From contig NC_013960.1 of NCBI RefSeq assembly GCF_000024725.1, forward strand, positions 1,262,261 through 1,326,260: a stretch of 64,000 bases of DNA. The letters run 5' to 3'. Of this stretch, positions 1 through 64,000 are shown piece after piece. The position numbers were made by a program, and so were the translations under genes. Each line of letters begins with the position of its first letter. The first letter of the stretch is position 1. The notes beneath the pieces were generated by a model, which saw nothing but the letters and a program-made list of their open reading frames with translations, ran no database searches and was not told where the DNA came from. The DNA comes from Nitrosococcus halophilus Nc 4 (lineage in GTDB: Bacteria; Pseudomonadota; Gammaproteobacteria; Nitrosococcales; Nitrosococcaceae).

Positions 1-75
1 CCAAGGGGACGAAGCCGTGAACGTTGTTAGCGGTGACATTTAGAGAATATAGGAGAGCCCAGTGCAGCGCTTCTA

Positions 76-288
76 ATGCATTTAACAAGACCTGACACCA
101 CTTTTCTCAAGGGCAAGAAACTAGGCGAGTTCTGGAAATATCGTGCCGGTGATTATCGTATTATCGCCGATATTCAGGATAGCGAATTGCTGATTCTGGT
201 GGTGCGGATTGGCAGTTTCCGGGAGGTTTTGCAAGCGGTGCATTGGCGGTTGCTTACCTTCCCACAAATGGCAATAGACAAGATCTGA
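76..288 (+). pseudogene. RelE-type toxin fragment, copy 1
   Basis: Residues from about position 126 on match the C-terminal half of RelE/ParE-family ribonuclease toxins (a GEFWKYRAGDYRII stretch followed by LLILVVRIG). The N-terminal half of the fold is missing. The reading frame instead begins in sequence resembling the CAATAGACAAGA repeat found elsewhere in this region. The usual terminal HRREVY signature is altered to SFREV and the frame runs on into unrelated residues. No antitoxin gene adjoins it. It is very similar at DNA level to the fragment at 1961-2130, so both probably come from one duplicated, already truncated locus. I regard it as non-functional. Confidence 0.7.
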
Positions 289-296
289 CCCTTTTA
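272..296 (+). repeat. CAATAGACAAGA-type interspersed repeat, copy 1
   Basis: This 25-bp motif (CAATAGACAAGA followed by a TCTGACCC-type tail) recurs at 1124-1148, 2106-2130 and 8553-8577 with one to four changes. A degenerate piece lies near 85-105. Copies lie at the edges of broken TA genes and cassettes. The GACCCC tail resembles the ends of the REP-type transposase elements nearby. Confidence 0.6.
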
Positions 297-362
297 CTTT
301 TACTTTTATGCTCTTTTATGCTTTTACTAGTAATTATTTTGTACTGGTGCAACGATTTGGCT

Positions 363-650
363 TCAGGAAGACTCTGCTAGCTCCCGCAACACCTCTGGGT
401 GCCTTTCTGCGATCCGTAGCAGAGTCTTCGCGGCTCCCGAAGGCTGACGCCTGCCCTGTTCCCACTCTTGCAAGGTGCGCACTGAAACCCCCAATAATGC
501 GGCAAATTGTGTTTGGGTAAAACCGGCACGGTTGCGCACCTCCACCAGGGGCGGGACCGCTACATAGGTCACTCGCGCCGCTTTGCCTGCTTTCATCTGG
601 CGTACCGATTCGAGTAAATCACTTTCAAACTGTTCCATTTCCTTATCCAC
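363..650 (-). CDS. HigA/NadS-like helix-turn-helix antitoxin
   Basis: This 95-residue protein has an XRE-type helix-turn-helix at about residues 42-75 (AGFTQTQFAALLGVSVRTLQ, then EWEQGRRQPSG). This is the layout of antitoxins encoded downstream of HigB/RelE-like toxins, which bind their own promoter and neutralise the toxin. The start is GTG at 650, preceded by a GGAGG ribosome site inside the toxin gene, and the start overlaps the toxin stop (TAA at 644-646). The partner toxin is frameshifted, so this antitoxin now appears to stand alone. The HTH is intact, so it may still act as a repressor. The family assignment is confident; the exact target is unknown. Confidence 0.75.
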   Translation of the reverse strand: MDKEMEQFESDLLESVRQMKAGKAARVTYVAVPPLVEVRNRAGFTQTQFAALLGVSVRTLQEWEQGRRQPSGAAKTLLRIAERHPEVLRELAESS

Positions 651-956
651 GTTCTACCTCCTGATTGAGTTTGGCGAGAAATTTAGCCGACAGGCTGTCG
701 AATTTAGCCTTGGCATAAACAATCAGCAGCCAGATACGGCCATCCTCGCCGTTGAAATAAATCACCCGCACGCCACCACGTTTGCCTATCCCCGCACGCG
801 ACCAACGCACCTTACGACAGCCCCCAGAACCAGGGATGACCTCCCCAGCCGAGGGATTAGCGGCAATCCAGAGTTGATGAACGCCTCATGCTCCTGCTCC
901 GACCACTGGGATGCCGCGTAGCGCTGGAAGATCTCAGTTTCGGCAACGGTGTGCAT
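644..956 (-). pseudogene. HigB/RelE-like toxin, frameshifted
   Basis: The minus-strand frame starts MHTVAETEIFQRYAASQWSE, the usual N-terminus of this toxin family. It loses frame near 868-874, where a CT dinucleotide appears duplicated. In the shifted frame the family sequence resumes (IAANPSAGEVIPGSGG, then a KVRW block, then GGVRVIYF) and runs to a TAA at 644. Removing two bases would restore a full-length toxin of about 103 residues. The intact antitoxin gene overlaps its 3' end. A sequencing error cannot be excluded from the sequence alone. In the active form these toxins are ribosome-dependent mRNA interferases. Confidence 0.7.
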
Positions 957-1123
957 AAATAAAATCATACGTCATTGCCGGATATTTGCCAAGCTGTGTT
1001 GACAACCCCCTCTCTTTCCGCTGGTGTTCTGCGGGGGTATCGGGATCTTGGCACTTAGCTTGATGGAGGGATGATGATTGAGTATGGCTCATGAACCGGA
1101 TATTGCCGCAAGTTTGTAGTCTG

Positions 1124-1148
1124 CAATAGACAAGACTTGACCCCTCTG
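1124..1148 (+). repeat. CAATAGACAAGA-type interspersed repeat, copy 2
   Basis: Matches the copy at 272-296 with a CTTGACCCCTCTG tail. It lies between the broken higB locus and brnTA pair 1. Confidence 0.6.
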
Positions 1149-1229
1149 TTTGACCTTGTGCGTATGTGACCCCTTTATGGGTGGCGTGAGGAGGGCGGGC
1201 TAAATACTCGCCCTTACCCGATTGGACGC

Positions 1230-1481
1230 TTAGTCTGCATGGTGCAGCTCTTGCCGGAGAATCTCCCGAAGCTTACCAGCGGTTAACGGGACATTCTCAT
1301 CGTTAAGAGTTGCTCGCAAAGCCTCATTAATTGCGGTTTGATACCCGATGCCTCTTGCTTCGGCACGCTCCCGAAATGCCTCGATTATGTCGTTATCCAA
1401 CATGATGGTGATACGGGTTTTGCCGGGGGATTCGATGGCTGGGCCTCGCTTGCCCTTGCTGAAATCGTACTCTTTATGCAT
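1230..1481 (-). CDS. brnA: BrnA antitoxin, first pair
   Basis: This 83-residue protein has the BrnA layout: a basic N-terminus beginning MHKEYDFSKGKRGP, then a ribbon-helix-helix segment (KTRITIMLDNDIIEAFRERA) at about residues 24-50. BrnA binds and blocks the BrnT ribonuclease and represses the shared promoter. I chose the ATG at 1481 because it follows an AAGGA ribosome site and because it gives the same 8-bp overlap with the upstream brnT as in the second pair at 2191-2686. A possible earlier start would add six residues. The two genes form an operon. Confidence 0.88.
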   Translation of the reverse strand: MHKEYDFSKGKRGPAIESPGKTRITIMLDNDIIEAFRERAEARGIGYQTAINEALRATLNDENVPLTAGKLREILRQELHHAD

Positions 1482-1740
1482 GGTAGTTCCTTGCCTCATT
1501 TCGGCTGGCCTTACGTGCGGAGATGATGCGGACTCGATCTCCTCGCGGTGTGTGGACTACGACCAGAATTCGACCCAGGGAATCGGTGCCAAGAGTGACG
1601 AAGCGGGGCTCGTTCTCCGAGTCAGGATCCTCGATGGTGATGCCAAGGGGATCTCGGAGCGCCTGCTCGGCATGAGCAAAGCTGACGCGGTGTTTGCGTA
1701 GGTTCGATGCCGCCTTCTCTGGATCGAATTCGATCTCCAT
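1474..1740 (-). CDS. brnT: BrnT ribonuclease toxin, first pair
   Basis: This small RelE-fold toxin carries the BrnT signature: MEIEFDPEKAASNLRKHRVS at the N-terminus and a RIISARKASRNEARNY C-terminal block. Family members cleave RNA and are neutralised by BrnA, encoded directly downstream with an 8-bp overlap. Two starts are possible. ATG at 1740 begins at the conserved MEIEFDP. ATG at 1755 would add five residues and lies inside a near-perfect palindrome (1745-1771) that is probably the operator. I favour 1740. The gene looks intact. Confidence 0.87.
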   Translation of the reverse strand: MEIEFDPEKAASNLRKHRVSFAHAEQALRDPLGITIEDPDSENEPRFVTLGTDSLGRILVVVHTPRGDRVRIISARKASRNEARNYHA

Positions 1741-1744
1741 GCGG

Positions 1745-1771
1745 TTAGTATGCATAATATATGTATACTAA
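1745..1771. promoter_or_regulatory. Palindromic operator of brnTA pair 1
   Basis: Two 12-bp arms (TTAGTATGCATA and TATGTATACTAA) around a 3-bp centre form an inverted repeat with one mismatched pair, immediately upstream of brnT. Position and symmetry fit autorepression by the BrnA ribbon-helix-helix protein. That role is an inference. Confidence 0.6.
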
Positions 1772-1889
1772 TCAACACCGCCCAACGAGGTTGTAGAAAA
1801 ACCCGGTTTTCTGAACTTTCCATCCCGCTCAATGTATTCTACATTGAACTATGGGCTGATGGAGTTAAATTTCACGATTCCTACGCTTT

Positions 1890-2075
1890 TTGAATGATCG
1901 GATCGCGAAGCTGGACGACCCACACAGTATCGGCGATCCCCTCAAGGTCTCGAAGCTGGACGAGTTCTGGAAATATCGTGCCGGTGATTATCGTATTATC
2001 GCCGACATTCAGGATAGCGAATTGCTGATTCTGGTGGTGCGGATTGGCAATCGCCGGGAGGTTTACAAGCGGTGA
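1890..2075 (+). pseudogene. RelE-type toxin fragment, copy 2
   Basis: The frame encodes the C-terminal two thirds of a RelE-family toxin: a KLDDPHSIGDPLK segment, then KLDEFWKYRAGDYRII, then a proper RIGNRREVYKR end. The N-terminal strand and helix are absent, and an in-frame TAA lies a short way upstream. Only a TTG could serve as start. Unlike copy 1 (76-288), the C-terminal catalytic end is preserved. It shares long near-identical DNA with copy 1, including about 30 bp beyond the stop. No antitoxin is adjacent. Most likely a dead remnant. Confidence 0.7.
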
Positions 2076-2105
2076 ATTGGCGGTTACCTGCTTTCCCACA
2101 AATGG

Positions 2106-2130
2106 CAATAGACAAGATCTGATCCCTTTG
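2106..2130 (+). repeat. CAATAGACAAGA-type interspersed repeat, copy 3
   Basis: Tail ATCTGATCCCTTTG. It lies directly after relE fragment copy 2, in the same relation as copy 1 has to relE fragment copy 1. Confidence 0.6.
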
Positions 2131-2154
2131 TGCGCATGCTAGGTGGTGTGGGGA

Positions 2155-2175
2155 GGGCGGGTTAAAAACCCGCCC
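2155..2175. terminator. GC-rich hairpin downstream of brnTA pair 2
   Basis: A perfect 7-bp stem (GGGCGGG/CCCGCCC) with a 7-nt loop follows the brnA stop on the minus strand. A weaker version of the same block (GAGGGCGGGC...CGCCCTTACCCGATT) lies after the first pair at about 1191-1224. There is no strong T-run, so the terminator role is uncertain. Confidence 0.45.
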
Positions 2176-2190
2176 TTACCCGATTAACAG

Positions 2191-2400
2191 TTATTGCCAC
2201 TCTAGCTTGAGATCTTTATGCGACTGAGCGCAATCTCGAAGATACAGATTGATAAGGCTCTGGTAGGGAAGGTCCTTTTCCTCGGCAAGCTTCTTGAAAT
2301 ACTCGATAGTATCTTCATCCAGCCGTATCGTGACTTGCTTTTTGAGCTTCTTGGCGTACGGATTCTTGATTGATTTGGAGAAATCGTAATGATCACGCAT
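2191..2400 (-). CDS. brnA: BrnA antitoxin, second pair
   Basis: This 69-residue BrnA homologue starts MRDHYDFSKSIKNPYAKKLK and has a ribbon-helix-helix segment (QVTIRLDEDTIEYFKKLAEE) at about residues 22-45. The ATG at 2400 is preceded by an AAGG ribosome site within the end of brnT and overlaps that gene by 8 bp. It is clearly diverged from the BrnA at 1230-1481, so the two systems are separate acquisitions rather than a recent duplication. Expected role: neutralise the adjacent BrnT and repress the operon. Confidence 0.88.
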   Translation of the reverse strand: MRDHYDFSKSIKNPYAKKLKKQVTIRLDEDTIEYFKKLAEEKDLPYQSLINLYLRDCAQSHKDLKLEWQ

Positions 2401-2686
2401 GTCGGTACCCTTCATAAACCTGTCTCTCTCGCTTATCAGCCCTGCGCGCGGAAATAATCCGTATAGTCTCTCCCGACCTAACACAGTGGCACACAACCAA
2501 CAGGCGAGAGTGAATGCTGGTGCCCAGCAAAATGAACCGATCCTCCTCGTCAGAGTGGTCTGGATCTGCAATCAAACGGGCGTACTCGTCCGTAAAGGCA
2601 GTTTTGGCTTCCTGAAACGAGACGCAATGCTTCTGCTGGTTGGAAGCATCCTTTTGAGGATCCCATTCGAATTCCAGGTGGCTCAT
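2393..2686 (-). CDS. brnT: BrnT ribonuclease toxin, second pair
   Basis: This 97-residue toxin has the family signature FEWDPQKDASNQQKHCVSF at its N-terminus and RIISARRADKRERQVYEGY at its C-terminus. It is followed with an 8-bp overlap by its BrnA antitoxin. A strong sigma-70 promoter lies directly upstream and places the predicted transcription start about one base before the ATG, so the mRNA may be leaderless. The gene looks complete. Confidence 0.9.
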   Translation of the reverse strand: MSHLEFEWDPQKDASNQQKHCVSFQEAKTAFTDEYARLIADPDHSDEEDRFILLGTSIHSRLLVVCHCVRSGETIRIISARRADKRERQVYEGYRHA

Positions 2687-2721
2687 ACACTACATTGTAG
2701 TTATGTTGTAGTTTATGTCAA
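2687..2721 (-). promoter_or_regulatory. Promoter and operator of brnTA pair 2
   Basis: On the minus strand a consensus -35 TTGACA (2716-2721) is separated by 16 bp from a -10 TACAAT (2694-2699). The 11-bp palindrome CTACATTGTAG (2690-2700) covers the -10 box, where a BrnA dimer would block RNA polymerase. The predicted start is near 2687, next to the toxin ATG at 2686. Confidence 0.7.
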
Positions 2722-2744
2722 CCAGTGGCACGGGTCATACTGTG

Positions 2745-3562
2745 AATATTCGGGGTCAGAGTAAGAATATTCGGGGAATATTCGGGGTCAGAGTAACATT
2801 CATGTTTCAATATTACGATTTCGTGGCCTTCCTGGCTTTCTTGCCGTGACGCGTTGCTTGGTTAATGCTTCTATTTGTGACGTGAACCGCTCGTTTCCCA
2901 GCGCCAGCCCTTTATTAATATTCTCCCTGATTTTCTTTAATAGGTCTGTTCCGACATGCGCTTTAAACAAATCACGGTAGTTGCTCAACCGCTCATTTTT
3001 CGATTTCCCTAAAGCCAGATATTCTGGATGCGGCGTTTGTAATTCACTTTCCACGCCCAATGCATTGATCGCATAGCTCGACCAGCTATAGTCACTGGGA
3101 TCATCAACCATATCCGCTCTGACCGGATTTAACTCGATATAGCGATAGAGTTCAAGCAGATACCGCTCACTTTGCACCAAACAAGATTTGAAACGACCTT
3201 CCCACAACGTGCCACTGCGCTGGTAGGTATGATTATAATAGCGAACATACAGGCGACCGATTGATTGCATCATACGGCTAATGGCATTCTCTTTCCAAGG
3301 GGTACACAGCAGATGCACATGATTTGTCATCAAGACCCAGGCATGCACATCGACCTGATGCTTCAGGGACAACTCTTTGAGCCAATTGAGATATGCTTTC
3401 ATATCTTCTTCACTGGCAAAGCAGACCTACCTGTTATTTCCTCGCTGTAGGATATGTTGAGGCACGCCGACAGGGGCAACTCGGGTTAATCTTGCCATTG
3501 CGTCACCTAATTTACGAGTCAAAAAGGCAATGATAATAGATAAATGTTACTCTGACCCCAAA
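2745..3562 (-). mobile_element. REP-associated transposase element, copy 1
   Basis: This 818-bp unit is repeated at 5779-6596 at a constant offset of 3034 bp; I found only two base differences (3394 and 3429). Near its ends are inverted copies of GGGGTCAGAGTAACATT, with further AATATTCGGGG repeats at the left end. This is the structure of REP/RAYT units, in which an IS200-like single-strand transposase is flanked by the palindromes it recognises. This copy carries a nonsense mutation in the transposase. Confidence 0.8.
2800..3522 (-). pseudogene. REP-associated tyrosine transposase, nonsense mutant
   Basis: This is the same coding sequence as the intact copy at 5834-6532. The codon at 3427-3429 is TAG instead of CAG (Gln in the ERGNNRQVC-type motif), which truncates translation after about 20-30 residues. 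The remaining open part begins at MKAYLNWLKEL and retains the Y1 catalytic HVHLL histidine motif and the YYNHTYQRSGTLWEGRFK block. The product is probably inactive. The element could still be mobilised in trans by the intact copy. Confidence 0.85.
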
Positions 3563-3663
3563 GACCCCATGACCCCAAAGACCCCACACAATCGGACAGC
3601 GAAATTCCCGATCAAGTTACATGAAAAATCAGCGGAGTTGATGTCGGTCATTTTTGCGTATTT

Positions 3664-4755
3664 TTAGGTATTTTTAGAGGCGCCCTGTATATAAGCCCCT
3701 ACTTTCTGTTGTATCTCAATCATGCTCGCACCCTTTTCCATCTGAGCTTCCATATTACTGATGATATTTTGATACGTTTTAGGCTCATATTTTTTAATGG
3801 CTTGGAATCCTGAAATATCTTTGAATGCCTCTTCCAAGTCGGCCTTATTGATAGCGCCATATTCAATCGGCTTTAAATTAGAAGGATTAACTACTTCGTG
3901 TACGACTCCGGCATTTAACATTTCTTTAATGGTCGGGTACCATAAATCATCTTTATTTGCTTTGAATATTCTATCGATAAATTCCTGGCTAATACCTCGC
4001 CTTTGATAGATCCTTAAATCCTTTTTTTGTTCAGCGGGCATATCAACATAAGGGTCAAGACTTTGTGCTCCTGATTTATATTGATGAAAAGCGAGGTTTG
4101 CACCTTTCGCTAGAAAGCGTTTATTACCAGATATGAATGCCGTACCACACGCAGAGTAACAGCCTTTTAATGTGTAAGTGTCAAGACCATTAATTAGTAT
4201 GATTTTAGAAAGCTCTCTGCCTTCATAGATTCTTCCGCCAAGGCTATCGAGTATGATGCCTTTAACATTGGGGTTCTTAGACACCAATTGTTTAACTTCT
4301 TTTGAAATACCAAAACCTAGGCCTCCCTTCAAATGAATAAGGTTTCCGTGCTCAGTCAACTCTACCTTATAATCTCCGTATTCATCCTTTCCAAAGCCAA
4401 TTTGATATAAATCCTTATATACTGGCCATGAAACATTCATATTGCCAAAGGTTCCAAGGAGGCCTAGTACAACCAAGACTTTAACGGCACCTGGCCAAAA
4501 TCCCTTTTTCGTTTCCTCTACATGTTTATTTGCAGAACGCCATAACCCTATTATTTGCCAAGGATAAACAACAGCAAGCGCTATAAAAACATAGGCAATA
4601 GTAACCTGCGATGCCACAACAGGGTTTTCGATTGGGGATGCTTCCGTTAACCACACTTCAAAAATGCGGATACCCATGTTGATGAGAAATACGTTAACCC
4701 AGAAGGATATTGCCAGCGAAAACTCGCCGCGCCAGTGCTTTAGGATATAGGCCAA
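3664..4755 (-). CDS. Membrane-anchored ClpP/crotonase-fold protease-like protein
   Basis: This 363-residue protein has an N-terminal membrane region with about three hydrophobic segments (residues about 10-30, 48-70 and 88-108). A soluble domain resembling the ClpP-like or SDH-family serine protease fold follows: GIILDSLGGRIYEG, then the CYSACGTAFISGN motif that would carry the nucleophilic serine (about residue 200), and a downstream FHQY histidine. The pattern fits COG3904-type periplasmic predicted proteases; the substrate is unknown. The gene begins 19 bp from the attC at 4774-4850 and reads in the array direction, so it is probably an integron cassette. No attC is visible after its stop, where the transposase element at 2745-3562 has inserted nearby. 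Local AT content is high. Confidence 0.7.
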   Translation of the reverse strand: MAYILKHWRGEFSLAISFWVNVFLINMGIRIFEVWLTEASPIENPVVASQVTIAYVFIALAVVYPWQIIGLWRSANKHVEETKKGFWPGAVKVLVVLGLLGTFGNMNVSWPVYKDLYQIGFGKDEYGDYKVELTEHGNLIHLKGGLGFGISKEVKQLVSKNPNVKGIILDSLGGRIYEGRELSKIILINGLDTYTLKGCYSACGTAFISGNKRFLAKGANLAFHQYKSGAQSLDPYVDMPAEQKKDLRIYQRRGISQEFIDRIFKANKDDLWYPTIKEMLNAGVVHEVVNPSNLKPIEYGAINKADLEEAFKDISGFQAIKKYEPKTYQNIISNMEAQMEKGASMIEIQQKVGAYIQGASKNT

Positions 4756-4773
4756 TTTTCTTTTCCCTTTTTC

Positions 4774-4850
4774 AGCTAACGTTGCAAATAACCGGCAGGT
4801 TGAGGAGCGCAGCGACGAAACCTGTCCGAGTTGATTTGCCTTGTTAGGGC
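4774..4850 (-). other. attC: Integron attC recombination site 1
   Basis: Read on the minus strand, the site begins CCCTAACAAGGCAAAT and ends GCAACGTTAG. The imperfect inner arms (CTCGGACAGG and CCTGCCGG) pair around a short loop, as in attC folded single strands. Its sequence is clearly related to the attC at 9345-9432 (shared GCAAAT, ACCGGC, AGCGACGAA and GTCCGAG blocks), as expected of a sedentary array with one attC family. Confidence 0.75.
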
Positions 4851-4862
4851 TTTTTGTCTATA

Positions 4863-4883
4863 TTGTACGGGATCATCGTACAA
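4863..4883. promoter_or_regulatory. YefM operator palindrome
   Basis: Inverted arms TTGTACG and CGTACAA, separated by 7 bp, lie 17 bp before the yefM start. Known YefM operators are built on TGTACA palindromes, so autorepression by YefM/YoeB is likely. Confidence 0.6.
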
Positions 4884-4899
4884 CTGAGAACATCGACCA

Positions 4900-5172
4900 A
4901 TGGATAGCGTAAGTGTAAATAAGTTTAGAGATAATTTAAAAACTCTGGTAGAACAAGTGGTTAGTAGGCATGCGCCGCTGAAGGTCACGCGCCGCGGTGG
5001 TGACGATTTCGTGGTGTTGAGCGCCGAGGATTGGGAACGTGAGCAAGAAACACTATTTGTATTGCAGAACAATGACTTAATGCGACAAATAGCGGATTCA
5101 TTGTGTACCCACGAGAAGGGAACAGGATACAGGCCTTCAGCCGAGGAAATGGATGAGATCACTGGTCTTTGA
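4900..5172 (+). CDS. yefM: YefM antitoxin (Phd/YefM family)
   Basis: This 90-residue antitoxin has the YefM N-terminal DNA-binding fold (VNKFRDNLKTLVEQV, then PLKVTRRGGDDFVVLSAEDW) and a C-terminal toxin-binding tail. It neutralises YoeB, encoded immediately downstream with a 20-bp overlap, and represses the operon. It lies between two attC sites but is transcribed opposite to the array direction from its own promoter. Antisense TA cassettes of this kind are known from large chromosomal integrons, where they are thought to stabilise the array. Confidence 0.92.
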   Translation: MDSVSVNKFRDNLKTLVEQVVSRHAPLKVTRRGGDDFVVLSAEDWEREQETLFVLQNNDLMRQIADSLCTHEKGTGYRPSAEEMDEITGL

Positions 5173-5422
5173 AGGCAATACCTGGACCGCATACGAGAAC
5201 CTGCGTGAACGCGACAAAAAACTACATAAGGCGCTGCGTAGCGTATTAAAAGAAATGCTGCGTGGTGACCCCACTACAGGAATGGGAAAACCTGAACAGT
5301 TGAAACATAGCCTTTCCGGCCTTTGGTCCCGGCGCCTTAGTCGAAAAGACCGCATCGTGTATAAGTTCGATGATAAATACATCTATATTTTCGCCATCGG
5401 AGGTCACTATGATCAGTTTTGA
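5153..5422 (+). CDS. yoeB: YoeB mRNA interferase toxin
   Basis: This 89-residue RelE-superfamily toxin has the YoeB hallmarks: WTAYENLRERDKKLHK, GMGKPEQLKHSLSGLWSRRL and a C-terminal IGGHYDQF. YoeB binds the ribosomal A site and cleaves mRNA at the start of coding regions. The conserved catalytic Glu/Arg/His/Tyr set appears intact (E in KPEQL, R in SRRL, the final H and Y). The stop lies 2 bp before the attC at 5425-5497. It overlaps yefM, so the two are co-translated. Confidence 0.93.
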   Translation: MRSLVFEGNTWTAYENLRERDKKLHKALRSVLKEMLRGDPTTGMGKPEQLKHSLSGLWSRRLSRKDRIVYKFDDKYIYIFAIGGHYDQF

Positions 5423-5424
5423 CA

Positions 5425-5497
5425 GCCCTAACGCCTCACATCAGCCAGCCGAAAAGCGCGTAGTGGTTTTTGGGTCGGCTGGATGTGATTGTTAGAT
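5425..5497 (-). other. attC: Integron attC recombination site 2
   Basis: On the minus strand the 73-bp site runs from ATCTAACAATCACATC to GATGTGAGGCGTTAGGGC. Its inner arms CAGCCGACC and GGCTGGCTG pair almost perfectly, with an unpaired base as in typical attC bulges. Core boxes at both ends (ATCTAAC and GTTAGGG) match the integrase-binding pattern. It is a different attC sequence type from sites 1 and 3. Confidence 0.85.
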
Positions 5498-5778
5498 GAT
5501 TTCTCTTAATGTTCATAATCGCAACCACATGCGCCGCATGAGCAAATAAGCCAACCGCATGATGCACATTGGATATTTATGTTGCTATCAAGATGCTCCT
5601 TGCATGAATAGCAATGCGTTATACGATGTTGCTTAGCCTCAAGTGGTTGAACGCCTTGGTATTCAACACCCAGATTTCTTATGAATTCTTTGTGTTTTTG
5701 AATCGCTAGTGTTTTTTGCGCTTCGATTTTTTCGGCGCGTTTTTCCATTTCCCGCCGTGCCCGTTCATGATCAGATTT

Positions 5779-6596
5779 AATATTCGGGGTCAGAGTAAGA
5801 ATATTCGGGGAATATTCGGGGTCAGAGTAACATTCATGTTTCAATATTACGATTTCGTGGCCTTCCTGGCTTTCTTGCCGTGACGCGTTGCTTGGTTAAT
5901 GCTTCTATTTGTGACGTGAACCGCTCGTTTCCCAGCGCCAGCCCTTTATTAATATTCTCCCTGATTTTCTTTAATAGGTCTGTTCCGACATGCGCTTTAA
6001 ACAAATCACGGTAGTTGCTCAACCGCTCATTTTTCGATTTCCCTAAAGCCAGATATTCTGGATGCGGCGTTTGTAATTCACTTTCCACGCCCAATGCATT
6101 GATCGCATAGCTCGACCAGCTATAGTCACTGGGATCATCAACCATATCCGCTCTGACCGGATTTAACTCGATATAGCGATAGAGTTCAAGCAGATACCGC
6201 TCACTTTGCACCAAACAAGATTTGAAACGACCTTCCCACAACGTGCCACTGCGCTGGTAGGTATGATTATAATAGCGAACATACAGGCGACCGATTGATT
6301 GCATCATACGGCTAATGGCATTCTCTTTCCAAGGGGTACACAGCAGATGCACATGATTTGTCATCAAGACCCAGGCATGCACATCGACCTGATGCTTCAG
6401 GGACAACTCTTTGAGCCAATTGAGATACGCTTTCATATCTTCTTCACTGGCAAAGCAGACCTGCCTGTTATTTCCTCGCTGTAGGATATGTTGAGGCACG
6501 CCGACAGGGGCAACTCGGGTTAATCTTGCCATTGCGTCACCTAATTTACGAGTCAAAAAGGCAATGATAATAGATAAATGTTACTCTGACCCCAAA
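5779..6596 (-). mobile_element. REP-associated transposase element, copy 2
   Basis: This is the intact 818-bp copy, nearly identical to 2745-3562. Inverted GGGGTCAGAGTAACATT motifs flank a Y1 transposase. It inserted into the zinc-ribbon cassette gene without obvious target duplication, consistent with IS200/RAYT-type transposition. The left end carries extra AATATTCGGGG units. Confidence 0.85.
5834..6532 (-). CDS. REP-associated tyrosine transposase (Y1 family)
   Basis: This transposase of about 232 residues belongs to the IS200-like Y1/TnpA_REP family. It starts MARLTRVAPVGVPQHILQRG and has the metal-binding HUH motif (HVHLL at about residue 60) and a conserved block YVRYYNHTYQRSGTLWEGRF containing candidate catalytic tyrosines. 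These enzymes nick single-stranded DNA at REP palindromes. I chose the ATG at 6532 because the family normally starts MARL; an ATG at 6556 would add eight residues. The intact QRGNNRQVC motif distinguishes it from the dead copy at 2800-3522. Confidence 0.9.
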   Translation of the reverse strand: MARLTRVAPVGVPQHILQRGNNRQVCFASEEDMKAYLNWLKELSLKHQVDVHAWVLMTNHVHLLCTPWKENAISRMMQSIGRLYVRYYNHTYQRSGTLWEGRFKSCLVQSERYLLELYRYIELNPVRADMVDDPSDYSWSSYAINALGVESELQTPHPEYLALGKSKNERLSNYRDLFKAHVGTDLLKKIRENINKGLALGNERFTSQIEALTKQRVTARKPGRPRNRNIET

Positions 6597-6718
6597 TATT
6601 TCCGTATTTTTTTGACGTTCTTCTATAAGTTGATGATTTTTAATATGCTTCCAGTTGAAAGGCTTCATGAAGCCAATTTTAGCATATATGTGTGCTTATT
6701 GGCATCTTTTCTTTCGGC

Positions 6719-7063
6719 TAATCGGGATAGGGAGGCACCTCACGATGCCTCTCCTCCCACACCACCGGGCATACGGAGCACGTACCACGGCGGTTCATGC
6801 GAAGGGAGCACACGACAAGATCAGGCATACCCATCCGCTTTCATCCACCTGTCACGCACCGAGATCAAGCCTTGGCTTTTCAATCAGTCATTGGTCATTC
6901 CTGTTTGGGTGGCCAGCGACCGCGACAAGTGCCAGTAGCTCTTGCTACTACGCGCGGTCAGAATTGCCTGCCGTTTGTGCGTCCCGAAGGCCAGCAGGTT
7001 GCGGACTTTGGTGCGCACCTTGCGCCACTGTTTCCAGTAGCACATCACGGTCACGGGGCCGGA
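6719..7063 (-). pseudogene. Group II intron 3' remnant with maturase C-terminus
   Basis: The minus strand encodes the C-terminal end of a group II intron reverse transcriptase/maturase: MCYWKQWRKVRTKVRNLLAF, then SYWHLSRSLATQTGMTND, an in-frame TGA at 6884-6886, then LKSQGLISVRDRWMK, with the natural stop at 6821-6823. Downstream follows a domain V-like hairpin (GAACCGCCGTGGTACG pairing with CGTATGCCCGGTGGTG) and a domain VI-like stem ending near 6719. The RT domains and the 5' intron are absent. It is a dead fragment next to the split cassette gene. Confidence 0.75.
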
Positions 7064-7164
7064 AAAATGCCACGGACTGACAGTCGGAAGCCATGTTTGA
7101 TCCCAGAATCTGAACCCCAGCGTTCTGTCGCATTTCGTGCTATTCTCTGCTACATTGCCCCTCT

Positions 7165-7932
7165 ATGGAGCTTGGCAGTGCGATCTGGAACTTACTGATG
7201 CGAGTAGCTCAGCACAAGGTGGAACTTCCTAACGTCGGTCATCGGCTGGGGGTCACAATTCGCGGATTGGTTTGCGCGTTTTTGGTTGGTCCGGTACATG
7301 GCGAGGATTCCGCTAGCTCTGCCGTCCATACGGTGGATTTCACCGAGCAACCAGCCGGCGAAGCTGTCACCTGGCTGCAAAATCGCGGCTACGAGTTGCG
7401 TCTTGACGCTAAGGCGCTCAATCCCCGATTTAACGAGAATGGCTTGACGCTGAGCACTGACGGGGAAGAAGCGGGACTGTTTGTACGGAAGATGGATGTG
7501 GGCGGCGCGAGTCGCCTCCGGGTGGACTGGGGCGTCGAGCGCTATCCCGAGGGTGCGGACTGGGAAGGCGGCGTTTATCGCGTTCCGATCGCTGTGATGG
7601 TGTCGTTTGGCGAGGAAGGAATCGAAAGTGGCAGTTTCTTCGTTCCCGACGCGCCGTATTTCATCTCTGTTTTCCTGAGCGAAAATGCACAGCCGGGGAA
7701 GGTGTATACAGCCAACTATTATCAAAAAGGTGGGCGCTATTTGTGCCGGCCGTGCAATCCTCCGCCGGGCAAGACAGTGAGCACCGAGATCGACCTCGAC
7801 GAGACGTTTCGCATGGTATTCGTTCGGTCGGAAGTTCCGCCTATTACCTCCTTCAGCTTCCAGATGAATACGGAAGATACAAGCGGGGGTGCGCGCGCCT
7901 ATATCAAGCGGATCCAGTTCCTGACTCAGTGA
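7165..7932 (+). CDS. Predicted exported protein, possibly DUF3047-like
   Basis: This protein of up to 255 residues has a hydrophobic stretch (GVTIRGLVCAFLVGP, about residues 29-43) followed by VHGEDS, which looks like a signal peptide with an AXA-like cleavage region. The mature part is beta-rich and ends in NTEDTSGGARAYIKRIQF, resembling the end of DUF3047 domains (D-T-D-N-T...A.A..Y). The start is uncertain; ATG at 7198 or a later codon would give a more normal signal peptide. It is transcribed against the array direction and I see no attC beside it. Its GC content is higher than that of neighbouring cassettes. Function unknown. Confidence 0.5.
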   Translation: MELGSAIWNLLMRVAQHKVELPNVGHRLGVTIRGLVCAFLVGPVHGEDSASSAVHTVDFTEQPAGEAVTWLQNRGYELRLDAKALNPRFNENGLTLSTDGEEAGLFVRKMDVGGASRLRVDWGVERYPEGADWEGGVYRVPIAVMVSFGEEGIESGSFFVPDAPYFISVFLSENAQPGKVYTANYYQKGGRYLCRPCNPPPGKTVSTEIDLDETFRMVFVRSEVPPITSFSFQMNTEDTSGGARAYIKRIQFLTQ

Positions 7933-8210
7933 CGGAAAAACATGATCGCATGTCTTACACGCGACCAAATGTTGGATTGCAAGCTCTGACGCCGATACTT
8001 ATTATGAAAGGAATAAATTATTCTGTATCCGCCACTTTTACCACTATCATTTCTTGTCCATCGAAGTTTTCTGACATCGTTAGTGCCTTGAATGATAGTC
8101 CCTGAAGCAGGGTACTCAGAAAGATAAGCAATCAGATAATTTCTTTCTTCTTCTGAGAGTAGCTTTTTGGCTTTTTTACGATAGGGTTGAGTTTCAGCGA
8201 CAGTGATCAT
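7926..8210 (-). pseudogene. HigB/RelE-like toxin, 3'-truncated
   Basis: The N-terminal two thirds match HigB-type toxins: MITVAETQPYRKKAKKLLSE, then TNDVRKLRWTR and GKSGGYRIIYSFHNK. After HNK the expected core strands are replaced by unrelated residues and the frame ends at 7926, abutting the neighbouring gene. A rearrangement junction near 8000 probably removed the toxin end and any antitoxin. I place the start at 8210 (MITVAETQ); an upstream ATG at 8231 lies inside a palindrome that is probably the operator. Confidence 0.65.
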
Positions 8211-8222
8211 GCTTAAGTTAAT

Positions 8223-8239
8223 GTACTCCAATGGAGTAC
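8223..8239. promoter_or_regulatory. Perfect palindrome upstream of truncated toxin
   Basis: Two 8-bp arms, GTACTCCA and TGGAGTAC, flank a single central base just upstream of the toxin start. This is a typical TA operator geometry, retained although the antitoxin gene is gone. Confidence 0.55.
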
Positions 8240-8599
8240 TACTGCCAAGGAGAAGATTGGAAATCTAAGTGTTGTTTGGTGATTCCCCGAGAACTTCAAA
8301 AACTGCTGGAAAAGCCCTTTTTTAGTAGGGTAGCTTAAGGTATGTCAGCGCCGTACCCACCAAACTCTAAGTGCTTACTGACTCCTTTAATGATAATGGG
8401 GGTATCTTTTGGCCTTGAATTTTGAATTACCAAGGTTGTCCAACAGCTTTTAATCATTGGTTGGATGCGCGAATGGTGAAGGTGGGGCGAAATATGCATT
8501 AATTTCCTTGTGTAAAGGATGAATCAAGCATATTACCGTAAATCCACAATAGCAATAGACAAGACCTGACCCCTTTGTTGGTCCTTTTCCTAGTAGTGA
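8240..8599. other. Gene-poor stretch between truncated toxin and attC site 4
   Basis: No convincing gene. A 35-codon frame (8231-8338, plus strand) is open but resembles nothing I know. A copy of the CAATAGACAAGA-type repeat lies at 8553-8577, next to the attC at 8600-8699. Confidence 0.4.
8553..8577 (+). repeat. CAATAGACAAGA-type interspersed repeat, copy 4
   Basis: Tail ACCTGACCCCTTTG, the best match to the apparent consensus. It lies 22 bp from attC site 4. Confidence 0.6.
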
Positions 8600-8699
8600 G
8601 CCCCAACGTTGGCGCTCACCCGCGCTTGAGGCCGGCGCGGCTTTGTGGCAACAAAGGCGCGACGGGGTCAAGCGTCGGTGTGCAGCGCCCTTGTTATGC
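8600..8699 (-). other. attC: Integron attC recombination site 4
   Basis: On the minus strand this 100-bp site begins GCATAACAAGGGCGCTGCAC and ends GGTGAGCGCCAACGTTGGGG. Inner arms CGACGCTTGA and TCAAGCGCGG pair around a longer loop that itself contains CGCGCC/GGCGCG complementarity. The stop codon of the adjacent cassette gene (8694-8696) lies inside its first core box, a common cassette feature. Confidence 0.82.
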
Positions 8700-9323
8700 A
8701 GATGATTTTTCACTACTTTCGGCACTCCATTCGGCCATATTTTTCGAAAGCTCATGAAGTCGTCGAAGCAATGTGCCCAGCCTTGAGAACTTAAGAGATT
8801 CTCCGGCTACTTTTACACCATCTTGAGAGTCCAGTAATTGGATCATAACGGACTCGTTTTCTTCTATATTGTCTTTTTGGATCTCGTCATCCATATGCTC
8901 CACAACATTTCGCATGTCCACGACGTCGTCCGCAAGAGAGTCGATCTGTCTCCTGACGATTCTCGGGAACTCCAGTCCGTCCTGATTTCCTTTGAGATGA
9001 TTCAGAAGCCGAAGTATGCGACGTACTGTGCATATACAATTTTCCATATGGTCCACAAACTTCAACATATAGATGACGCGTCCTTGCTCAGCCATCTCAT
9101 CAGGAGTCCGTTGTTTTTCCGCAAGCTGCGCCAGGATATGCCTTCTGGCGGTTTCGTACTCGTCTAATCCCTTGTCGACAAGCCGAACGAAAAGTCTTCG
9201 GTTTAACGCTGTACGGCGGCTAATATTCTTATCACCGGGGCCGAATACCAGATTCGCTGTCAGGGTCATAACCTGCCCCTCTAGCGCAGACAAGTCTTCC
9301 ATCTTGCATTCCGTAGGAATCAT
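8694..9323 (-). CDS. Integron cassette protein of unknown function
   Basis: This 209-residue, mostly helical, charged protein has no membrane segment or motif I recognise. Long heptad-like stretches (VDHMENCICTVRRILRLLNH, and DVVDMRNVVEHMDDEIQKD) suggest a coiled-coil or four-helix architecture. ATG at 9323 and an in-frame ATG at 9302 (MEDLSALEG) are both possible starts. The gene is bounded by attC sites 3 and 4, reads in the array direction, and ends inside attC 4, so it is a clear single-gene cassette. Function unknown. Confidence 0.75.
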   Translation of the reverse strand: MIPTECKMEDLSALEGQVMTLTANLVFGPGDKNISRRTALNRRLFVRLVDKGLDEYETARRHILAQLAEKQRTPDEMAEQGRVIYMLKFVDHMENCICTVRRILRLLNHLKGNQDGLEFPRIVRRQIDSLADDVVDMRNVVEHMDDEIQKDNIEENESVMIQLLDSQDGVKVAGESLKFSRLGTLLRRLHELSKNMAEWSAESSEKSSA

Positions 9324-9344
9324 TCGATAGCTACTATTTCATCC

Positions 9345-9432
9345 GCATAACGCTGCAAATCACCGGCGGCAAAAAGCAGAGCGACGAAGGAGCGGTGCTT
9401 TTTGCCGTCCGAGTGCATTTGCCTTGTTAGGC
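9345..9432 (-). other. attC: Integron attC recombination site 3
   Basis: On the minus strand the 88-bp site begins GCCTAACAAGGCAAATGCAC and ends TGATTTGCAGCGTTATGC. Arms CGGACGGCAAAAAGC and GCTTTTTGCCGCCGG pair almost completely, giving a strong hairpin with few extrahelical bases. It belongs to the same sequence family as site 1. Confidence 0.88.
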
Positions 9433-9457
9433 TTTTTAATACCAAAATCCTCAACTA

Positions 9458-9685
9458 TTACTTCCAAGTGGATAGGTCATAACATTGATTGATTTTTGCC
9501 TTATATCCTTCCAATGCAATACTGCCAAATGGAGCATTGGATAGTGATTTAATATCCATTGCGGCTACTAATTTATTTAATTTACCATCGTCACATCTTT
9601 GAGATGCGACCGACCAGCCGTTGAACCAAATGTACACAACGTAAATTAGAATTAAAACACCTGCCGCCACAATATAATGCTTCAT
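9458..9685 (-). CDS. Small membrane-anchored cassette protein
   Basis: This 75-residue protein has an N-terminal hydrophobic helix (HYIVAAGVLILIYVVYIWF, residues 3-21), probably a membrane anchor or signal, then a short exported part with two cysteines (one in SQRCDDGK, one in NQCYDL) that could form a disulfide. It follows the zinc-ribbon gene by 3 bp with no attC between, so the two share one cassette. Its stop lies 25 bp before attC site 3. Function unknown. Confidence 0.65.
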   Translation of the reverse strand: MKHYIVAAGVLILIYVVYIWFNGWSVASQRCDDGKLNKLVAAMDIKSLSNAPFGSIALEGYKAKINQCYDLSTWK

Positions 9686-9688
9686 GGC

Positions 9689-9955
9689 TTAAACGCCCTT
9701 GCCGCAGTAACGGCATACCGCCGCTTCACTCTTGATGATTTCTGCGCAGTACGGACATTTTTTATTTTCTCCAGATGATATTTTCTTTTCTTCTACATTA
9801 GTTCTATTTTCCCCTGCTACCAGAGCCGCAATGATACCGATTAAGGGGCTTAATATTACCGAAAGAAGGAAGAATCCAAAGCCGGAGCGACCCTTATTGC
9901 TTGCGATTACGCCTGCGATGATACTCAGAAATAGCCAGAGGATAAAAATTTCCAT
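9689..9955 (-). CDS. Membrane protein with C-terminal zinc ribbon, first cassette
   Basis: This 88-residue protein has two hydrophobic helices (about residues 1-19 and 26-48) and a C-terminal zinc ribbon, CPYCAEIIKSEAAVCRYCG, with two CxxC pairs. Similar TM-plus-zinc-ribbon proteins are widespread and often sit in cassettes and prophages; no activity is established. It is the gene nearest attI, so it should be the best expressed cassette gene if a Pc promoter exists. An AAGGAGAAGT ribosome site precedes the ATG at 9955. Confidence 0.75.
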   Translation of the reverse strand: MEIFILWLFLSIIAGVIASNKGRSGFGFFLLSVILSPLIGIIAALVAGENRTNVEEKKISSGENKKCPYCAEIIKSEAAVCRYCGKGV

Positions 9956-9981
9956 TACTTCTCCTTATGTGTTGGTTTGAA

Positions 9982-10040
9982 GCCTAACATTGAGTAGATA
10001 TAAAAAATCTATTTTATAACAGAAAATTATTCTCCATATA
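9982..10040 (-). other. attI: Probable attI insertion site
   Basis: A GTTAGGC core (minus strand, 9988 to 9982) lies between the divergent intI and the first cassette gene, with no attC-like hairpin partner. This is the expected structure and place of attI, where new cassettes are inserted. The outer limit is not visible; the integrase-side part is extremely AT-rich. Confidence 0.65.
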
Positions 10041-10092
10041 ATACAAATTATTTGACCTAAAATAAATAATTTTAATTTTATAATCAATGTAT

Positions 10093-10135
10093 TGTGAATC
10101 AGATCACAATTAATTAAAAATGTGTTATGTAGAAT
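10093..10135 (+). promoter_or_regulatory. CRP-type site and promoter of intI
   Basis: A perfect TGTGA-N6-TCACA palindrome (10093-10108) is followed by a -10-like TAGAAT (10130-10135). With the usual start about 7 bp further (near 10142), the palindrome centre falls at -41.5, the class II CRP position. No good -35 is present, as expected for an activated promoter. I saw no LexA box of the CTGT-N8-ACAG type. The site would make integrase expression depend on cAMP-CRP or a relative. Confidence 0.65.
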
Positions 10136-10166
10136 TAAGCAACGCTTAAAATATCTTAATTCTTGC

Positions 10167-11132
10167 ATGGCAAAATCCCCTTTTTTAGAGCAGGTTCGCC
10201 AAGCCATCCGTGTTCGCCATTTCAGTATCCGAACGGAACAGGCGTATGTGGCTTGGATTAAGCGCTTTATTCTCTTTCACCAAAGACGTCATCCCCTTGA
10301 GATGGGCGAGCGGGAAGTCTCCGAATTTTTGACTTATCTGGCTTGTCAGAAGCATGTAGCAGCTTCGACACAAAACCAGGCACTGAATGCTTTGGTTTTT
10401 CTTTACCGAGAAGTTTTGGAACGGCCGCTAGGCGATCTCGCCAATGTGGTGAGGGCGAAAAAACCTCAGCGCTTGCCGGTGGTGTTGAGCCGAGAAGAAG
10501 TTTCTCGATTACTGGGGGAATTGGAAGGAGAGCAGTGGTTGATGGCAAGCCTGCTCTACGGTTCAGGCTTGCGTTTAATGGAATGTATGCGATTGCGGGT
10601 TAAGGATATCGATTTTGAGCGCCAAGCCATAGGGGTGCGAGAAGGGAAAGGGCGGAAAGATCGCGTCACCTTGTTGCCTGAGCCCTTGATCGTCCCCCTT
10701 AAGCGTCACCTGGCCACGGTCAAGACGTGGCACGAGCGGGATTTAGCACAGGGCTTTGGAGCCGTGTATCTTCCTTATGCCCTAGAGCGCAAATATCCCC
10801 AGGCCAATAAGGAGTGGGGGTGGCAATATGTGTTTCCAGCGCCGAAGCGTTCCGTGGACCCCCGGACAAAATTGGTCCGGCGGCATCATTACTATGAAAA
10901 GACCTTGCAAGCCGCCATAAGAAAAGCGGTGCGGCGCGCCCGGATTGAGAAACCGGCCAGTTGCCATACCCTGCGCCATTCTTTTGCAACCCACCTTTTA
11001 GAAAGCGGCTATGACATTCGCACGGTTCAGGAATTGTTAGGTCATCAAGATATTCGCACCACCCAGATTTACACCCATGTGCTCAAACGGGGCGGGAATG
11101 CTGTGATAAGTCCTTTGGCTATGCTGTCGTAA
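10167..11132 (+). CDS. intI: Integron integrase IntI
   Basis: This 321-residue tyrosine recombinase has an N-terminal SAM-like core-binding domain ([20 protein letters not shown]) and a catalytic domain with the R-H-R-H-Y set: Arg in [33 protein letters not shown] and the Tyr of QIYTHVL. The segment between, with [17 protein letters not shown] and [14 protein letters not shown], is the extra domain that distinguishes IntI from other tyrosine recombinases and contacts extrahelical attC bases. I chose the ATG at 10167 ([15 protein letters not shown]); an upstream frame extends to 10122 but lacks conservation. It is transcribed away from attI and looks intact and probably active. Confidence 0.95.
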
Positions 11133-11153
11133 GCTTTCTAGTGTGCTCCGACT

Positions 11154-11162
11154 ACAGCACAT
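11154..11162. repeat. Left target duplication of IS4 element
   Basis: The 9-bp sequence ACAGCACAT flanks the element on this side and recurs at 12439-12447. Confidence 0.85.
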
Positions 11163-12438
11163 CACTACTGTCCCATAAACTTTCACGAAAACTGCAATGA
11201 AGCCTGAAGAGGTAGAAGTTCTGGTTCTGGCGGATCGCCTCGTAGCAATGCTTGAAGGTCGCGCCGCTCAAACAGATTGAGCTGGAGCAATCGAATAATC
11301 TGCTGAAGAGAGCAGTCTATTTTGCTGACGAACTTGAGATAAGCGAGCAATAAATAGGCACAAAGGGCGATCCAGAGTTGGGTCATGACGGCGTTTTTTG
11401 AGGTTCCCAAGAAACGCTTGATCTTTAAATTCTGCTTTATCCATTTGAAAAACAGTTCGATCTGCCATCGGGACTTATAGATTGCCGCGATAGTGCTGGC
11501 AGCAAGATGAAAATTGTTGGTCAGGAAGCAATACCGGATACCGGTGTCAAAATCCTTAAAGCCGATGCGGCGCAGAGCGATCGGGCAGTTTCGGGCCTTG
11601 GCGCCGGTCAGTTCGAGGGTCTGATCGCTCGTCAGGCCCTTGGATTTATCGACTTTACGGCGTTCAACCACGCGATAGCGGGCCTTTTTACGTTGGCGCG
11701 TGACAAAAAAGATGCCCTGGGTATTGAGTTGATGATACCCATCATAATCGGTATAGCCCCGATCGAAGACCACGATACTGCCTTTGGGTAATGCCAAAGT
11801 ACGGGCCACGGTAATATCGTGGACTTTGCCGTTAGTGACGGTCATCAATGCGGGGAGCAGCCCGTCATGATCCAGACCGACATGGAGCTTGACGGCCCCC
11901 TTGGTGGTTCGAAACTTCGCCCAGGGAAAGACGCTCAGGCACAGATCGAGAGTAGAAGCATCAAGTGAGTAGAGCTTGTTCTTGAACCGGAAACCATGAC
12001 GGGGCGCGAGCCCTTGACAGCGGGAAAACAGTTTGGCGAATAACGCTTCGTACAGTGCATAGGGTTGTTTCTCATTAACCCGGGCTAGAGAGGAGCGGCT
12101 CACCGGCACGGCACCTAAAAGGTAGAGTTTTCTGGCCTGAGCCGATAGATTACTGACCACATCACGCAAACTAGTGCGCCCTGACAGCTGTGCCAGTGCC
12201 ATGGAAACAAATTGTGACCAACGGGTCATCTTGCGTAGTTTCCGGCCCTCGTGGTGCTGATTTGCCAGCACCTCGAATTCATGTCTCGGGACTAGTTTCA
12301 GTAACTGAGAAAATACAGTATTATGATGTGCCAAGGCCTGAACTCCTTCTTGTTCTTCAATGATTTGTCGTGATTTCATTGTATCAAAACAAGTTGGTTT
12401 TCAGGCCTTTTTCGTTAATTCTTAGTGGGACAGTAGTG
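11163..12438 (-). mobile_element. Complete IS4-family insertion sequence
   Basis: This 1276-bp element is bounded by inverted repeats beginning CACTACTGTCCCA and flanked by a perfect 9-bp target duplication (11154-11162 and 12439-12447). It contains one transposase gene. Clean ends and an exact duplication point to recent insertion. It lies 30 bp after intI without breaking it. Confidence 0.92.
11183..12379 (-). CDS. IS4-family DDE transposase
   Basis: This 398-residue transposase starts MKSRQIIEEQEGVQALAHHN, with an N-terminal DUF4372-like region (SQLLKLVPRHEFEVLANQHH). The DDE core includes YSLDASTLDLCLSVFPWA (first Asp), GSIVVFDRGYTDYDGY (second Asp) and the Y-(2)-R-(3)-E-(6)-K signature in YKSRWQIELFFKWIKQNLKI (Glu). 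The length is normal for the group and the frame is intact, so it is probably active. Confidence 0.93.
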   Translation of the reverse strand: MKSRQIIEEQEGVQALAHHNTVFSQLLKLVPRHEFEVLANQHHEGRKLRKMTRWSQFVSMALAQLSGRTSLRDVVSNLSAQARKLYLLGAVPVSRSSLARVNEKQPYALYEALFAKLFSRCQGLAPRHGFRFKNKLYSLDASTLDLCLSVFPWAKFRTTKGAVKLHVGLDHDGLLPALMTVTNGKVHDITVARTLALPKGSIVVFDRGYTDYDGYHQLNTQGIFFVTRQRKKARYRVVERRKVDKSKGLTSDQTLELTGAKARNCPIALRRIGFKDFDTGIRYCFLTNNFHLAASTIAAIYKSRWQIELFFKWIKQNLKIKRFLGTSKNAVMTQLWIALCAYLLLAYLKFVSKIDCSLQQIIRLLQLNLFERRDLQALLRGDPPEPELLPLQASLQFS

Positions 12439-12447
12439 ACAGCACAT
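12439..12447. repeat. Right target duplication of IS4 element
   Basis: ACAGCACAT, identical to 11154-11162. Confidence 0.85.
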
Positions 12448-12532
12448 ATTGAAATGTGAGCTTTCACCGCCACAAGTGATTCGGGAGAAGCTAAAGCTAT
12501 CGTAGCCAGCATTCACAAGCCTCAAGGTCCCG

Positions 12533-12745
12533 CTAAGTCTTTTTATACGGTGCCACGGGGACTTCTTCCCTATGCTTGCGATAGCTCTCCTTAACTCCCT
12601 CCCAAGCTATGGCCAATTCATTCAATGCTTGCTCCGGGGTGTCGGCAAACGCTGAAACCTCTGCCATCTCAACAAAATGTGCAAGCCAATCTCCCTCTTT
12701 ATCCAAGTAGAGATTGACTGCAAAGCCATCAAATTTATCCTTCAT
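12533..12745 (-). CDS. HicB-like antitoxin, orphan
   Basis: This 70-residue protein has the HicB/UPF0150 partial RNase H fold: FAVNLYLDKEGDWLAHFVEM, then VSAFADTPEQALNELAIAWE. HicB proteins usually neutralise the HicA mRNA interferase, encoded next to them. I see no hicA on either side. A GAGGAAG ribosome site fixes the start at the ATG at 12745 (MKDKFDGF). The C-terminal DNA-binding domain of longer HicBs is absent. It may be a solitary antitoxin or a remnant. Confidence 0.7.
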   Translation of the reverse strand: MKDKFDGFAVNLYLDKEGDWLAHFVEMAEVSAFADTPEQALNELAIAWEGVKESYRKHREEVPVAPYKKT

Positions 12746-12760
12746 TACTCGCTTCCTCAT

Positions 12761-13101
12761 TTAGCCATATTCACCTCTTAGGTCATTGGCAGATAGCTGT
12801 TCCAAAGGCAACCCTTCGGTTTATCAACCATGGTAGCTCGCAGTGGCTCCAACACCCCGTATCTTGTTAATTCTGGCAAATAGTTTCTTGGTGCTTTGCT
12901 AGGCTATGGTAGTGATTAAAGCACTTCATATAGGCACCATTCAACTACCGCATCCCTTTCGAACAATAGGCGCGCAAATTCTAGTTTTGAAAGTTTCACC
13001 ATGCATCGAGAATAGCTGAACATAGCGTTGAATATTGGAATGTGAAGACTGACCCTTTATAAGCTATGCGAGAGGAAATCTTGGTGCCAGTAGAGTAGGC
13101 T
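12761..13101. other. Intergenic stretch without recognised gene
   Basis: No frame or RNA gene that I can support between hicB and vapB. Composition is mixed and it may contain decayed sequence. Confidence 0.4.
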
Positions 13102-13130
13102 ATACACACTGATTTTATAAATATGTGTAT
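13102..13130. promoter_or_regulatory. VapBC operator inverted repeat
   Basis: 7-bp arms ATACACA and TGTGTAT, 15 bp apart, lie 11 bp before the vapB start. Placement fits autorepression by VapBC. Confidence 0.5.
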
Positions 13131-13141
13131 GGGAGACTGCC

Positions 13142-13357
13142 ATGAGTCATTCAGGACAGCGTACCAATATCGTCATCGATCCTGAGCTGATCGAACAGGG
13201 CCTGCGTGTCACCGGCCTTAAGACCCGCCGCGAGCTTGTCGACTTCGCCCTGCGCGAACTGTTACGCCGCGAGAATCAAAAGAAGCTGTTGGAACTCAAA
13301 GGACAGGTGGAGTGGGAGGGGGATCTAGGCGCGATGCGCGGAGAGGTCTGTGAATGA
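13142..13357 (+). CDS. vapB: VapB antitoxin
   Basis: This 71-residue VapB-type antitoxin starts RTNIVIDPELIEQGLRVTGL and continues KTRRELVDFALRELLRRE, the ribbon-helix-helix region that binds the operator. The acidic C-terminal part (KGQVEWEGDLGAMRGE) would wrap the toxin active site. A GGGAG ribosome site precedes the ATG. The stop overlaps the start of vapC (ATGA), so the pair is translationally coupled. Intact. Confidence 0.92.
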   Translation: MSHSGQRTNIVIDPELIEQGLRVTGLKTRRELVDFALRELLRRENQKKLLELKGQVEWEGDLGAMRGEVCE

Positions 13358-13755
13358 CCTTAGTGGATACCAGTGTTTGGATCGACTTTTTCCGTGGCCA
13401 TGACCTGCCGCACGTACAACGGCTGGAGGAGATAATAGGGCAGGGCGAGGACTTGGCCCTATGCGGAGTGATACTGACTGAGATCCTCCAGGGGATTCGC
13501 GACGATCAGACCTTCAGCCGCACTCAAACCCGACTGGAGCCCCTGCTGTTGTTGCCCATGACCCAATCAGTCTTTATCCAAGCAGCGATTATTTATCGCG
13601 GCCTCCGCGCTAAAGGCATGACTATTCGTAAGCCAGTGGACTGCATGATCGCCGCTACCGCTTTGGAGCATGGGGCATGGCTGCTCCATAATGACCGTGA
13701 TTTCGAGGCCATCGCCCGGCATTATCCCCTGCGGAGCAGTAATCTCAGGCATTGA
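13354..13755 (+). CDS. vapC: VapC PIN-domain ribonuclease toxin
   Basis: This 133-residue PIN-domain toxin has conserved acidic residues: Asp in TLVDTSVWIDFFRG, Glu in GVILTEILQGI, Asp in RKPVDCMIAATALEHG and Asp in LLHNDRDFEAIA. Together they hold Mg2+ for site-specific RNA cleavage. It overlaps vapB by 4 bp. The locus is convergent with relA. Length and motifs are complete. Confidence 0.93.
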   Translation: MTLVDTSVWIDFFRGHDLPHVQRLEEIIGQGEDLALCGVILTEILQGIRDDQTFSRTQTRLEPLLLLPMTQSVFIQAAIIYRGLRAKGMTIRKPVDCMIAATALEHGAWLLHNDRDFEAIARHYPLRSSNLRH

Positions 13756-13810
13756 TAATGAGAGGCTTTTATGGAAACAACTTGTCCAGGAAATTGAAGA
13801 TGAGTAAGTT

Positions 13811-15949
13811 TTATTTTCCAGGATCGGAACGGCGGGCTTCCATCACCCCGGGAATCCGGGTCAGGCGTTTGAGCAAGCCGTTGAGTTGTCCGGTATCGCT
13901 GACCTCAATGGTTAGCCGCATATGGGCCTGTCCCGAGGAGCGGTCGCTTAAGGTGTTGATGGTCAGGATATTCACATCCTTCTGGGCGAGGAGGCTGGTA
14001 ATGTCGTGCAGTAATCCCTTGCGATCTTCCGCTTGAATCGAAATGTCCATGGAATGGGTTTCTCCCTGTTGGCTGTGCCAAGCCACGTCCACCAGGCGGT
14101 CCCGGCGCTCCGGCGAAAGCTTGGTAATGTTGGGGCAGTCACGACGGTGGATAGCCACGCCGCCCCCTTGGGTAATGTAGCCAATAATAGGATCGCCCGG
14201 AATGGGGCTGCAGCAACGGGCCAGGCGGGAGAGTAAGTTGCTGACTCCCAGCACATGGACCGCATTTTCGGCGGTTGCGGAGGGTGCCGGGCGGGCGCTC
14301 TGCTCAGGTGTGGGCGGGGGAGCTTCCGGTCGTTGTTCCCGAAGGGCTGTATTCAGTTGGCCAAGGCTGATATCCCCTCGGCCCAGGGCTGCCAACAGGC
14401 TATCCGGGCGGGGGTGGCGAAACCGCTTGAGCAGGGGAGCCAAATCCACTTCCGCCAGTTTGACCCGTTGCCGTTCCCGCTCCAGCAGGGTCCGTCCCCG
14501 GGCCACATGGAGGTCGTGATCCCGTTGCTTGAACCAACGTTGGATCTTGGTCCGGGCGCTAGCGGTATGGAGATAACCTAAGCGGGGGTTGAGCCAGTCC
14601 CGGCTGGGGGTGCCTTCCCGGGTGGTGAGGATTTCCACCTTTTGACCGCTGGCCAGGGGTTGGGTGAGGGCCACCATGGCCCCATCCACCTTGGCGCCCC
14701 GGCAGCGATGGCCCACTTCGGTGTGAATCGCATAGGCAAAGTCCAAGGGAGTGGAGCCTTCCGGCAAGTCGATGACCCGTCCCTGGGGAGTTAGGACGTA
14801 AATTCGGTCATGGAAGGCTTTGGATTTGAACTGCTCGATGAGGTCAGTGTTATCCGAGCTGCCTTCTTTTCGATCCAGGAAGCTTCGGAGCCAGGCAATG
14901 CGTTGCTCAAAGGCTGTATCTAGGGCTGCTCCCTCCTTATAGCGCCAGTGGGAGGCAACCCCCAGTTCGGATTCCCCGTGCATTTGGAAGGAGCGGATCT
15001 GGATCTCCATGGGCTTTTTTCCCGGGCCGAGGACCGCGGTATGTAAGGAGCGGTAACCATTGGGTTTAGGGTTGGCGATATAATCGTCAAATTCCTCGGG
15101 GATGGGAGTCCAAAGGGTATGGACCAGGCTTAGGGTGGCATAACAGGCGCTCACGTCATCCACGATGACCCGGAAGGCATGGACATCGAACAACTGGTGG
15201 AAGTCCAGGTTTTTGTTCCGCATCTTCTTCCAGATGCTGTAGAGATGTTTGGGCCGGCCACTGACTTCGCCCCGGAGACCCGCTTGGGTGAGGGCGTCTT
15301 TGAGCTGCGCTTTTATTTTGGCAATGTAGCGCTCCCGGTCTATTCGCCGTTCGTCCAGGGCTCTGGCGAGCTGTTGATAGGTCTCGGGCTCCAAATAGCG
15401 CAGGGCCAGATCCTCAAGCTCCCATTTGAGTTGCCAGATACCTAAGCGGTTGGCCAGGGGAGCGAAAATGTCTAGGGTTTCCTGGCCTAGAGTCTGGCGG
15501 GTGGCTTCAAGGGCGTTTTTGGCATGGCGCAGGCGATAGAGGTGATCAGCCAAGCGGACCAGGACGACCCGGGGGTCTTCCACGATGGCCAGCAACATTT
15601 TGCGCAGTTTTTCCGCCTGGGTCGGGTCTTTTTCGCTGCTGCGGTAGTGTTTCAGCACGGCCAGGCGCTCGGCGCCCCGGAGTAGCCGGGTAATGGCCGG
15701 ACCTAATTCTTTGGTGATCACCGCAGGATTGAGAACCCCCATTTCCATTGCCGGCAGCAGGAGCCCCGCGCTCTGAGTTTCCGTATCCACTCCCAGTTCT
15801 GCCAATAATTCCGCAACGGCATTGCCCTGGGCTAGCAAGGACGCCACTTGCTTCTCAGGGGCTTGGCTGGTGAGTAGCGCCCTGGCTTCTTCCAGCTCGG
15901 AGGCGGAGGGCAGGGGTAAATGTTTGAAGTTGTGTTGCGTTGAAACCAT
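13811..15949 (-). CDS. relA: (p)ppGpp synthetase RelA
   Basis: This 712-residue long RelA/SpoT-family protein makes the alarmone (p)ppGpp on starved ribosomes. The N-terminal hydrolase-like domain lacks the metal-binding HD motif (the equivalent region reads LLLPAMEMGVL), so this is the monofunctional RelA type rather than SpoT. The synthetase domain contains EFDDYIANPKPNGYRSLHT with the EFDD motif. The TGS domain (GRVIDLPEGSTPLDFAYAIH), a zinc-finger-like CC motif (LARCCSPIPGD) and a C-terminal ACT domain follow in the usual order. It lies 18 bp after hrpA on the same strand. Confidence 0.95.
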   Translation of the reverse strand: MVSTQHNFKHLPLPSASELEEARALLTSQAPEKQVASLLAQGNAVAELLAELGVDTETQSAGLLLPAMEMGVLNPAVITKELGPAITRLLRGAERLAVLKHYRSSEKDPTQAEKLRKMLLAIVEDPRVVLVRLADHLYRLRHAKNALEATRQTLGQETLDIFAPLANRLGIWQLKWELEDLALRYLEPETYQQLARALDERRIDRERYIAKIKAQLKDALTQAGLRGEVSGRPKHLYSIWKKMRNKNLDFHQLFDVHAFRVIVDDVSACYATLSLVHTLWTPIPEEFDDYIANPKPNGYRSLHTAVLGPGKKPMEIQIRSFQMHGESELGVASHWRYKEGAALDTAFEQRIAWLRSFLDRKEGSSDNTDLIEQFKSKAFHDRIYVLTPQGRVIDLPEGSTPLDFAYAIHTEVGHRCRGAKVDGAMVALTQPLASGQKVEILTTREGTPSRDWLNPRLGYLHTASARTKIQRWFKQRDHDLHVARGRTLLERERQRVKLAEVDLAPLLKRFRHPRPDSLLAALGRGDISLGQLNTALREQRPEAPPPTPEQSARPAPSATAENAVHVLGVSNLLSRLARCCSPIPGDPIIGYITQGGGVAIHRRDCPNITKLSPERRDRLVDVAWHSQQGETHSMDISIQAEDRKGLLHDITSLLAQKDVNILTINTLSDRSSGQAHMRLTIEVSDTGQLNGLLKRLTRIPGVMEARRSDPGK

Positions 15950-15967
15950 GGGGTGATGTCTTGGTTG

Positions 15968-18900
15968 TTAGGAAGCCGCTTTCCATTGGGCGGCTAATCG
16001 CTTAGGTGAGACTGGGTGCGCTGTCCCAAGTTCCTGGGCAAAAAGGGAGATCCGGTATTCCTCTAGCATCCAGCGATAAGTTTCCAGGGCCGGATGGGTC
16101 TCACCTTGTGCTTCCCACCTCTGCCGGCAGGCGAGCCATAAAGGGGCAATCTCGGCCTGCCGCTGCTTGTCTCGGCCAGGGTTCTCCCGCAGCTTGGAGA
16201 GCCGCAGTCTCATCCCTTTGAGATAGCGAGGGAGATGGACCAGCCACGCCGGCGGGGTCTGGCTGATAAAGCCATGATAGACCAAATGGGCCAGTTGTTC
16301 CTTCATGTCGCTAATGGAATTTAGCCAAGGAAGGGGAAGATTGCCAGTGAGCTGTTTGGCTATTTCGTGATATTCGGCCAAAATCGCTTCTACCAGGCGG
16401 CAGAGTTCATTGGCGGTCATCATCAGTTCGCTACAGCCTTTTTCCTTACGGGCCGCAAACGCTTCCCCGTTGCGCACCCAGGGGCGGTCAAGAATAAAGG
16501 TGCGATCCACTATCCCTTGGACCAGTTCGTCTTTAAGGCTTTCGCAGGAAGGCCTTGAGGAGGCGCCTTTTTCCCCAGGGGCAGGGGGGATACGGGTATA
16601 GTGGAGGCACATCTTCTGGATGCCGGGCAGATTTTTTCGCAAGTATTTGATTTGCTGAGGCAGTGCCAATATGAATAGGCGCCGCAGCCCTAAACGGGTG
16701 GTCTCTTGCGCCGTCTCGGCCGAATCCAGGATCACTAAAGAGACCGAACTCCCTTTGTCCTGTAGCGCCGGGTAGCCCTTGAGTTTTAGCCCGTGACGCT
16801 CCAGTTCAACCTGTTCTGGCAGCTCGCCAAAATCCCATTGGGTGATCCCTTCCCGGGTCAGTCCACTCTCGTCCCAGCCTCGAAAACTGCGTTGGGCCTT
16901 GTGGCCCCACTCCTGTTGCAGGGCAGCTAGATCCCGGCTCATGGCCAGTTCTTTCCCCTCTTCATCCACCAACCGAAAATTCATTTGTAGATGAGACGGC
17001 AGCTCCGCGTCTTGCCAATGGGTGGCTGAGAGGGGATGCCCGGTCATGGTTTGGAGGTGGCGCGCCAGCACTTCCAGCAGGGGGCCTTGCTCGGGATTCA
17101 AGGCTTGAATACAAGCCTCTGCAAAGTCGGGGACCGGGACAAAATTACGCCGCTGGGCTTTAGGTAAGGCTTTAATCAGGCAAGTGATTTTTTCTTTAAG
17201 CAGCCCGGGAACCAACCATTGAAAACGGCTGGCCTCCAGTTGATTGAGCACCGCCAAGGGGACGGTGAGGGTCACCCCATCCAAGGGGTGGCCCGGTTCA
17301 AAGTGATAACCCAGGGCAAGGGGGATCCCCTTGACGGTGATTTGGTCGGGAAAACGCTCTACCGTTACTGCGCTCGCCCCATGGCGCATCAGATCTTCCC
17401 GGCTGAGGAATAATAACCGGGGGGTTTTTCGCTCTGCTTGCTGGCGCCACCGTTCAAAGCCGGCGCCGTTATAGATCCCGGCGGGAATCCGCTTGTCATA
17501 AAATTGATAGAGGATTTCTTCATCCACCAGGACATCCCGGCGCCGGCTTTTGTGCTCGAGTTCTTCGATTTCTTCAAAGAGCTGCTGGTTATGGCGGAAG
17601 AAAGGGGCGCGGGTGTCATAATCCCCATGGACCAGGGCTTGGCGAATGAAGATTTCCCGCGCTTCTTCCGGATTAAGCGGGCCATAGTGAATACGGCGTT
17701 TGGGAATCACCGTTAGGCCGTAAAGGGTGACCCGTTCATAGGCCATCACTTGGGCGGGACGCTTCTCCCAATGGGGATCAAAATAGCTGCGTTTAACCAA
17801 ATGGGAAGCGAGGGGCTCGATCCACTGGGGTTCAATTTTGGCCACGCAGCGGGCATAGAGCCGGGAGGTTTCCACCAGTTCCGCCGCCATGACCCACTTG
17901 GGGCGCTTTTTGAAAAGGGCGGATCCGGGAAAGATCTGGAGCTTGATATTTCTCGCGCCCAGATAGTGGTCTTTTTCCGACTTAAAGGCGATATTGCCGA
18001 GCAGGCCCGTGAGCAGCGCCCGATGAATGGCCTCATATTCCGCCGGTAGCTGGTTGGGACGAAAGCCAATATTGGTCACCAACAGTTTGAGCTGTTGGTG
18101 GATGTCGTGCCATTCCCGCAGACGCAAATAGGAAAGAAAATGCTCCCGGCAATAGGCCCGGAGCTTATTTTGTGACAAATGGGCCCGTTGGTGGTGAAAA
18201 TCCTCCCATAGTTTTAGATAAGAGAGAAAATCGGAGCGCTCATCTTGATAGCGGGTATGGGCCTCATCGGCTGCTTGTTGGGCGTCAAGAGGGCGCTCCC
18301 GCGGGTCCTGAATACTGAGGGCGCTGGCGATAATGAGGATCTCGTTCAGGCAATGGAATTCATTGCTGGCGAGCACCATCCGGCTAATCCGGGGGTCAAT
18401 GGGCAATTGGGCCAGTTGCCGGCCTATTGCGGTCAAATTTTGGGCGTCATCTAAAGCCCCCAATTCTTCTAGCAGCCGCAGGCCGTCGTTGATCATTTTG
18501 GCGGGCGGGGGATCGATGAAGGGGAAATTCTCCACCGCTCCCAATTTCAGGGCCTTCATTTGCAGGATAACCGACGCCAGATTGGTCCGCAGGATTTCCG
18601 GATCGGTGAATTGGGGACGGTTGAGAAAATCATCCTCATCATAGAGGCGGATGCAGACCCCTTCCGCGATGCGGCCGCAACGGCCAGCCCGTTGATTGGC
18701 GCTGGATTGGGATATCTTTTCAATGGGCAACCGCTGCACCTTGCTGCGCACGCTATAACGGCTCAAGCGGGCCAGGCCCGGGTCCACCACGTAATGAATT
18801 CCCGGCACTGTCAGGGAGGTTTCGGCCACATTGGTTGCAAGCACGATGCGTCTTCCGGCATGGGGTTTGAAGACCCGATTCTGTTCGGCAGCCGACAGCC

Positions 18901-19897
18901 GCGCATAAAGGGGCAGAATTTCGGTATGGGGGGGATGGTGCTTGCGCAACGCCTCGGCGGTCTCCCGAATTTCCCGTTCTCCGGGAAGGAACACCAGAAT
19001 GTCTCCCGCTCCCAGTCGGGACAGTTCATCGACCGCATCGAGAATGGCTTGGGGTAAATCCCGCTCCTGCTGGGCTTGTTCACCACAAAGAGGGCGATAA
19101 CGGACCTCTACCGGATAGGTGCGCCCGGACACTTCGATGATGGGCGCCTGGTTAAAATGCCGGGAAAAGCGCTCGGTATCGATAGTGGCGGAGGTAATGA
19201 TGACCTTGAGATCGGGCCGCTTGGGCAAGAGTTGCTTCAGATAGCCTAGGAGAAAATCAATGTTGAGGCTGCGTTCGTGGGCTTCATCGATGATGAGGGT
19301 ATCGTATTGTTCTAAAAAGCGGTCCCCTTGGGTTTCCGCCAACAGAATCCCATCGGTCATGAGCTTAATGTAGGTGTTGGGGCTGACCCGATCATGGAAA
19401 CGGACTTTATAGCCCACCAGTTGCCCCAGATCGCTATTTAATTCTTCGGCAATTCGATTGGCCACGCTTCGGGCCGCAATTCGGCGCGGCTGGGTGTGAC
19501 CGATCATGCCTGCGACCCCACGGCCCAGTTCCAAGCAGATTTTCGGCAATTGGGTGGTTTTTCCAGAACCCGTCTCACCGGATAGGATGACCACTTGATG
19601 ATCACGGATGGCGGCCCCGATTTCTTCCCGCCGTTCAATGACTGGCAAGGATTGGGGAAAAGTGGGCTCGGGCAACTGATGGCGACGCTGCTCCCGCCGC
19701 AGGAGAGAGTGCTCGATAGCTTGGGTCAATTGGTCTAACTTATGAATTGAATCCCCTTTCGCTAATCGCTGCAGGCGGCGTCTCAGCGGGTACTGATCAC
19801 AGCGCATACAGTGGGGAATCTTTGAGGCTAATGCTTTCAGTTGTGGTTGCAAAATAACGGAACCCATAGATTGATAAATTGGGTTTAAAAGCTCCAT
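15968..19897 (-). CDS. hrpA: ATP-dependent RNA helicase HrpA
   Basis: This 1309-residue DEAH-box helicase has the standard HrpA length. Walker A is GETGSGKTTQLPK near residue 106; the DEAH box is in IIDEAHERSLNIDFLL and motif III is TSATID. The helicase C-domain has QRAGRCGR. The long C-terminal region is the DUF3418 module typical of HrpA. HrpA unwinds stalled or colliding ribosomes and processes mRNA. The start ATG at 19897 begins MELLNPIYQSM. Confidence 0.95.
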   Translation of the reverse strand: MELLNPIYQSMGSVILQPQLKALASKIPHCMRCDQYPLRRRLQRLAKGDSIHKLDQLTQAIEHSLLRREQRRHQLPEPTFPQSLPVIERREEIGAAIRDHQVVILSGETGSGKTTQLPKICLELGRGVAGMIGHTQPRRIAARSVANRIAEELNSDLGQLVGYKVRFHDRVSPNTYIKLMTDGILLAETQGDRFLEQYDTLIIDEAHERSLNIDFLLGYLKQLLPKRPDLKVIITSATIDTERFSRHFNQAPIIEVSGRTYPVEVRYRPLCGEQAQQERDLPQAILDAVDELSRLGAGDILVFLPGEREIRETAEALRKHHPPHTEILPLYARLSAAEQNRVFKPHAGRRIVLATNVAETSLTVPGIHYVVDPGLARLSRYSVRSKVQRLPIEKISQSSANQRAGRCGRIAEGVCIRLYDEDDFLNRPQFTDPEILRTNLASVILQMKALKLGAVENFPFIDPPPAKMINDGLRLLEELGALDDAQNLTAIGRQLAQLPIDPRISRMVLASNEFHCLNEILIIASALSIQDPRERPLDAQQAADEAHTRYQDERSDFLSYLKLWEDFHHQRAHLSQNKLRAYCREHFLSYLRLREWHDIHQQLKLLVTNIGFRPNQLPAEYEAIHRALLTGLLGNIAFKSEKDHYLGARNIKLQIFPGSALFKKRPKWVMAAELVETSRLYARCVAKIEPQWIEPLASHLVKRSYFDPHWEKRPAQVMAYERVTLYGLTVIPKRRIHYGPLNPEEAREIFIRQALVHGDYDTRAPFFRHNQQLFEEIEELEHKSRRRDVLVDEEILYQFYDKRIPAGIYNGAGFERWRQQAERKTPRLLFLSREDLMRHGASAVTVERFPDQITVKGIPLALGYHFEPGHPLDGVTLTVPLAVLNQLEASRFQWLVPGLLKEKITCLIKALPKAQRRNFVPVPDFAEACIQALNPEQGPLLEVLARHLQTMTGHPLSATHWQDAELPSHLQMNFRLVDEEGKELAMSRDLAALQQEWGHKAQRSFRGWDESGLTREGITQWDFGELPEQVELERHGLKLKGYPALQDKGSSVSLVILDSAETAQETTRLGLRRLFILALPQQIKYLRKNLPGIQKMCLHYTRIPPAPGEKGASSRPSCESLKDELVQGIVDRTFILDRPWVRNGEAFAARKEKGCSELMMTANELCRLVEAILAEYHEIAKQLTGNLPLPWLNSISDMKEQLAHLVYHGFISQTPPAWLVHLPRYLKGMRLRLSKLRENPGRDKQRQAEIAPLWLACRQRWEAQGETHPALETYRWMLEEYRISLFAQELGTAHPVSPKRLAAQWKAAS

Positions 19898-19959
19898 ATT
19901 TTACTGGGCAGGGGGCTATTGGCAAAGAAAACAGCTTGGCAAGGGAGTAAAGAGAGTTT

Positions 19960-20160
19960 ATGAATCAGAAAGATAGATCTACTCATTTCCAATGGGTCTT
20001 GGCTTTAGCTAAATCAGGCTTGGTGTTTCTGATGGTCTTAGGGGCTGCTGGCTGCCGCACCCAGTTGCCGGAGGTTACCCCCAGCGAATTTTCTCAGAGG
20101 ACCGTCGGGATCGTGGCAGTAGGATTAAGTCCTACGACGGCGGAGCCATTGATCCCGTAG
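19960..20160 (+). CDS. Short predicted lipoprotein
   Basis: This 66-residue frame has a signal peptide and a lipobox-like LGAAGC (Cys at about residue 31). The mature part is only about 35 residues, with an AVGLSPTTAEPL end. The stop is followed at once by a REP-like palindrome (20161-20186), so the gene may be truncated by repeat insertion. AAGAGAG precedes the ATG. I do not recognise a family. Confidence 0.4.
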   Translation: MNQKDRSTHFQWVLALAKSGLVFLMVLGAAGCRTQLPEVTPSEFSQRTVGIVAVGLSPTTAEPLIP

Positions 20161-20186
20161 GCCGGATTAAGCGTTGCGTATCCGGC
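20161..20186. repeat. REP-like palindrome
   Basis: 7-bp arms GCCGGAT and ATCCGGC enclose TAAGCGTTGCGT, directly after the lipoprotein stop. Similar GCCGGAT...ATCCGGC palindromes are common intergenic repeats in proteobacteria. It may also act as a terminator. Confidence 0.5.
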
Positions 20187-20569
20187 AAAACAATACTACC
20201 TGTGGTTATTGATTACCTTAACAAAGATGTAACTAGGAGAATCAATTATTTATGCATATAAAATACATCTTTTTCTAAGGTTGATTTTTCAGTTAATATC
20301 CGGTAGGAGAGGCTATCGGAGTAGCGCGGTGGTTGAGGGGTGGCTGAATAGTTGCCCATCATTTATGACGCTGCTCCTGTGGGGCGTCCTGCCGTCATTT
20401 AGTTTTAGGCAGGGCGAATGAGGAATAGGTTGGTAATTCTCCTCTGCTAACCATCTCGTTTTCCGCTGCGTTCCTTTAGCTAGGGGGCGGTGGCAACTAA
20501 CTTGAGACTGTGGTGGCGGGCCGGTAGATTAAGTGGTTTTATGCTCCGGCTCCCTATTGGCCCGGTCTA
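20187..20569. other. Intergenic stretch without recognised gene
   Basis: No supported gene. Short GC-rich palindromic pieces (for example around 20375-20415) are present, but nothing I can name. Confidence 0.35.
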
Positions 20570-20647
20570 GTGAGGGACTGGCTAACTATGAAGTTTGCTA
20601 ACACAAAGCATATTAAAAATAATAATAAAGATAAGGACATGAAGAAG

Positions 20648-21157
20648 AATAATAATATAAAAATGATTATTGGGGGTCCTCTGGGTGTTCTTGCCTGGAG
20701 TGCTTCCGCAGGGACGATGTTAGTTATTTTTGTCTGGGGACTGGAAAAATCTGTTTTTGCCGTGGTCGTTGTCAAAACGGTTTCGTGGGGAATGTGGGGG
20801 GTGGGTGTAATACGCCAATCATCCTATTTCAAATCCTTAAAAGAGCCCCCTAATGGTTTAAACAACGCAAAAAAATCCCTGTCCCACCTTTCCTGGGGGT
20901 TAACCTTTTATTTGTGCTCAATAGGTGATCAGGGACGGCTGAATTATAATCTCTTCCCGGTGAGTTTGAGGCTTCACCGAGAGTATTATATACCCATTCA
21001 ATACCACTCTTCCGCGTTTGCCCATGCCTACTTTCAGGTACTGGAAAGGCCCATGGTGGGTCAGACTATGACGGATTCCCTAGGAAGGGAACCATTCCCT
21101 AAGCTCATTTTAGTGCCACAACCCTTTGGAGAAGGACAATTGGAGCGAGAAAGCTAG
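20648..21157 (+). CDS. Doubtful hypothetical protein
   Basis: An open frame with a lysine/asparagine-rich start (MKKNNNIKMI after an earlier possible start at 20570), two hydrophobic stretches (about 20-40 and 45-65 from that start) and a polar tail. The tail composition is not typical of neighbouring genes and no motif is recognisable. It may be a decayed membrane protein or spurious. Confidence 0.25.
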   Translation, partial: NNNIKMIIGGPLGVLAWSASAGTMLVIFVWGLEKSVFAVVVVKTVSWGMWGVGVIRQSSYFKSLKEPPNGLNNAKKSLSHLSWGLTFYLCSIGDQGRLNYNLFPVSLRLHREYYIPIQYHSSAFAHAYFQVLERPMVGQTMTDSLGREPFPKLILVPQPFGEGQLERES

Positions 21158-21258
21158 CTCCAATATCGTCCCCTTACTCTTAGTTTTTGCATTGCCTTGG
21201 TACTTGGGAAAGCGCTCAGGTATCAGGGCAAGCGAGAACAAAATGTTGATGATTTTTG

Positions 21259-21348
21259 TGCCAATTTTATGTAATTTTGCATTGTATAGATTCAGTCCAA
21301 ACAACCACTTGAAGCTTCAATAAATTGCATTCTTTGACTAAATTGGTA
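21259..21348. repeat. 90-bp MITE-like repeat, copy 1
   Basis: Ends TGCCAATTT and AAATTGGTA form near-perfect terminal inverted repeats. The interior shares TAATTTTGCATTGTATA and AATTGCATTCTTTGA with the equal-length copy at 29369-29458. It is non-coding and intergenic. Confidence 0.75.
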
Positions 21349-21548
21349 TTAACATATTGATTTTAAATGCTTCTGACAAGGAAGTAGCCATTCGACTCTG
21401 GTTTGACAAAATAGGGATAAGCGCCTAGTCTGAGCATTATTTTGCTTCTTGATCCTGCCGCTGGAACTGTACACCCTTTTCATTCCCCTGGAGTGACTGA
21501 TTGATTTGATAATGATTATTCCAAGTAGAGTAGAGAGGAGTCATAACG

Positions 21549-21797
21549 GTGAAATGTAAGTTGAGCGCGGCAGTGGTGGTCTTTTCCCTCTTATTGCTGG
21601 CAGGCTGTGGCGAGAAGGAGGATGAAGGACAGGAGCAGCTTTCACGGGAAGCAAAGTTGCAACATTCTCTGGATCGGATCAATAAAATTCTGGAAAGCAG
21701 CAAAGGCCATTCTTTTCAAGATACCGAGAGGCTAAAAGAAATTAAGGCCGGTCTTGAGGGAGAGCTAGGTTTGCGGCAGCCCGACAATGGGAAGTAA
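21549..21797 (+). CDS. Small lipoprotein
   Basis: This 82-residue protein has a signal peptide and lipobox LLAGC (Cys at about residue 20), then a charged, helical mature part (EQLSREAKLQHSLDRINKIL). GTG start at 21549; a GAGAGGAG ribosome site precedes it. It lies 27 bp upstream of tex and is probably co-transcribed with it. No functional family recognised. Confidence 0.7.
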   Translation: MKCKLSAAVVVFSLLLLAGCGEKEDEGQEQLSREAKLQHSLDRINKILESSKGHSFQDTERLKEIKAGLEGELGLRQPDNGK

Positions 21798-21824
21798 CCC
21801 TCCCCAATTTTAGAAAAAATCCCC

Positions 21825-24113
21825 ATGAAGCTTGCAAACATGATTGCCCAGGAACTGGGAATTCGACCTGAGCAGGTGGATGCTGCCATAGGCCTGTTGG
21901 ATGAGGGAGCAACGGTTCCCTTTGTTGCCCGCTACCGCAAGGAAGCCACCGGCGGGATGGATGATACCCAGCTACGTTACCTGGAAAACCGTGTAATTTA
22001 CCTGCGCGAACTTAAAGAGCGGCGAGAGGCTATTGTGCGCTCCATTGAGAAGCAGGGTAAATTAACGGGGGAGTTAGCACAACAGCTCCAGGCCGTGACG
22101 ACCAAAACTGAGCTGGAAGATCTGTATTTACCTTATAAACCAAAGCGCCGCACTAAAGCACAAATAGCGCGTGAAGCCGGGCTTGAACCACTGGCATTGC
22201 AACTGTTAGAAGATCCAGAACTCAATCCAGAAGAGATCGCCGCTAATTATTTGAATCCGGATAAGGGCATCGAAGAGGTCCCCGCAGCATTAGAGGGTGC
22301 GCGACGGATTCTAATGGAGCGCTTTGCTGAGGATGCTCGCTTGCTAGGCCAGCTCAGGGAATATCTGTGGCAACAGGGTGAATTGAACGCCAAAGTGCAG
22401 AAAGAAAAAGCAGAGCAGGGCAGCAAATTTGCAGATTACTTTGATTACCGGGAGGCTATTCATAAGATTCCTTCCCACCGTGCCTTAGCCCTCTTCCGAG
22501 GCCGGAACGAAGGGGTGCTTAGCTTGACATTAGACATTCCCACCGAAGAGGGGGAACGGTGTCATCCCTGTGAAGCCATGGTAGCCAAACATTTTGGCGT
22601 TGAGGAGCAAGGGCGGCCGGGGGATACTTGGCTGCTGCAAACGGTACGCTGGGCTTGGAAAGTTAAGCTTTATCCCCATCTAGAGGCAGAGCTTAAATCC
22701 CGTCTGCGAGAACAGGCGGAGGAAACGGCGATTGGCGTCTTTTCGCGGAATTTGCGCAACCTGCTGCTTGCCGCCCCTGCGGGCCCCCGCCCGGTCATGG
22801 GCTTGGACCCTGGCTTCCGCACCGGTGTGAAGGCGGCGGTCATTGACCAGACCGGGAAGCTACTGGAAACGGCCACGATTTATCCCCACCCGCCCCAGAA
22901 GCAATGGGAGGCCTCCATGGATACCCTCTCCGGGCTGGTGAAAAAACATCAGGTGGAGTTGATCAGTATCGGTAATGGCACGGCGTCTCGGGAAACGGAG
23001 CAGCTGGTGACGGAACTGTTAAAAAAAGAGCCGGAGTTCAAGCTGCAAAAGCTGATGGTCAGTGAAGCGGGAGCCTCCGTATATTCCGCCTCTGAGTTCG
23101 CGGCCCAGGAGTTGCCGGAAGTGGATGTCTCCTTGCGTGGCGCTGTTTCCATTGCTCGCCGTCTGCAAGATCCTCTAGCGGAGCTAGTCAAGATCGATTC
23201 CAAATCGATTGGTGTCGGTCAATATCAGCATGATGTCAATCAGATTCAGTTGGGGCGCACCTTAGCGAATGTGGTAGAAGATTGTGTCAACGCCGTGGGC
23301 GTTGATCTCAACACCGCTTCTTCCGCACTCTTGTCCTATGTGTCCGGCTTTACGCCTACTTTGGCCCGCAACATGGTGGAATACCGTAATGCCCACGGTT
23401 CTTTTGCCTCCCGCGAGAGCCTCAAGCAGGTTCCTCGTTTTGGTCCTAAGACATTTGAGCAGGCAGCCGGTTTTTTGCGTATCAGGGGGGGCGATAACCC
23501 CTTGGACGCTTCGGCAGTCCATCCTGAAGCTTACCCGGTGGCGGAAAAAATCATGGATGCCACGGGGCACGACATACACCATTTGATTGGTCATACGGAT
23601 TTTTTGAAATCACTGGATCCGGCCCAGTTTACCAATGAGCAGTTTGGTCTACCCACGATTCAAGATATCCTCAAGGAGCTTGATAAGCCAGGACGGGACC
23701 CTCGTCCCGAATTTAAAACGGCCACATTTAAGGAAGATGTGAAAACTTTGGAGGATCTCAGGCCTGGGATGATGTTAGAAGGGGTAGTGACCAATGTGAC
23801 TGCCTTTGGCGCTTTTGTCGATATAGGCGTGCATCAGGATGGATTGGTGCATATCTCTGCATTAGCAGACCGTTTTGTGAAGGACCCTCATGAGGTTGTT
23901 TCGGCGGGGGATATCGTTAAAGTAAAAGTTCTGGAAATTGATAAAGCCCGTAAGCGCATTGGTCTAACCATGCGTCTCAAGGAAGCAGCAGGAAAACAAC
24001 CGCAGGCTGCCGCTGGGCAAGCACGGAAGCCTAAGCGCAGTAAAGCTAAATCGTCTCCACAACCCCAAGGCGCAATGGCAGAGGCCTTTTTGCGAGCGCA
24101 AAAAGACACCTAG
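21825..24113 (+). CDS. tex: Tex transcription accessory protein
   Basis: This 762-residue protein has the full Tex order: an N-terminal helical Tex region ([20 protein letters not shown]), a YqgF/RNase H-like domain starting [18 protein letters not shown] (about residue 325), helix-hairpin-helix motifs ([20 protein letters not shown] and [19 protein letters not shown]), and a C-terminal S1 RNA-binding domain ([20 protein letters not shown]). Tex binds nucleic acid and is linked to transcription and RNA turnover. The basic tail after S1 is lysine/alanine-rich. Intact. Confidence 0.95.
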
Positions 24114-24125
24114 AATGATGAAATT

Positions 24126-24183
24126 TCACAAAGACACCAAGCTTTTTTTGACGCTGTTTAGTCAATGCTTGGTGCCTTTGTGA
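24126..24183. terminator. Large inverted repeat after tex
   Basis: 17-bp arms (TCACAAAGACACCAAGC and GCTTGGTGCCTTTGTGA, one mismatch) enclose a 24-nt loop that itself contains a T-run. It begins 13 bp after the tex stop. It may terminate transcription or be an intergenic palindrome family. Confidence 0.5.
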
Positions 24184-24252
24184 CCAGGTCCTTAAATTCA
24201 AGTGAGGTGTAGGTTGCGTGGATATAAAACAGGACTAGCGCTGTTTTAAGAA

Positions 24253-24525
24253 TTATCTGGCAGGCGAAGGACAGCCTTCCATCTGATAAATGAAGTATCC
24301 GTGCTGTTCGATGTGTTGTTGGACCGCAGGATTGGCCGCTTCGCTATGACAATAAATGCAAGATTCCTGCTGGACGTCTTTCACCTGGATGCCAATGCTT
24401 TCAAGCCATTCTTTCGCATACTGCTTGGCTAGTTTTTCTTCCTTACCCGTGGGAAGAAAGACATCAAAATGAAGCCGCTTTCCTTCCGTTGTGGTGACAT
24501 AGGTATCGAATACATCGATTTGCAT
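24253..24525 (-). CDS. DUF2024 family protein
   Basis: This 90-residue protein has the DUF2024 pattern: an N-terminal DVFDTYVTTTEGKRLHFDVF, then AKEWLESIGI, and a C-terminal CIYCHSEAANP with a CxxC pair that could bind metal. The family is small, soluble and of unknown function. It is transcribed alone, convergent with tex and divergent from cysJ. ATG at 24525, preceded by AGGGAGCAAG. Confidence 0.85.
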   Translation of the reverse strand: MQIDVFDTYVTTTEGKRLHFDVFLPTGKEEKLAKQYAKEWLESIGIQVKDVQQESCIYCHSEAANPAVQQHIEQHGYFIYQMEGCPSPAR

Positions 24526-24910
24526 AGAATCTTGCTCCCTTTGATCAAAAAAAATAATCTTAATACAGGTTAATTAATAGACTCAAGCAGCTAGTTATGG
24601 AGTTTTAGCAATATACGCTCCTAATACCCATTTCCATAAAAAATTCTTTGTTAACCCCCTTATCCTCGCTTTCTCTGCGAGGGGAGAAGGAGTAGAAGAG
24701 AGGGTTAATTGCTGGGATTAGTATAAAATCCGGGGTGGTTGTTTTTAGAATATCTTTCTGGATCGAGTAAAGTATCCTGCTATTTTTGATATAATGAAAA
24801 TTAATAATAAATAATTTTTTATTTTTTTACATTATAAGGAGTATTTGTTAATTTTCTTGGTTCATTAAGACATAATTGCCAGAACATCGCGGTTCTGGTG
24901 AGTAAACAGG
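24526..24910. promoter_or_regulatory. cysJ upstream region with -10 and leader hairpin
   Basis: This 385-bp non-coding stretch contains an extended -10 (TGATATAAT, near 24787-24795) followed by a very AT-rich leader. A 7-bp hairpin (CCAGAAC/GTTCTGG, 24879-24898) lies 12 bp before the cysJ ATG. No strong ribosome site is visible. Regulation through the hairpin is possible but unproven. Confidence 0.4.
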
Positions 24911-26764
24911 ATGGCCAAGAGGCTGACATACGTTGCCATGGGAAACGATTTATTTAGCGTTCAAAATAGCCCGCTTACTGCGGAGCAGGCAGAGACTTTA
25001 AACCGTCTAATTCCAGCTCTGACCACTGAGCAATTGACTTGGCTTGGCGGTTATCTCGCCGGCTTTAATGCCGCTAGGCAGGGCGCGGGGAGTGCGGCGC
25101 AACCTATGGCGCAGCCAGTAGCGGATGCTAGCCCTGCTAGGGCTGTCACGGTGTTGTTTGGCTCCCAAACTGGAAATGCTGAAAAACTTGCGGAAATGCT
25201 GTGCCAGCGACTGTCAGCAGCGGGTTTTACCCCTACGTTACAAAACATGGGAAGTTACAAGACGCGGCAACTGAAACGTGAAGACTACCTTTTTGTGATT
25301 GTAAGCACCCATGGCGAGGGCGATCCACCGGATAATGCCGAAGCATTCCATGAATTTCTGCATGGCAAAAAGGCACCTAAGTTGGACAGCCTTCGGTTTT
25401 CAGTGTTGGCCCTTGGGGATAGTAGCTATGAACATTTTTGTAAGACGGGCCAGGACTTTGATACCCGCCTAGAGGCTTTAGGAGGACAGCGCTTCTATCC
25501 GCGCATGGACTGTGACGTGGATTACGATGATTCTGCTGAGGCTTGGATCGATGGCATTCTGAAATCCCTTTCCGATGAATTGAGCACCCCAGCGGCGGTG
25601 ACCACCGGTTCGGCGGTGGCGGTACCCGCCACCACTTCTAGTTATTCTAGAAAAAATCCTTTTCCTGCGGCCTTATTGGAAAACCTTAAGATTACGGGGC
25701 GGGGGTCTAGCAAAGATGTTCGGCATGTGGAACTGTCCTTAGAAGGTTCCTCCCTCTCTTTTGAGCCTGGAGACTCCCTGGGAATTGTTCCAAGTAATTG
25801 TCCAGAATTAGTTGCTGAACTTATGGAGGTGGCCGGTCTCGATCCCAAGGCGGTTGTTTCCGATGCCAAGAAAGAAACCACCACTTTGGAAGAAGCGTTA
25901 TCCCATAGCTATGAGATCACCACCATTACTCGGCCATTTTTAGAGAAATATGCCACCTTTGCCGAGTCCCGGGAGCTTGGCAGGTTGTTGCAAGAGGAGA
26001 ACCGAGCCCAGCTGCGGGATTTCATTTATGGTCGAGAGATCATCGATGTCGTTCGGGGCTACCCCCTGCGGGGAATCACGGCCGAGCAATTTATCGGTTT
26101 GCTGAGAAAGCTACCGCCCCGGCTTTATTCTATCGCTTCTAGCTATCAGGCCAATCCTGATGAAGTCCACCTGACGGTGGGGGTGGTCCGCTACCAAAGC
26201 CATGGGCGCTCCCGCAAGGGAGTGGCGACCACGTTCTTATCGGAACGGGTGCCTGAGGATGGGACAGTGCCTGTTTATGTCGACAGTAATAAAAACTTTC
26301 GCCTTCCGGAAGACTCGGCTACGCCTATCATTATGGTAGGGCCGGGGACCGGGGTGGCGCCTTTCCGTGCTTTTTTAGAAGAACGGGAAGTGACTGAAGC
26401 TTCTGGTCGGAATTGGCTATTTTTTGGGGATAGGCATTTTCACACCGATTTTCTTTATCAGCGGGAGTGGCTCGATTACCGCAAGAATGGTTTATTAACT
26501 CGAATTGATGTGGCTTTTTCCCGGGATGAAGAGAAAAAAACTTACGTTCAGCACCGGATGCTTGAAAATAGCCGGGAGCTCTATGCCTGGTTAGAAGAAG
26601 GGGCCTATTTTTATGTCTGCGGTGATGCTGAGTATATGGCGCCCGATGTGCATGAGGCATTGCTTTCTATTGTGGAGAAGGAAAGCCGGGTCTCCAGGGA
26701 AAAGGCAGTGGAGTATGTAAGGGATCTGCAGCAGAGCAGGCGCTACCAACGAGACGTATATTGA
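24911..26764 (+). CDS. cysJ: Sulfite reductase flavoprotein subunit CysJ
   Basis: This 617-residue NADPH-sulfite reductase alpha subunit passes electrons from NADPH through FAD and FMN to CysI. A flavodoxin domain ([18 protein letters not shown], about residues 80-215) is followed by an FAD-binding region ([10 protein letters not shown]), an NADPH-binding region ([20 protein letters not shown]) and the typical end RRYQRDVY. It is 13 bp upstream of cysI, so the two form an operon. It supports assimilatory reduction of sulfite to sulfide. Confidence 0.96.
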
Positions 26765-26777
26765 CGAGGTCGGGACA

Positions 26778-28517
26778 GTGACTCACGATTTGCAGCAAAA
26801 AGGCAAACTTAGTGCCGAGGAAAAGCTCAAGGAAGGGAGCGATTATCTGCGTGGAACGATTAAGGAAAGCCTGGCTGATCCAGTGACGGGCGCCGTCACC
26901 GCAGATGATGCCAAGCTACTTAAATTCCACGGTACCTATCAGCAGGATGACCGGGATTTACGTACCGAGCGGATGCGCCAGAAATTGGAACCCGCCTATT
27001 CCTTCATGGTTCGGGTACGGATGCCAGGGGGGGTCTGCACGCCGAAGCAGTGGTTGCAATTGGATGAATTGGCGCGTCAGTACGCCAATAATTCCCTGCG
27101 TATTACCACCCGGCAAACTTTTCAATTTCATGGGGTGGTTAAGCGTCATCTTAAAGCCACCATTGCGGGCATTAATCAGGCATTGTTGAATACCATTGCC
27201 GCTTGTGGCGATGTCAACCGTAATGTGGTCTGCCACAATAACCCCTACCTTTCCCCTCTCCATAAGACGGTTTATGAGTGGACCAAGCGGTTGAGCGACC
27301 ATTTCTTGCCCCAGACCCGAGCTTATCACGAAATCTGGCTGGATGAGGAAAAAGTTGCCGGTACGCTGCCTGAAGACCAGGAATCCCTCTATGGTAAGAC
27401 TTATCTTCCCCGTAAATTCAAAATAGGCGTGGCTATTCCGCCGAGCAATGATATTGATGTTTTCTCCCAAGATCTCGGTTTTATTGCTATTGGGAAAAAC
27501 AACCGCCTCACGGGTTTCAACGTCTGTGTTGGTGGGGGCATGGGGATGACTCACAGCGAGACGGCGACCTATCCTCGCCTAGGGGATGTGATCGGCTTCT
27601 GTACCCCCAGCCAATTACTGGAAGTTGCAGAAAACATCCTTAAAATTCAGCGTGATTTTGGCAATCGTTCCGACCGCAAGCAGGCCCGGCTGAAATACAC
27701 TATCGATAGTCGTAGTATCGATTGGTTCAAGGCGGAACTTAACCAGCGGCTAGGTTGGTCTTTGCCACCGGCACGTCCATTCCACTTTGAAAATAATGGC
27801 GATCGTTTTGGTTGGGCCCAGGATTCAAAGGGTCGTTGGCACCTTACCCTGTGCCTGTTAAGTGGTCGTATCAAAGACACCCCGGATCAGCCTTTGATGA
27901 CCGGACTGCGGGAAATCGCCAAGATCCACAAGGGAGATTTTCGCCTTACCACCAACCAAAATTTGACTATCGCCAATATTTCCAAAACCAATAAGCCCCG
28001 CATTGAGGCGTTATTGGAAAAATATCGCATTCCCTTGCCTGATCGGTTTAGTGCTGTGCGGCGTGATGCCATGTCTTGTGTGGCATTGCCTACTTGCGGC
28101 TTGGCTATGGCTGAAAGCGAGCGCATCCTGCCCGGATTTCTCAGCCGCCTGGAGGCGGTCATGGAAAAGTTAGGGTTGAGTAATGAACCCATCACGGTCC
28201 GTATCACCGGTTGCCCCAATGGCTGTGGCCGTCCCTACGTAGGCGAAATCGCGCTGGTGGGTAAATCGTTAGGTCATTACAATCTCTATCTGGGAGCAGG
28301 GTTTGCCGGCCACCGCTTGAATAAGCTATACCGGGAATCCTTAACCGAGGAGGAAATTATTGCGGTGCTCACGCCCATTTTTGAACATTATGCCCGGGAA
28401 CGGCAACAAGGCGAACATTTTGGAGATTTTGTGATCCGGATGGGCTATGTTGATGAAGTCAGGGCGGGACGGGAGTTCCACGAGGTTCGGCCCGAGAAGG
28501 TGGTACAAAGTGCCTAA
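26778..28517 (+). CDS. cysI: Sulfite reductase hemoprotein subunit CysI
   Basis: This 579-residue siroheme/4Fe-4S subunit catalyses six-electron reduction of sulfite to sulfide. N-terminal substrate/siroheme motifs include [14 protein letters not shown] and [10 protein letters not shown]. The iron-sulfur ligands are in CVALPTC (CX5C) and [20 protein letters not shown] (CX3C). The length is normal for CysI. The start at 26778 (MTHDLQQKG) is a GTG after AGGTCGGGA. Confidence 0.96.
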
Positions 28518-28603
28518 TTGCAAGCCACCCTAGAGCGGTAGCGATCTTTAGGCCTGTTCGGTATTATTCGTTATTTACAAAACAACTTAGAGGAGGAAGC
28601 GTC

Positions 28604-29242
28604 ATGGCACTACATATCGGCGATGTCGCCCCAGATTTTACCCAGGAATCCACAATTGGTCCGCTCAACTTCCACGAGTGGATTGGTGACAGTTGGGTGG
28701 TACTCTATTCCCATCCTGCCGACTACACGCCCGTGTGCACCACGGAACTCGGGCTTACCGCCAAGTTGGCAGATGAGTTCAAAAAGCGCAATGTTAAAGT
28801 GGCTGCCCTGAGTGTTGACGACACGGAGTCCCATAAGGGGTGGATCAACGATATCAACGAAACCCAGGGATGCCAGGTGAATTTCCCCATCATCGCTGAT
28901 GCGGATCGGAAGGTCTCCGAGCTCTATGACATGATTCATCCTGGCGCCAGTGAAACGGTGACGGTGCGCTCGGTCTATTTTATTGATCCCAACAAGAAGA
29001 TCCGGGCGGTGATCACTTATCCACCTAGTACAGGCCGGAATTTTGATGAAATCCTGCGGGTCATCGATTCCCTGCAGTTGACCGATGATTATAGTGTGGC
29101 AACGCCTGTGAACTGGAAAGATGGTGACGAGTGCGTCATTATTCCGTCATTAAAAGATCCAGAGGTTCTTAAAGAGAAATTCCCCAAGGGGTACAAAGAA
29201 ATCAAGCCCTACCTGCGGATGACTCCGCAACCTAATAAGTAA
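28604..29242 (+). CDS. 1-Cys (Prx6-type) peroxiredoxin
   Basis: This 212-residue peroxiredoxin has the peroxidatic motif HPADYTPVCTTEL (Cys near residue 46). The long C-terminal part typical of the Prx6 subfamily (TPVNWKDGDECVIIPSLKDP, then FPKGYKEIKPYLRMT) is present. It reduces hydrogen peroxide and organic peroxides. A strong AGAGGAGGAAG ribosome site precedes the ATG. It lies 86 bp after cysI and may be read through or have its own promoter. Confidence 0.93.
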   Translation: MALHIGDVAPDFTQESTIGPLNFHEWIGDSWVVLYSHPADYTPVCTTELGLTAKLADEFKKRNVKVAALSVDDTESHKGWINDINETQGCQVNFPIIADADRKVSELYDMIHPGASETVTVRSVYFIDPNKKIRAVITYPPSTGRNFDEILRVIDSLQLTDDYSVATPVNWKDGDECVIIPSLKDPEVLKEKFPKGYKEIKPYLRMTPQPNK

Positions 29243-29368
29243 CCAAATAAAGCGATATTTGGAACAAATGCCTCTTTTTTGAGTAGGCATTGTCGTCCGT
29301 GATAAATAGCTGGGTGGTTGGGTTTCTCCCCGGTCACCTGGCTATCATGGGCGTTAATTTGCGGCTAA

Positions 29369-29458
29369 TACCAATTTCATCTAATTTTGCATTGTATAAA
29401 TTCAGCTTAAACAAGCATTTGAGATCTTAATAAATTGCATTCTTTGATTAAATTGGTA
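29369..29458. repeat. 90-bp MITE-like repeat, copy 2
   Basis: Perfect 9-bp ends TACCAATTT and AAATTGGTA. It has the same length as, and strong similarity to, 21259-21348. It lies between the peroxiredoxin gene and the next membrane protein gene; the rest of the gap (29243-29568) shows only a weak hairpin (AATGCCT/AGGCATT, about 29264-29291). Confidence 0.78.
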
Positions 29459-29568
29459 TAACTTTATGGCGTCTCGCCACCCCTTGCCTCCCTTTGCCCC
29501 CCAGGCCTGCTGCCATTGCAGGAATAGTTTTTGGTAAAGCCCAATATCAAAAAAACGTTAGGTGTTGC

Positions 29569-30156
29569 ATGGCCACATCCTTTTCCAACCCCACCCCCCA
29601 TTCACCCTCTCAAGGGCCCACATGGGCCAGTTGTTTGGGTGCCGTAGCGATTGTGTTGGGTGTTTTGCTGACTGCGGTTCATGGCAACGAATGGATGAAG
29701 CAGGGGGTCATCGTCCAGGCTACGCCTGCCAGCGGAGTTGTCCCCGCCGCAGAGTGTCCCGAGGATGAGTTGGAAGAAGAGGGGCTTTCGCTGGCTGAGT
29801 GCGAGCAGATGGTGGCGAATGTCCAGAATTTCATTTTGTCCGCACCGGACTGGTTCTTTAGCTTTCAAATGAAATTGGCTTTTGCCGGTACTCTCATTGC
29901 CTTCGGGTCAATTATCATCGGTGCGGCATTGGTCCATTATCGCAGTTGGGCACCGACCACCGCCGTGTTGGTCTTCGCTGCTTTAGCCGTTATTGATGTG
30001 GTCGGTTTTATCGCAGTGGTCAATACCGGGCCCATATTAAGGAGCATGTACCTTTGGGACATTCTGCTCTGGTTCTTCATTCATCTCATGATGACGGTAG
30101 GTGCCATTGTGGGCCGCCAGAGTCAGATTCAGTCGAGTAGACAGTCATATCGATAA
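29569..30156 (+). CDS. Four-helix membrane protein of unknown function
   Basis: This protein of about 195 residues starts MATSFSNPTPHS and has a hydrophobic helix (CLGAVAIVLGVLLTAVHG), an acidic extracytoplasmic loop with two cysteines (one in AAECPEDE, one in LAECEQM), and three more helices. I place the start at the ATG at 29569, which has AGGTG in front; an in-frame ATG at 29494 would add 25 residues of poor character. It lies 18 bp before a cytochrome b561 gene, so a joint membrane redox role is conceivable. No family recognised. Confidence 0.65.
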   Translation: MATSFSNPTPHSPSQGPTWASCLGAVAIVLGVLLTAVHGNEWMKQGVIVQATPASGVVPAAECPEDELEEEGLSLAECEQMVANVQNFILSAPDWFFSFQMKLAFAGTLIAFGSIIIGAALVHYRSWAPTTAVLVFAALAVIDVVGFIAVVNTGPILRSMYLWDILLWFFIHLMMTVGAIVGRQSQIQSSRQSYR

Positions 30157-30174
30157 AAAAAGCTGCGAGGCAAT

Positions 30175-30717
30175 ATGCAAAGAGAAGGTTACAGTCGGAC
30201 GGCCGTTATCATCCACTGGGTACTGGCGGTTTCAATTTTCTTTTTGTTCATTTCCAGCTGGTGGATGTTAGCCTTGCCTCTGCCATCCGAGGATTTGGTT
30301 TATCGGGCATTCCCCTTCCAATTACACAAGAACATCGGGATTACCCTGGTGTTATTGCTGGGCTTACTCCTCTATGTCCGCTTTAAACACCGCCCTCGGG
30401 TGGAGATTTCCAAGGAGTATCCCCGTTGGATGCACCGACTCGCTGTTGCCGATCATGTGATCTTGTATCTCCTGATTTTTGCCGTCTGTATCAGCGGATA
30501 TCTTTCTTCTTCATTTAGCGGCTGGGGGACAACCTGGTGGTGGACGGTCGGTTTCCCTAACTGGGGGTGGGAGGATGAAGAGCTTAATATCTTTTTCTCG
30601 GATATTCATCTCTGGACTTGCTGGGCACTCCTTGCCGTGGCAGCGGTGCACATCAGCGGGGCCCTGTATCACGCTTTCCGCAATGATCGAGTCGTGCGCC
30701 GAATGCTGCGCCTGTAG
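30175..30717 (+). CDS. Cytochrome b561 family protein
   Basis: This 180-residue four-helix membrane protein matches CybB/YodB-type b561: YSRTAVIIHWVLAVSIFFLF with the first heme His, an RAFPFQLHKNIGITLVLL helix with the next His, an RLAVADHVILYLLIFAVCIS helix and a C-terminal DIHLWTCWALLAVAAVHISG helix with the last His pair. It probably carries electrons between quinol and a partner. It shares an operon with the preceding membrane protein gene and is convergent with the M48 protease. Confidence 0.9.
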   Translation: MQREGYSRTAVIIHWVLAVSIFFLFISSWWMLALPLPSEDLVYRAFPFQLHKNIGITLVLLLGLLLYVRFKHRPRVEISKEYPRWMHRLAVADHVILYLLIFAVCISGYLSSSFSGWGTTWWWTVGFPNWGWEDEELNIFFSDIHLWTCWALLAVAAVHISGALYHAFRNDRVVRRMLRL

Positions 30718-30723
30718 TTGAAG

Positions 30724-31560
30724 CTACTGCTTTTTTTCTAATTTGCATTTCGGCCGCCGGCCCTGATCGAGGGCTTGTTGATAGAGCTCCAGGGCCTTAG
30801 GTAAGGACTGCTCTAAATGACGAATACGGGATTGATCAGAGGGGTGAGTGGAGAGGAATTCCAGAGGTTGGGGACCACCGGTTTGCATCATATTTTCCCA
30901 AAGCTGAATGCTCTGGCGGGGATCAAAACAGGCGCGGGCCATATAGCGCAAGCCCAGGATGTCGGATTCGCTTTCTTGGGCGCGGCTGAAAGGTAAAACA
31001 ATGCCCACTTGGGCCCCTACCCCCAGTAAGGCCATGAGTTGTTGGCCGGTAGCACTGCTGGGGGTGCCGGTTAGAATCTGGACAAGCTGGAGGCCTGCCT
31101 GGGTGGCGTATTGGGTAGACAAACGGGCATTGCCATGTTGGGCGATGACGTGGCCGATTTCATGGCCGATAACCGCAGCAAGTTGATCGGCGTTTTCAGC
31201 CACTGAGAGAAGGCCTGTGTAAATGCCAATATAGCCTCCTGGTAAAGCAAACGCATTGACTTGGTCGGCTTTAAATACCGCCACTTCCCACTGGTCTCCA
31301 CTTTGGGGAGGAGGGGCCACCGCCGTGACGGCTTCAGCGACACAGTGCACATAGCGGTTGATAGCGGGATCTTGGGAAGCCGGTGTTTCTTGTTTGATTT
31401 GGCGATAGGCCGCCTCTCCCATTTGGGCCATTTGGTTAGAGGGAAAAAACTCCAATTGGGTGCGGCCCGTGGGAGAAGTGGCACAAGCTGCCAACAGGAG
31501 CAGACTTAACAAACTCAATAGCAGACTTTTGTTTAAGTTGTTTCTCATGTTGGGTGCCAC
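30724..31560 (-). CDS. M48-family metalloprotease lipoprotein
   Basis: This 278-residue exported protease has a signal peptide and lipobox LLAAC (Cys near residue 26), then a zinc protease domain with HEIGHVIAQHG (HExxH) and a downstream ESESDILGLRYMARA third-ligand region. It resembles BepA/LoiP-type envelope quality-control proteases without the TPR tail. The start is GTG at 31560 (MAPNMRNN) or ATG at 31548; neither has a strong ribosome site. Confidence 0.88.
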   Translation of the reverse strand: MAPNMRNNLNKSLLLSLLSLLLLAACATSPTGRTQLEFFPSNQMAQMGEAAYRQIKQETPASQDPAINRYVHCVAEAVTAVAPPPQSGDQWEVAVFKADQVNAFALPGGYIGIYTGLLSVAENADQLAAVIGHEIGHVIAQHGNARLSTQYATQAGLQLVQILTGTPSSATGQQLMALLGVGAQVGIVLPFSRAQESESDILGLRYMARACFDPRQSIQLWENMMQTGGPQPLEFLSTHPSDQSRIRHLEQSLPKALELYQQALDQGRRPKCKLEKKQ

Positions 31561-31616
31561 GAACTAAGTACCTATGAATAAAATATGAGATATCTTAGGA
31601 GCGAGCCGGTGGTGTT

Positions 31617-31656
31617 CCGCAAACCCGTTTTTCCTCCCTGAAAAAAGGGTTTGCGG
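31617..31656 (-). terminator. Hairpin after pepN
   Basis: 10-bp arms CCGCAAACCC and GGGTTTGCGG enclose an inner weaker stem of A/T bases. It lies between pepN and the M48 gene on their coding strand and could end pepN transcription. Confidence 0.5.
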
Positions 31657-31765
31657 GGACTTCCTTGTCCCCTGGCTCCACAATACTTCGAAACTTTTGC
31701 AAGATACTTAGGCAAGAATTTGGATTGGTGGATAACTATCGATAAAGGTAGGCTTCAACCTCCGC

Positions 31766-34417
31766 TTAGGCCAGATTTTTCGATACGATCTCATAGACGT
31801 CTTTAGAAATCTGCGGTGTTTTAGCGATGCGTTCCAATTGCGCCTTCATCAGCCCTTGCCGATTTTGGTCATAGCGTTGCCAAAGATTGAAGGCGCTCAC
31901 AAGACGGGCAGCCACTTGCGGATTAAGAGGATCAAGCTTAAGGACATAATCTCCAAGAAAGCGGTAGCCCTTGCCGCTGGGATCATGGAAACGAGCGGGA
32001 TTGCCCTGGCTGAAAGCGCCGATGAGGGCCCGGACCTTGTTCGGATTGGTCAGCTTAAAGGCGGGATGGTGGGTGAGTTCTTGCACTATTGCGAGAGTAT
32101 CCTGACGCCGGGAAAGGGCCTGGAGGGTGAACCATTTATCAATGACTAAAGAATCTTCCTGCCATCGGTCATAAAAAGTTTGGAGGGCAATCTTTCTTTC
32201 AGGACCATCTATATCGGCCAAGCTAGAGAGGGCTGCAATGACATCGGTCATGTTGTCGGCGCTGTTAAATTGCTGGAGACATTGACCGCGAATATCTGGC
32301 TCATCCAGTTCCATAAGATACCCGAGGCAGGTATTGCGTAGCTTACGCCGGCCCATTTCTTTAGGATCTCGGCGGTAAGCGCCGGTCTCGGTAAGCGCTT
32401 TGTAAGTGGCGGCAAAAGTTTCTCGGAGGGCTTTGGCAAGACTTTGCCGGATGAAACAACGAGCTTCATGAATGGCATCGGGATCGATGACTGCCATGAA
32501 CTCAGTCAGGTAATGTTCGGAGGGTAAGGCCAAAATGTGAGCCACAAAAGCTTGGTCAGGCTCATCGCTTTCGAGGATTTTGCCAATTGTATCAATAAAG
32601 GCGGAGTCGAGAACGAGGGGCCTTCCCTGCTGATAATCTTTCACCAGTTCTAGGAGGACTTTGACCGCCAGTTGTTGGCCGGCTTCCCAGCGGTTGAAGC
32701 GATCATTGTCATGGGCTAAAAGAAAGTAACGTTCTTCATCTTTAAGATCCAGGTAAAGTTTGACTGGGGCTGAAAAACCCCGCAGCAGGGACGGTACCGG
32801 TTCGCAGGGAATGTCATGGAAGACAAAAGTTTCTTCTTCTTGGCGTAATTCAAGGGTTCGCGTGCCGGTGACTGGGGTGGTTTCTCCGGCAAGGCGCAGG
32901 GGCAAATCCTGTCCCTCGGAATCCAGCAAGCCGGTGGCCAGGGGAATATGGAGCGGCGCCTTATGGGGTTGCCCCGGCGTGGGGGGACAGGTCTGTTTTA
33001 CCTTAAGGGTATAAGTGGATTTCTCCGAGTCATAAGCGCGGCTAATCCGGAGTTCTGGGGCCCCTGCCTGGCTATACCAGCGGCGGAATTGGGAGAAGTC
33101 GATAGCATTGGCATCTTCCAAGGCTTTGACAAAATCGTCAGTGGTGACCGCTTGGCCATCGTGGCGCTGAAAATAGAGGTCAGTTCCTTGGCGGAAGCCC
33201 TCTGGTCCCAAGAGATGGTAAAGCATGCGCACGATTTCGGCGCCCTTTTCATACACAGTCATGGTGTAGAAGTTATTGACTTCCACATAGGCTTCCGGGC
33301 GGACAGGGTGCGCCATGGGACCAGCATCTTCACGGAATTGATAGGTGCGCAGGTGGTTGACGTCTTGGATTCGCTTGACGGCGGGCGAACCCTGGTCAGC
33401 GCTAAATTGCTGATCCCGAAAGACTGTAAAACCTTCTTTGAGACTTAATTGGAACCAGTCACGGCAGGTGACCCGGTTACCTGACCAATTGTGGAAATAC
33501 TCGTGGGCGATCACCCCTTCGATATTTTCATAATCCGTATCAGTGGCTGTTTCCGGTTTGGCCAGCACATACTTGGAGTTGAAAATGTTAAGGCCTTTGT
33601 TTTCCATGGCGCCCATGTTGAAATCATCCACGGCGACGATCATGTAGATATCTAGGTCGTACTCTCGACCGTAAACTTGTTCATCCCAGGCCATCGCTCG
33701 TTTGAGGGAGGCCATGGCATGTTCGCATTTGTCCCGATTATGGGATTGTACGTACATGTGGAGGGTTACTTTACGGCCTGAACGGGTGACAAATTCATCT
33801 TCGATACGGGCTAAGTCGCCGGCCACGAGGGCGAAAAGATAAGAAGGTTTGGGGAAAGGATCTTGCCATTTAGCAAAGTGGCGGCCGTTATCCTCTTCGC
33901 CCTGAGCAACCAAGTTGCCATTGGAAAGCAGCACCGGATATTTTTTCTTGTCCGCCACAATCGTAGTGGTGTAACGGGCCATTACATCGGGGCGGTCAAG
34001 GAAATAGGTGATGCGACGAAATCCTTCCGCTTCACATTGAGTGCAAAAGTTACCGCCTGAAGTATATAGCCCTGAGAGGGTGGTATTGTCCTGGGGATAA
34101 ATGCGGGTTTCGATCTCTAGAGTGAAGCGTTCAGGTACTTGGAAAAGAGTGAGTGATTCTGGATTCTGTTGATAATCTTTTTTATCTAAGATTTGGCCGT
34201 CCAATTTGATAGAGAGTAATTCTAAAGCTTCCCCATTAAGGACTAGAGGGGAAGCTTGAGCTTCTGAATGGCGGGAGATAGCAAGCCGGGAACGAACTGT
34301 GGTTTGTTTTTCCCCCAACTCAAAATGGAGATCAATCGTTTCAATGCGATAATCAGGAATTTTATAGTTTTTTAGGTAAATGGTTTGGGGGGAGGTGGGG
34401 GCTTCTATCTCTAGCAT
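31766..34417 (-). CDS. pepN: Aminopeptidase N (PepN)
   Basis: This 883-residue M1-family zinc aminopeptidase has the usual E. coli-type PepN length. The exopeptidase motif is [11 protein letters not shown] (about residue 270) and the zinc site is [16 protein letters not shown] with the second Glu in [14 protein letters not shown]-terminal helical domain follows. It removes N-terminal residues from peptides in the cytoplasm. ATG at 34417. Confidence 0.96.
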
Positions 34418-34483
34418 AAATTTTTCTCCCAGGCTTGCTTATCAAGAATCAATTATGCTGTTTAAATAATAGGGGAAAGTGAA

Positions 34484-34518
34484 GAAAAAAACCCGTGGAT
34501 CAAGAGTCGATCCACGGG
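34484..34518 (-). terminator. Rho-independent terminator of RRM gene
   Basis: 10-bp arms CCCGTGGATC and GATCCACGGG with a 7-nt loop, followed on the minus strand by a run of seven T (complement of A at 34485-34491). It lies 23 bp after the RRM gene stop. Confidence 0.85.
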
Positions 34519-34540
34519 CGTAAATAGTAGCATTTACTTT

Positions 34541-34816
34541 TTAGAAACGGCGACTCTGACGGGGGGGGCGGGAAGTACGTTCCCGAGCCTCGTTGATACG
34601 CAGCGGGCGGCCTTTAAAGTCGGTGCCGTTTAACTGTTCAATGGCCTCGGCAGCGGCGTCATGGTCCATTTCCACAAAACCGAAACCGCGAGGTTTCCCG
34701 GTTTCTCGATCAGAAATCAATTTTACGGAATTTACTGCGCCAAAAGGCTCAAATAATTCCCGTATTTCATCTTGGGAGCATTGGAAGGGCAAGTTTCCTA
34801 CGTAAATGGAAGTCAT
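34541..34816 (-). CDS. RRM RNA-binding protein
   Basis: This 91-residue protein consists of one RNA recognition motif and a basic tail. RNP2 is SIYVGNLPF and RNP1 is KPRGFGFVEM, both complete. The tail (SRPPRQSRRF) is arginine-rich. Similar small RRM proteins in bacteria are often cold-induced RNA chaperones. ATG at 34816 chosen over a TTG two codons upstream. It is monocistronic with its own terminator. Confidence 0.9.
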   Translation of the reverse strand: MTSIYVGNLPFQCSQDEIRELFEPFGAVNSVKLISDRETGKPRGFGFVEMDHDAAAEAIEQLNGTDFKGRPLRINEARERTSRPPRQSRRF

Positions 34817-35076
34817 ATTCAATCACTCTAAGACATCGACTGCCCTAAGGTTACAAGTATGCCCTAGGGCCTTCTTCAATCAAGAGGGTTTTCTAGCTAA
34901 AGGCGCTGCGCAGGGAACGAGGCAGCTTAAAGCCAAAGAACCCTTTCCAATTTTAGTTCGCTAGCCTTTTATCCCTGGCCGATGCGCAGCGTATCTGAAA
35001 GCAAGCGGTAGGAATAAAAATCAGAGGTCGAACAGCTCAAAAGCATACGCCTATCCCCCCAAGAGCACAAGGGAAA

Positions 35077-35100
35077 AAAGTAGGTATTTCTACCTACTTT
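35077..35100 (-). terminator. Terminator of the hopanoid-phosphonate operon
   Basis: 10-bp arms AAAGTAGGTA and TACCTACTTT with a 4-nt loop, followed on the minus strand by a T-run (complement of A at 35074-35079). The stop codon of the last gene (TAG, 35094-35096) is inside the stem. Confidence 0.85.
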
Positions 35101-36170
35101 TGTTCTAATATTTTTTCAATAGTAGTGACAAAACGTTTCATGTCTTGTACGGATACAGCCCCCATGGTGGAGACCCGGAAGATTTGGGTTTCTAATCCTC
35201 CTTGTCCAGCGTAGATAACGAAGCCTTGGCGTTTGAGTTGGTCGTGCAATTCCTGGTAGTTGAGGGTTGCGGGTAAATGATAGGCCCGGAGGACACAGGA
35301 GGATGACTCCCGGGGCAGCAGGGATTCGATACCTAATGAGTTAAGTCCGTCAGCGACTAAATCAGCCAATTGGCGATAGTGTTCTCCACGGGCCTTCCAA
35401 TTGCCGTCCTCAGCCAGTTCACGGAGGGCTTCTAACAGCCCATAAAAAGATTGGACTGCGGGGGTGAAGGGAGTGCTTCGCCGATCCTGTTCCCGGCAGT
35501 AAACCGCAAGGTCTAAATAAAGACTGCGTTGGGGGGAGTTTGTGGGCAGGCTATCACGGCGCACCACGACAAAAGCAGCCCCGGGGATGCCATGCAAGCA
35601 TTTGTTGGCGGTAGCCGCCAAGGCGTTGATTCCCCAATTCTCGAAAGCCAGGGCTTCGGCACCGAAACTGCTGACACCATCGACGAGTAACTGGGTTTGG
35701 TGTTGGCGGCAAAGTGAGCCAATGGCTGCCAGATCGTTGAGACGCCCGGTGGTGGTTTCGTGGTGGACGACGGCCACGTGGGTGATGGCGGGATCCCCTT
35801 TGAGGGTTTGTTCCAGCCGCTGAATATCAATCTCCGCCCCCCAGCGATGGTGCAAGGTTCCATGAGCTATGCCGTAAATCTGGGCAATTTTAGAGAGTCG
35901 TTCCCCATAGACTCCATTTTCAATGACCAGCAATTTTCCTTGAGCGGGAACCAGACTACTCACCATGGCCTCCATTGCAGCGGTGCCGGAGCCACTTAAA
36001 AGCACGGCTGCCCAGCGCTCAGGATCAAGATCATAGAGGGCTAATAGTCGTTCTCGGATCTCGTCTTGCAAATCGGCAAACTCAGTTTCCCGGTGACAGA
36101 GATCGGGACCTAGCAAAGCGGCTCGCACCCGCTCGCTAAGATTAACGGGACCTGGATTAAGCAGAATCAT
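35094..36170 (-). CDS. phnW: 2-Aminoethylphosphonate-pyruvate transaminase
   Basis: This 358-residue fold-type I PLP aminotransferase matches PhnW/AEP transaminases: LNPGPVNLSERVRAALLGPD, HRETEF, the SGSGTAAMEAMVSSLVP phosphate-binding loop and the lysine in ATANKCLHGIPG. PhnW normally degrades AEP to phosphonoacetaldehyde. Placed here after PEP mutase and phosphonopyruvate decarboxylase, it most likely works in the synthetic direction to make AEP. It overlaps the upstream gene by 4 bp. It is the last gene of the operon. Confidence 0.9.
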   Translation of the reverse strand: MILLNPGPVNLSERVRAALLGPDLCHRETEFADLQDEIRERLLALYDLDPERWAAVLLSGSGTAAMEAMVSSLVPAQGKLLVIENGVYGERLSKIAQIYGIAHGTLHHRWGAEIDIQRLEQTLKGDPAITHVAVVHHETTTGRLNDLAAIGSLCRQHQTQLLVDGVSSFGAEALAFENWGINALAATANKCLHGIPGAAFVVVRRDSLPTNSPQRSLYLDLAVYCREQDRRSTPFTPAVQSFYGLLEALRELAEDGNWKARGEHYRQLADLVADGLNSLGIESLLPRESSSCVLRAYHLPATLNYQELHDQLKRQGFVIYAGQGGLETQIFRVSTMGAVSVQDMKRFVTTIEKILEQK

Positions 36171-37318
36171 GGAATCCTCACCAAGTGGGCTATTAACCGT
36201 TCTTTAGTCTCAGAGGGGGTAAGCTGGGGGCGGGGAAGATCCCGCGGAGCGCCCGGATGAATTTTGAGCTGGGCAAAACGGGGACCATTCTGGAGGGGGG
36301 CATTTAACAATTCCTCCAGTAATGCCACTTCATTTCCTTCTAGGGCCAGAGAATAGCCGCAGGCGCTGGCTACTTGGGCAAAGGAGAAGTTGCTGGAAAC
36401 CGTTGCTTGAGCCCCGGTGGAGTCATGGGCTTCATTGTCCAACAGCACATGGATAAAATTGGGGCCGCCATAAGTCCCCACCGTTGCCAAGTTGCCCATG
36501 CGCATCAATGCGGCGCCATCACCATCGATGACGACCACTCGTAGATCCGGGCGGGCAAGGGAGAGTCCCAGGCCCAGTGATGAGGCGCAGCCCATAGAGC
36601 CCACCATATAAAGCTGATTAGGGCGATCCTCCAGGGCACACAATTCTCGGCCGGTGTAGCCCGTGGTGGCAATGATCACGGTATTGTGCTCTGGCGTTCG
36701 AGAGAGGAGGTAGGTTAAGGCCTCAGTGCGGGAGGAAAGGGAAGTGGCCTGATAATGGCGGCGTAACAGGGGATTAGGGGAGGCCCGCTGGGGGACTTTG
36801 CTACCGCTGGAGCCATAGGGGGCCACAGAGCCTTTGCGCATAATAAAGGCATAGGGCCGTTTGGCGTTCTTTAAGTGCTGGCTGGCCCGCTCCAGAGCAG
36901 GGCGAATTTGGTCATTTTCCAGGGGAAAATACTCCCAGGGAATTTCCATGGTTTCCAGCAGCGATCCCGTTATCCGGCCCATGAGTTCATGTTGGGGTTC
37001 ATCCCCCAGTTCGGGATCCCCTCTCAGGGTAATAATGAGAAGCATAGGGATGCGGAAGGTGTAGGTCAGGGAGGTGAGTGGGTTGACCGCATTACCCAGG
37101 CCGGAATTTTGCATCATGGCGATAGCCGGTTGCCCTCCCAAATGGGCGCCGGCGGCTAGGGCCACGGCGTCACCTTCATTAGCTGAGGAAATATATCTTA
37201 AATCATTGCGCTCAATGACATAATTGATAAAAGGTGTGAGGAAAGAGCAGGGGACTCCCGCATAACAGCCAAACCCAAATTCACGGGCCCTGTCAATAAA
37301 TTGATGAGCTTCTATCAT
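36167..37318 (-). CDS. Phosphonopyruvate decarboxylase
   Basis: This 383-residue ThDP-dependent enzyme has an N-terminal pyrimidine-binding domain ([32 protein letters not shown] with the catalytic Glu) and a C-terminal ThDP/Mg domain ([20 protein letters not shown], the GDG-X-N signature). It converts phosphonopyruvate to phosphonoacetaldehyde, the irreversible step that pulls the PEP mutase equilibrium. It overlaps both neighbours by 4 bp, so the three genes are translationally coupled. Confidence 0.92.
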
Positions 37319-38988
37319 TGTTGGTGACCGTGGGCAAAATCGCCGGCGCGGGTCAGATCCTCCATATTATTTACGTCCAGCCAGTGGCCGTTAATGTAGA
37401 GAACCTTGATGGGATGGCCGCTGGCCACCAGATGATTCAGCAGATCCGGCATCCCCAGTTGGGGAAAATTCTCTTGTTGCCGCAATGCTTGGAGGCCCTT
37501 GAGCAGCCATTGGTGGCCCTCACCCGCCACGCGTACCATTCCGATCCAGCGGCCGCTGGGCCGCCCGTGGATTTTCTCTCTTTGGGTTTCAACCCGAAGC
37601 AGCTCCACATCCTGGCGGAACAAGGAGCGGTCATCCGGTTGGGAACAAAAGGCTGCGTCGCGGATATTCTCCCTTTTCCCAGGGGGCATGGCGGAGTCTA
37701 CTACCACTACAATGTTTCCAGGCATGTGACGCAGATCTCTTAAGATATAGCTGCGGAACAAGAGATCGCCATAGGTGATGATGGTATCCTCGGACAAGGC
37801 TTCAAGGGCGCAGGTGAGGGAGGAGAGCTCGCCGCTCAGGGCGTAGTCTGGATTATGGACCAGGGATATGCCCTTCACATCAATGGCTTCTGGTTTATAG
37901 CCCGTGACCGTGGTGATGTGATTGATGTTTTGACGCTTAAACTTATCTACCAGGCGGCGTAACAAGGGGACCCCAGCGACCGGTAACATGACCTTGGGGC
38001 GTTCCTGGGTCATACTTTCCAGTCCTTCCCCTCGGGTTGCCGCCAGGACAATAGCCCCGGTCTCGGCATCTGGTGACGCGGTGTAGCGGCGTTCAGCAGC
38101 GAGTAACTCTTCGGCCCCCTGGAGGCGGAAGATTTCACTGACTGGAGCCACTTGATCCTCAATGTTAACCAGGGTCTCAGTGCCATAAATTTCCCGCGCT
38201 ACCTCAGCCATCGCCGCCGCAGCGGCTCGGATTAAATGATTGGCCCAGATCACGACACTGATATCCGCCTTGCGGAATACCTCGGTGGGGGTACTGTAGT
38301 ATTTGGTGGGGACAATAATCAGTGGCGCCCGCCCCGCCCATTCCCGGGCAAAGGCCAGGATCTCATCGGCTTGGGACAGTTTACTATGGATCAAAATGGC
38401 GTCGGCGCCCGCCCCATGGTAGGCTTCGGCACGGCGCAAAGCTTCATCTAGGCCCCAACCCGCAATTAAGGCTTCGACTCGAGCCACAATGGAGAAATCC
38501 GGATCATTTTGGGAATCCTTGCCCGCCTTGATCTTACCGCAAAATTCATCCACATCAGCCAAGGGCTGGCGCTCACCGGAGATAAAGCTGTTGGTTTTAG
38601 GGAAGACTTTATCTTCAATACAAACCCCTGCAATCTCCCTTTGTTCTAGTTTCCTCACTAGTCGGCGCAAATTATTAAAATTTCCGTATCCCGTATCGCC
38701 GTCTAGGAGAATGGGAATGCGGGTGGCATCGGACATAAATTCCAGCATATCCACTATCTGGGTCCAACTGGCTTCATTATTGTCCCTCACCCCAAACTGG
38801 GAAGAAATAGCAAGACCACTGGCCCAAATTCCCTTAAATCCAGCTTCTTCAACAATGCGAGCACTCAGGCCATTGTGGGCTTCCATTAGAAATTCCGTTT
38901 GCTTGGATTCCAGTAAGTCGCGTAATTGGGCAAACTTTGACGGCTGGCGTTTCAGATCGGTAGTGGTGGGTAGGGGTACAGTACTCAT
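37315..38988 (-). CDS. PEP mutase fused to a nucleotidyltransferase domain
   Basis: This 557-residue fusion has residues about 15-300 as phosphoenolpyruvate phosphomutase: [20 protein letters not shown], then the signature [11 protein letters not shown], which forms the C-P bond of phosphonopyruvate. Residues about 315-557 form a nucleotidyltransferase domain ([14 protein letters not shown], then [20 protein letters not shown], with Asp-containing ITYGDLLF), resembling the cytidylyltransferases that activate 2-aminoethylphosphonate. Both catalytic domains look intact. The glycine-rich loop is slightly unusual (AATRGEG rather than AAGxGxR). The fusion suggests that carbon-phosphorus bond formation and headgroup activation are coupled. 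Confidence 0.9.
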
Positions 38989-39032
38989 AGGTTCAGGATT
39001 AGGGTTTTCCGTATCGAAGATTAATTTTTTAA

Positions 39033-39794
39033 CTATGATAACGGTGATGACTTGAGGGGTTCCAGTTGGGGCAAAATAATATTTTGGGCCTGGTGAATAT
39101 CTTCTGGAAAATCAATTTCTATCCAGGGTAAGCCGGTAATATCCTCAACCCCAAAGCGCTCTGGAGTTTCTAATAGAAGGTCCCGTATGGCCTCTTCATG
39201 GGGGGCCTCATGACGTGATTGGTCCATATAGTCTTGGCAGCGATCAGCGAGTCGATGGGCGACCTCTTCCGAGAAGCGAAAGAATCCCACCGATTCTCCA
39301 ATGATATCGTAGCGTAGTCCTGTGGGGACCTGTTTGCGAAATTCCACTAGAACTCCATTCCGAAGGCAGAGCTTGACGGGTTCTTCGCCGGGTTCCAAGT
39401 GGCGGTCGAGCAGGAAGCAATTTCTATGGGGGGATTGTAATAAGCGTTGCCCTAGGCGGTAGTCATAAAGGACATCCGCATCCATCAAGAAAATCTCTCC
39501 CCCGGCGCGTAGCTGATCCCGCAAAGTCCAGAGGCTGACAATGCTGCCTTGGTTAAAATCGGCGTTACATACAGTTTGAGGGCGGGGGAGGAAGATCAAG
39601 GTGTCCAGGGCTTGTTCCACCTGCTCAGCCTTATAGCCTACCGCAATGGCAATGTCTTGAACGCCTAGCTGAGTCAGAATAAGTAGATGGCGCTCAAGTA
39701 GGCTTTGACCTTCAAATTCCAACAGGCATTTGGGATGGTCATGGCTGTCTGCAAGGCGTTTACCTCTACCGGCGGCTAGAATAAGGGCACGCAT
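39033..39794 (-). CDS. Nucleotidyltransferase (sugar/alditol-phosphate type)
   Basis: This 253-residue protein starts with the signature [14 protein letters not shown], then [19 protein letters not shown] and a metal-binding [12 protein letters not shown]. It belongs to the NTP_transferase family. It lies 4 bp after hpnG and 44 bp before the PEP mutase fusion. It is the second nucleotidyltransferase in the operon, so one may act on AEP and the other on a different phosphorylated group. The substrate is unproven. Confidence 0.85.
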
Positions 39795-39798
39795 GGCT

Positions 39799-40569
39799 TT
39801 AGGGGGCGAGGAGGGTTGGACCCACCTGGGCCACTACGGTCTGCAAGGTAGCTCTTGCAGCCCGAAAATGCTTGGCCAGTTGCCACAGGCCGAGGACATC
39901 CCCGGGACGGGAGAACAGGCTTGCTAGCAGGGCCAACGGTTGCAGCCGACCTTGGGTATTCAGAGCGCTGAGGGCGGTAGCAGGCAGGGCAATTTGAGCC
40001 GGATCGGCGATTGCCCGGATCACCAAGAAGGGGACACCCGCCTGATTAGCCACCTTACCCACGGCGACACTTTCCATATCCACTGCCACGCATCCGCTGT
40101 GACGGTAGAGGCGGGCTTTTTCTTCCGGCGAGGAAAGAACGGTCTCTGTATGATGAAGTGGGGCACTGGAGAGGGTTAGCTTGTCCTCTAAGCGATCCAG
40201 AAGGCATTGCCGCCAGTGGGGATCAACCCAGTATTCTTCTCCCTCTAGGTATTGCACTCGCTGGGGCAAGAGCAGGACTCCCGCTTCCAAATGAGGTGCC
40301 AGCCCGCCGGCGACGCCCCAGCTGATTAAAGCCTGGGCGCCTGTAGACAAGAGGTTTTCAGCAGCCCGGCGAGCATGCTCAGGGCCGATACCAGACAGCT
40401 GTAAGCGAAGCGCACCGGCCAAGGAGACATCACTGCCAGGGCGCAGCTTCTGCTTGGTCAGGCAACGCCCTTCCGCAGGTAAGGCTGCCACCACACCGGC
40501 TCGAATGAAAGGTAATGGCGGTGCCATTGCCGCTTGGTTGACTCCACTGCCAGAACCGAGGATCAACAC
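39799..40569 (-). CDS. hpnG: Hopanoid-associated nucleosidase/phosphorylase HpnG
   Basis: This 256-residue protein has the nucleoside phosphorylase fold: VVAALPAEGRCL, SGIGPEHARRAAENLLSTGA, SWGVAGGLAPHLEAG and VAVDMESVAVGKVA with the purine-binding DMES motif. HpnG removes adenine from adenosylhopane to give ribosylhopane in extended (C35) hopanoid synthesis. It overlaps shc by 7 bp. HpnH, which makes its substrate, is not in this window. Confidence 0.87.
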   Translation of the reverse strand: MLILGSGSGVNQAAMAPPLPFIRAGVVAALPAEGRCLTKQKLRPGSDVSLAGALRLQLSGIGPEHARRAAENLLSTGAQALISWGVAGGLAPHLEAGVLLLPQRVQYLEGEEYWVDPHWRQCLLDRLEDKLTLSSAPLHHTETVLSSPEEKARLYRHSGCVAVDMESVAVGKVANQAGVPFLVIRAIADPAQIALPATALSALNTQGRLQPLALLASLFSRPGDVLGLWQLAKHFRAARATLQTVVAQVGPTLLAP

Positions 40570-42542
40570 TGGCGATTGAGATGGTTACGGTATCGGGCTA
40601 GGGCCCAGAGGGGAAAAAATTTATCATAGCCATGGTACTTAAGATAAAACACCCGGGGAAACCCAGGGGCGTTAAAAGCGGGATGATCCCATAATCCGTC
40701 TCCTTGCTGGGTTTGCAGGAGGTAGATAATGCCTTGCTTAACTGATTCGCTGTCTGCTTCTCCGGCGGCCATTAGGGCAAGCAGGGCCCAAGCGGTATGC
40801 ACGGGGGTGCTTTCCTGATAGCGGCCAGCCAGGGAGGAGTCAAAATAAGAATAGTTGTCTTCCCCCCAGCCTCCATCTGAACGTTGGACCTGCTTCAGCC
40901 AGTCCACCGCCTTGCGAATAAAACTTTCTTGGGGATCAAAGCCCGCCTGTTCCAGGGCCGTCAGCACCGACCAAGTCCCATAAATATAATTGGTTCCCCA
41001 ACGCCCGAACCAGGAACCATTGGACTCTTGCTCTTGGCGCAGATAGTCCAGGGTCCGCTTTAGGGATTGGGCGTATTGGGGCTGGTTTAAACGTCCTAGC
41101 AGCGCCACACAACGGGCGCTGACATCCGCAGTGGGCGGGTCCAGCAGAGCCCCGTGATCAGCAAAGGGGATTTCATTTAAGTAATAATAAGTATTGTCGG
41201 AATCAAAGGCGGCAAACCCACCATTACGGGATTGCATCCCACAGAGCCAATCGCAGGCCCGCTGGATGGATTCTCCGTAGTGCTCCGGTGCTGCTGCTTG
41301 ATCCATCGCCCAGGCCACCACCGCAGTATCATCTAGGTCTGGATAATAACTGTTGTTGTACTGAAAAGCCCAGCCCCCCCCTTTGAGATGGGGGTGTTGT
41401 TTTTGCCAATCTCCGGGCTGTTCTAAGATTTGCCGCTCCTTGAGCCAGTCAAGGGCACGGATGACCGGTGCAGTGGTATGTCCTCCTTCGGTTTCTTGGA
41501 GCGCTAAGGAAGCCAGGCCCGTGTCCCAAACGGGTGATAGACAGGGTTGACAGTAAGCTGAATCTCCCTCATCCACGAGCAGGTTCTGAATTGCTTTTTT
41601 AGCTTGGACCCGCAAGGGATGGTCAGGACCGTAACCCATCAGGATCAGTGCCTCATGGGCATTGACCATGGCGGGGAAAATGCCGCCGAGGCCATCTTCA
41701 CCATTTAAGCGAGCGGTGAACCAGGTTTCCGCTTTTTTCATGGCATGGCGCCGCAGGGCTGAGGGGATAAGCGGTTCCAGCAAACGGGCCGTACGCTCCA
41801 CATAAAGCAAAACCTTATTGAGGCGCGAGCGGATGGGAAAATAGTGACGTTCCTGCTCTGGCGGGGTAACAAACAGTTCTTGAATATGCACATCCCGGGG
41901 GTTTTGGGCCTGCCCTTTCAAGCTGTAGAGGATGGACAAGGGCACCATAACTGTCCGCGACCAGTAGGAAACCTTATTCAAATGGAAGGGAAACCAGCTT
42001 GGCAAGAGCATGATTTCCACAGGGATAAAGGGGACTCCACGCCAGGGGATCTGAGCAAACATGGCCAGCGCAAGGCGGGTAAAGACATTAGACTGGGCGG
42101 CGCCTCCCCGGGCCAGGATGGCTTCGCGGGCTCGGACCATATGAGGCGCGCTAGGATCATCACCAGCCAGTTTGAGAGCATAATAGACTTTTACGGAGCA
42201 GCTGATATCCAAATCGCCCCCCTCGTAAAGGGGCCAGCCCCCATGGTCGGCTTGCTTAGCCCGTAAACGAGCGGCCAGTTTGCGCTCGATTTCAGGTTCC
42301 AACTCGCCCGTAAAATGGGTCCAGAGAATATATTCAGCGGGGATAGTGCCATCCGCTTCCAGCACAAAGCACCAATGGCCATCCGCGTGCTGTAACTTGA
42401 GCAAGGCGTCCCGAGCAGCGGTGATGGCTGCACTGAGTTCAGTACGGTGAATACCTTGAGGTAAGGCTTCGGTTGCCGGAGAAGCGGCGGCGATGTCTAC
42501 GGCGCCGGCGGATTCCGGAGCTTGTCGAAGTGCACGGGTCAT
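40563..42542 (-). CDS. shc: Squalene-hopene cyclase
   Basis: This 659-residue class II triterpene cyclase converts squalene to hopene/diplopterol at the membrane. The acid motif is PDLDDTAVVAWA (DXDD). Multiple QW repeats are visible (for example GGWGEDNYSYFD, NGSWFGRWG, GDGLWDHPAF). Length matches bacterial SHCs. It follows squalene synthase by 33 bp. It has a proline/alanine-rich N-terminal extension before the first helical repeat. Intact. Confidence 0.96.
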   Translation of the reverse strand: MTRALRQAPESAGAVDIAAASPATEALPQGIHRTELSAAITAARDALLKLQHADGHWCFVLEADGTIPAEYILWTHFTGELEPEIERKLAARLRAKQADHGGWPLYEGGDLDISCSVKVYYALKLAGDDPSAPHMVRAREAILARGGAAQSNVFTRLALAMFAQIPWRGVPFIPVEIMLLPSWFPFHLNKVSYWSRTVMVPLSILYSLKGQAQNPRDVHIQELFVTPPEQERHYFPIRSRLNKVLLYVERTARLLEPLIPSALRRHAMKKAETWFTARLNGEDGLGGIFPAMVNAHEALILMGYGPDHPLRVQAKKAIQNLLVDEGDSAYCQPCLSPVWDTGLASLALQETEGGHTTAPVIRALDWLKERQILEQPGDWQKQHPHLKGGGWAFQYNNSYYPDLDDTAVVAWAMDQAAAPEHYGESIQRACDWLCGMQSRNGGFAAFDSDNTYYYLNEIPFADHGALLDPPTADVSARCVALLGRLNQPQYAQSLKRTLDYLRQEQESNGSWFGRWGTNYIYGTWSVLTALEQAGFDPQESFIRKAVDWLKQVQRSDGGWGEDNYSYFDSSLAGRYQESTPVHTAWALLALMAAGEADSESVKQGIIYLLQTQQGDGLWDHPAFNAPGFPRVFYLKYHGYDKFFPLWALARYRNHLNRQC

Positions 42543-42575
42543 AGTGAGATCCCCTCGCGTTTAATCCCATCAGGC

Positions 42576-43676
42576 CTATTTTTCTGGCGATGCTTGCAGT
42601 ACAGGTGTTGCTTTGCTGTCGTTTCTGGTTGCCTCTAGTGGTATAAAAGGCACACCTTTCGCTGCAAGATTAAATAGGAATGTTAATACCTTATCGTGAC
42701 TTGCTGCAATACTTGTTAAGATTATTGTTGTTTTTACGCTACGGCGAGAGATCTTGACCTGTTGGCTAGCTGAAAAATCCCGGTGCCGGTGTAGTTTGCG
42801 CAAAGTGAGAATGGCCATGCCAATGGCCCAGAGGCAAAAACGCCGGATACCGACCTCATTGGGTGGAATTAGCAGGGTATAGGTTAAGGCATTGCGGAGG
42901 TGGGCATGGGCAATACCAATAAGGTGTTGCAGGCCGTCACCAAAGGCCGGTTGATAGTGGCCTGGTGTGAGTTTATCCAAATCAAAACCCGTTTGCTCAA
43001 AGATACTGCGTGGCAGCCAGCAGATTTCCCTTTTCCGATCATCCCAGATATCCTTGAGGATGTTGGTCATCTGTAAACCTTGGCCGAAAGAGATCATCAG
43101 ACTGTGGAGGGCTTCCCGGTTGCGGTTGGCCCCGGGGGAATAGTCGCAGAAAAGCTCCGTCAGCATTTCCCCCACTACGCCAGCGACGAAGTAGCAGTAC
43201 CGGTCCATGGTTTCCATATCGGCTAGGCCCCGCAGGCTGGCGGTATTCTGAAAGCGGGGCATACCGTCGCACATAATGCGCACGCAACGCTCAAGGGCGG
43301 CCCGTTGGCGGGGAGTAAAGCTATGGGTGATCCGGATGATCCTCGGCGTATTTTGAATAAGTTCCCGCTCCGTGGCCAGGGTATGTTCGGAGAGCAGGGG
43401 GTATAGGGCCCGGGCAAAGAATTTAGCCGAGGCTTGCCCCGCGACGACGGCAATAAAGGTGTTGGAGAAAAATTTCTTTTGATCGATGCTTAGGCTGGGT
43501 TCGTCCTCAATAGTATCGGCGATGCGGCACAGCAGATAGCCGTTGGCCACCACCTCTTGCAGCTTCGGGGGAAGCTGGGGGATGGTGAGTGCGAACGTGC
43601 GGGAGACGCCAGGAAGGATATAATCCTGGTAGGCCTTGTCGATAGAATAGCAACTTATATTATAAGAGCCCATCAT
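42576..43676 (-). CDS. Squalene synthase (single-enzyme type)
   Basis: This 366-residue squalene/phytoene synthase family protein has both aspartate-rich motifs: RIADTIEDE and ILKDIWDDRKRE. The block YCYFVAGVVGEMLTELF and the N-terminal SRTFALTIPQLPPKL resemble the eukaryote-like squalene synthase that converts farnesyl diphosphate directly to squalene with NADPH, rather than the three-enzyme HpnCDE route; no hpnC, hpnE or second synthase is in the operon. It is the first gene of the seven-gene operon. ATG at 43676, near GAAAGGAGG on the opposite side of the start, so the ribosome site is not obvious. Confidence 0.88.
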   Translation of the reverse strand: MMGSYNISCYSIDKAYQDYILPGVSRTFALTIPQLPPKLQEVVANGYLLCRIADTIEDEPSLSIDQKKFFSNTFIAVVAGQASAKFFARALYPLLSEHTLATERELIQNTPRIIRITHSFTPRQRAALERCVRIMCDGMPRFQNTASLRGLADMETMDRYCYFVAGVVGEMLTELFCDYSPGANRNREALHSLMISFGQGLQMTNILKDIWDDRKREICWLPRSIFEQTGFDLDKLTPGHYQPAFGDGLQHLIGIAHAHLRNALTYTLLIPPNEVGIRRFCLWAIGMAILTLRKLHRHRDFSASQQVKISRRSVKTTIILTSIAASHDKVLTFLFNLAAKGVPFIPLEATRNDSKATPVLQASPEK

Positions 43677-43850
43677 TTTTGAAAGGAGGCGCCGTTGTTT
43701 TCCTAATTTAAGCGCACATTAGGATATTATTATGAGTTACTGTGAGGCCTAATATTACCGGAACCACCGTATTAGCGGAACCGCAATGCCGCGTCTCCAT
43801 GGTGGGCATTATCTGAAGTAGTCTTTTAGTCTCAACTATATACTTTAATA

Positions 43851-44711
43851 TTGAGTGCAACAACTCCAAACTTCAGCCCCCCCCTAAAAAAGCTGGGGCT
43901 GACTATTTTTATCCTCTGGTTGGCCATCTTGGCTTGGGAGGGTGGCTTGAATGAGCAGGGGGGCGCCTACATTGACCGAATATTCAAACAGGCTTTGACC
44001 ACATTTGCGGTGGCGCGAACCTTGAACGGTATCATCTCTGTAGCCCAGGGGACAAAACTGGCTGTTGAGCCCACCGGTGTGGGTGTGAATTTTGCCCTGG
44101 GAGAAATTCTGGACCCGGTCAATGATCTCATTGAGCGTTTTTCTTGGGTAATGTTGGCTAGCACCACTTCTCTAGGCATACAAAAATTGTTGCTAGAAAT
44201 GACCGGCTGGTGGGGCATGCAGGTGTTGTTATTGGGGTCCGTTTTATTGTTTATCGCCCGTTTGTGGTTACCTCTACTATCACGCTGGAATTTACCTTTT
44301 TTTATCGATAAATTACTGCTATTGACTTTGTTCCTTAATCTTGCCATGCCTGTAATTGCTTCCTTGAGTAGTCAAGTGTTTGAAAATTTTATCGAGGATA
44401 AGCAACGAGCTTCCGTCAGCGCCTTGGAACAGAAAAGTAGGGAACTCAAGCAATTGGGTGAGTCAATACCTTCAAAAGAGGAAGAGGTACAGAAAAAAAA
44501 CTGGCGCGATAAATTTTCTGCGTTGTGGGGTGACATGCGAAGCTCGCTTAATTTTGAAGCAGAAATTGAGCAACTAAAGGAGAAATCGGAAGAAATTGCT
44601 GAACATGTCGTTGATCTAATCGTGGTTTTTGTTCTGCAGACGATACTTCTTCCTTTGTTACTGCTTTGGTTTTTGCTGCGGATTATAGCGCTCCCCTCCA
44701 GTCCAAAATAA
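43851..44711 (+). CDS. Multi-pass membrane protein of unknown function
   Basis: This 286-residue protein has an N-terminal helix (LGLTIFILWLAILAWEGG), two central helices near residues 120-165, and a C-terminal helix (VVFVLQTILLPLLLLWFLLR). A charged coiled-coil segment (ALEQKSRELKQLGESIPSKE, and later EIEQLKEKSEEIAEH) lies before the last helix. TTG start at 43851. It is divergent from the squalene synthase operon. No known family. The layout could suit a scaffold or channel-like envelope protein. Confidence 0.7.
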   Translation: MSATTPNFSPPLKKLGLTIFILWLAILAWEGGLNEQGGAYIDRIFKQALTTFAVARTLNGIISVAQGTKLAVEPTGVGVNFALGEILDPVNDLIERFSWVMLASTTSLGIQKLLLEMTGWWGMQVLLLGSVLLFIARLWLPLLSRWNLPFFIDKLLLLTLFLNLAMPVIASLSSQVFENFIEDKQRASVSALEQKSRELKQLGESIPSKEEEVQKKNWRDKFSALWGDMRSSLNFEAEIEQLKEKSEEIAEHVVDLIVVFVLQTILLPLLLLWFLLRIIALPSSPK

Positions 44712-45410
44712 TGAATTAAATTTTTGATTTTAATTGATTATTTTAATATCCGATGCCATGTTTGAGCTTGAAAAGCTATATTGGAATTAACCTTAGCGAC
44801 AACTGACTTATACCGCCGGCTCCGCCATAATAACTCCTGCTTCTAGCTATATATTCCATTGTTTTTTAAAACTTTTATTTAATTTTCTTGGGCCAAGCCA
44901 GGCTTGATATTTTCCATTAAAACCCTCTTCATTGCCTTCTCATAATTTGTTCCGTCGCTAAATTGCGTCATTAAAGCACGGTGCTATTCCTTGGTTATTT
45001 ATAAAAATTAAAACAAAACAAAGACTTATTAATAAGGCATGATATTTGAATATCCACCTACATCGCATAAGGGTTAAGAACGGCGTTTTTTTAAGCATTC
45101 TGTGGGCACTTTCGTCCAGTTATCGCTGCCGATATGTCCGGAAGCATGCGCCCAACCCGTTCCCATTGGTCATCACGCAAACTTAGTCGCAGTATTTCCA
45201 TACCCAATGGGCCTAACATGGCAAGTGAAATGCCAACAGGAACTAGTCACTCATTAATTTATAGAGGGGGCTGGCTATTTTTATATGGTTTGTTGCTTTG
45301 AATGAGTATGGGGAAACTAGATTGATCGGGTCTTCAAGTAGACCCTAGTTACCTTTGCATTAGCCTGAACTTTTATGTAGAGAATGGCAGAGTAAAGAGG
45401 CGTTAATAAG
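44712..45410. other. Long intergenic region with a transposase scrap
   Basis: About 700 bp without an intact gene, AT-rich. It contains the transposase remnant at 45099-45228. The rest shows nothing I can name. Confidence 0.45.
45099..45228 (-). pseudogene. IS5-family transposase N-terminal remnant
   Basis: The minus strand reads MEILRLSLRDDQWERVGRML, then PDISAAITGRKCPQNA and a stop. The DDQWERV...LP pattern is the usual N-terminus of IS5-type transposases. Nothing of the catalytic domain remains. It indicates an old insertion upstream of the two-component genes. Confidence 0.6.
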
Positions 45411-46022
45411 ATGTACCCATGCAAGATACTATTAGTCGATGATGAGCGATTTATTCTTTCGACGTTGGCACAGGGATTGCGAAATGCGGGTTATCAAGTC
45501 TTCGAAGCCACTTCCGGTCAGGCAGCCATGACTTTTGCTGAAGATGTGAAACCTGCAATTGCAATTATGGATATTCGTATGCCGGGGATGTCGGGTATAG
45601 AGGTGGGTCGTTGGTTTCGGGAACAAGGGATCCCGTTCATTTTTCTTTCTGCCTATAACGATGACGAGACAGTAAAAATGGCCATCGAAGAAGGCGCGTC
45701 AGGTTATCTTGTCAAGCCTATTGATGTGCCTCAACTGTTGCCAGCTCTCCATGCTGCCAGGGAGCGTGCTGAAGAAATTAAAAAGCTTAAGGAATCGGAA
45801 GAGCAATTAAATGTGGCATTAAGGGGAAGTCGGGAAATTAGTATCGCGGTAGGGTTGTTTATGGAACGCTATCGCCTCACCGAGAGAGAGGCTTTTGAAC
45901 GTCTCCGATCCCACGCCAGAGCGCAACGTTGCAAGTTGCACCACTTAGCTCGGGACGTTATAAACGCTGGCGAGCAGATTAATTGTATCAGTGGTAAGGT
46001 GAGGAGGTGTGAACATTCCTAG
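45411..46022 (+). CDS. Response regulator with ANTAR RNA-binding output
   Basis: This 203-residue protein has an N-terminal receiver domain (ILLVDDERFILSTLAQGL; phospho-acceptor Asp in IAIMDIRMPGMSG; Lys in GYLVKPID) and a C-terminal ANTAR domain (ISIAVGLFMERYRLTEREAF, then ERLRSHARAQRCKLHHLARD). ANTAR regulators bind paired RNA hairpins and prevent transcription termination (EutV, AmiR, NasR types). Its kinase is encoded next, overlapping by 14 bp. The target RNA is not identified. Confidence 0.9.
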   Translation: MYPCKILLVDDERFILSTLAQGLRNAGYQVFEATSGQAAMTFAEDVKPAIAIMDIRMPGMSGIEVGRWFREQGIPFIFLSAYNDDETVKMAIEEGASGYLVKPIDVPQLLPALHAARERAEEIKKLKESEEQLNVALRGSREISIAVGLFMERYRLTEREAFERLRSHARAQRCKLHHLARDVINAGEQINCISGKVRRCEHS

Positions 46023-47601
46023 GGTAGAACAGAAACCGTCTAAAGACGAAGCTATCCTTAATTTGATTGCCGATTGTGCAAAAGAGATGTGCCAAGATGA
46101 AGGATGGTTCGATGGAGTGGTTGGCGTATTAGAACGCCTTGGCAAAAAATTTGCCCTTAGTCGCGTCTATTTGGCAGAAAACCTTACTAAAGAAACCTTC
46201 GAGTTGCGGATATCCATTCGTGCCGAATGGACAAAGCCGGGTTGGAGGTGCCCTCTTGGCAAGCAAAAAAACCGAAACTTTTTAGGGAGCGAGGAAGGGA
46301 TAAATCGCTGGTGGGGGCGTTTAGCTCAAGAAAGCCTATTGTCGACGAGTATGAGTGATTTTCCCCAGGAAGTCCGGGCGGTGCTCGGTTCAATGGGGGG
46401 GGGCACTTTACTGGTTGCTTTGCTTGCCGTGGATGGAAAACCATGGGGGTTTTTGGCTTGCTACGAACAAACAGAGCGTTACTGGACAAGCGAGGAGGCT
46501 ACCGTGTTGCGGCTGGTTGCAGGGATTCTAGCGGCCGCTATTGAACGGAGCAACAAGCTTAGACAGAGGACCCAACGGCGGGAGAGGCTTGCGGAATTAG
46601 TTGAAGAAATTCCCGAGATTTTTTGGTCAATAGAAGGAAATAGGCTGAAATTATTATATGTGAGTCCTTCGTTTGAGCGAATGTGGGGTTGTTCACAAAA
46701 AGCAATGTCTAGCGATCCGTTAGGTTTTCTCAAAAATGCTTTTCCTGAAAAGGGAGGGCAGGCCAGAAGCATTTTTGATGTTGGCTTCTTGCAAAAACAA
46801 AAGGGAACTTCTATTCACGAAGAGCAATTTCGTGTTCTGGTTCCTGACGGTAAAACGCGGTGGATTAGTCTGCGTTGTTCCATTTTGATGGAGGAAAACA
46901 AGGGTGCTGGACTCATCATGGGATTGGCGACGGACATTACTGAATATAAGCGACGGGAGATGCGATGGCTGACCCAAAGGGAATCGTTAATTCGCGAGGT
47001 CCATCATAGGATTAAAAACCATCTCCAGGGACTGGTGGGCCTGTTGCAACAGTATATCCATCATTTTCCTGAATTGACTCAGCCAATGCAAGCGGCAATT
47101 AGCCAGATTGCAGCGGTGGCAGCTATTCATGGTCTCCAAGCGATTAACAAAGGGGGCCAGATAAAATTAGAGGAGACGGTGGGAGCCATTTGCCATAATG
47201 CGGGCAGAGTTGCTAATTGCCCGATTCATTTTGATGATGGTACGGTCGCTTTAGACACCCCGATTATTATTGTGGAACAGGAAGCAGTTCCTGTCGCCCT
47301 TATTGTGAATGAGTTAGTGCTTAATGCTTGCAAGCATCGTGATACCAAGAGCGGAGAGATTCGGATATGGTTAACAGCAAGCACCCAGGGAAAGAGCGCC
47401 GAGTTATTGATCCGCAATGAACCTGCTTGCTTGAATGAGGAATTAGATTTTGTTTCGGGACAAGGACTCGGTACGGGGTTAGGGTTAGTCAAATCCTTGT
47501 TGCCACCTGTGGGAGCTAGGCTTACTATCAAAGAACGGGATGGCGGAGTCGAAGCTTATCTTGGGCTAAGTTCACCCGTCCTTCAAGTTCAATCTATCTG
47601 A
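46009..47601 (+). CDS. GAF-PAS sensor histidine kinase (HisKA_2 type)
   Basis: This 530-residue soluble kinase has a GAF-like domain (about residues 10-180), a PAS domain (about 195-310, ending in VPDGKTRWISLRC and GLATDITEYKRRE), and a HisKA_2/HWE-type dimerisation domain with the phospho-His in IREVHHRIKNHLQGLVGLLQ. A HATPase domain follows (ALIVNELVLNACKH; GLGTGLGLVKSLL). This architecture commonly pairs with ANTAR regulators (EutW type). No membrane helix is present, so it senses a cytoplasmic signal. GTG start with GAGGAG in front, overlapping the regulator gene. Confidence 0.9.
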   Translation: MNIPRVEQKPSKDEAILNLIADCAKEMCQDEGWFDGVVGVLERLGKKFALSRVYLAENLTKETFELRISIRAEWTKPGWRCPLGKQKNRNFLGSEEGINRWWGRLAQESLLSTSMSDFPQEVRAVLGSMGGGTLLVALLAVDGKPWGFLACYEQTERYWTSEEATVLRLVAGILAAAIERSNKLRQRTQRRERLAELVEEIPEIFWSIEGNRLKLLYVSPSFERMWGCSQKAMSSDPLGFLKNAFPEKGGQARSIFDVGFLQKQKGTSIHEEQFRVLVPDGKTRWISLRCSILMEENKGAGLIMGLATDITEYKRREMRWLTQRESLIREVHHRIKNHLQGLVGLLQQYIHHFPELTQPMQAAISQIAAVAAIHGLQAINKGGQIKLEETVGAICHNAGRVANCPIHFDDGTVALDTPIIIVEQEAVPVALIVNELVLNACKHRDTKSGEIRIWLTASTQGKSAELLIRNEPACLNEELDFVSGQGLGTGLGLVKSLLPPVGARLTIKERDGGVEAYLGLSSPVLQVQSI

Positions 47602-48161
47602 GAAATAGCTTTATGAAATTGAAATTTTTTGATACTCCGTCAGTCACTGTAGGGCGCTTCTTGAGTAATACTAATTTACCTTCATATTTTTTATTTCTAA
47701 AGGCTTGACAATTTCTCCTTCTTTATTACACTTTCCGGGTAATGCATGTTTGCCCCAGCCCTTGGCAACATGTCATAAAAAATTAATGAATCCTCGTATC
47801 TGAAGGGGACATTTCCCAGATACCTTCCTTAAATGCACGTCATTTCCCCAATCCCCGGTGGCGTGTTAATCGCAAGTTAAAAAATCCGTATTCTGTTGCC
47901 AGAGCTAAAAACTTTTGGGTCTTGAAAGGGAAGCTATAGACGCTGCCCTTAAAAAACTTTAACTCCAAAAAATTTTTAGCATTTTTAGCTTAAAAGCAGT
48001 ACTAATTTTTTAATGGCTTGTGAGAGCAGCGAAATAAAAAATTAAGATGTTCTATCGATGACAGATCATCCATTCTAAAAAGCGATAAAGATCCTTGCTG
48101 TGCAAACAAAATGTATACGGTAGGGCGGTAGCGTGCTTAAGACTTTATAAATTATATTGAT
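47602..48161. other. Intergenic region before the polysaccharide locus
   Basis: 560 bp without a supported gene. It is AT-rich with many poly-A/T tracts and should contain the promoter of the polysaccharide cluster. I did not find a convincing ANTAR-type double hairpin by eye. Confidence 0.4.
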
Positions 48162-48980
48162 ATGATTGATTTGCATTGCCATATTTTGCCGGGGATCGAT
48201 GACGGCGCCTCTGATCTGGAAACTGCTTTGGCCATGGCACGCCTAGCCGTCAGTGATCAGATCACGACCATCGCCTGTACTCCCCACATTTACCTGGGGC
48301 TCTATGACAACACCGTAGAGGGAATCCAGACGGCAATGGAACGGTTGCGGCAAGCACTGGCGGCGGCGGATATCGAGCTGGAATTGGTCATGGGGGCAGA
48401 CATCCAGATTACCCCGGATCTGAGAAAAAGGTTGCAGGCCGGCGAAGTGCCTACGCTGAATAGCTCTCGTTATTTTCTATTTGAACCGCCTCATCATGTT
48501 TGTCCTCCCCGTTTCTCCGAGCTGGCATTCAACCTGTCTGCCTATGGCTATGTGCCGATTATTACCCATCCTGAACGGTTGACTTGGATTGGCGACCATT
48601 ATGAGTTGTTCGTTGAACTGGCGTTAAAAGGGGTTTGGATGCAGGTGACAGCAGGCAGTCTCAGCGGTCGCTTTGGGCGCCGTGCTCGCTACTGGGGGGA
48701 GCGTATGTTGGATGAAGGACTGGTCCATTTGCTTGCGACCGATGCCCATGGTTTAGGGCGGCGTCCGCCTTTGTTGAGTGAAGGAGTGATGGCCGCAGAA
48801 AAGTGGGTAAGCGCCGAAGAGGCCAGGCAATTGGTCGAGGGCCGACCCCAAGCGGTCTTAGCCAATCAGGCTCCTGATTCTGTCCCTCAGCCTCCGGCAT
48901 TGAACGGAGGGTATCCGGCAGAGGCAAAACCGGGGGGAATGGGTAGAAGGTTGTCCCAGTGGTTAGGGCTTGGAAGATGA
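48162..48980 (+). CDS. PHP-family tyrosine phosphatase (CpsB/YwqE type)
   Basis: This 272-residue PHP-domain phosphatase has metal ligands in MIDLHCHILPGIDDGA, ACTPHIY, ITHPERL and LLATDAHGL. Such enzymes dephosphorylate the tyrosine-rich tail of the cognate BY-kinase, which follows here. The C-terminal ~50 residues are an unstructured, proline-rich extension (PQPPALNGGYPAEAKPGG) not usual for the family. Confidence 0.9.
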   Translation: MIDLHCHILPGIDDGASDLETALAMARLAVSDQITTIACTPHIYLGLYDNTVEGIQTAMERLRQALAAADIELELVMGADIQITPDLRKRLQAGEVPTLNSSRYFLFEPPHHVCPPRFSELAFNLSAYGYVPIITHPERLTWIGDHYELFVELALKGVWMQVTAGSLSGRFGRRARYWGERMLDEGLVHLLATDAHGLGRRPPLLSEGVMAAEKWVSAEEARQLVEGRPQAVLANQAPDSVPQPPALNGGYPAEAKPGGMGRRLSQWLGLGR

Positions 48981-49071
48981 AATTTGCATTCAGTCCCCAT
49001 TTAGGGTTGTTGCATTTATTGGTTGCCGGAAAACCAAAGTCTTTGATAGAGGACATTAGGCGGAGAGCCCA

Positions 49072-51345
49072 GTGAACAACGAAGAAAAATCCCATCTTCC
49101 GACCCCCAACGTTCAATCAGACGGCGCACTCGCCAAGCGTCCGCCTTCGTCTGTGACTCTCCCTCAGTCTGGAGTGTATTACAGTCATCCCGATGAGGGT
49201 GAAATCAATCTTCTCGATCTGTGGCGGATTTTGGTTCGCCGGAAGTGGATGGTGTTGACCTTTTTTCTCATTGTGGCCACGGCAGGGATAACCGCCAGCT
49301 TTCTCATGACCCCTATTTACCGGGCTGGAGTAACTATACTAATCGACCGAGAGTTACCCAAGGTAGTGGAATATGAAGATATTGCACCGGTTGAATCGGC
49401 TGCCTCGCGGGAGGAGTTTTATCAGACACAATATGGTCTTTTGAAAAGCCGCAGTTTGGCCAAGCGAGTCTTTGAGAAGCTGAGCTTGGCGCGGCATCCG
49501 GTGTTTGCCGCCGACCAGGATCCTTCCCTTTTGGGCAGATTAAAGTCTTTTTTAAAGAATCTCTGGATGGAGCAAGCCCCTAGTGCAGCAGGTGGGACAG
49601 AAAAACTTATTGATCAATTTCAAGAAGGACTAATGGTCGATCCGGTCAAAAACTCCCGACTGGTGAAAGTCTATTATGACAGCCCGGATCCGAAACTATC
49701 CGCCCAGGTGGTTAAAACTTTGGCTCAGGTTTTTATCAGCGCCAATTTGGAGCGCCGTTACGATGCCACTGCCCACGCCCGTGGCTTTCTGAAAGACCGA
49801 CTCCTGCAAGCTAAAGCCCGCTTAGAGGAGACCGAGCAAAAACTGGTGGAATATGCCAATAACCATGACATTATCAATTTTGATGAAAGCCAACCGCTCG
49901 TTGCTCAAGAGTTAGAAGACGCGAGCGCCTCCCTTGCTGCCGCTCAAGAAGAGCGGGCCAAGAGCGAAGCCCTTTACCAGCAGATGCAAAAAACCGCCTC
50001 CCAGGGATTACCCCAGGTTTTGCAAAGCTCGATGATACAGCTACTCAAGGAAAGTTTGGCCAAGTTAGAGGGTGAATATGGGGAAAATCTTCTTGTTTAT
50101 AAGCCCGATTATCCCAAGATGAAGCAGCTACGGGAACAAATGGACAAGCTGCAAGCAAAAATCGACGAGGAGGTGGATAATGTGCGGGCTGCCATTCGGT
50201 CAAACTATGAGGCGGCTATGGCCCTGGAAAGTTTGCTGGCAGAAAGGGTAAAAGCTGCAAAAGAGGAAATTAAAGATCTCGCTCAACGGAGTATTCAGTA
50301 TCAGGTGCTGGCGCGGGAAACTGATACGAGCCGCCAGCTCTACGAAGGGCTGCTGCAACGCTATAAAGAAATCGGCGTGGCCGGCGGAGTGGGATTGAAC
50401 AATATCTCAGTGGTGGATCCGGTCAAGATTCCCTTGGAGCCCCATAAGCCTAGTCTTAAACTCAACGCCTTGTTGTCTATGATTCTCGGTCTTTTCGGTG
50501 GCATTGGTCTAGCTTTTCTGTTTGAGCATTTAGACGATACCTTGAAACAATCAGAAGAGATGGAACGAATTCTGGAATTACCCACCTTGGGGCTAATCCC
50601 CTTATTCAATAACCCAAATAAAGCCCTTTCAAGGGGGACTGCACTGGCCTTGGTGAGCACTGAAGATAAGCGCTCGGCTTTTGCAGAGGCCTACCGTTCC
50701 GTGCGGACTGCATTGCAGTTTTCCACCCCTAAAGGAGCTCCCAAGAGTCTATTGGTGGTAAGTGCTGGCAAGGGGGAGGGAAAAAGCACTACGGCTGCCA
50801 GCCTAGCCATTCACTTTGCCCAGGCAGGGGAAAAAGTCCTATTAGTGGATGCGGATTTGCGCAATCCTTCCTTGCACCGTGTCCTAGAAGCAGACAATAG
50901 TTTGGGGTTGACTCACCATTTGGCCGGGGAAGCCACGCCGGTGGAAATTAGCCAGCCCACTACGGTTCCCAACCTCTTTCTTATTACCGCTGGACCCCTA
51001 CCTCCGGATCCTGCAGGGTTGCTAGGGAGCGCCAAGATGATGTCCTTGCTCTCCACAGCAAAGGAAAAGTTTGATCATGTAATCTTGGATGGGCCGCCGG
51101 TGCTAGGACTTGCCGATGCGCTGATACTGGGTAATCTCGTGGAAGGAGCCTTGTTTGTGGTTTCGGCGGGAGGTACTCGGCGTACTTTTGCGCAGGGAGC
51201 AATCAAGCGGTTAAAGATGGGGCAGATCCTTATTCTAGGCGGCGTTTTAACCAAATTTGACAATCGCAATCATGGTCATGGCTATGATTACTATTATTAT
51301 AGTGATGATTCCATGCCTTCCTTACCAGATCAGAAAGTTGCCTAA
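49072..51345 (+). CDS. Wzz-type chain-length regulator with BY-kinase domain
   Basis: This 757-residue inner-membrane polysaccharide copolymerase/tyrosine autokinase has a first helix (WMVLTFFLIVATAGITASFL, about residues 59-78), a long periplasmic coiled coil, a second helix (LSMILGLFGGIGLAFLFEHL), then a cytoplasmic kinase with Walker A (SAGKGEGKSTTAAS), Walker A' (VLLVDADLRNPSLH) and Walker B (HVILDGPPVLGLAD). The C-terminus carries the tyrosine cluster GYDYYYYSDD, the autophosphorylation site. GTG start preceded by GGCGGAGAG. Confidence 0.93.
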   Translation: MNNEEKSHLPTPNVQSDGALAKRPPSSVTLPQSGVYYSHPDEGEINLLDLWRILVRRKWMVLTFFLIVATAGITASFLMTPIYRAGVTILIDRELPKVVEYEDIAPVESAASREEFYQTQYGLLKSRSLAKRVFEKLSLARHPVFAADQDPSLLGRLKSFLKNLWMEQAPSAAGGTEKLIDQFQEGLMVDPVKNSRLVKVYYDSPDPKLSAQVVKTLAQVFISANLERRYDATAHARGFLKDRLLQAKARLEETEQKLVEYANNHDIINFDESQPLVAQELEDASASLAAAQEERAKSEALYQQMQKTASQGLPQVLQSSMIQLLKESLAKLEGEYGENLLVYKPDYPKMKQLREQMDKLQAKIDEEVDNVRAAIRSNYEAAMALESLLAERVKAAKEEIKDLAQRSIQYQVLARETDTSRQLYEGLLQRYKEIGVAGGVGLNNISVVDPVKIPLEPHKPSLKLNALLSMILGLFGGIGLAFLFEHLDDTLKQSEEMERILELPTLGLIPLFNNPNKALSRGTALALVSTEDKRSAFAEAYRSVRTALQFSTPKGAPKSLLVVSAGKGEGKSTTAASLAIHFAQAGEKVLLVDADLRNPSLHRVLEADNSLGLTHHLAGEATPVEISQPTTVPNLFLITAGPLPPDPAGLLGSAKMMSLLSTAKEKFDHVILDGPPVLGLADALILGNLVEGALFVVSAGGTRRTFAQGAIKRLKMGQILILGGVLTKFDNRNHGHGYDYYYYSDDSMPSLPDQKVA

Positions 51346-51370
51346 TTAATTTCCCAGCTCGGAGCAGACA

Positions 51371-52645
51371 GTGGTTGCTACCCGATCCCCGGGAAAGGAT
51401 TCCTTCAAGCAAGCAATACGCTGGCTTGCAATAACCGGGGTGGGGCTCTTCCTGGCATGGCGCATATTGCTGCTTGGCATAGGGGAGCACTATGCTTCCC
51501 GCGACCCGGAGCAAGCGCTGGCCTGGGATGCCCGGCACCCTCTAGCTCTGCGCAATCAGGCTGCTCGCCTACTGGAAAGCGCACCGGAGCAGGCTGGCCA
51601 CCTACTGCAGGAAACCCTGCGACAAAATCCTAGCGATGCTAGGGCTTATGCCATGTTGGCCCTCCTTCGGGAAAGGGCAGGTCATTTGGCAGTCGCCCAG
51701 CAACTGATGGAGCAGGCTTCCGCTCTGGGACCTAGGCTGTGGCCGGTCCAATTGGAAGCTGCCGGCTTTTGGCTGAGGCAGCGGCGCTTGGACCAAGCCA
51801 TCCAAAGTTGGGATACCGCTTTGCAGATGCGAGCAAGCCTTTCTGAAGAGATTTTTCCTCTATTGCTTAGGATTGCCGAGCGCCCTGGATTGCGCCCGAG
51901 CTTTTTTCCTCTGGCCCGTACCTCCCCTTCTTGGTGGCCGAACTTTTTTGCTTATGTCGCAGTTAATGCAGAGCAGTTGGCGACTGTGCGTGCTTTATAC
52001 GATGCCAAAGGCGAGCGTAGTCCTTCCGCTCAAGAACGGCAATCATTTGTTTCTCGACTGCAATGGGAAGGACAGTGGATGGAGGCTTACTTTACCTGGG
52101 TGAATGCCCTGGATAAGGTCGAGGTACAGGCCCCCGGCAATCTTTTCAATGGTCATTTCGAGCGGCCTCTGGCGAATGAAGGCTTTGGTTGGCATTTTAG
52201 CCAGCCGCGGGGGGTCGAGATTGATACCGTCTCCACCTCGGGGATGGAGGGGGAGCAGGCTTTGCGGGTTGCGTTCTTCGGCCAACGGGTTCGTTTCAAG
52301 CACCTGTTTCAGCCGCTCTTATTATCCCCGGGAGCTTATCAACTGAGAGGGAATGTCCGGCTGGATAATTTAGAAACCACCCTAGGTTTACGATGGACTG
52401 TCTATTGTCTCGCCCCTGCTCAGCAGCAGCTTGCTGCCAGCGAGCGCTTGGCAGGTGCCAGCCTTTGGCGTCGATTTAGCTTCTCTTTTGAAGTGCCTAC
52501 GGAAGATTGTAGCGTGCAATTGCTAGGTTTAGAGCTGCTAGGACGAGCACCTGCTGATTTTGAGGTGCGGGGAACGGCCTGGTTTGATTCCTTGGCTATC
52601 GAACCGGTAATGGAAGCCCATTCTGTACCAGTAAAACCTGAATAG
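51371..52645 (+). CDS. Membrane-anchored TPR protein of the polysaccharide locus
   Basis: This 424-residue protein has one N-terminal helix (AITGVGLFLAWRILLLGIG), TPR-like repeats (about residues 35-150: PSDARAYAMLALLRERAGHL, QSWDTALQMRA), and a C-terminal beta-rich part (about 255-410) resembling carbohydrate-binding or jelly-roll modules. It resembles TPR partners found with O-antigen ligase-like polymerases in EPS clusters. GTG start with GGAG upstream. The specific role is unknown. Confidence 0.75.
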   Translation: MVATRSPGKDSFKQAIRWLAITGVGLFLAWRILLLGIGEHYASRDPEQALAWDARHPLALRNQAARLLESAPEQAGHLLQETLRQNPSDARAYAMLALLRERAGHLAVAQQLMEQASALGPRLWPVQLEAAGFWLRQRRLDQAIQSWDTALQMRASLSEEIFPLLLRIAERPGLRPSFFPLARTSPSWWPNFFAYVAVNAEQLATVRALYDAKGERSPSAQERQSFVSRLQWEGQWMEAYFTWVNALDKVEVQAPGNLFNGHFERPLANEGFGWHFSQPRGVEIDTVSTSGMEGEQALRVAFFGQRVRFKHLFQPLLLSPGAYQLRGNVRLDNLETTLGLRWTVYCLAPAQQQLAASERLAGASLWRRFSFSFEVPTEDCSVQLLGLELLGRAPADFEVRGTAWFDSLAIEPVMEAHSVPVKPE

Positions 52646-52749
52646 AGGATTGGAGTGCGAGCAGGCTAATATCGTCTGCTTGTGATCCTAGGAGTCCCCT
52701 GGCTTTGGTTGGGGGAGGATGTTAAACGCTAAAAGTAAAGAGAAACATT

Positions 52750-53118
52750 ATGAAAGGTATTATGAAACCTATTCCTATCATGGTAATAGGATTAGGGTTG
52801 AGCTTCTCAGCCCCGTCTTTTGGTTTTGGTGGTGTGTGGGTGACGCAGGGAGTGCAATTAGCCAGTCCGGATAGGCCCGATAGGCCCGATAGGCCCGATA
52901 GGCCCGATAGGCCCGATAGGCCCGATAGGCCCGATAGGCCCGATAGGCACAGTAGGTATGATAGACCTGACAGGCCCGAGAGACCCGAAAGACCTGAAAG
53001 ACCCGAGAGGCCATGGAGGTTAGGCCAGGTGATCCATATAGGTCAGATCATTCAGATAAGCCAGGTAAGCCAGGGAGGACAGGGAGACCAGATAGTCCAG
53101 ATAAACCAAGGCAAATAG
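52750..53118 (+). CDS. Exported Asp-Arg-Pro tandem-repeat protein
   Basis: This 122-residue protein has a signal peptide ([20 protein letters not shown]), then eight exact DRP units and several degenerate ones (DRH, SRY, ERP). The DNA repeat is 9 bp. After about 53015 the frame reads a Gln/Ile-rich tail. In an alternative frame the tri-residue pattern continues ([10 protein letters not shown], then DSPDKPR), so a 1- or 2-bp indel probably shifted the 3' end. Function unknown; a secreted, extended polyproline-like structural protein is plausible. Confidence 0.65.
52870..52950 (+). repeat. 9-bp coding tandem repeat
   Basis: Eight perfect copies of GATAGGCCC plus a ninth with one change (GATAGGCAC), encoding Asp-Arg-Pro. 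Degenerate copies continue to about 53015. Copy-number change would add or remove three residues without shifting frame. Confidence 0.9.
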
Positions 53119-53172
53119 GCCTAGTTTAAGAATCATTTTAGAACGAGGTAATAACTGTCTTTAGGATAGGGG

Positions 53173-54702
53173 ATGGTGAAGAAAAATAATCCAGCCATAA
53201 AGAGCAACTATCCAGTGTCCGCCATGGATGAAAAGCAAAGCCCGGGGATAATATTGGCAGTGGTTTTCCTGTTTGCGCCCCTTTTCTGGGCGGGGAACGG
53301 GCCGCTACCTCTCATTGCCCTGGAGTTAGCAGGCTTAGTCCTGCTCGCTTTATGGTGGGCTCACTCCCAAGGACAAAAAAAGTTAAGTATTGCTGAGAAT
53401 GTCCTTGTGGGTGGAATTTTGCTCTTCCCCTTATTCCAGTTAATCCCTTTGCCCCCGGTGTTTTGGGCTGAGTCTCTCCCCGGGCGCGCGTTTTACGCCG
53501 AGGCCCTTCGCGAAGCCCTGGGGGAGCGCTCTTTTTCTGAAGCATGGCGCCCTGTGGCCCTTATTCCTCGCCATGCGGAAGCCGCCTGGCTGGCTCTACT
53601 TCCCCCCGTCGGGGTTTTTTTAGTTGCTCGGAGTTTGTCTCACCAGCAGCTTCAAAGGCTGGTCTACCTGTTCTTGGGTATTGCAGTATTCCAGGCGGTA
53701 TTAGGATTGATTCAATTCGGTGCAGGCTCGGAGAGTGTTTTCCGCTTGGGGAATGAGCATTATAGGAACAGTGCAGTAGGCACCTATGTGAATCGTAACC
53801 ATCTAGCGGGTCTGTTGGAAATGGCGTTGCCGGTAGTTTTGGCGCTGCTTATCGCAACAGTAGGCCAACCTTTCGAGCTATCACATCGTCGCGGAGGGTG
53901 GCGTCAGCGCCTTTTGACCTGGGGTAGCCGGCAGGGCAGCCGCTCCATGTTGTACGCTGGGATGGCTTTGGTGATCTTGTTGGGGATGGTATTTACTCGT
54001 TCTCGAGCCGGGATTTTGTTGGCGATGGTGGGACTCTTCCTGAGTTTTTGGGTTTTTGCGTGGAAGCTTGGTGGCCGAAAGGTGTATGGCACGGTCGGGG
54101 TGCTCACTTTTGCCGGAGCGGTGCTGGCTCTAGAGATAGGACTTGCCCCTATCTTCAAGCGTTTTGCAGCTTTGGATGATCCCATGCAAGAAGGTCGCTG
54201 GGCGATTTTTGCTGGAACCCTGCGCGCCATCGGCGAGTTTTTCCCCTTTGGGAGCGGCAGTGGGAGTTTCGCGGAAGTATTCCAACGTTTTCAGCCCGTG
54301 GATTTTCTCGGTGGATTCGTCCATCGTGCCCATAATGATTATCTGGAATGGCTCTTGGTGGGAGGATTGCCGGCTGCTGTATTGATAGTCGCTACGCTCT
54401 TGCTCTATTTTCGGCAGTGGATAAAAGTTTGGCGTGGAAAACAGGCTTCTAAATTTTATTTTATTCAGATAGGCGCGGGGGTAGGATTGTTCTTGCTGCT
54501 GCTCCATACTCTAGTAGATTTTAATCTCCACATTCCAGCTAATGGGATTTTCTTTGCTTTCCTCTTAGGGGTTTTTTTCCATCCCTTGAAGGTGCCGCGA
54601 CGCAGTCAGCAAAAAAAGCAAATTTCACCAATTACAAAATATAATCCACCGGAACCTCGGAAAATACCTCCAGAGAACCGGACAAATCCTTTTGTCCATT
54701 AA
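53173..54702 (+). CDS. O-antigen ligase/polymerase-like membrane protein, first
   Basis: This 509-residue protein has about ten to twelve hydrophobic helices and a large loop containing the Wzy_C signature (YVNRNHLAGLLEMALPVVLA, and FVHRAHNDYLEWLLVGGLPA with the conserved H-N-D-Y-L). Wzy_C proteins polymerise or ligate polysaccharide repeat units at the periplasmic face. The tail after the last helix is long and basic. Start at 53173, after TAGGATAGGGG. Confidence 0.88.
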   Translation: MVKKNNPAIKSNYPVSAMDEKQSPGIILAVVFLFAPLFWAGNGPLPLIALELAGLVLLALWWAHSQGQKKLSIAENVLVGGILLFPLFQLIPLPPVFWAESLPGRAFYAEALREALGERSFSEAWRPVALIPRHAEAAWLALLPPVGVFLVARSLSHQQLQRLVYLFLGIAVFQAVLGLIQFGAGSESVFRLGNEHYRNSAVGTYVNRNHLAGLLEMALPVVLALLIATVGQPFELSHRRGGWRQRLLTWGSRQGSRSMLYAGMALVILLGMVFTRSRAGILLAMVGLFLSFWVFAWKLGGRKVYGTVGVLTFAGAVLALEIGLAPIFKRFAALDDPMQEGRWAIFAGTLRAIGEFFPFGSGSGSFAEVFQRFQPVDFLGGFVHRAHNDYLEWLLVGGLPAAVLIVATLLLYFRQWIKVWRGKQASKFYFIQIGAGVGLFLLLLHTLVDFNLHIPANGIFFAFLLGVFFHPLKVPRRSQQKKQISPITKYNPPEPRKIPPENRTNPFVH

Positions 54703-54904
54703 AGGCAAGCGTGGCCTGCAGCCGTGAGCAGGATGAAATTAATCACGCTCTAGAAAGCTCTTCACCTCTAACTATTAGCTGCGGCGCTATGCTTCCCCGT
54801 TGTCAAAAAAACTTATCACCGCTTTGTTTCGTTATAGCTAGCTGGGTTTGTCGGCCTAAGGTTCGTGTCATTCGGTATCCAGGATTTAGGGGTTTTACAC
54901 TTAA

Positions 54905-55462
54905 ATGAGCCAAATAAACATAGAGGATTGTCTTAGGGAGCACCGGCGCGCAGTGGATGCCGTTGCCGCTATGGGCAGTGAAATAGCCGCCGCAGCAGAG
55001 ATGTTAAAGCGCACTTTCAAGAGCAGGGGAAGAGTATTTATCTGTGGTAATGGTGGTTCCGCAGCCGACGCCCAACATTTTGCTGCCGAACTCACCGGTC
55101 GTTTTAATCGAGACCGGAAAGGATATCCGGTTGTGGCGCTAACCACGGATACATCCGCACTTACCGCTATTGGTAACGACTATGGTTTTGAGCGCGTATT
55201 TGCGCGACAACTAGAAGCCTTAGCTGGCGCTGGCGATCTACTCATAGTCATTAGCACCTCAGGTAATTCTCCAAACATAGTGCGTGCTATGGAGGCGGCC
55301 CGGGCATGCAGTCTTTCTACTATCGGTCTCTTTGGGCGCGATGGCGGCGAGCTGGCCGGACGCGTGGATCTCTCTCTGGTGGTACCGGTCCAATCGACGG
55401 CGCGCATCCAAGAAGCCCATATTATCATCCTCCATTTGTTGTGCGAGTCTTTTGAGATTTAG
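54905..55462 (+). CDS. gmhA: Phosphoheptose isomerase GmhA
   Basis: This 185-residue SIS-domain isomerase converts sedoheptulose 7-phosphate to D-glycero-manno-heptose 7-phosphate for LPS core heptose. Motifs are FICGNGGSAADAQHFAAELT, DTSALTAIGNDYGFERVF and VISTSGNSPNIVRAMEAA, with zinc-binding His/Glu positions. It lies 2 bp before hldE in an operon. Confidence 0.93.
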   Translation: MSQINIEDCLREHRRAVDAVAAMGSEIAAAAEMLKRTFKSRGRVFICGNGGSAADAQHFAAELTGRFNRDRKGYPVVALTTDTSALTAIGNDYGFERVFARQLEALAGAGDLLIVISTSGNSPNIVRAMEAARACSLSTIGLFGRDGGELAGRVDLSLVVPVQSTARIQEAHIIILHLLCESFEI

Positions 55463-55464
55463 CC

Positions 55465-56916
55465 ATGAAGATCGAATTTCCGGATTTCAGCAAGTGTCGT
55501 GTCCTTGTAGTTGGTGACGTCATGCTCGACCGGTACTGGCATGGCGGGACCTCGCGCATTTCTCCCGAGGCACCGGTGCCGGTTGTGTGTGTGAAGGACA
55601 TGGAAGAGCGGCCGGGGGGTGCGGCTAATGTGGCCCTCAATTTATCGGCTTTGGGCTTGGAGCCGCTCCTTATGGGTTTGGTTGGGGATGATGTTGCTGC
55701 AGATACCCTTACTGAGAAGTTGGAGGCGGCGGGGGTGAGTTGCGGTTTCCACCGCGTCGGGGGAATAGCGACAACGGCTAAATTACGGGTGCTAAGTAGC
55801 CATCAGCAACTTATCCGCCTGGATTTCGATTCACCGTTTCCGCGGGCCGCCGCCGATGCTATAACCGAACTGTTCTATTCTGCTCTAAGGAAAGTAGAGG
55901 TAGTGGTTTTCTCCGACTATGGAAAGGGAACGTTGAGCGCAGTAAGTGACTTAATCGCAGCAGCTCAAACGGCCGGCAAATGGATACTGGTCGATCCGAA
56001 GGGCCGCGATTTCTCGATTTATCGGGGCGCCAATTTGCTGACTCCAAACCTAGCCGAATTCGAAGCAGTGGTGGGACGCTGTCCTGATGAAGCAAGCTTA
56101 TCCCAGCGAGGCAGGGAATTGGTGGGCCATCTTGGTTTGACCGGGTTACTGATCACTCGAGGAGAGCAGGGCATGACTCTGATCCCCGCAGCCGGGGCAG
56201 AGTTGCACTTACCTACACAAGCGCGTGAAGTCTTTGATGTTACCGGAGCTGGCGACACCGTCATCGCGGTGCTGGCGGCGGGTTTGGCGGCAGGGCTTTG
56301 CCTTGAAAAGGCCATTGCTCTCAGTAATGTTGCTGCAGGGCTGGTGGTTGGCAAGCTTGGCACTGCGGTGGTGAGTCCCTCCGAACTTCGCCAAGCGTTT
56401 ATGGTTGAGGCGGAATCTGGAAAAGGGATTTTGAATGAAGAGCAGTTGCTTTTGGCGGTGGCAGATGCCCGTGCCCAGGGTGAAACCATAGTGATGACGA
56501 ATGGATGTTTTGACATCTTGCATGCGGGGCATGTGGCATACCTGGAGATGGCCAAGTGCCGGGGTGACCGCCTTATCGTGGCGGTCAATGACGACGCCTC
56601 GGTACGCGCACTTAAGGGTAATGGCCGCCCGCTAAACAATATTCAGCGCCGTATGGCAGTACTTGCTGGCTTAAAGAGCGTCGACTGGGTTGTGCCTTTT
56701 TCCGAAGTGACCCCAGAACGTCTTATTTGTCGCATCGCTCCTGACTTATTGGTTAAAGGCGGAGATTATACGCCGCAGAAGATTGCGGGCTACGACTGTG
56801 TGAAGGCGGCAGGTGGTGAGGTTGAGGTCATGGGTTTCGAACCTGGAGTATCGTCTTCAACCATTATTGAGCGGATTCGCAGTGAGTACGTCGCCAATAT
56901 TAAGGAGAGGGCATGA
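55465..56916 (+). CDS. hldE: Bifunctional heptose 7-P kinase/adenylyltransferase HldE
   Basis: This 483-residue fusion has an N-terminal ribokinase-like kinase (VLVVGDVMLDRYWHG; DVTGAGDTVIAVLAAGLAAG with the catalytic Asp) and a C-terminal adenylyltransferase (TNGCFDILHAGHVAYLEMAK with the HxGH motif). It makes ADP-D-glycero-manno-heptose from the GmhA product. The stop overlaps the start of the truncated hldD (ATGA). Confidence 0.95.
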   Translation: MKIEFPDFSKCRVLVVGDVMLDRYWHGGTSRISPEAPVPVVCVKDMEERPGGAANVALNLSALGLEPLLMGLVGDDVAADTLTEKLEAAGVSCGFHRVGGIATTAKLRVLSSHQQLIRLDFDSPFPRAAADAITELFYSALRKVEVVVFSDYGKGTLSAVSDLIAAAQTAGKWILVDPKGRDFSIYRGANLLTPNLAEFEAVVGRCPDEASLSQRGRELVGHLGLTGLLITRGEQGMTLIPAAGAELHLPTQAREVFDVTGAGDTVIAVLAAGLAAGLCLEKAIALSNVAAGLVVGKLGTAVVSPSELRQAFMVEAESGKGILNEEQLLLAVADARAQGETIVMTNGCFDILHAGHVAYLEMAKCRGDRLIVAVNDDASVRALKGNGRPLNNIQRRMAVLAGLKSVDWVVPFSEVTPERLICRIAPDLLVKGGDYTPQKIAGYDCVKAAGGEVEVMGFEPGVSSSTIIERIRSEYVANIKERA

Positions 56917-57038
56917 TCGTCGTGACAGGCGGTGCTGGCTTTATTGGCAGCAATATTGTGAATGGCTTGATGGATGGCAGGAAACGGTTCCTGGAATTTA
57001 TATCCAAGCCTTGGGGCGCAGCATGCTTACCATGGTGA
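56913..57038 (+). pseudogene. Truncated ADP-heptose epimerase HldD fragment
   Basis: The frame starts at an ATG coupled to the hldE stop and encodes MIVVTGGAGFIGSNIV, the Rossmann GxxGxxG start of HldD (ADP-L-glycero-D-manno-heptose 6-epimerase). After about 21 residues the sequence departs from HldD and stops at 57036-57038. The rest of the gene is missing before the flippase gene at 57089. A deletion is the simplest explanation. Another hldD elsewhere would be needed for L,D-heptose. Confidence 0.75.
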
Positions 57039-57088
57039 TAGCGGGAGAATCCGTGGTGACCTTTTCCCATCAATAGGGTAGGTGATGG

Positions 57089-58471
57089 ATGAATAAGGCG
57101 GCGGTCTCTGTAGCAGCGTTCAAGGCCCGGTTTGGGCGGATAGCTGGGTTAGCGAAGAGCAATGGCCTTCGCGCTCAGCTCTTACGTGGCGGTATAGGGA
57201 GCATTGCCATCAAGGTTGGCCATACCTTGCTCATGTTGGCGACCACGGTGGTTTTGGCACGAGTGCTCGGGGCCGAGGGGTTTGGTATCTATGCTTATGC
57301 TTATGCCCTGGTCCAAATTCTTGGTATTCCCGCACAAATGGGTCTGCCGATCCTCGTCGTGCGCGAGGTTGCAGCCTACCAGGCAAATGCGCAGTGGGGC
57401 CTGCTAAAAGGGATATTACGCCGTGCTTTTCAGGCGGTTGGAGTTATAGCTATAGTGCTCGCACTGGCAGGGGGTTCTGTTGCTTGGGTTTTTTCGGAGC
57501 GATTCTCACAGGAATATCTCACCACGTTTGCTTGGGCATTGTTGCTCCTACCGCTCATTGCACTCGGCAATCTTCGTGGAGCTGCCTTAAGGGGATTACG
57601 TAAGGTAATACAGGGTCAATTGCCAGAGCACGTGCTCCGGCCAGGAGGGTTCCTGCTCTTCCTAGGTGTGGTTTGGCTCCTATTTCCGCAACGGCAGCTA
57701 ACACCTGCTGATGCCATGCTGATGCATACAGTGGCGACTGGTATGGCATTCGGGGTTGGTGGGTGGCTACTTGTCCGCTCGCTTCCTTGGCAAAGCAAGG
57801 AAGCGGCGCCAGCGTATGATACCCGACACTGGCTATCCAGTGCTTTGCCGCTGTCGCTCATCGCTGGTATGCAGATTATCAATAGCCAAACTGACATTAT
57901 CATGCTAGGGCTATTCCGCGATGCGGAGGAGGTGGGTGTCTATCGTGTGGCTGTGCAGAGTGCAACGTTGGTCGCCTTCGGCTTGCAGGCCATCAATATG
58001 GTCATCGCACCCCATTTCTCGCGCCTGTATGCTGCTGGGGACATGGTGCGTCTTCAACGTGTAGTTACCGCCAGCGCTCGTGCCATTCTGTTCACCGCGT
58101 TACCTGTTGTTGTGGTATTGATTGTATTTGGCGAGCCGGTCCTGCGACTGGTGTTTGGGGTTGAGTTTGTTTCCGGTTATGCCCCCTTGGCAATTCTCGC
58201 CTCAGGACAGTTGGTGAATGCAGCAATGGGTTCGGTGGGATTCCTGCTCAATATGACCGGATATGAACGGAACGTGGCCCGCGGGCTTATGATCGCGGCC
58301 GTTACGAATATCGTCCTTAATTTATTCTTGATCCCTCTATGGGGTATGGAAGGAGCTGCCGTGGCGACGGGAGTTACCCTAGTGCTTTGGAACATTCTAT
58401 TGTGGCAGTCGGTAAGGAAGCATCTGGGGATCAATAGTATGGCTTTTTCTTACAATGGTTTTAAGAATTAG
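57089..58471 (+). CDS. Polysaccharide flippase (Wzx/MATE-like)
   Basis: This 460-residue protein has 12 or more predicted helices of the polysaccharide transport (RfbX) type: LLMLATTVVLARVLGAEGFG near the N-terminus, INSQTDIIMLGLFRDAEEVG in the middle, and LLNMTGYERNVARGLMIAAV late. It would flip lipid-linked repeat units across the inner membrane. It begins with a basic N-terminus of about 40 residues before the first helix. Confidence 0.92.
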   Translation: MNKAAVSVAAFKARFGRIAGLAKSNGLRAQLLRGGIGSIAIKVGHTLLMLATTVVLARVLGAEGFGIYAYAYALVQILGIPAQMGLPILVVREVAAYQANAQWGLLKGILRRAFQAVGVIAIVLALAGGSVAWVFSERFSQEYLTTFAWALLLLPLIALGNLRGAALRGLRKVIQGQLPEHVLRPGGFLLFLGVVWLLFPQRQLTPADAMLMHTVATGMAFGVGGWLLVRSLPWQSKEAAPAYDTRHWLSSALPLSLIAGMQIINSQTDIIMLGLFRDAEEVGVYRVAVQSATLVAFGLQAINMVIAPHFSRLYAAGDMVRLQRVVTASARAILFTALPVVVVLIVFGEPVLRLVFGVEFVSGYAPLAILASGQLVNAAMGSVGFLLNMTGYERNVARGLMIAAVTNIVLNLFLIPLWGMEGAAVATGVTLVLWNILLWQSVRKHLGINSMAFSYNGFKN

Positions 58472-58642
58472 AACAATCCTCTTATCAAAGTGTAAAAATA
58501 ATTAAGAAAAAATCAATGCAATCATACAGCCAAAATAAAGTCCCAAGATGGGAAAAATACGGTTTAGATCTTGATGATGGTGGGGAATATAAGCCAGGCT
58601 TTGGTATATATTGAAGCAATAAAATAGAGCATAAAATTTTAA

Positions 58643-59551
58643 ATGATGAAGCGAGCTAACTTTTTCATTTTGGGCGCACCTAAGTGCGGGACGACATCGC
58701 TTGCATCTTGGTTATCGGCACATCCGCAGGTTTTCATGACGAAGCCGAAAGAACCAAATTATTTCAGTAAGGATATTCCGTTTTCTCACCGACCTAGGTC
58801 CCTGAGGGAATACGAACAGCTTTTCAAAGCGGTGGAGAGCCAACATCAGGCTATTGGTGAAGCTTCTACTGCCTATTTGCGATCCAAGGAAGCTGTGCCT
58901 GCTATCCTTCGGTACAATCCATCCGCTAAATTTATTGTATGTTTGCGTAATCCGGTGGAAATGGTTGCTTCGGTTCATATGCAACTCATAAAGGTGGGGA
59001 GAGAAACAGAAATGTCGTTGGAGCAAGCGTGGAAACTTCAGGAGACACGGCGGCATAGTAAAGAAGTATCGCAGGTGTGCTTAGAATCCAACGACTTACT
59101 ATACGTGAACATTTGCTCGCTTGGTGAACAGATGGAACGGTTGTTTAAGTTGGTATCTCGCGAGCGGGTATTAGTAATATTGTTAGACGATATGAAAATT
59201 GATCCGAGGCGAGAGTACCGTCGCGCACTGGATTTTCTTGGAGTAGGGGATGACGGACGCTCTCACTTTCCGGTAGAAAACGCTCGTCAAGTCCCGCGCT
59301 ATCCCCGCCTGGCCCAAACGCTACGGGCGGTAGGCCTTATGAAAGCATGGATTGGTTTCCGCAAACCTACTGGTATAGGAAAGATGATCCAATCATTGAA
59401 TAACCAGAAGCCAAAGGACAATACAATTTCACCTGAAATGCAGGCAATATTACAAGAATTTTTCTGCGGAGATATAGAGAAACTGAGCCAATTACTTGGC
59501 CGGGATTTGAGCCATTGGACTAGCCAATACGAATGTTCTGCCTACCTGTAG
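58643..59551 (+). CDS. Sulfotransferase, first tandem copy
   Basis: This 302-residue PAPS-dependent sulfotransferase has a 5'-phosphosulfate loop, FILGAPKCGTTSLASWLSAH, at the N-terminus and a 3'-phosphate site, FIVCLRNPVEMVASVH. It probably adds sulfate to a glycan made by this locus. It is paralogous to the next gene. A 147-bp stretch (59144-59290) is almost identical to that gene, although flanks have diverged. Confidence 0.9.
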   Translation: MMKRANFFILGAPKCGTTSLASWLSAHPQVFMTKPKEPNYFSKDIPFSHRPRSLREYEQLFKAVESQHQAIGEASTAYLRSKEAVPAILRYNPSAKFIVCLRNPVEMVASVHMQLIKVGRETEMSLEQAWKLQETRRHSKEVSQVCLESNDLLYVNICSLGEQMERLFKLVSRERVLVILLDDMKIDPRREYRRALDFLGVGDDGRSHFPVENARQVPRYPRLAQTLRAVGLMKAWIGFRKPTGIGKMIQSLNNQKPKDNTISPEMQAILQEFFCGDIEKLSQLLGRDLSHWTSQYECSAYL

Positions 59552-59562
59552 GGGTAAAGTTG

Positions 59563-60444
59563 ATGAAGCGGCCGAATTTTTTTATTTTGGGGGCTCCGAA
59601 ATGCGGAACGACATCGTTTGCGTCCTGGTTATCGGCGCATCCGGAGATTTTCATGTCGAGCCCCAAAGAACCGAGGTATTTTAATAGGGATTTCCAGTCG
59701 TTCTTTCGGCCACGGTCTATAAAAGAATATGAACAACTTTTCGAAGCTGCAGATGAGGGACATTTGGTTGTTGGTGAGGCCACAACAGGCTACCTACACT
59801 CCTTAGAGGCCGTACCTGCTATTCTCCAGTACAATGCAGATGCGAAATTTCTGGTGTGTTTACGCAATCCCGTGCATATGGTGCCTTCTCTATACTCGCA
59901 AAACTTAAAATCAGGAATAGAAAAAGAATTATCACTAGAGCGGGCATGGGCGCTTCAGAAGGAACGGCGGCGGGGGGTTCTGGTGCCCCGTACGTGCCCT
60001 GACCCGAAGCAGTTATTGTACGGCCCTATCTGCTCGCTCGGTGAGCAAATGGAACGGCTGTTTAAGTTGGTATCTCGCGAGCGGGTATTAGTAATATTGT
60101 TAGACGATATGAAAATTGATCCGAGGCGAGAATACCGTCGCGCACTGGATTTTCTTGGAGTAGGGGATGACGGACGCTCTCACTTTCCGGTAGAAAACGC
60201 TCGTCAAATCCCTCGTTACCCCCGTCTAGCGCAGGGCGTCCGTGTGGCAGCCACTGTTAGAAAGAGATTAGGTATCGGAAAAGGCACTGGTGTGGCTAGT
60301 ATAGTTCAAAGTTGGAACAACCGGAGGGCAATCAATAACCTGATTTCACCTGAGATGCAGGAGAAATTATGCATATATTTCCGTGATGACGTGGAAAAAC
60401 TGAGCAAGCTGCTGGGACGTGATCTGACGAGTTGGTTGGCATGA
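59563..60444 (+). CDS. Sulfotransferase, second tandem copy
   Basis: This protein of about 293 residues starts MKRPNFFILGAPKCGTTSFA, with a 3'-phosphate site FLVCLRNPVHMVPSLYSQ. I prefer the ATG at 59563, which has TAGGGG in front and matches the start of its paralogue; an upstream ATG at 59533 overlaps the first gene. The acceptor may differ from that of copy 1, since regions outside the shared tract (60061-60207) have clearly diverged. Confidence 0.9.
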   Translation: MKRPNFFILGAPKCGTTSFASWLSAHPEIFMSSPKEPRYFNRDFQSFFRPRSIKEYEQLFEAADEGHLVVGEATTGYLHSLEAVPAILQYNADAKFLVCLRNPVHMVPSLYSQNLKSGIEKELSLERAWALQKERRRGVLVPRTCPDPKQLLYGPICSLGEQMERLFKLVSRERVLVILLDDMKIDPRREYRRALDFLGVGDDGRSHFPVENARQIPRYPRLAQGVRVAATVRKRLGIGKGTGVASIVQSWNNRRAINNLISPEMQEKLCIYFRDDVEKLSKLLGRDLTSWLA

Positions 60445-60830
60445 AGTAAGCATGGGCCACCACTTTATTATGTTGCTCGTATTTGCGGTAACTATTGTCG
60501 GAACTTTTCTGGCCCATAATTTTTGATACTGTACGTAATGCTTTTTTTATAACTCTGTTGAGGTGCCTTCCTAAACTAGTGAAGGTTGCTTTGTCGTATA
60601 CCTGCGTAGGCGTAAATCTCATTAAACTTAACAAATAATGTGAAATTGAGAGAGATCTACCTGATCTCAGGGCTATTCCTTCTTTTTTATAACTCTACAC
60701 TGATTCTCCTTAGATATGGTTTTATAGTTTTTGGTATTCCATCTATGAGAGATGTGGGTATCTAAAAAAATAAATCCATAGAACTAAATCTTCAACGCGA
60801 AGTTGGGAAGAAGATTGAGATAAAAATCAA
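60445..60830. other. AT-rich intergenic stretch
   Basis: About 385 bp without a gene I can support. The AT-richness increases toward the next gene, which itself is unusually AT-rich, hinting at a separately acquired segment. Confidence 0.4.
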
Positions 60831-62234
60831 ATGAGTAACGGATGGCTTAATAAAGATAGATTCTTGTTGAAAGGAGGCAGGGATAATTTTTTTTCAAATT
60901 TATTAACACTTATTTTTCTAGCGCTTTTAAGCTCTTTGTCTGTTGGATGGGTTACTCTTCCGGCCGCAGGCAATATGGAATATTTTAATTTAATTGCAAT
61001 TATTTTTGTTTGTGTATCATTCTTTTTAGGAAGAGGTAGATTAATTTCCAGCAGTATTGTGGTAGTCCGTAGCAACATAAGCTTGGTGTTATCGGTAACT
61101 CTTTATATATTAATTTTGACTGCCACCATTGTGATCAATTTTTACCCTTTGTATACACCTATTACGGTAATGCGGATAGCCTCCTATGGGATATTTGCAT
61201 TGATCGTAGCTGCTTTCGTTGCTGGGAATCGACTCACAATGAGTTCAATTGCTAGATGGGCGCCCCTTTTTTTGCTGCTGCTTTATGTTTCCTTCATGCT
61301 GATGGCAAGTCGTGAAGGGGGTATTAGTTTGGTAGAACCGATACGAGCTACACTGCAAAGTGGCGATCTTAATCATATCACATATGGAATCTTTTACCGT
61401 TTAGCGAATATGACTAGTGCAGAGGATGCGGAATTCGGACGTTCTATACGCCATATAACTTCTTCTGCCATTTTTGTCACAGTGACATTATCGGTATATT
61501 TTTCATCGTATCGGTTAGGATCTAGAAGTAAGAGTTTTCTTCATCTTTTTGCTATTATTTCTAGTCTCTTATTAATTTTTATTATTTCTAGTCGTGGAGT
61601 AATATTGGCCTTAATCCTTTGGGGAATCTTGGTGCTACCGAAGTTTCTTCGGAGGAAAAAAAATCTTATTAGAATGTCTCTTTTAATACCACCGACCATA
61701 ATAATAGCTATCGTTGGATTTTTTCCATTTATTCAAGCGATATACAATAAATATTTTTTGCAAACTGAATCTTATTCAGGTAGGTTAAGCGGTATATTGG
61801 ATGCGTTTAATAGAATTGAAGACAATTGGTTAATTGGCGCAGAATTTCCGAACCGGATTCTTAGTGCACATAACATTATTATAGATAGTTGGCAGGGCGC
61901 TGGCTTACTGGGGCTTCTAGCAGCAGTTACACTCATGATTGCTCTGGCTTTAAGCCTCCGTAAAATGTTGAAACTCCTTTATCGCCAGCCTAGAGTTGAC
62001 CTTCGTATCGCCGCTGTTGTGGGTTTTCTTATATTACCTGCCGTGCGCTTTCTCGTAGCCGGCTGGGGGTTATTAAATTTAGCAGAATGGATTTCGCTTG
62101 GCCTTGCATGCGGGTTCATGTGCAAGCTTACCTGCACCGGAGTATATTCCTCTTCGCATAAATTAATAGCAATAAATTCCTTGCAATCCCCTCAATCGTT
62201 CAATGTAAGCTCATCTGCTTCTGGTAATGGGTAA
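60831..62234 (+). CDS. O-antigen ligase/polymerase-like membrane protein, second
   Basis: This 467-residue protein has about ten to twelve helices. A loop before the C-terminal helices contains SGRLSGILDAFNRIEDNWLI and SAHNIIIDSWQGAGLLGLLA, the H-N...(D) pattern of Wzy_C/O-antigen ligase proteins. It is much more AT-rich than the first polymerase-like gene, pointing to a different origin. Probably the repeat-unit polymerase or a ligase for this glycan. Confidence 0.8.
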   Translation: MSNGWLNKDRFLLKGGRDNFFSNLLTLIFLALLSSLSVGWVTLPAAGNMEYFNLIAIIFVCVSFFLGRGRLISSSIVVVRSNISLVLSVTLYILILTATIVINFYPLYTPITVMRIASYGIFALIVAAFVAGNRLTMSSIARWAPLFLLLLYVSFMLMASREGGISLVEPIRATLQSGDLNHITYGIFYRLANMTSAEDAEFGRSIRHITSSAIFVTVTLSVYFSSYRLGSRSKSFLHLFAIISSLLLIFIISSRGVILALILWGILVLPKFLRRKKNLIRMSLLIPPTIIIAIVGFFPFIQAIYNKYFLQTESYSGRLSGILDAFNRIEDNWLIGAEFPNRILSAHNIIIDSWQGAGLLGLLAAVTLMIALALSLRKMLKLLYRQPRVDLRIAAVVGFLILPAVRFLVAGWGLLNLAEWISLGLACGFMCKLTCTGVYSSSHKLIAINSLQSPQSFNVSSSASGNG

Positions 62235-62321
62235 TGGCCGATGTTTTCCATTCTATGGTAATTAGGACCTAAGCCTAGGACCCCTTAAATAGGCAGTCAT
62301 GCACAACGGATTTCTATCTTT

Positions 62322-63425
62322 ATGAGTCGGCGAATTCTAATATACCGCATTGGTAGTATAGGCGATACGGCCGTAGCGCTACCCGCGTTTCGGCTGGTTG
62401 CCCAGACGTTTCCCGATGCGGAGCGGCGCGTGCTCACCAATATCCCCGTAAATACAAAAGCGGCACCGCTGGAAGCGGTTCTGAAAAACACCGGATTGGT
62501 GCACGGCTATATGGCCTATCCCCTCAGGACGCGAAATTTTCACAAGCTTGTCAAACTGCGGGGTGAGATTTGCACCTGGAGGCCGGATACCTTGATCTAT
62601 CTAACCCCACCTCGGGGCCTCTTCAAGGCGTTTCGGGATATGCTCTTCTTCCGGTCTTGTGGGATCAAGAAACTGATTGGCGTTCCTCTGAAACGCGATT
62701 TGCAGCAATCCCGGCAATTGGATGGCGGCCATTTTTATGAGCATGAAGCGAGTCGTCTTGGCCGATGCATCTCGACTTTGGGGGAGATTGAACTCGATGA
62801 TTCGCAGGGATGGCAGCTCGGCTTGACGGCTCAGGAAAGATCCAAGGCACGGGATGTGCTAATGGCTTGGGAAGGCACTGCATCTTTCGCAGCAGTGAGT
62901 ATCGGCACAAAGGCGGATGTAAATGACTGGGGATCTAATAATTGGAAAGCACTTTTCGACCAGCTGAGCAGACGTTATCCGGACTTGGGGCTTGTGTTAA
63001 TCGGTTCGCCAGACGAAGCCGATACAAGCGCTGAGACTGGGCATGCTTGGCAAGGACCCGTCTTGAATTTATGTGGTGGTTTGTCACCGCGGGAAAGCGC
63101 GGCTGTACTCGAGCAGGCTTCCCTGTTTATGGGACATGATAGTGGCCCGATGCACCTTGCAGCCTCGGTTGGAACACCTTGTGTCGCTGTGTTTAGTGCC
63201 CGCAACAAGCCGGGCGAATGGTTTCCTTACGGTAAACAGCATCGAATTATTTATCATCAAATGCCCTGTTTCGGCTGCCGGCTTGTGGTGTGTGAGAAGC
63301 ACGGGAAAAAATGTATTTATTCCATTGAGGTCTCGGAAGTTCTGGCGGCAGTGGAAGAGATTCTTGCTGGGACGAAGCTTAAGAAGCTTGTTTTCGATCC
63401 TGCGCCAATTGAGCTAGTTAAATGA
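62322..63425 (+). CDS. GT9-family glycosyltransferase (heptosyltransferase-like)
   Basis: This 367-residue GT-B enzyme has the N-terminal ILIYRIGSIGDTAVALPAFR typical of LPS heptosyltransferases, and a C-terminal donor site FMGHDSGPMHLAASVGTPCV. It would transfer heptose or a related sugar to an acceptor. A CxxC-like cysteine set near the end (MPCFGCRLVVCEKHGKKC) is common in this group. Its stop overlaps the next start (ATGA). Confidence 0.9.
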   Translation: MSRRILIYRIGSIGDTAVALPAFRLVAQTFPDAERRVLTNIPVNTKAAPLEAVLKNTGLVHGYMAYPLRTRNFHKLVKLRGEICTWRPDTLIYLTPPRGLFKAFRDMLFFRSCGIKKLIGVPLKRDLQQSRQLDGGHFYEHEASRLGRCISTLGEIELDDSQGWQLGLTAQERSKARDVLMAWEGTASFAAVSIGTKADVNDWGSNNWKALFDQLSRRYPDLGLVLIGSPDEADTSAETGHAWQGPVLNLCGGLSPRESAAVLEQASLFMGHDSGPMHLAASVGTPCVAVFSARNKPGEWFPYGKQHRIIYHQMPCFGCRLVVCEKHGKKCIYSIEVSEVLAAVEEILAGTKLKKLVFDPAPIELVK

Positions 63426-64000
63426 TAACCAAGTCCTTACAATTTTCTGCTATTACTACGCAGTTTCAAGAAGGGGTAGCCGAACCGGCAGTTAAGGTTC
63501 TGCACGTTGTTGCTAATCTGGACAGCAGCTTTGGCGGTCCTGCGAACAGTGTTCCTCTCCTAAGTAAGCATCTCCGCGATCTCGGCGTTGGTTCGCAGCT
63601 CTTTAGCGTTCGGCGTAATCTGCCTGAGAGAAATGAGGTAATCGAGCGTTATAATTTGCCGCACGAAACAGTGCCTGCTCACTTGTTCCCGGGTATTTAT
63701 TTTAGTAGCGTGATGGGACGGCAACTCCGGCTCAATCTACCCGGCACGATACTCCATTTACATAGTATTTGGCCATATCCGGCCTACGCCACGTTCAGAA
63801 CATACCTCCAGCAGGATTTTAAGTTGCTGTGCTCTTTGCGTTCCAATCTATACGGCGCATCACTTAAGCGAAGCAAATGGAAAAAATCGCTGGCTTGGAA
63901 TCTGTTCGTCCGGCGCATGCTGGCTGTATCACACTGTCTCCATGCAACCGAGGAGGGCGAGGTCGAGGCTGTGCGTAGCCTGGGTTTCAAGACACCGGTT
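63422..64000 (+). CDS. GT4-type glycosyltransferase, cut by window end
   Basis: The frame is open from ATG at 63422 to the window edge (at least 193 residues) and starts at the 4-bp overlap with the GT9 gene. The N-terminal domain reads KVLHVVANLDSSFGGPANSV, then LLSKHLRDLGVGSQLFSV, LHLHSIWPYPAYATF and a CLHATEEGEVEAVRSLGF segment, all typical of GT-B glycosyltransferases of family 4. The donor-binding C-terminal domain lies beyond the window. Part of the same polysaccharide operon. Confidence 0.82.
   Translation, partial: MITKSLQFSAITTQFQEGVAEPAVKVLHVVANLDSSFGGPANSVPLLSKHLRDLGVGSQLFSVRRNLPERNEVIERYNLPHETVPAHLFPGIYFSSVMGRQLRLNLPGTILHLHSIWPYPAYATFRTYLQQDFKLLCSLRSNLYGASLKRSKWKKSLAWNLFVRRMLAVSHCLHATEEGEVEAVRSLGFKTPV

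Follow-up and report, generated by a model that had tools for sequence, protein, structure and literature searches.

Gene content and organization of the locus

The window analyzed here is the whole 64,000-nt stretch of Nitrosococcus halophilus Nc 4 under study (GCF_000024725.1, NC_013960.1, positions 1,262,261-1,326,260; G000:C2:1262261-1326260 in our numbering), from a genome of two contigs with a chromosome of 4,079,427 bases. Seven open reading frames, all open, form a predicted operon on its minus strand from 43676 to 35094, encoding in this order a squalene synthase-like protein (SQS), squalene-hopene cyclase (SHC), HpnG, a standalone cytidylyltransferase candidate, a phosphoenolpyruvate (PEP) mutase fusion (PepM), phosphonopyruvate decarboxylase (Ppd) and 2-aminoethylphosphonate transaminase (AEPT) (Table 1). 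The junctions from SQS to AEPT measure +33, -7, +4, +44, -4 and -4 bp, and a strong terminator lies directly 3' of AEPT, the last gene. The first-pass annotation had described seven minus-strand genes with tiny gaps or overlaps ending in one terminator, and all seven reading frames were recovered where it had placed them. The best promoter-like match is the sigma-70-like site upstream of SQS, read from 43835 to 43808, and the frequency of such sites is not above that in shuffles. An Rfam search of the 64,000-nt window gave no match.

The enzyme calls made at first reading all hold. SHC, HpnG, PepM, Ppd and AEPT were scored against the NCBIfam curated cut-offs and all five pass; the call for SQS holds at the level of the PF00494 family, where its membership is solid, its TIGR01559 score (112 bits) being under the equivalog cut-off. 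The EDKxxxxxNS signature is present in PepM, SHC is single copy in the genome, and HpnG presumably converts adenosylhopane to ribosylhopane, as is assumed for its family. SQS, SHC and HpnG are common to the operon and to hpn clusters, whereas HpnH, HpnB, HpnM, HpnN and HpnL are encoded elsewhere in this genome. HpnL scores 397 bits with TIGR03476; the other four were called from sequence at C2:1.231-1.237 Mb, and queries from this region match genes that are annotated as hpnH, MMPL and glycosyltransferase within an hpn locus.

Table 1. Features of the seven-gene operon and its ends (window coordinates).
Feature	Position	Strand	Score or basis
Squalene synthase-like (SQS_PSY family), operon gene 1	42576-43676	-	PF00494, 194 bits
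Squalene-hopene cyclase (SHC)	40563-42542	-	TIGR01507, 844 bits (cut-off 431)
HpnG, hopanoid-associated phosphorylase	39799-40569	-	TIGR03468, 222 bits (cut-off 187)
Standalone nucleotidyltransferase, predicted AEP cytidylyltransferase (PntC-like)	39033-39794	-	PF12804; PntC fold match
PEP mutase (PepM) with C-terminal MobA-like domain	37315-38988	-	TIGR02320, 402 bits (cut-off 320)
Phosphonopyruvate decarboxylase (Ppd/AepY)	36167-37318	-	TIGR03297, 473 bits (cut-off 313)
2-Aminoethylphosphonate transaminase (AEPT)	35094-36170	-	TIGR03301, 446 bits (cut-off 361)
Rho-independent terminator: 11-bp stem, tetraloop, U run	35076-35101	-	-14.2 kcal/mol, z -4.1
Sigma-70-like site upstream of SQS	43808-43835	-	10/12 matches; weak, not above chance

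Conservation of the operon in Nitrosococcaceae

All seven genes occur in identical order and strand in G001, G002, G003 and G005, of which three belong to the genus and one to a second genus, and the order is thus kept in 5/5 PepM-bearing Nitrosococcaceae. Adjacency of hpnG and pepM in related genera had been named beforehand as a check on the first-pass annotation, and the same seven-gene order in the second genus bears it out. The sixth genome of the family, G004, retains SQS-SHC-HpnG together with a 73% identical Ppd; a search of this locus found neither PepM nor the cytidylyltransferase nor AEPT, and between HpnG and Ppd relics of PepM or the cytidylyltransferase were likewise not detected. 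The persisting Ppd gene of G004 is full-length (L058 11466-12620, plus strand).

Predicted synthesis and activation of 2-aminoethylphosphonate

Judging from their families, PepM would convert PEP to phosphonopyruvate, Ppd would yield phosphonoacetaldehyde from it, and AEPT would form 2-aminoethylphosphonate (AEP), so that synthesis of AEP by the enzymes of the operon is almost certain. The standalone cytidylyltransferase would then turn AEP into CMP-AEP, which gives the operon the same four steps to CMP-AEP as the Pnt pathway of Ppm, Ppd, AEPT and PntC (Rice 2019, PMC6697681). PntC makes CMP-AEP in that pathway, and mutagenesis showed that its Arg15, Lys25 and Lys153 matter (Rice 2019, PMC6697681).

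Both the standalone protein and the C-terminal domain of PepM were considered for the activation step. The model of the standalone protein (pLDDT 94) has PntC (6PD2/6PD1) as its top seven PDB fold matches, with a TM of 0.83, and its R13, K22 and K154 are the equivalents of R15, K25 and K153 of Tde-PntC and are invariant in 34 homologs. The GxGxR..PK signature is found in 64/64 standalone homologs and in 0/92 PepM-fused domains, its Arg being absent from the C-terminal domain of the window PepM and from those of 91 other fusions. Since the signature is lost in the fused domain and kept in the standalone protein, we ascribe the formation of CMP-AEP, with high confidence, to the standalone protein, and disfavor the fused domain, which has lost the signature Arg in 92 of 92 cases, as an AEP cytidylyltransferase. 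The pathway does not need the signature in the fused domain because the standalone gene carries it. The fused domain may instead have a structural or regulatory role or a different specificity, and perhaps is no cytidylyltransferase at all. The nucleotide activation of AEP suggested earlier is therefore supported, with the correction that the likely cytidylyltransferase is the standalone protein and that the PepM-fused domain is without the signature Arg.

Linkage of PepM and hopanoid genes in other lineages

We scanned the neighbors of the 80 closest PepM-fusion loci among genome contigs. Gammaproteobacterial MAGs, cyanobacteria and some Burkholderiaceae have close relatives of the window PepM within a hopanoid cluster or next to one, and Roseomonas has a more distant PepM in such a position; the linkage that the first-pass annotation expected to be conserved in relatives thus reaches other classes and cyanobacteria. 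Hopanoid genes sit beside the module in 12/17 gammaproteobacterial MAG loci, and four of the five MAG loci without them are on contigs of 3.5-10.3 kb. One example, at L147, reads SQS-SHC-HpnG-HpnN-HpnL-[cytidylyltransferase-PepM-Ppd-AEPT]-HpnH-HpnB-HpnM. HpnH or HpnI/J/K adjoin the module in 5/14 cyanobacterial loci, and Calothrix HK-06 (L155) has a CDP-alcohol phosphotransferase (CDP-AP), an oxygenase, cytidylyltransferase, PepM, Ppd, AEPT, HpnJ, HpnK and HpnI. Among the loci of Burkholderiaceae and two MAGs, an HpnL-family gene is beside the module in 25/49, whereas in the other 24, which are mostly from Paraburkholderia, the flank scanned contains neither HpnL nor any hopanoid gene, and this counts against a link of the module to hopanoids. 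G360, a genome that groups with Paraburkholderia, has its CDP-AP/HpnL/cytidylyltransferase block (L130) on contig 4 and its PepM/Ppd/AEPT block (L061) on contig 5.

Hopanoid-phosphonate superclusters with both CDP-AP and an HpnL-type gene are present in Mycetohabitans rhizoxinica and Roseomonas marmotae, the latter carrying the full set on plasmid p1318-3. The Roseomonas PepM is about 52% identical to that of the window, and the HpnL-like gene there overlaps Ppd and AEPT. In a PepM tree (FastTree, some forks weak) the window gene groups with those of Nitrosococcaceae, and these fall within a clade that they share with sequences from gammaproteobacteria, cyanobacteria and Burkholderiaceae. Compared with the window, cyanobacteria have a distant version of SHC (about 40% identity) and a close PepM (about 66%), and from this difference between the sequences it is most likely that the phosphonate module joined a pre-existing hopanoid background there.

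The two halves of the operon might share one transcript and be biochemically unconnected, their adjacency being a frozen chance inherited in one family. The survival of the hopanoid half in G004 in the absence of pepM, the cytidylyltransferase and AEPT indicates that the halves are separable, as this explanation would have it; however, the recurrence of the linkage in differing arrangements in gammaproteobacteria, cyanobacteria, Burkholderiaceae and Roseomonas, and the three-way co-occurrence with CDP-AP presented below, make it improbable.

A candidate transferase and its genomic distribution

The operon was correctly described at first reading as containing no transferase; a candidate CDP-AP is encoded elsewhere in the same genome and within the cluster in relatives (e.g. 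L059 8483-9163), and genes so annotated are present in the R. marmotae and M. rhizoxinica clusters. The source genome has one ortholog, at C2:473706-474326, which scores 285 bits on the family profile; its other CDP-AP genes, like all others in the Nitrosococcaceae, reach at most 34 bits and were rejected as the transferase. The position of this gene outside the Nitrosococcus operon counts against a role in decorating hopanoids. In G001 and G005 the ortholog adjoins a ubiD-like gene. It is present in 5/5 PepM-bearing Nitrosococcaceae and was not found in the PepM-less G004.

The DxxDGxxAR(x8)GxxxDxxxD motif is intact in 43/43 CDP-AP sequences. The model of the protein (pLDDT 91.5) matches the folds of AF2299, IPCT-DIPPS, PIP synthase and, at lower rank, CEPT1, and the candidate has both fold and catalytic motif in common with IPCT-DIPPS and AF2299. 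The substrates of DIPPS are CDP-inositol and inositol phosphate, whereas for the candidate we propose CMP-AEP as donor and a hopanoid as acceptor. The CDP-AP is probably the missing transferase for AEP.

SHC is present in 34/36 genomes of the PepM clade, both misses being MAG assemblies, and in 49/398 genomes of the phylum, for which an even sample of 398 genomes served as background. PepM fusions occur in 11/398 genomes, 7 of the 11 with SHC (one-sided Fisher p 6e-5; the genomes are related and p-values overstate independence). CDP-AP matches (E<1e-25) were obtained in 7/398 genomes, exactly the seven in which SHC and a PepM fusion coexist. The remaining four genomes with a PepM fusion, three of them of one genus, have no SHC and gave no CDP-AP match in this sample.

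In Burkholderiaceae, and in some cyanobacteria and some MAGs, the module is joined by a HalD/BesD-like 2OG-Fe oxygenase (e.g. L059 7633-8445, minus strand), which may hydroxylate AEP or the lipid. In Pandoraea this oxygenase is fused to CDP-AP (L180 6696-8192, L216 6678-8192, L222 6717-8192), and in other Burkholderiaceae it is a separate gene. A search of Nitrosococcaceae for this oxygenase gave no match, so that the Nitrosococcus set lacks this component of the cluster found in relatives.

Proposed product and acceptor of AEP

Hopene would be formed by SQS and SHC, and a C35 hydroxylated side chain would be provided by HpnH, encoded elsewhere, together with HpnG. CDP-AP would then transfer AEP from CMP-AEP to the hopanoid hydroxyl with release of CMP, and the product would be a zwitterionic phosphonohopanoid that HpnL may flip and HpnN may carry to the outer membrane. 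HpnL is one member of a broader superfamily of flippase-like proteins, and its presence alone is therefore weak evidence. We lean toward an operon that makes a hopanoid and the activated phosphonate head group for that same hopanoid, and lean to the same degree toward the hopanoid as the acceptor of AEP. Computed support for the proposal comes from the gene identities, the conserved order and linkage, the co-occurrence and the intact active-site motifs; we infer the enzyme activities from the protein families, and likewise the function of CDP-AP as transferase, the hopanoid acceptor and the flippase role.

Glycerolipids are common substrates of CDP-alcohol phosphotransferases, so diacylglycerol could be the acceptor. 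Transfer from CMP-AEP would then give an AEP phosphonolipid analogous to phosphatidylethanolamine, co-produced with hopanoids since the two adjust the same membrane. Diacylglycerol is a known acceptor of aminophosphotransfer from CDP-alcohols, and the lower-ranked fold match to eukaryotic CEPT1 also speaks for this reading. A diacylglycerol acceptor, however, does not need SHC, and every genome in which CDP-AP was found has SHC, the four SHC-less PepM-fusion genomes giving no match; moreover, the linked genes are those of hopanoid tailoring (HpnH, HpnG, HpnI/J/K, HpnN, HpnM). We thus regard the glycerolipid as rather unlikely and prefer the hopanoid, mainly because CDP-AP is limited to genomes with PepM fusion and SHC in the 398-genome sample.

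AEP could also be placed on a surface glycan, as proposed for most nucleotidyl-activated phosphonates, giving a phosphonoglycan whose hopanoid neighbors reflect shared regulation only. Bacterial phosphonate capacity serves mostly cell-surface tailoring, and the Pnt pathways sit with LicD-like or glycosyltransferase genes (Rice 2019, PMC6697681), whereas the companions here are hopanoid and CDP-AP genes. The six Nitrosococcaceae genomes gave no LicD-family transferase, by which LicD transfer to a glycan was rejected for this family, the operon is without a sugar or capsule gene, and the conserved partners are lipid genes; decoration of a glycan is accordingly very improbable.

Returning to the hopanoid acceptor, we give about even chances to the broader idea that aminoethylphosphono-hopanoids are a new lipid class, made via CMP-AEP and a dedicated CDP-AP with HpnL as flippase, in several lineages, namely ammonia-oxidizing and other Gammaproteobacteria, heterocystous cyanobacteria, Burkholderiaceae and Acetobacteraceae.

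Relation to known systems

Hybrid clusters of SHC and PEP mutase have been noted in Roseomonas, where an undiscovered terpene-phosphonate was proposed (Guzman and Vilcinskas 2021, PMC8776678), and they link the same two pathways as the Nitrosococcus operon. The paper deals with Acetobacteraceae only, and its accessible part does not name the cytidylyltransferase, transferase, flippase, co-occurrence or mechanism. Our search of the openly accessible literature on PepM, AEP, phosphonate or phosphonolipid with hopanoids returned only this Roseomonas remark and no phosphonohopanoid structure, the latter counting against the proposal, and the accessible part of a study of cyanobacterial co-occurrence modules does not report a PepM-hopanoid link (PMC5862535). 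The locus can be described as an hpn cluster to which a phosphonate module for a proposed head group is added, the SHC-PepM linkage itself having already been noted in Roseomonas.

If the proposal is true, it would supply a defined set of genes, and a product that can be tested, for a type of hopanoid head group so far undescribed. It would also suggest what HpnL, an orphan membrane protein, does in the cell and give a biological use to many PepM genes not yet tied to a product. Hopanoids are geological biomarkers and phosphonates make up a notable share of marine dissolved organic phosphorus, and a lipid joining the two would therefore bear on the environmental reading of both.

The known polar head groups of hopanoids are of the sugar, amine or cyclitol type, and to our knowledge none carries a phosphonate. 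A cluster without PepM in G162 (L226 2316-14869) contains SHC-HpnG-HpnN-HpnL and, after them, genes for a protein of 434 aa that has a CDP-alcohol phosphotransferase domain, for a probable inositol phosphate synthase and for a nucleotidyltransferase; the same scheme of head-group attachment may operate there with inositol.
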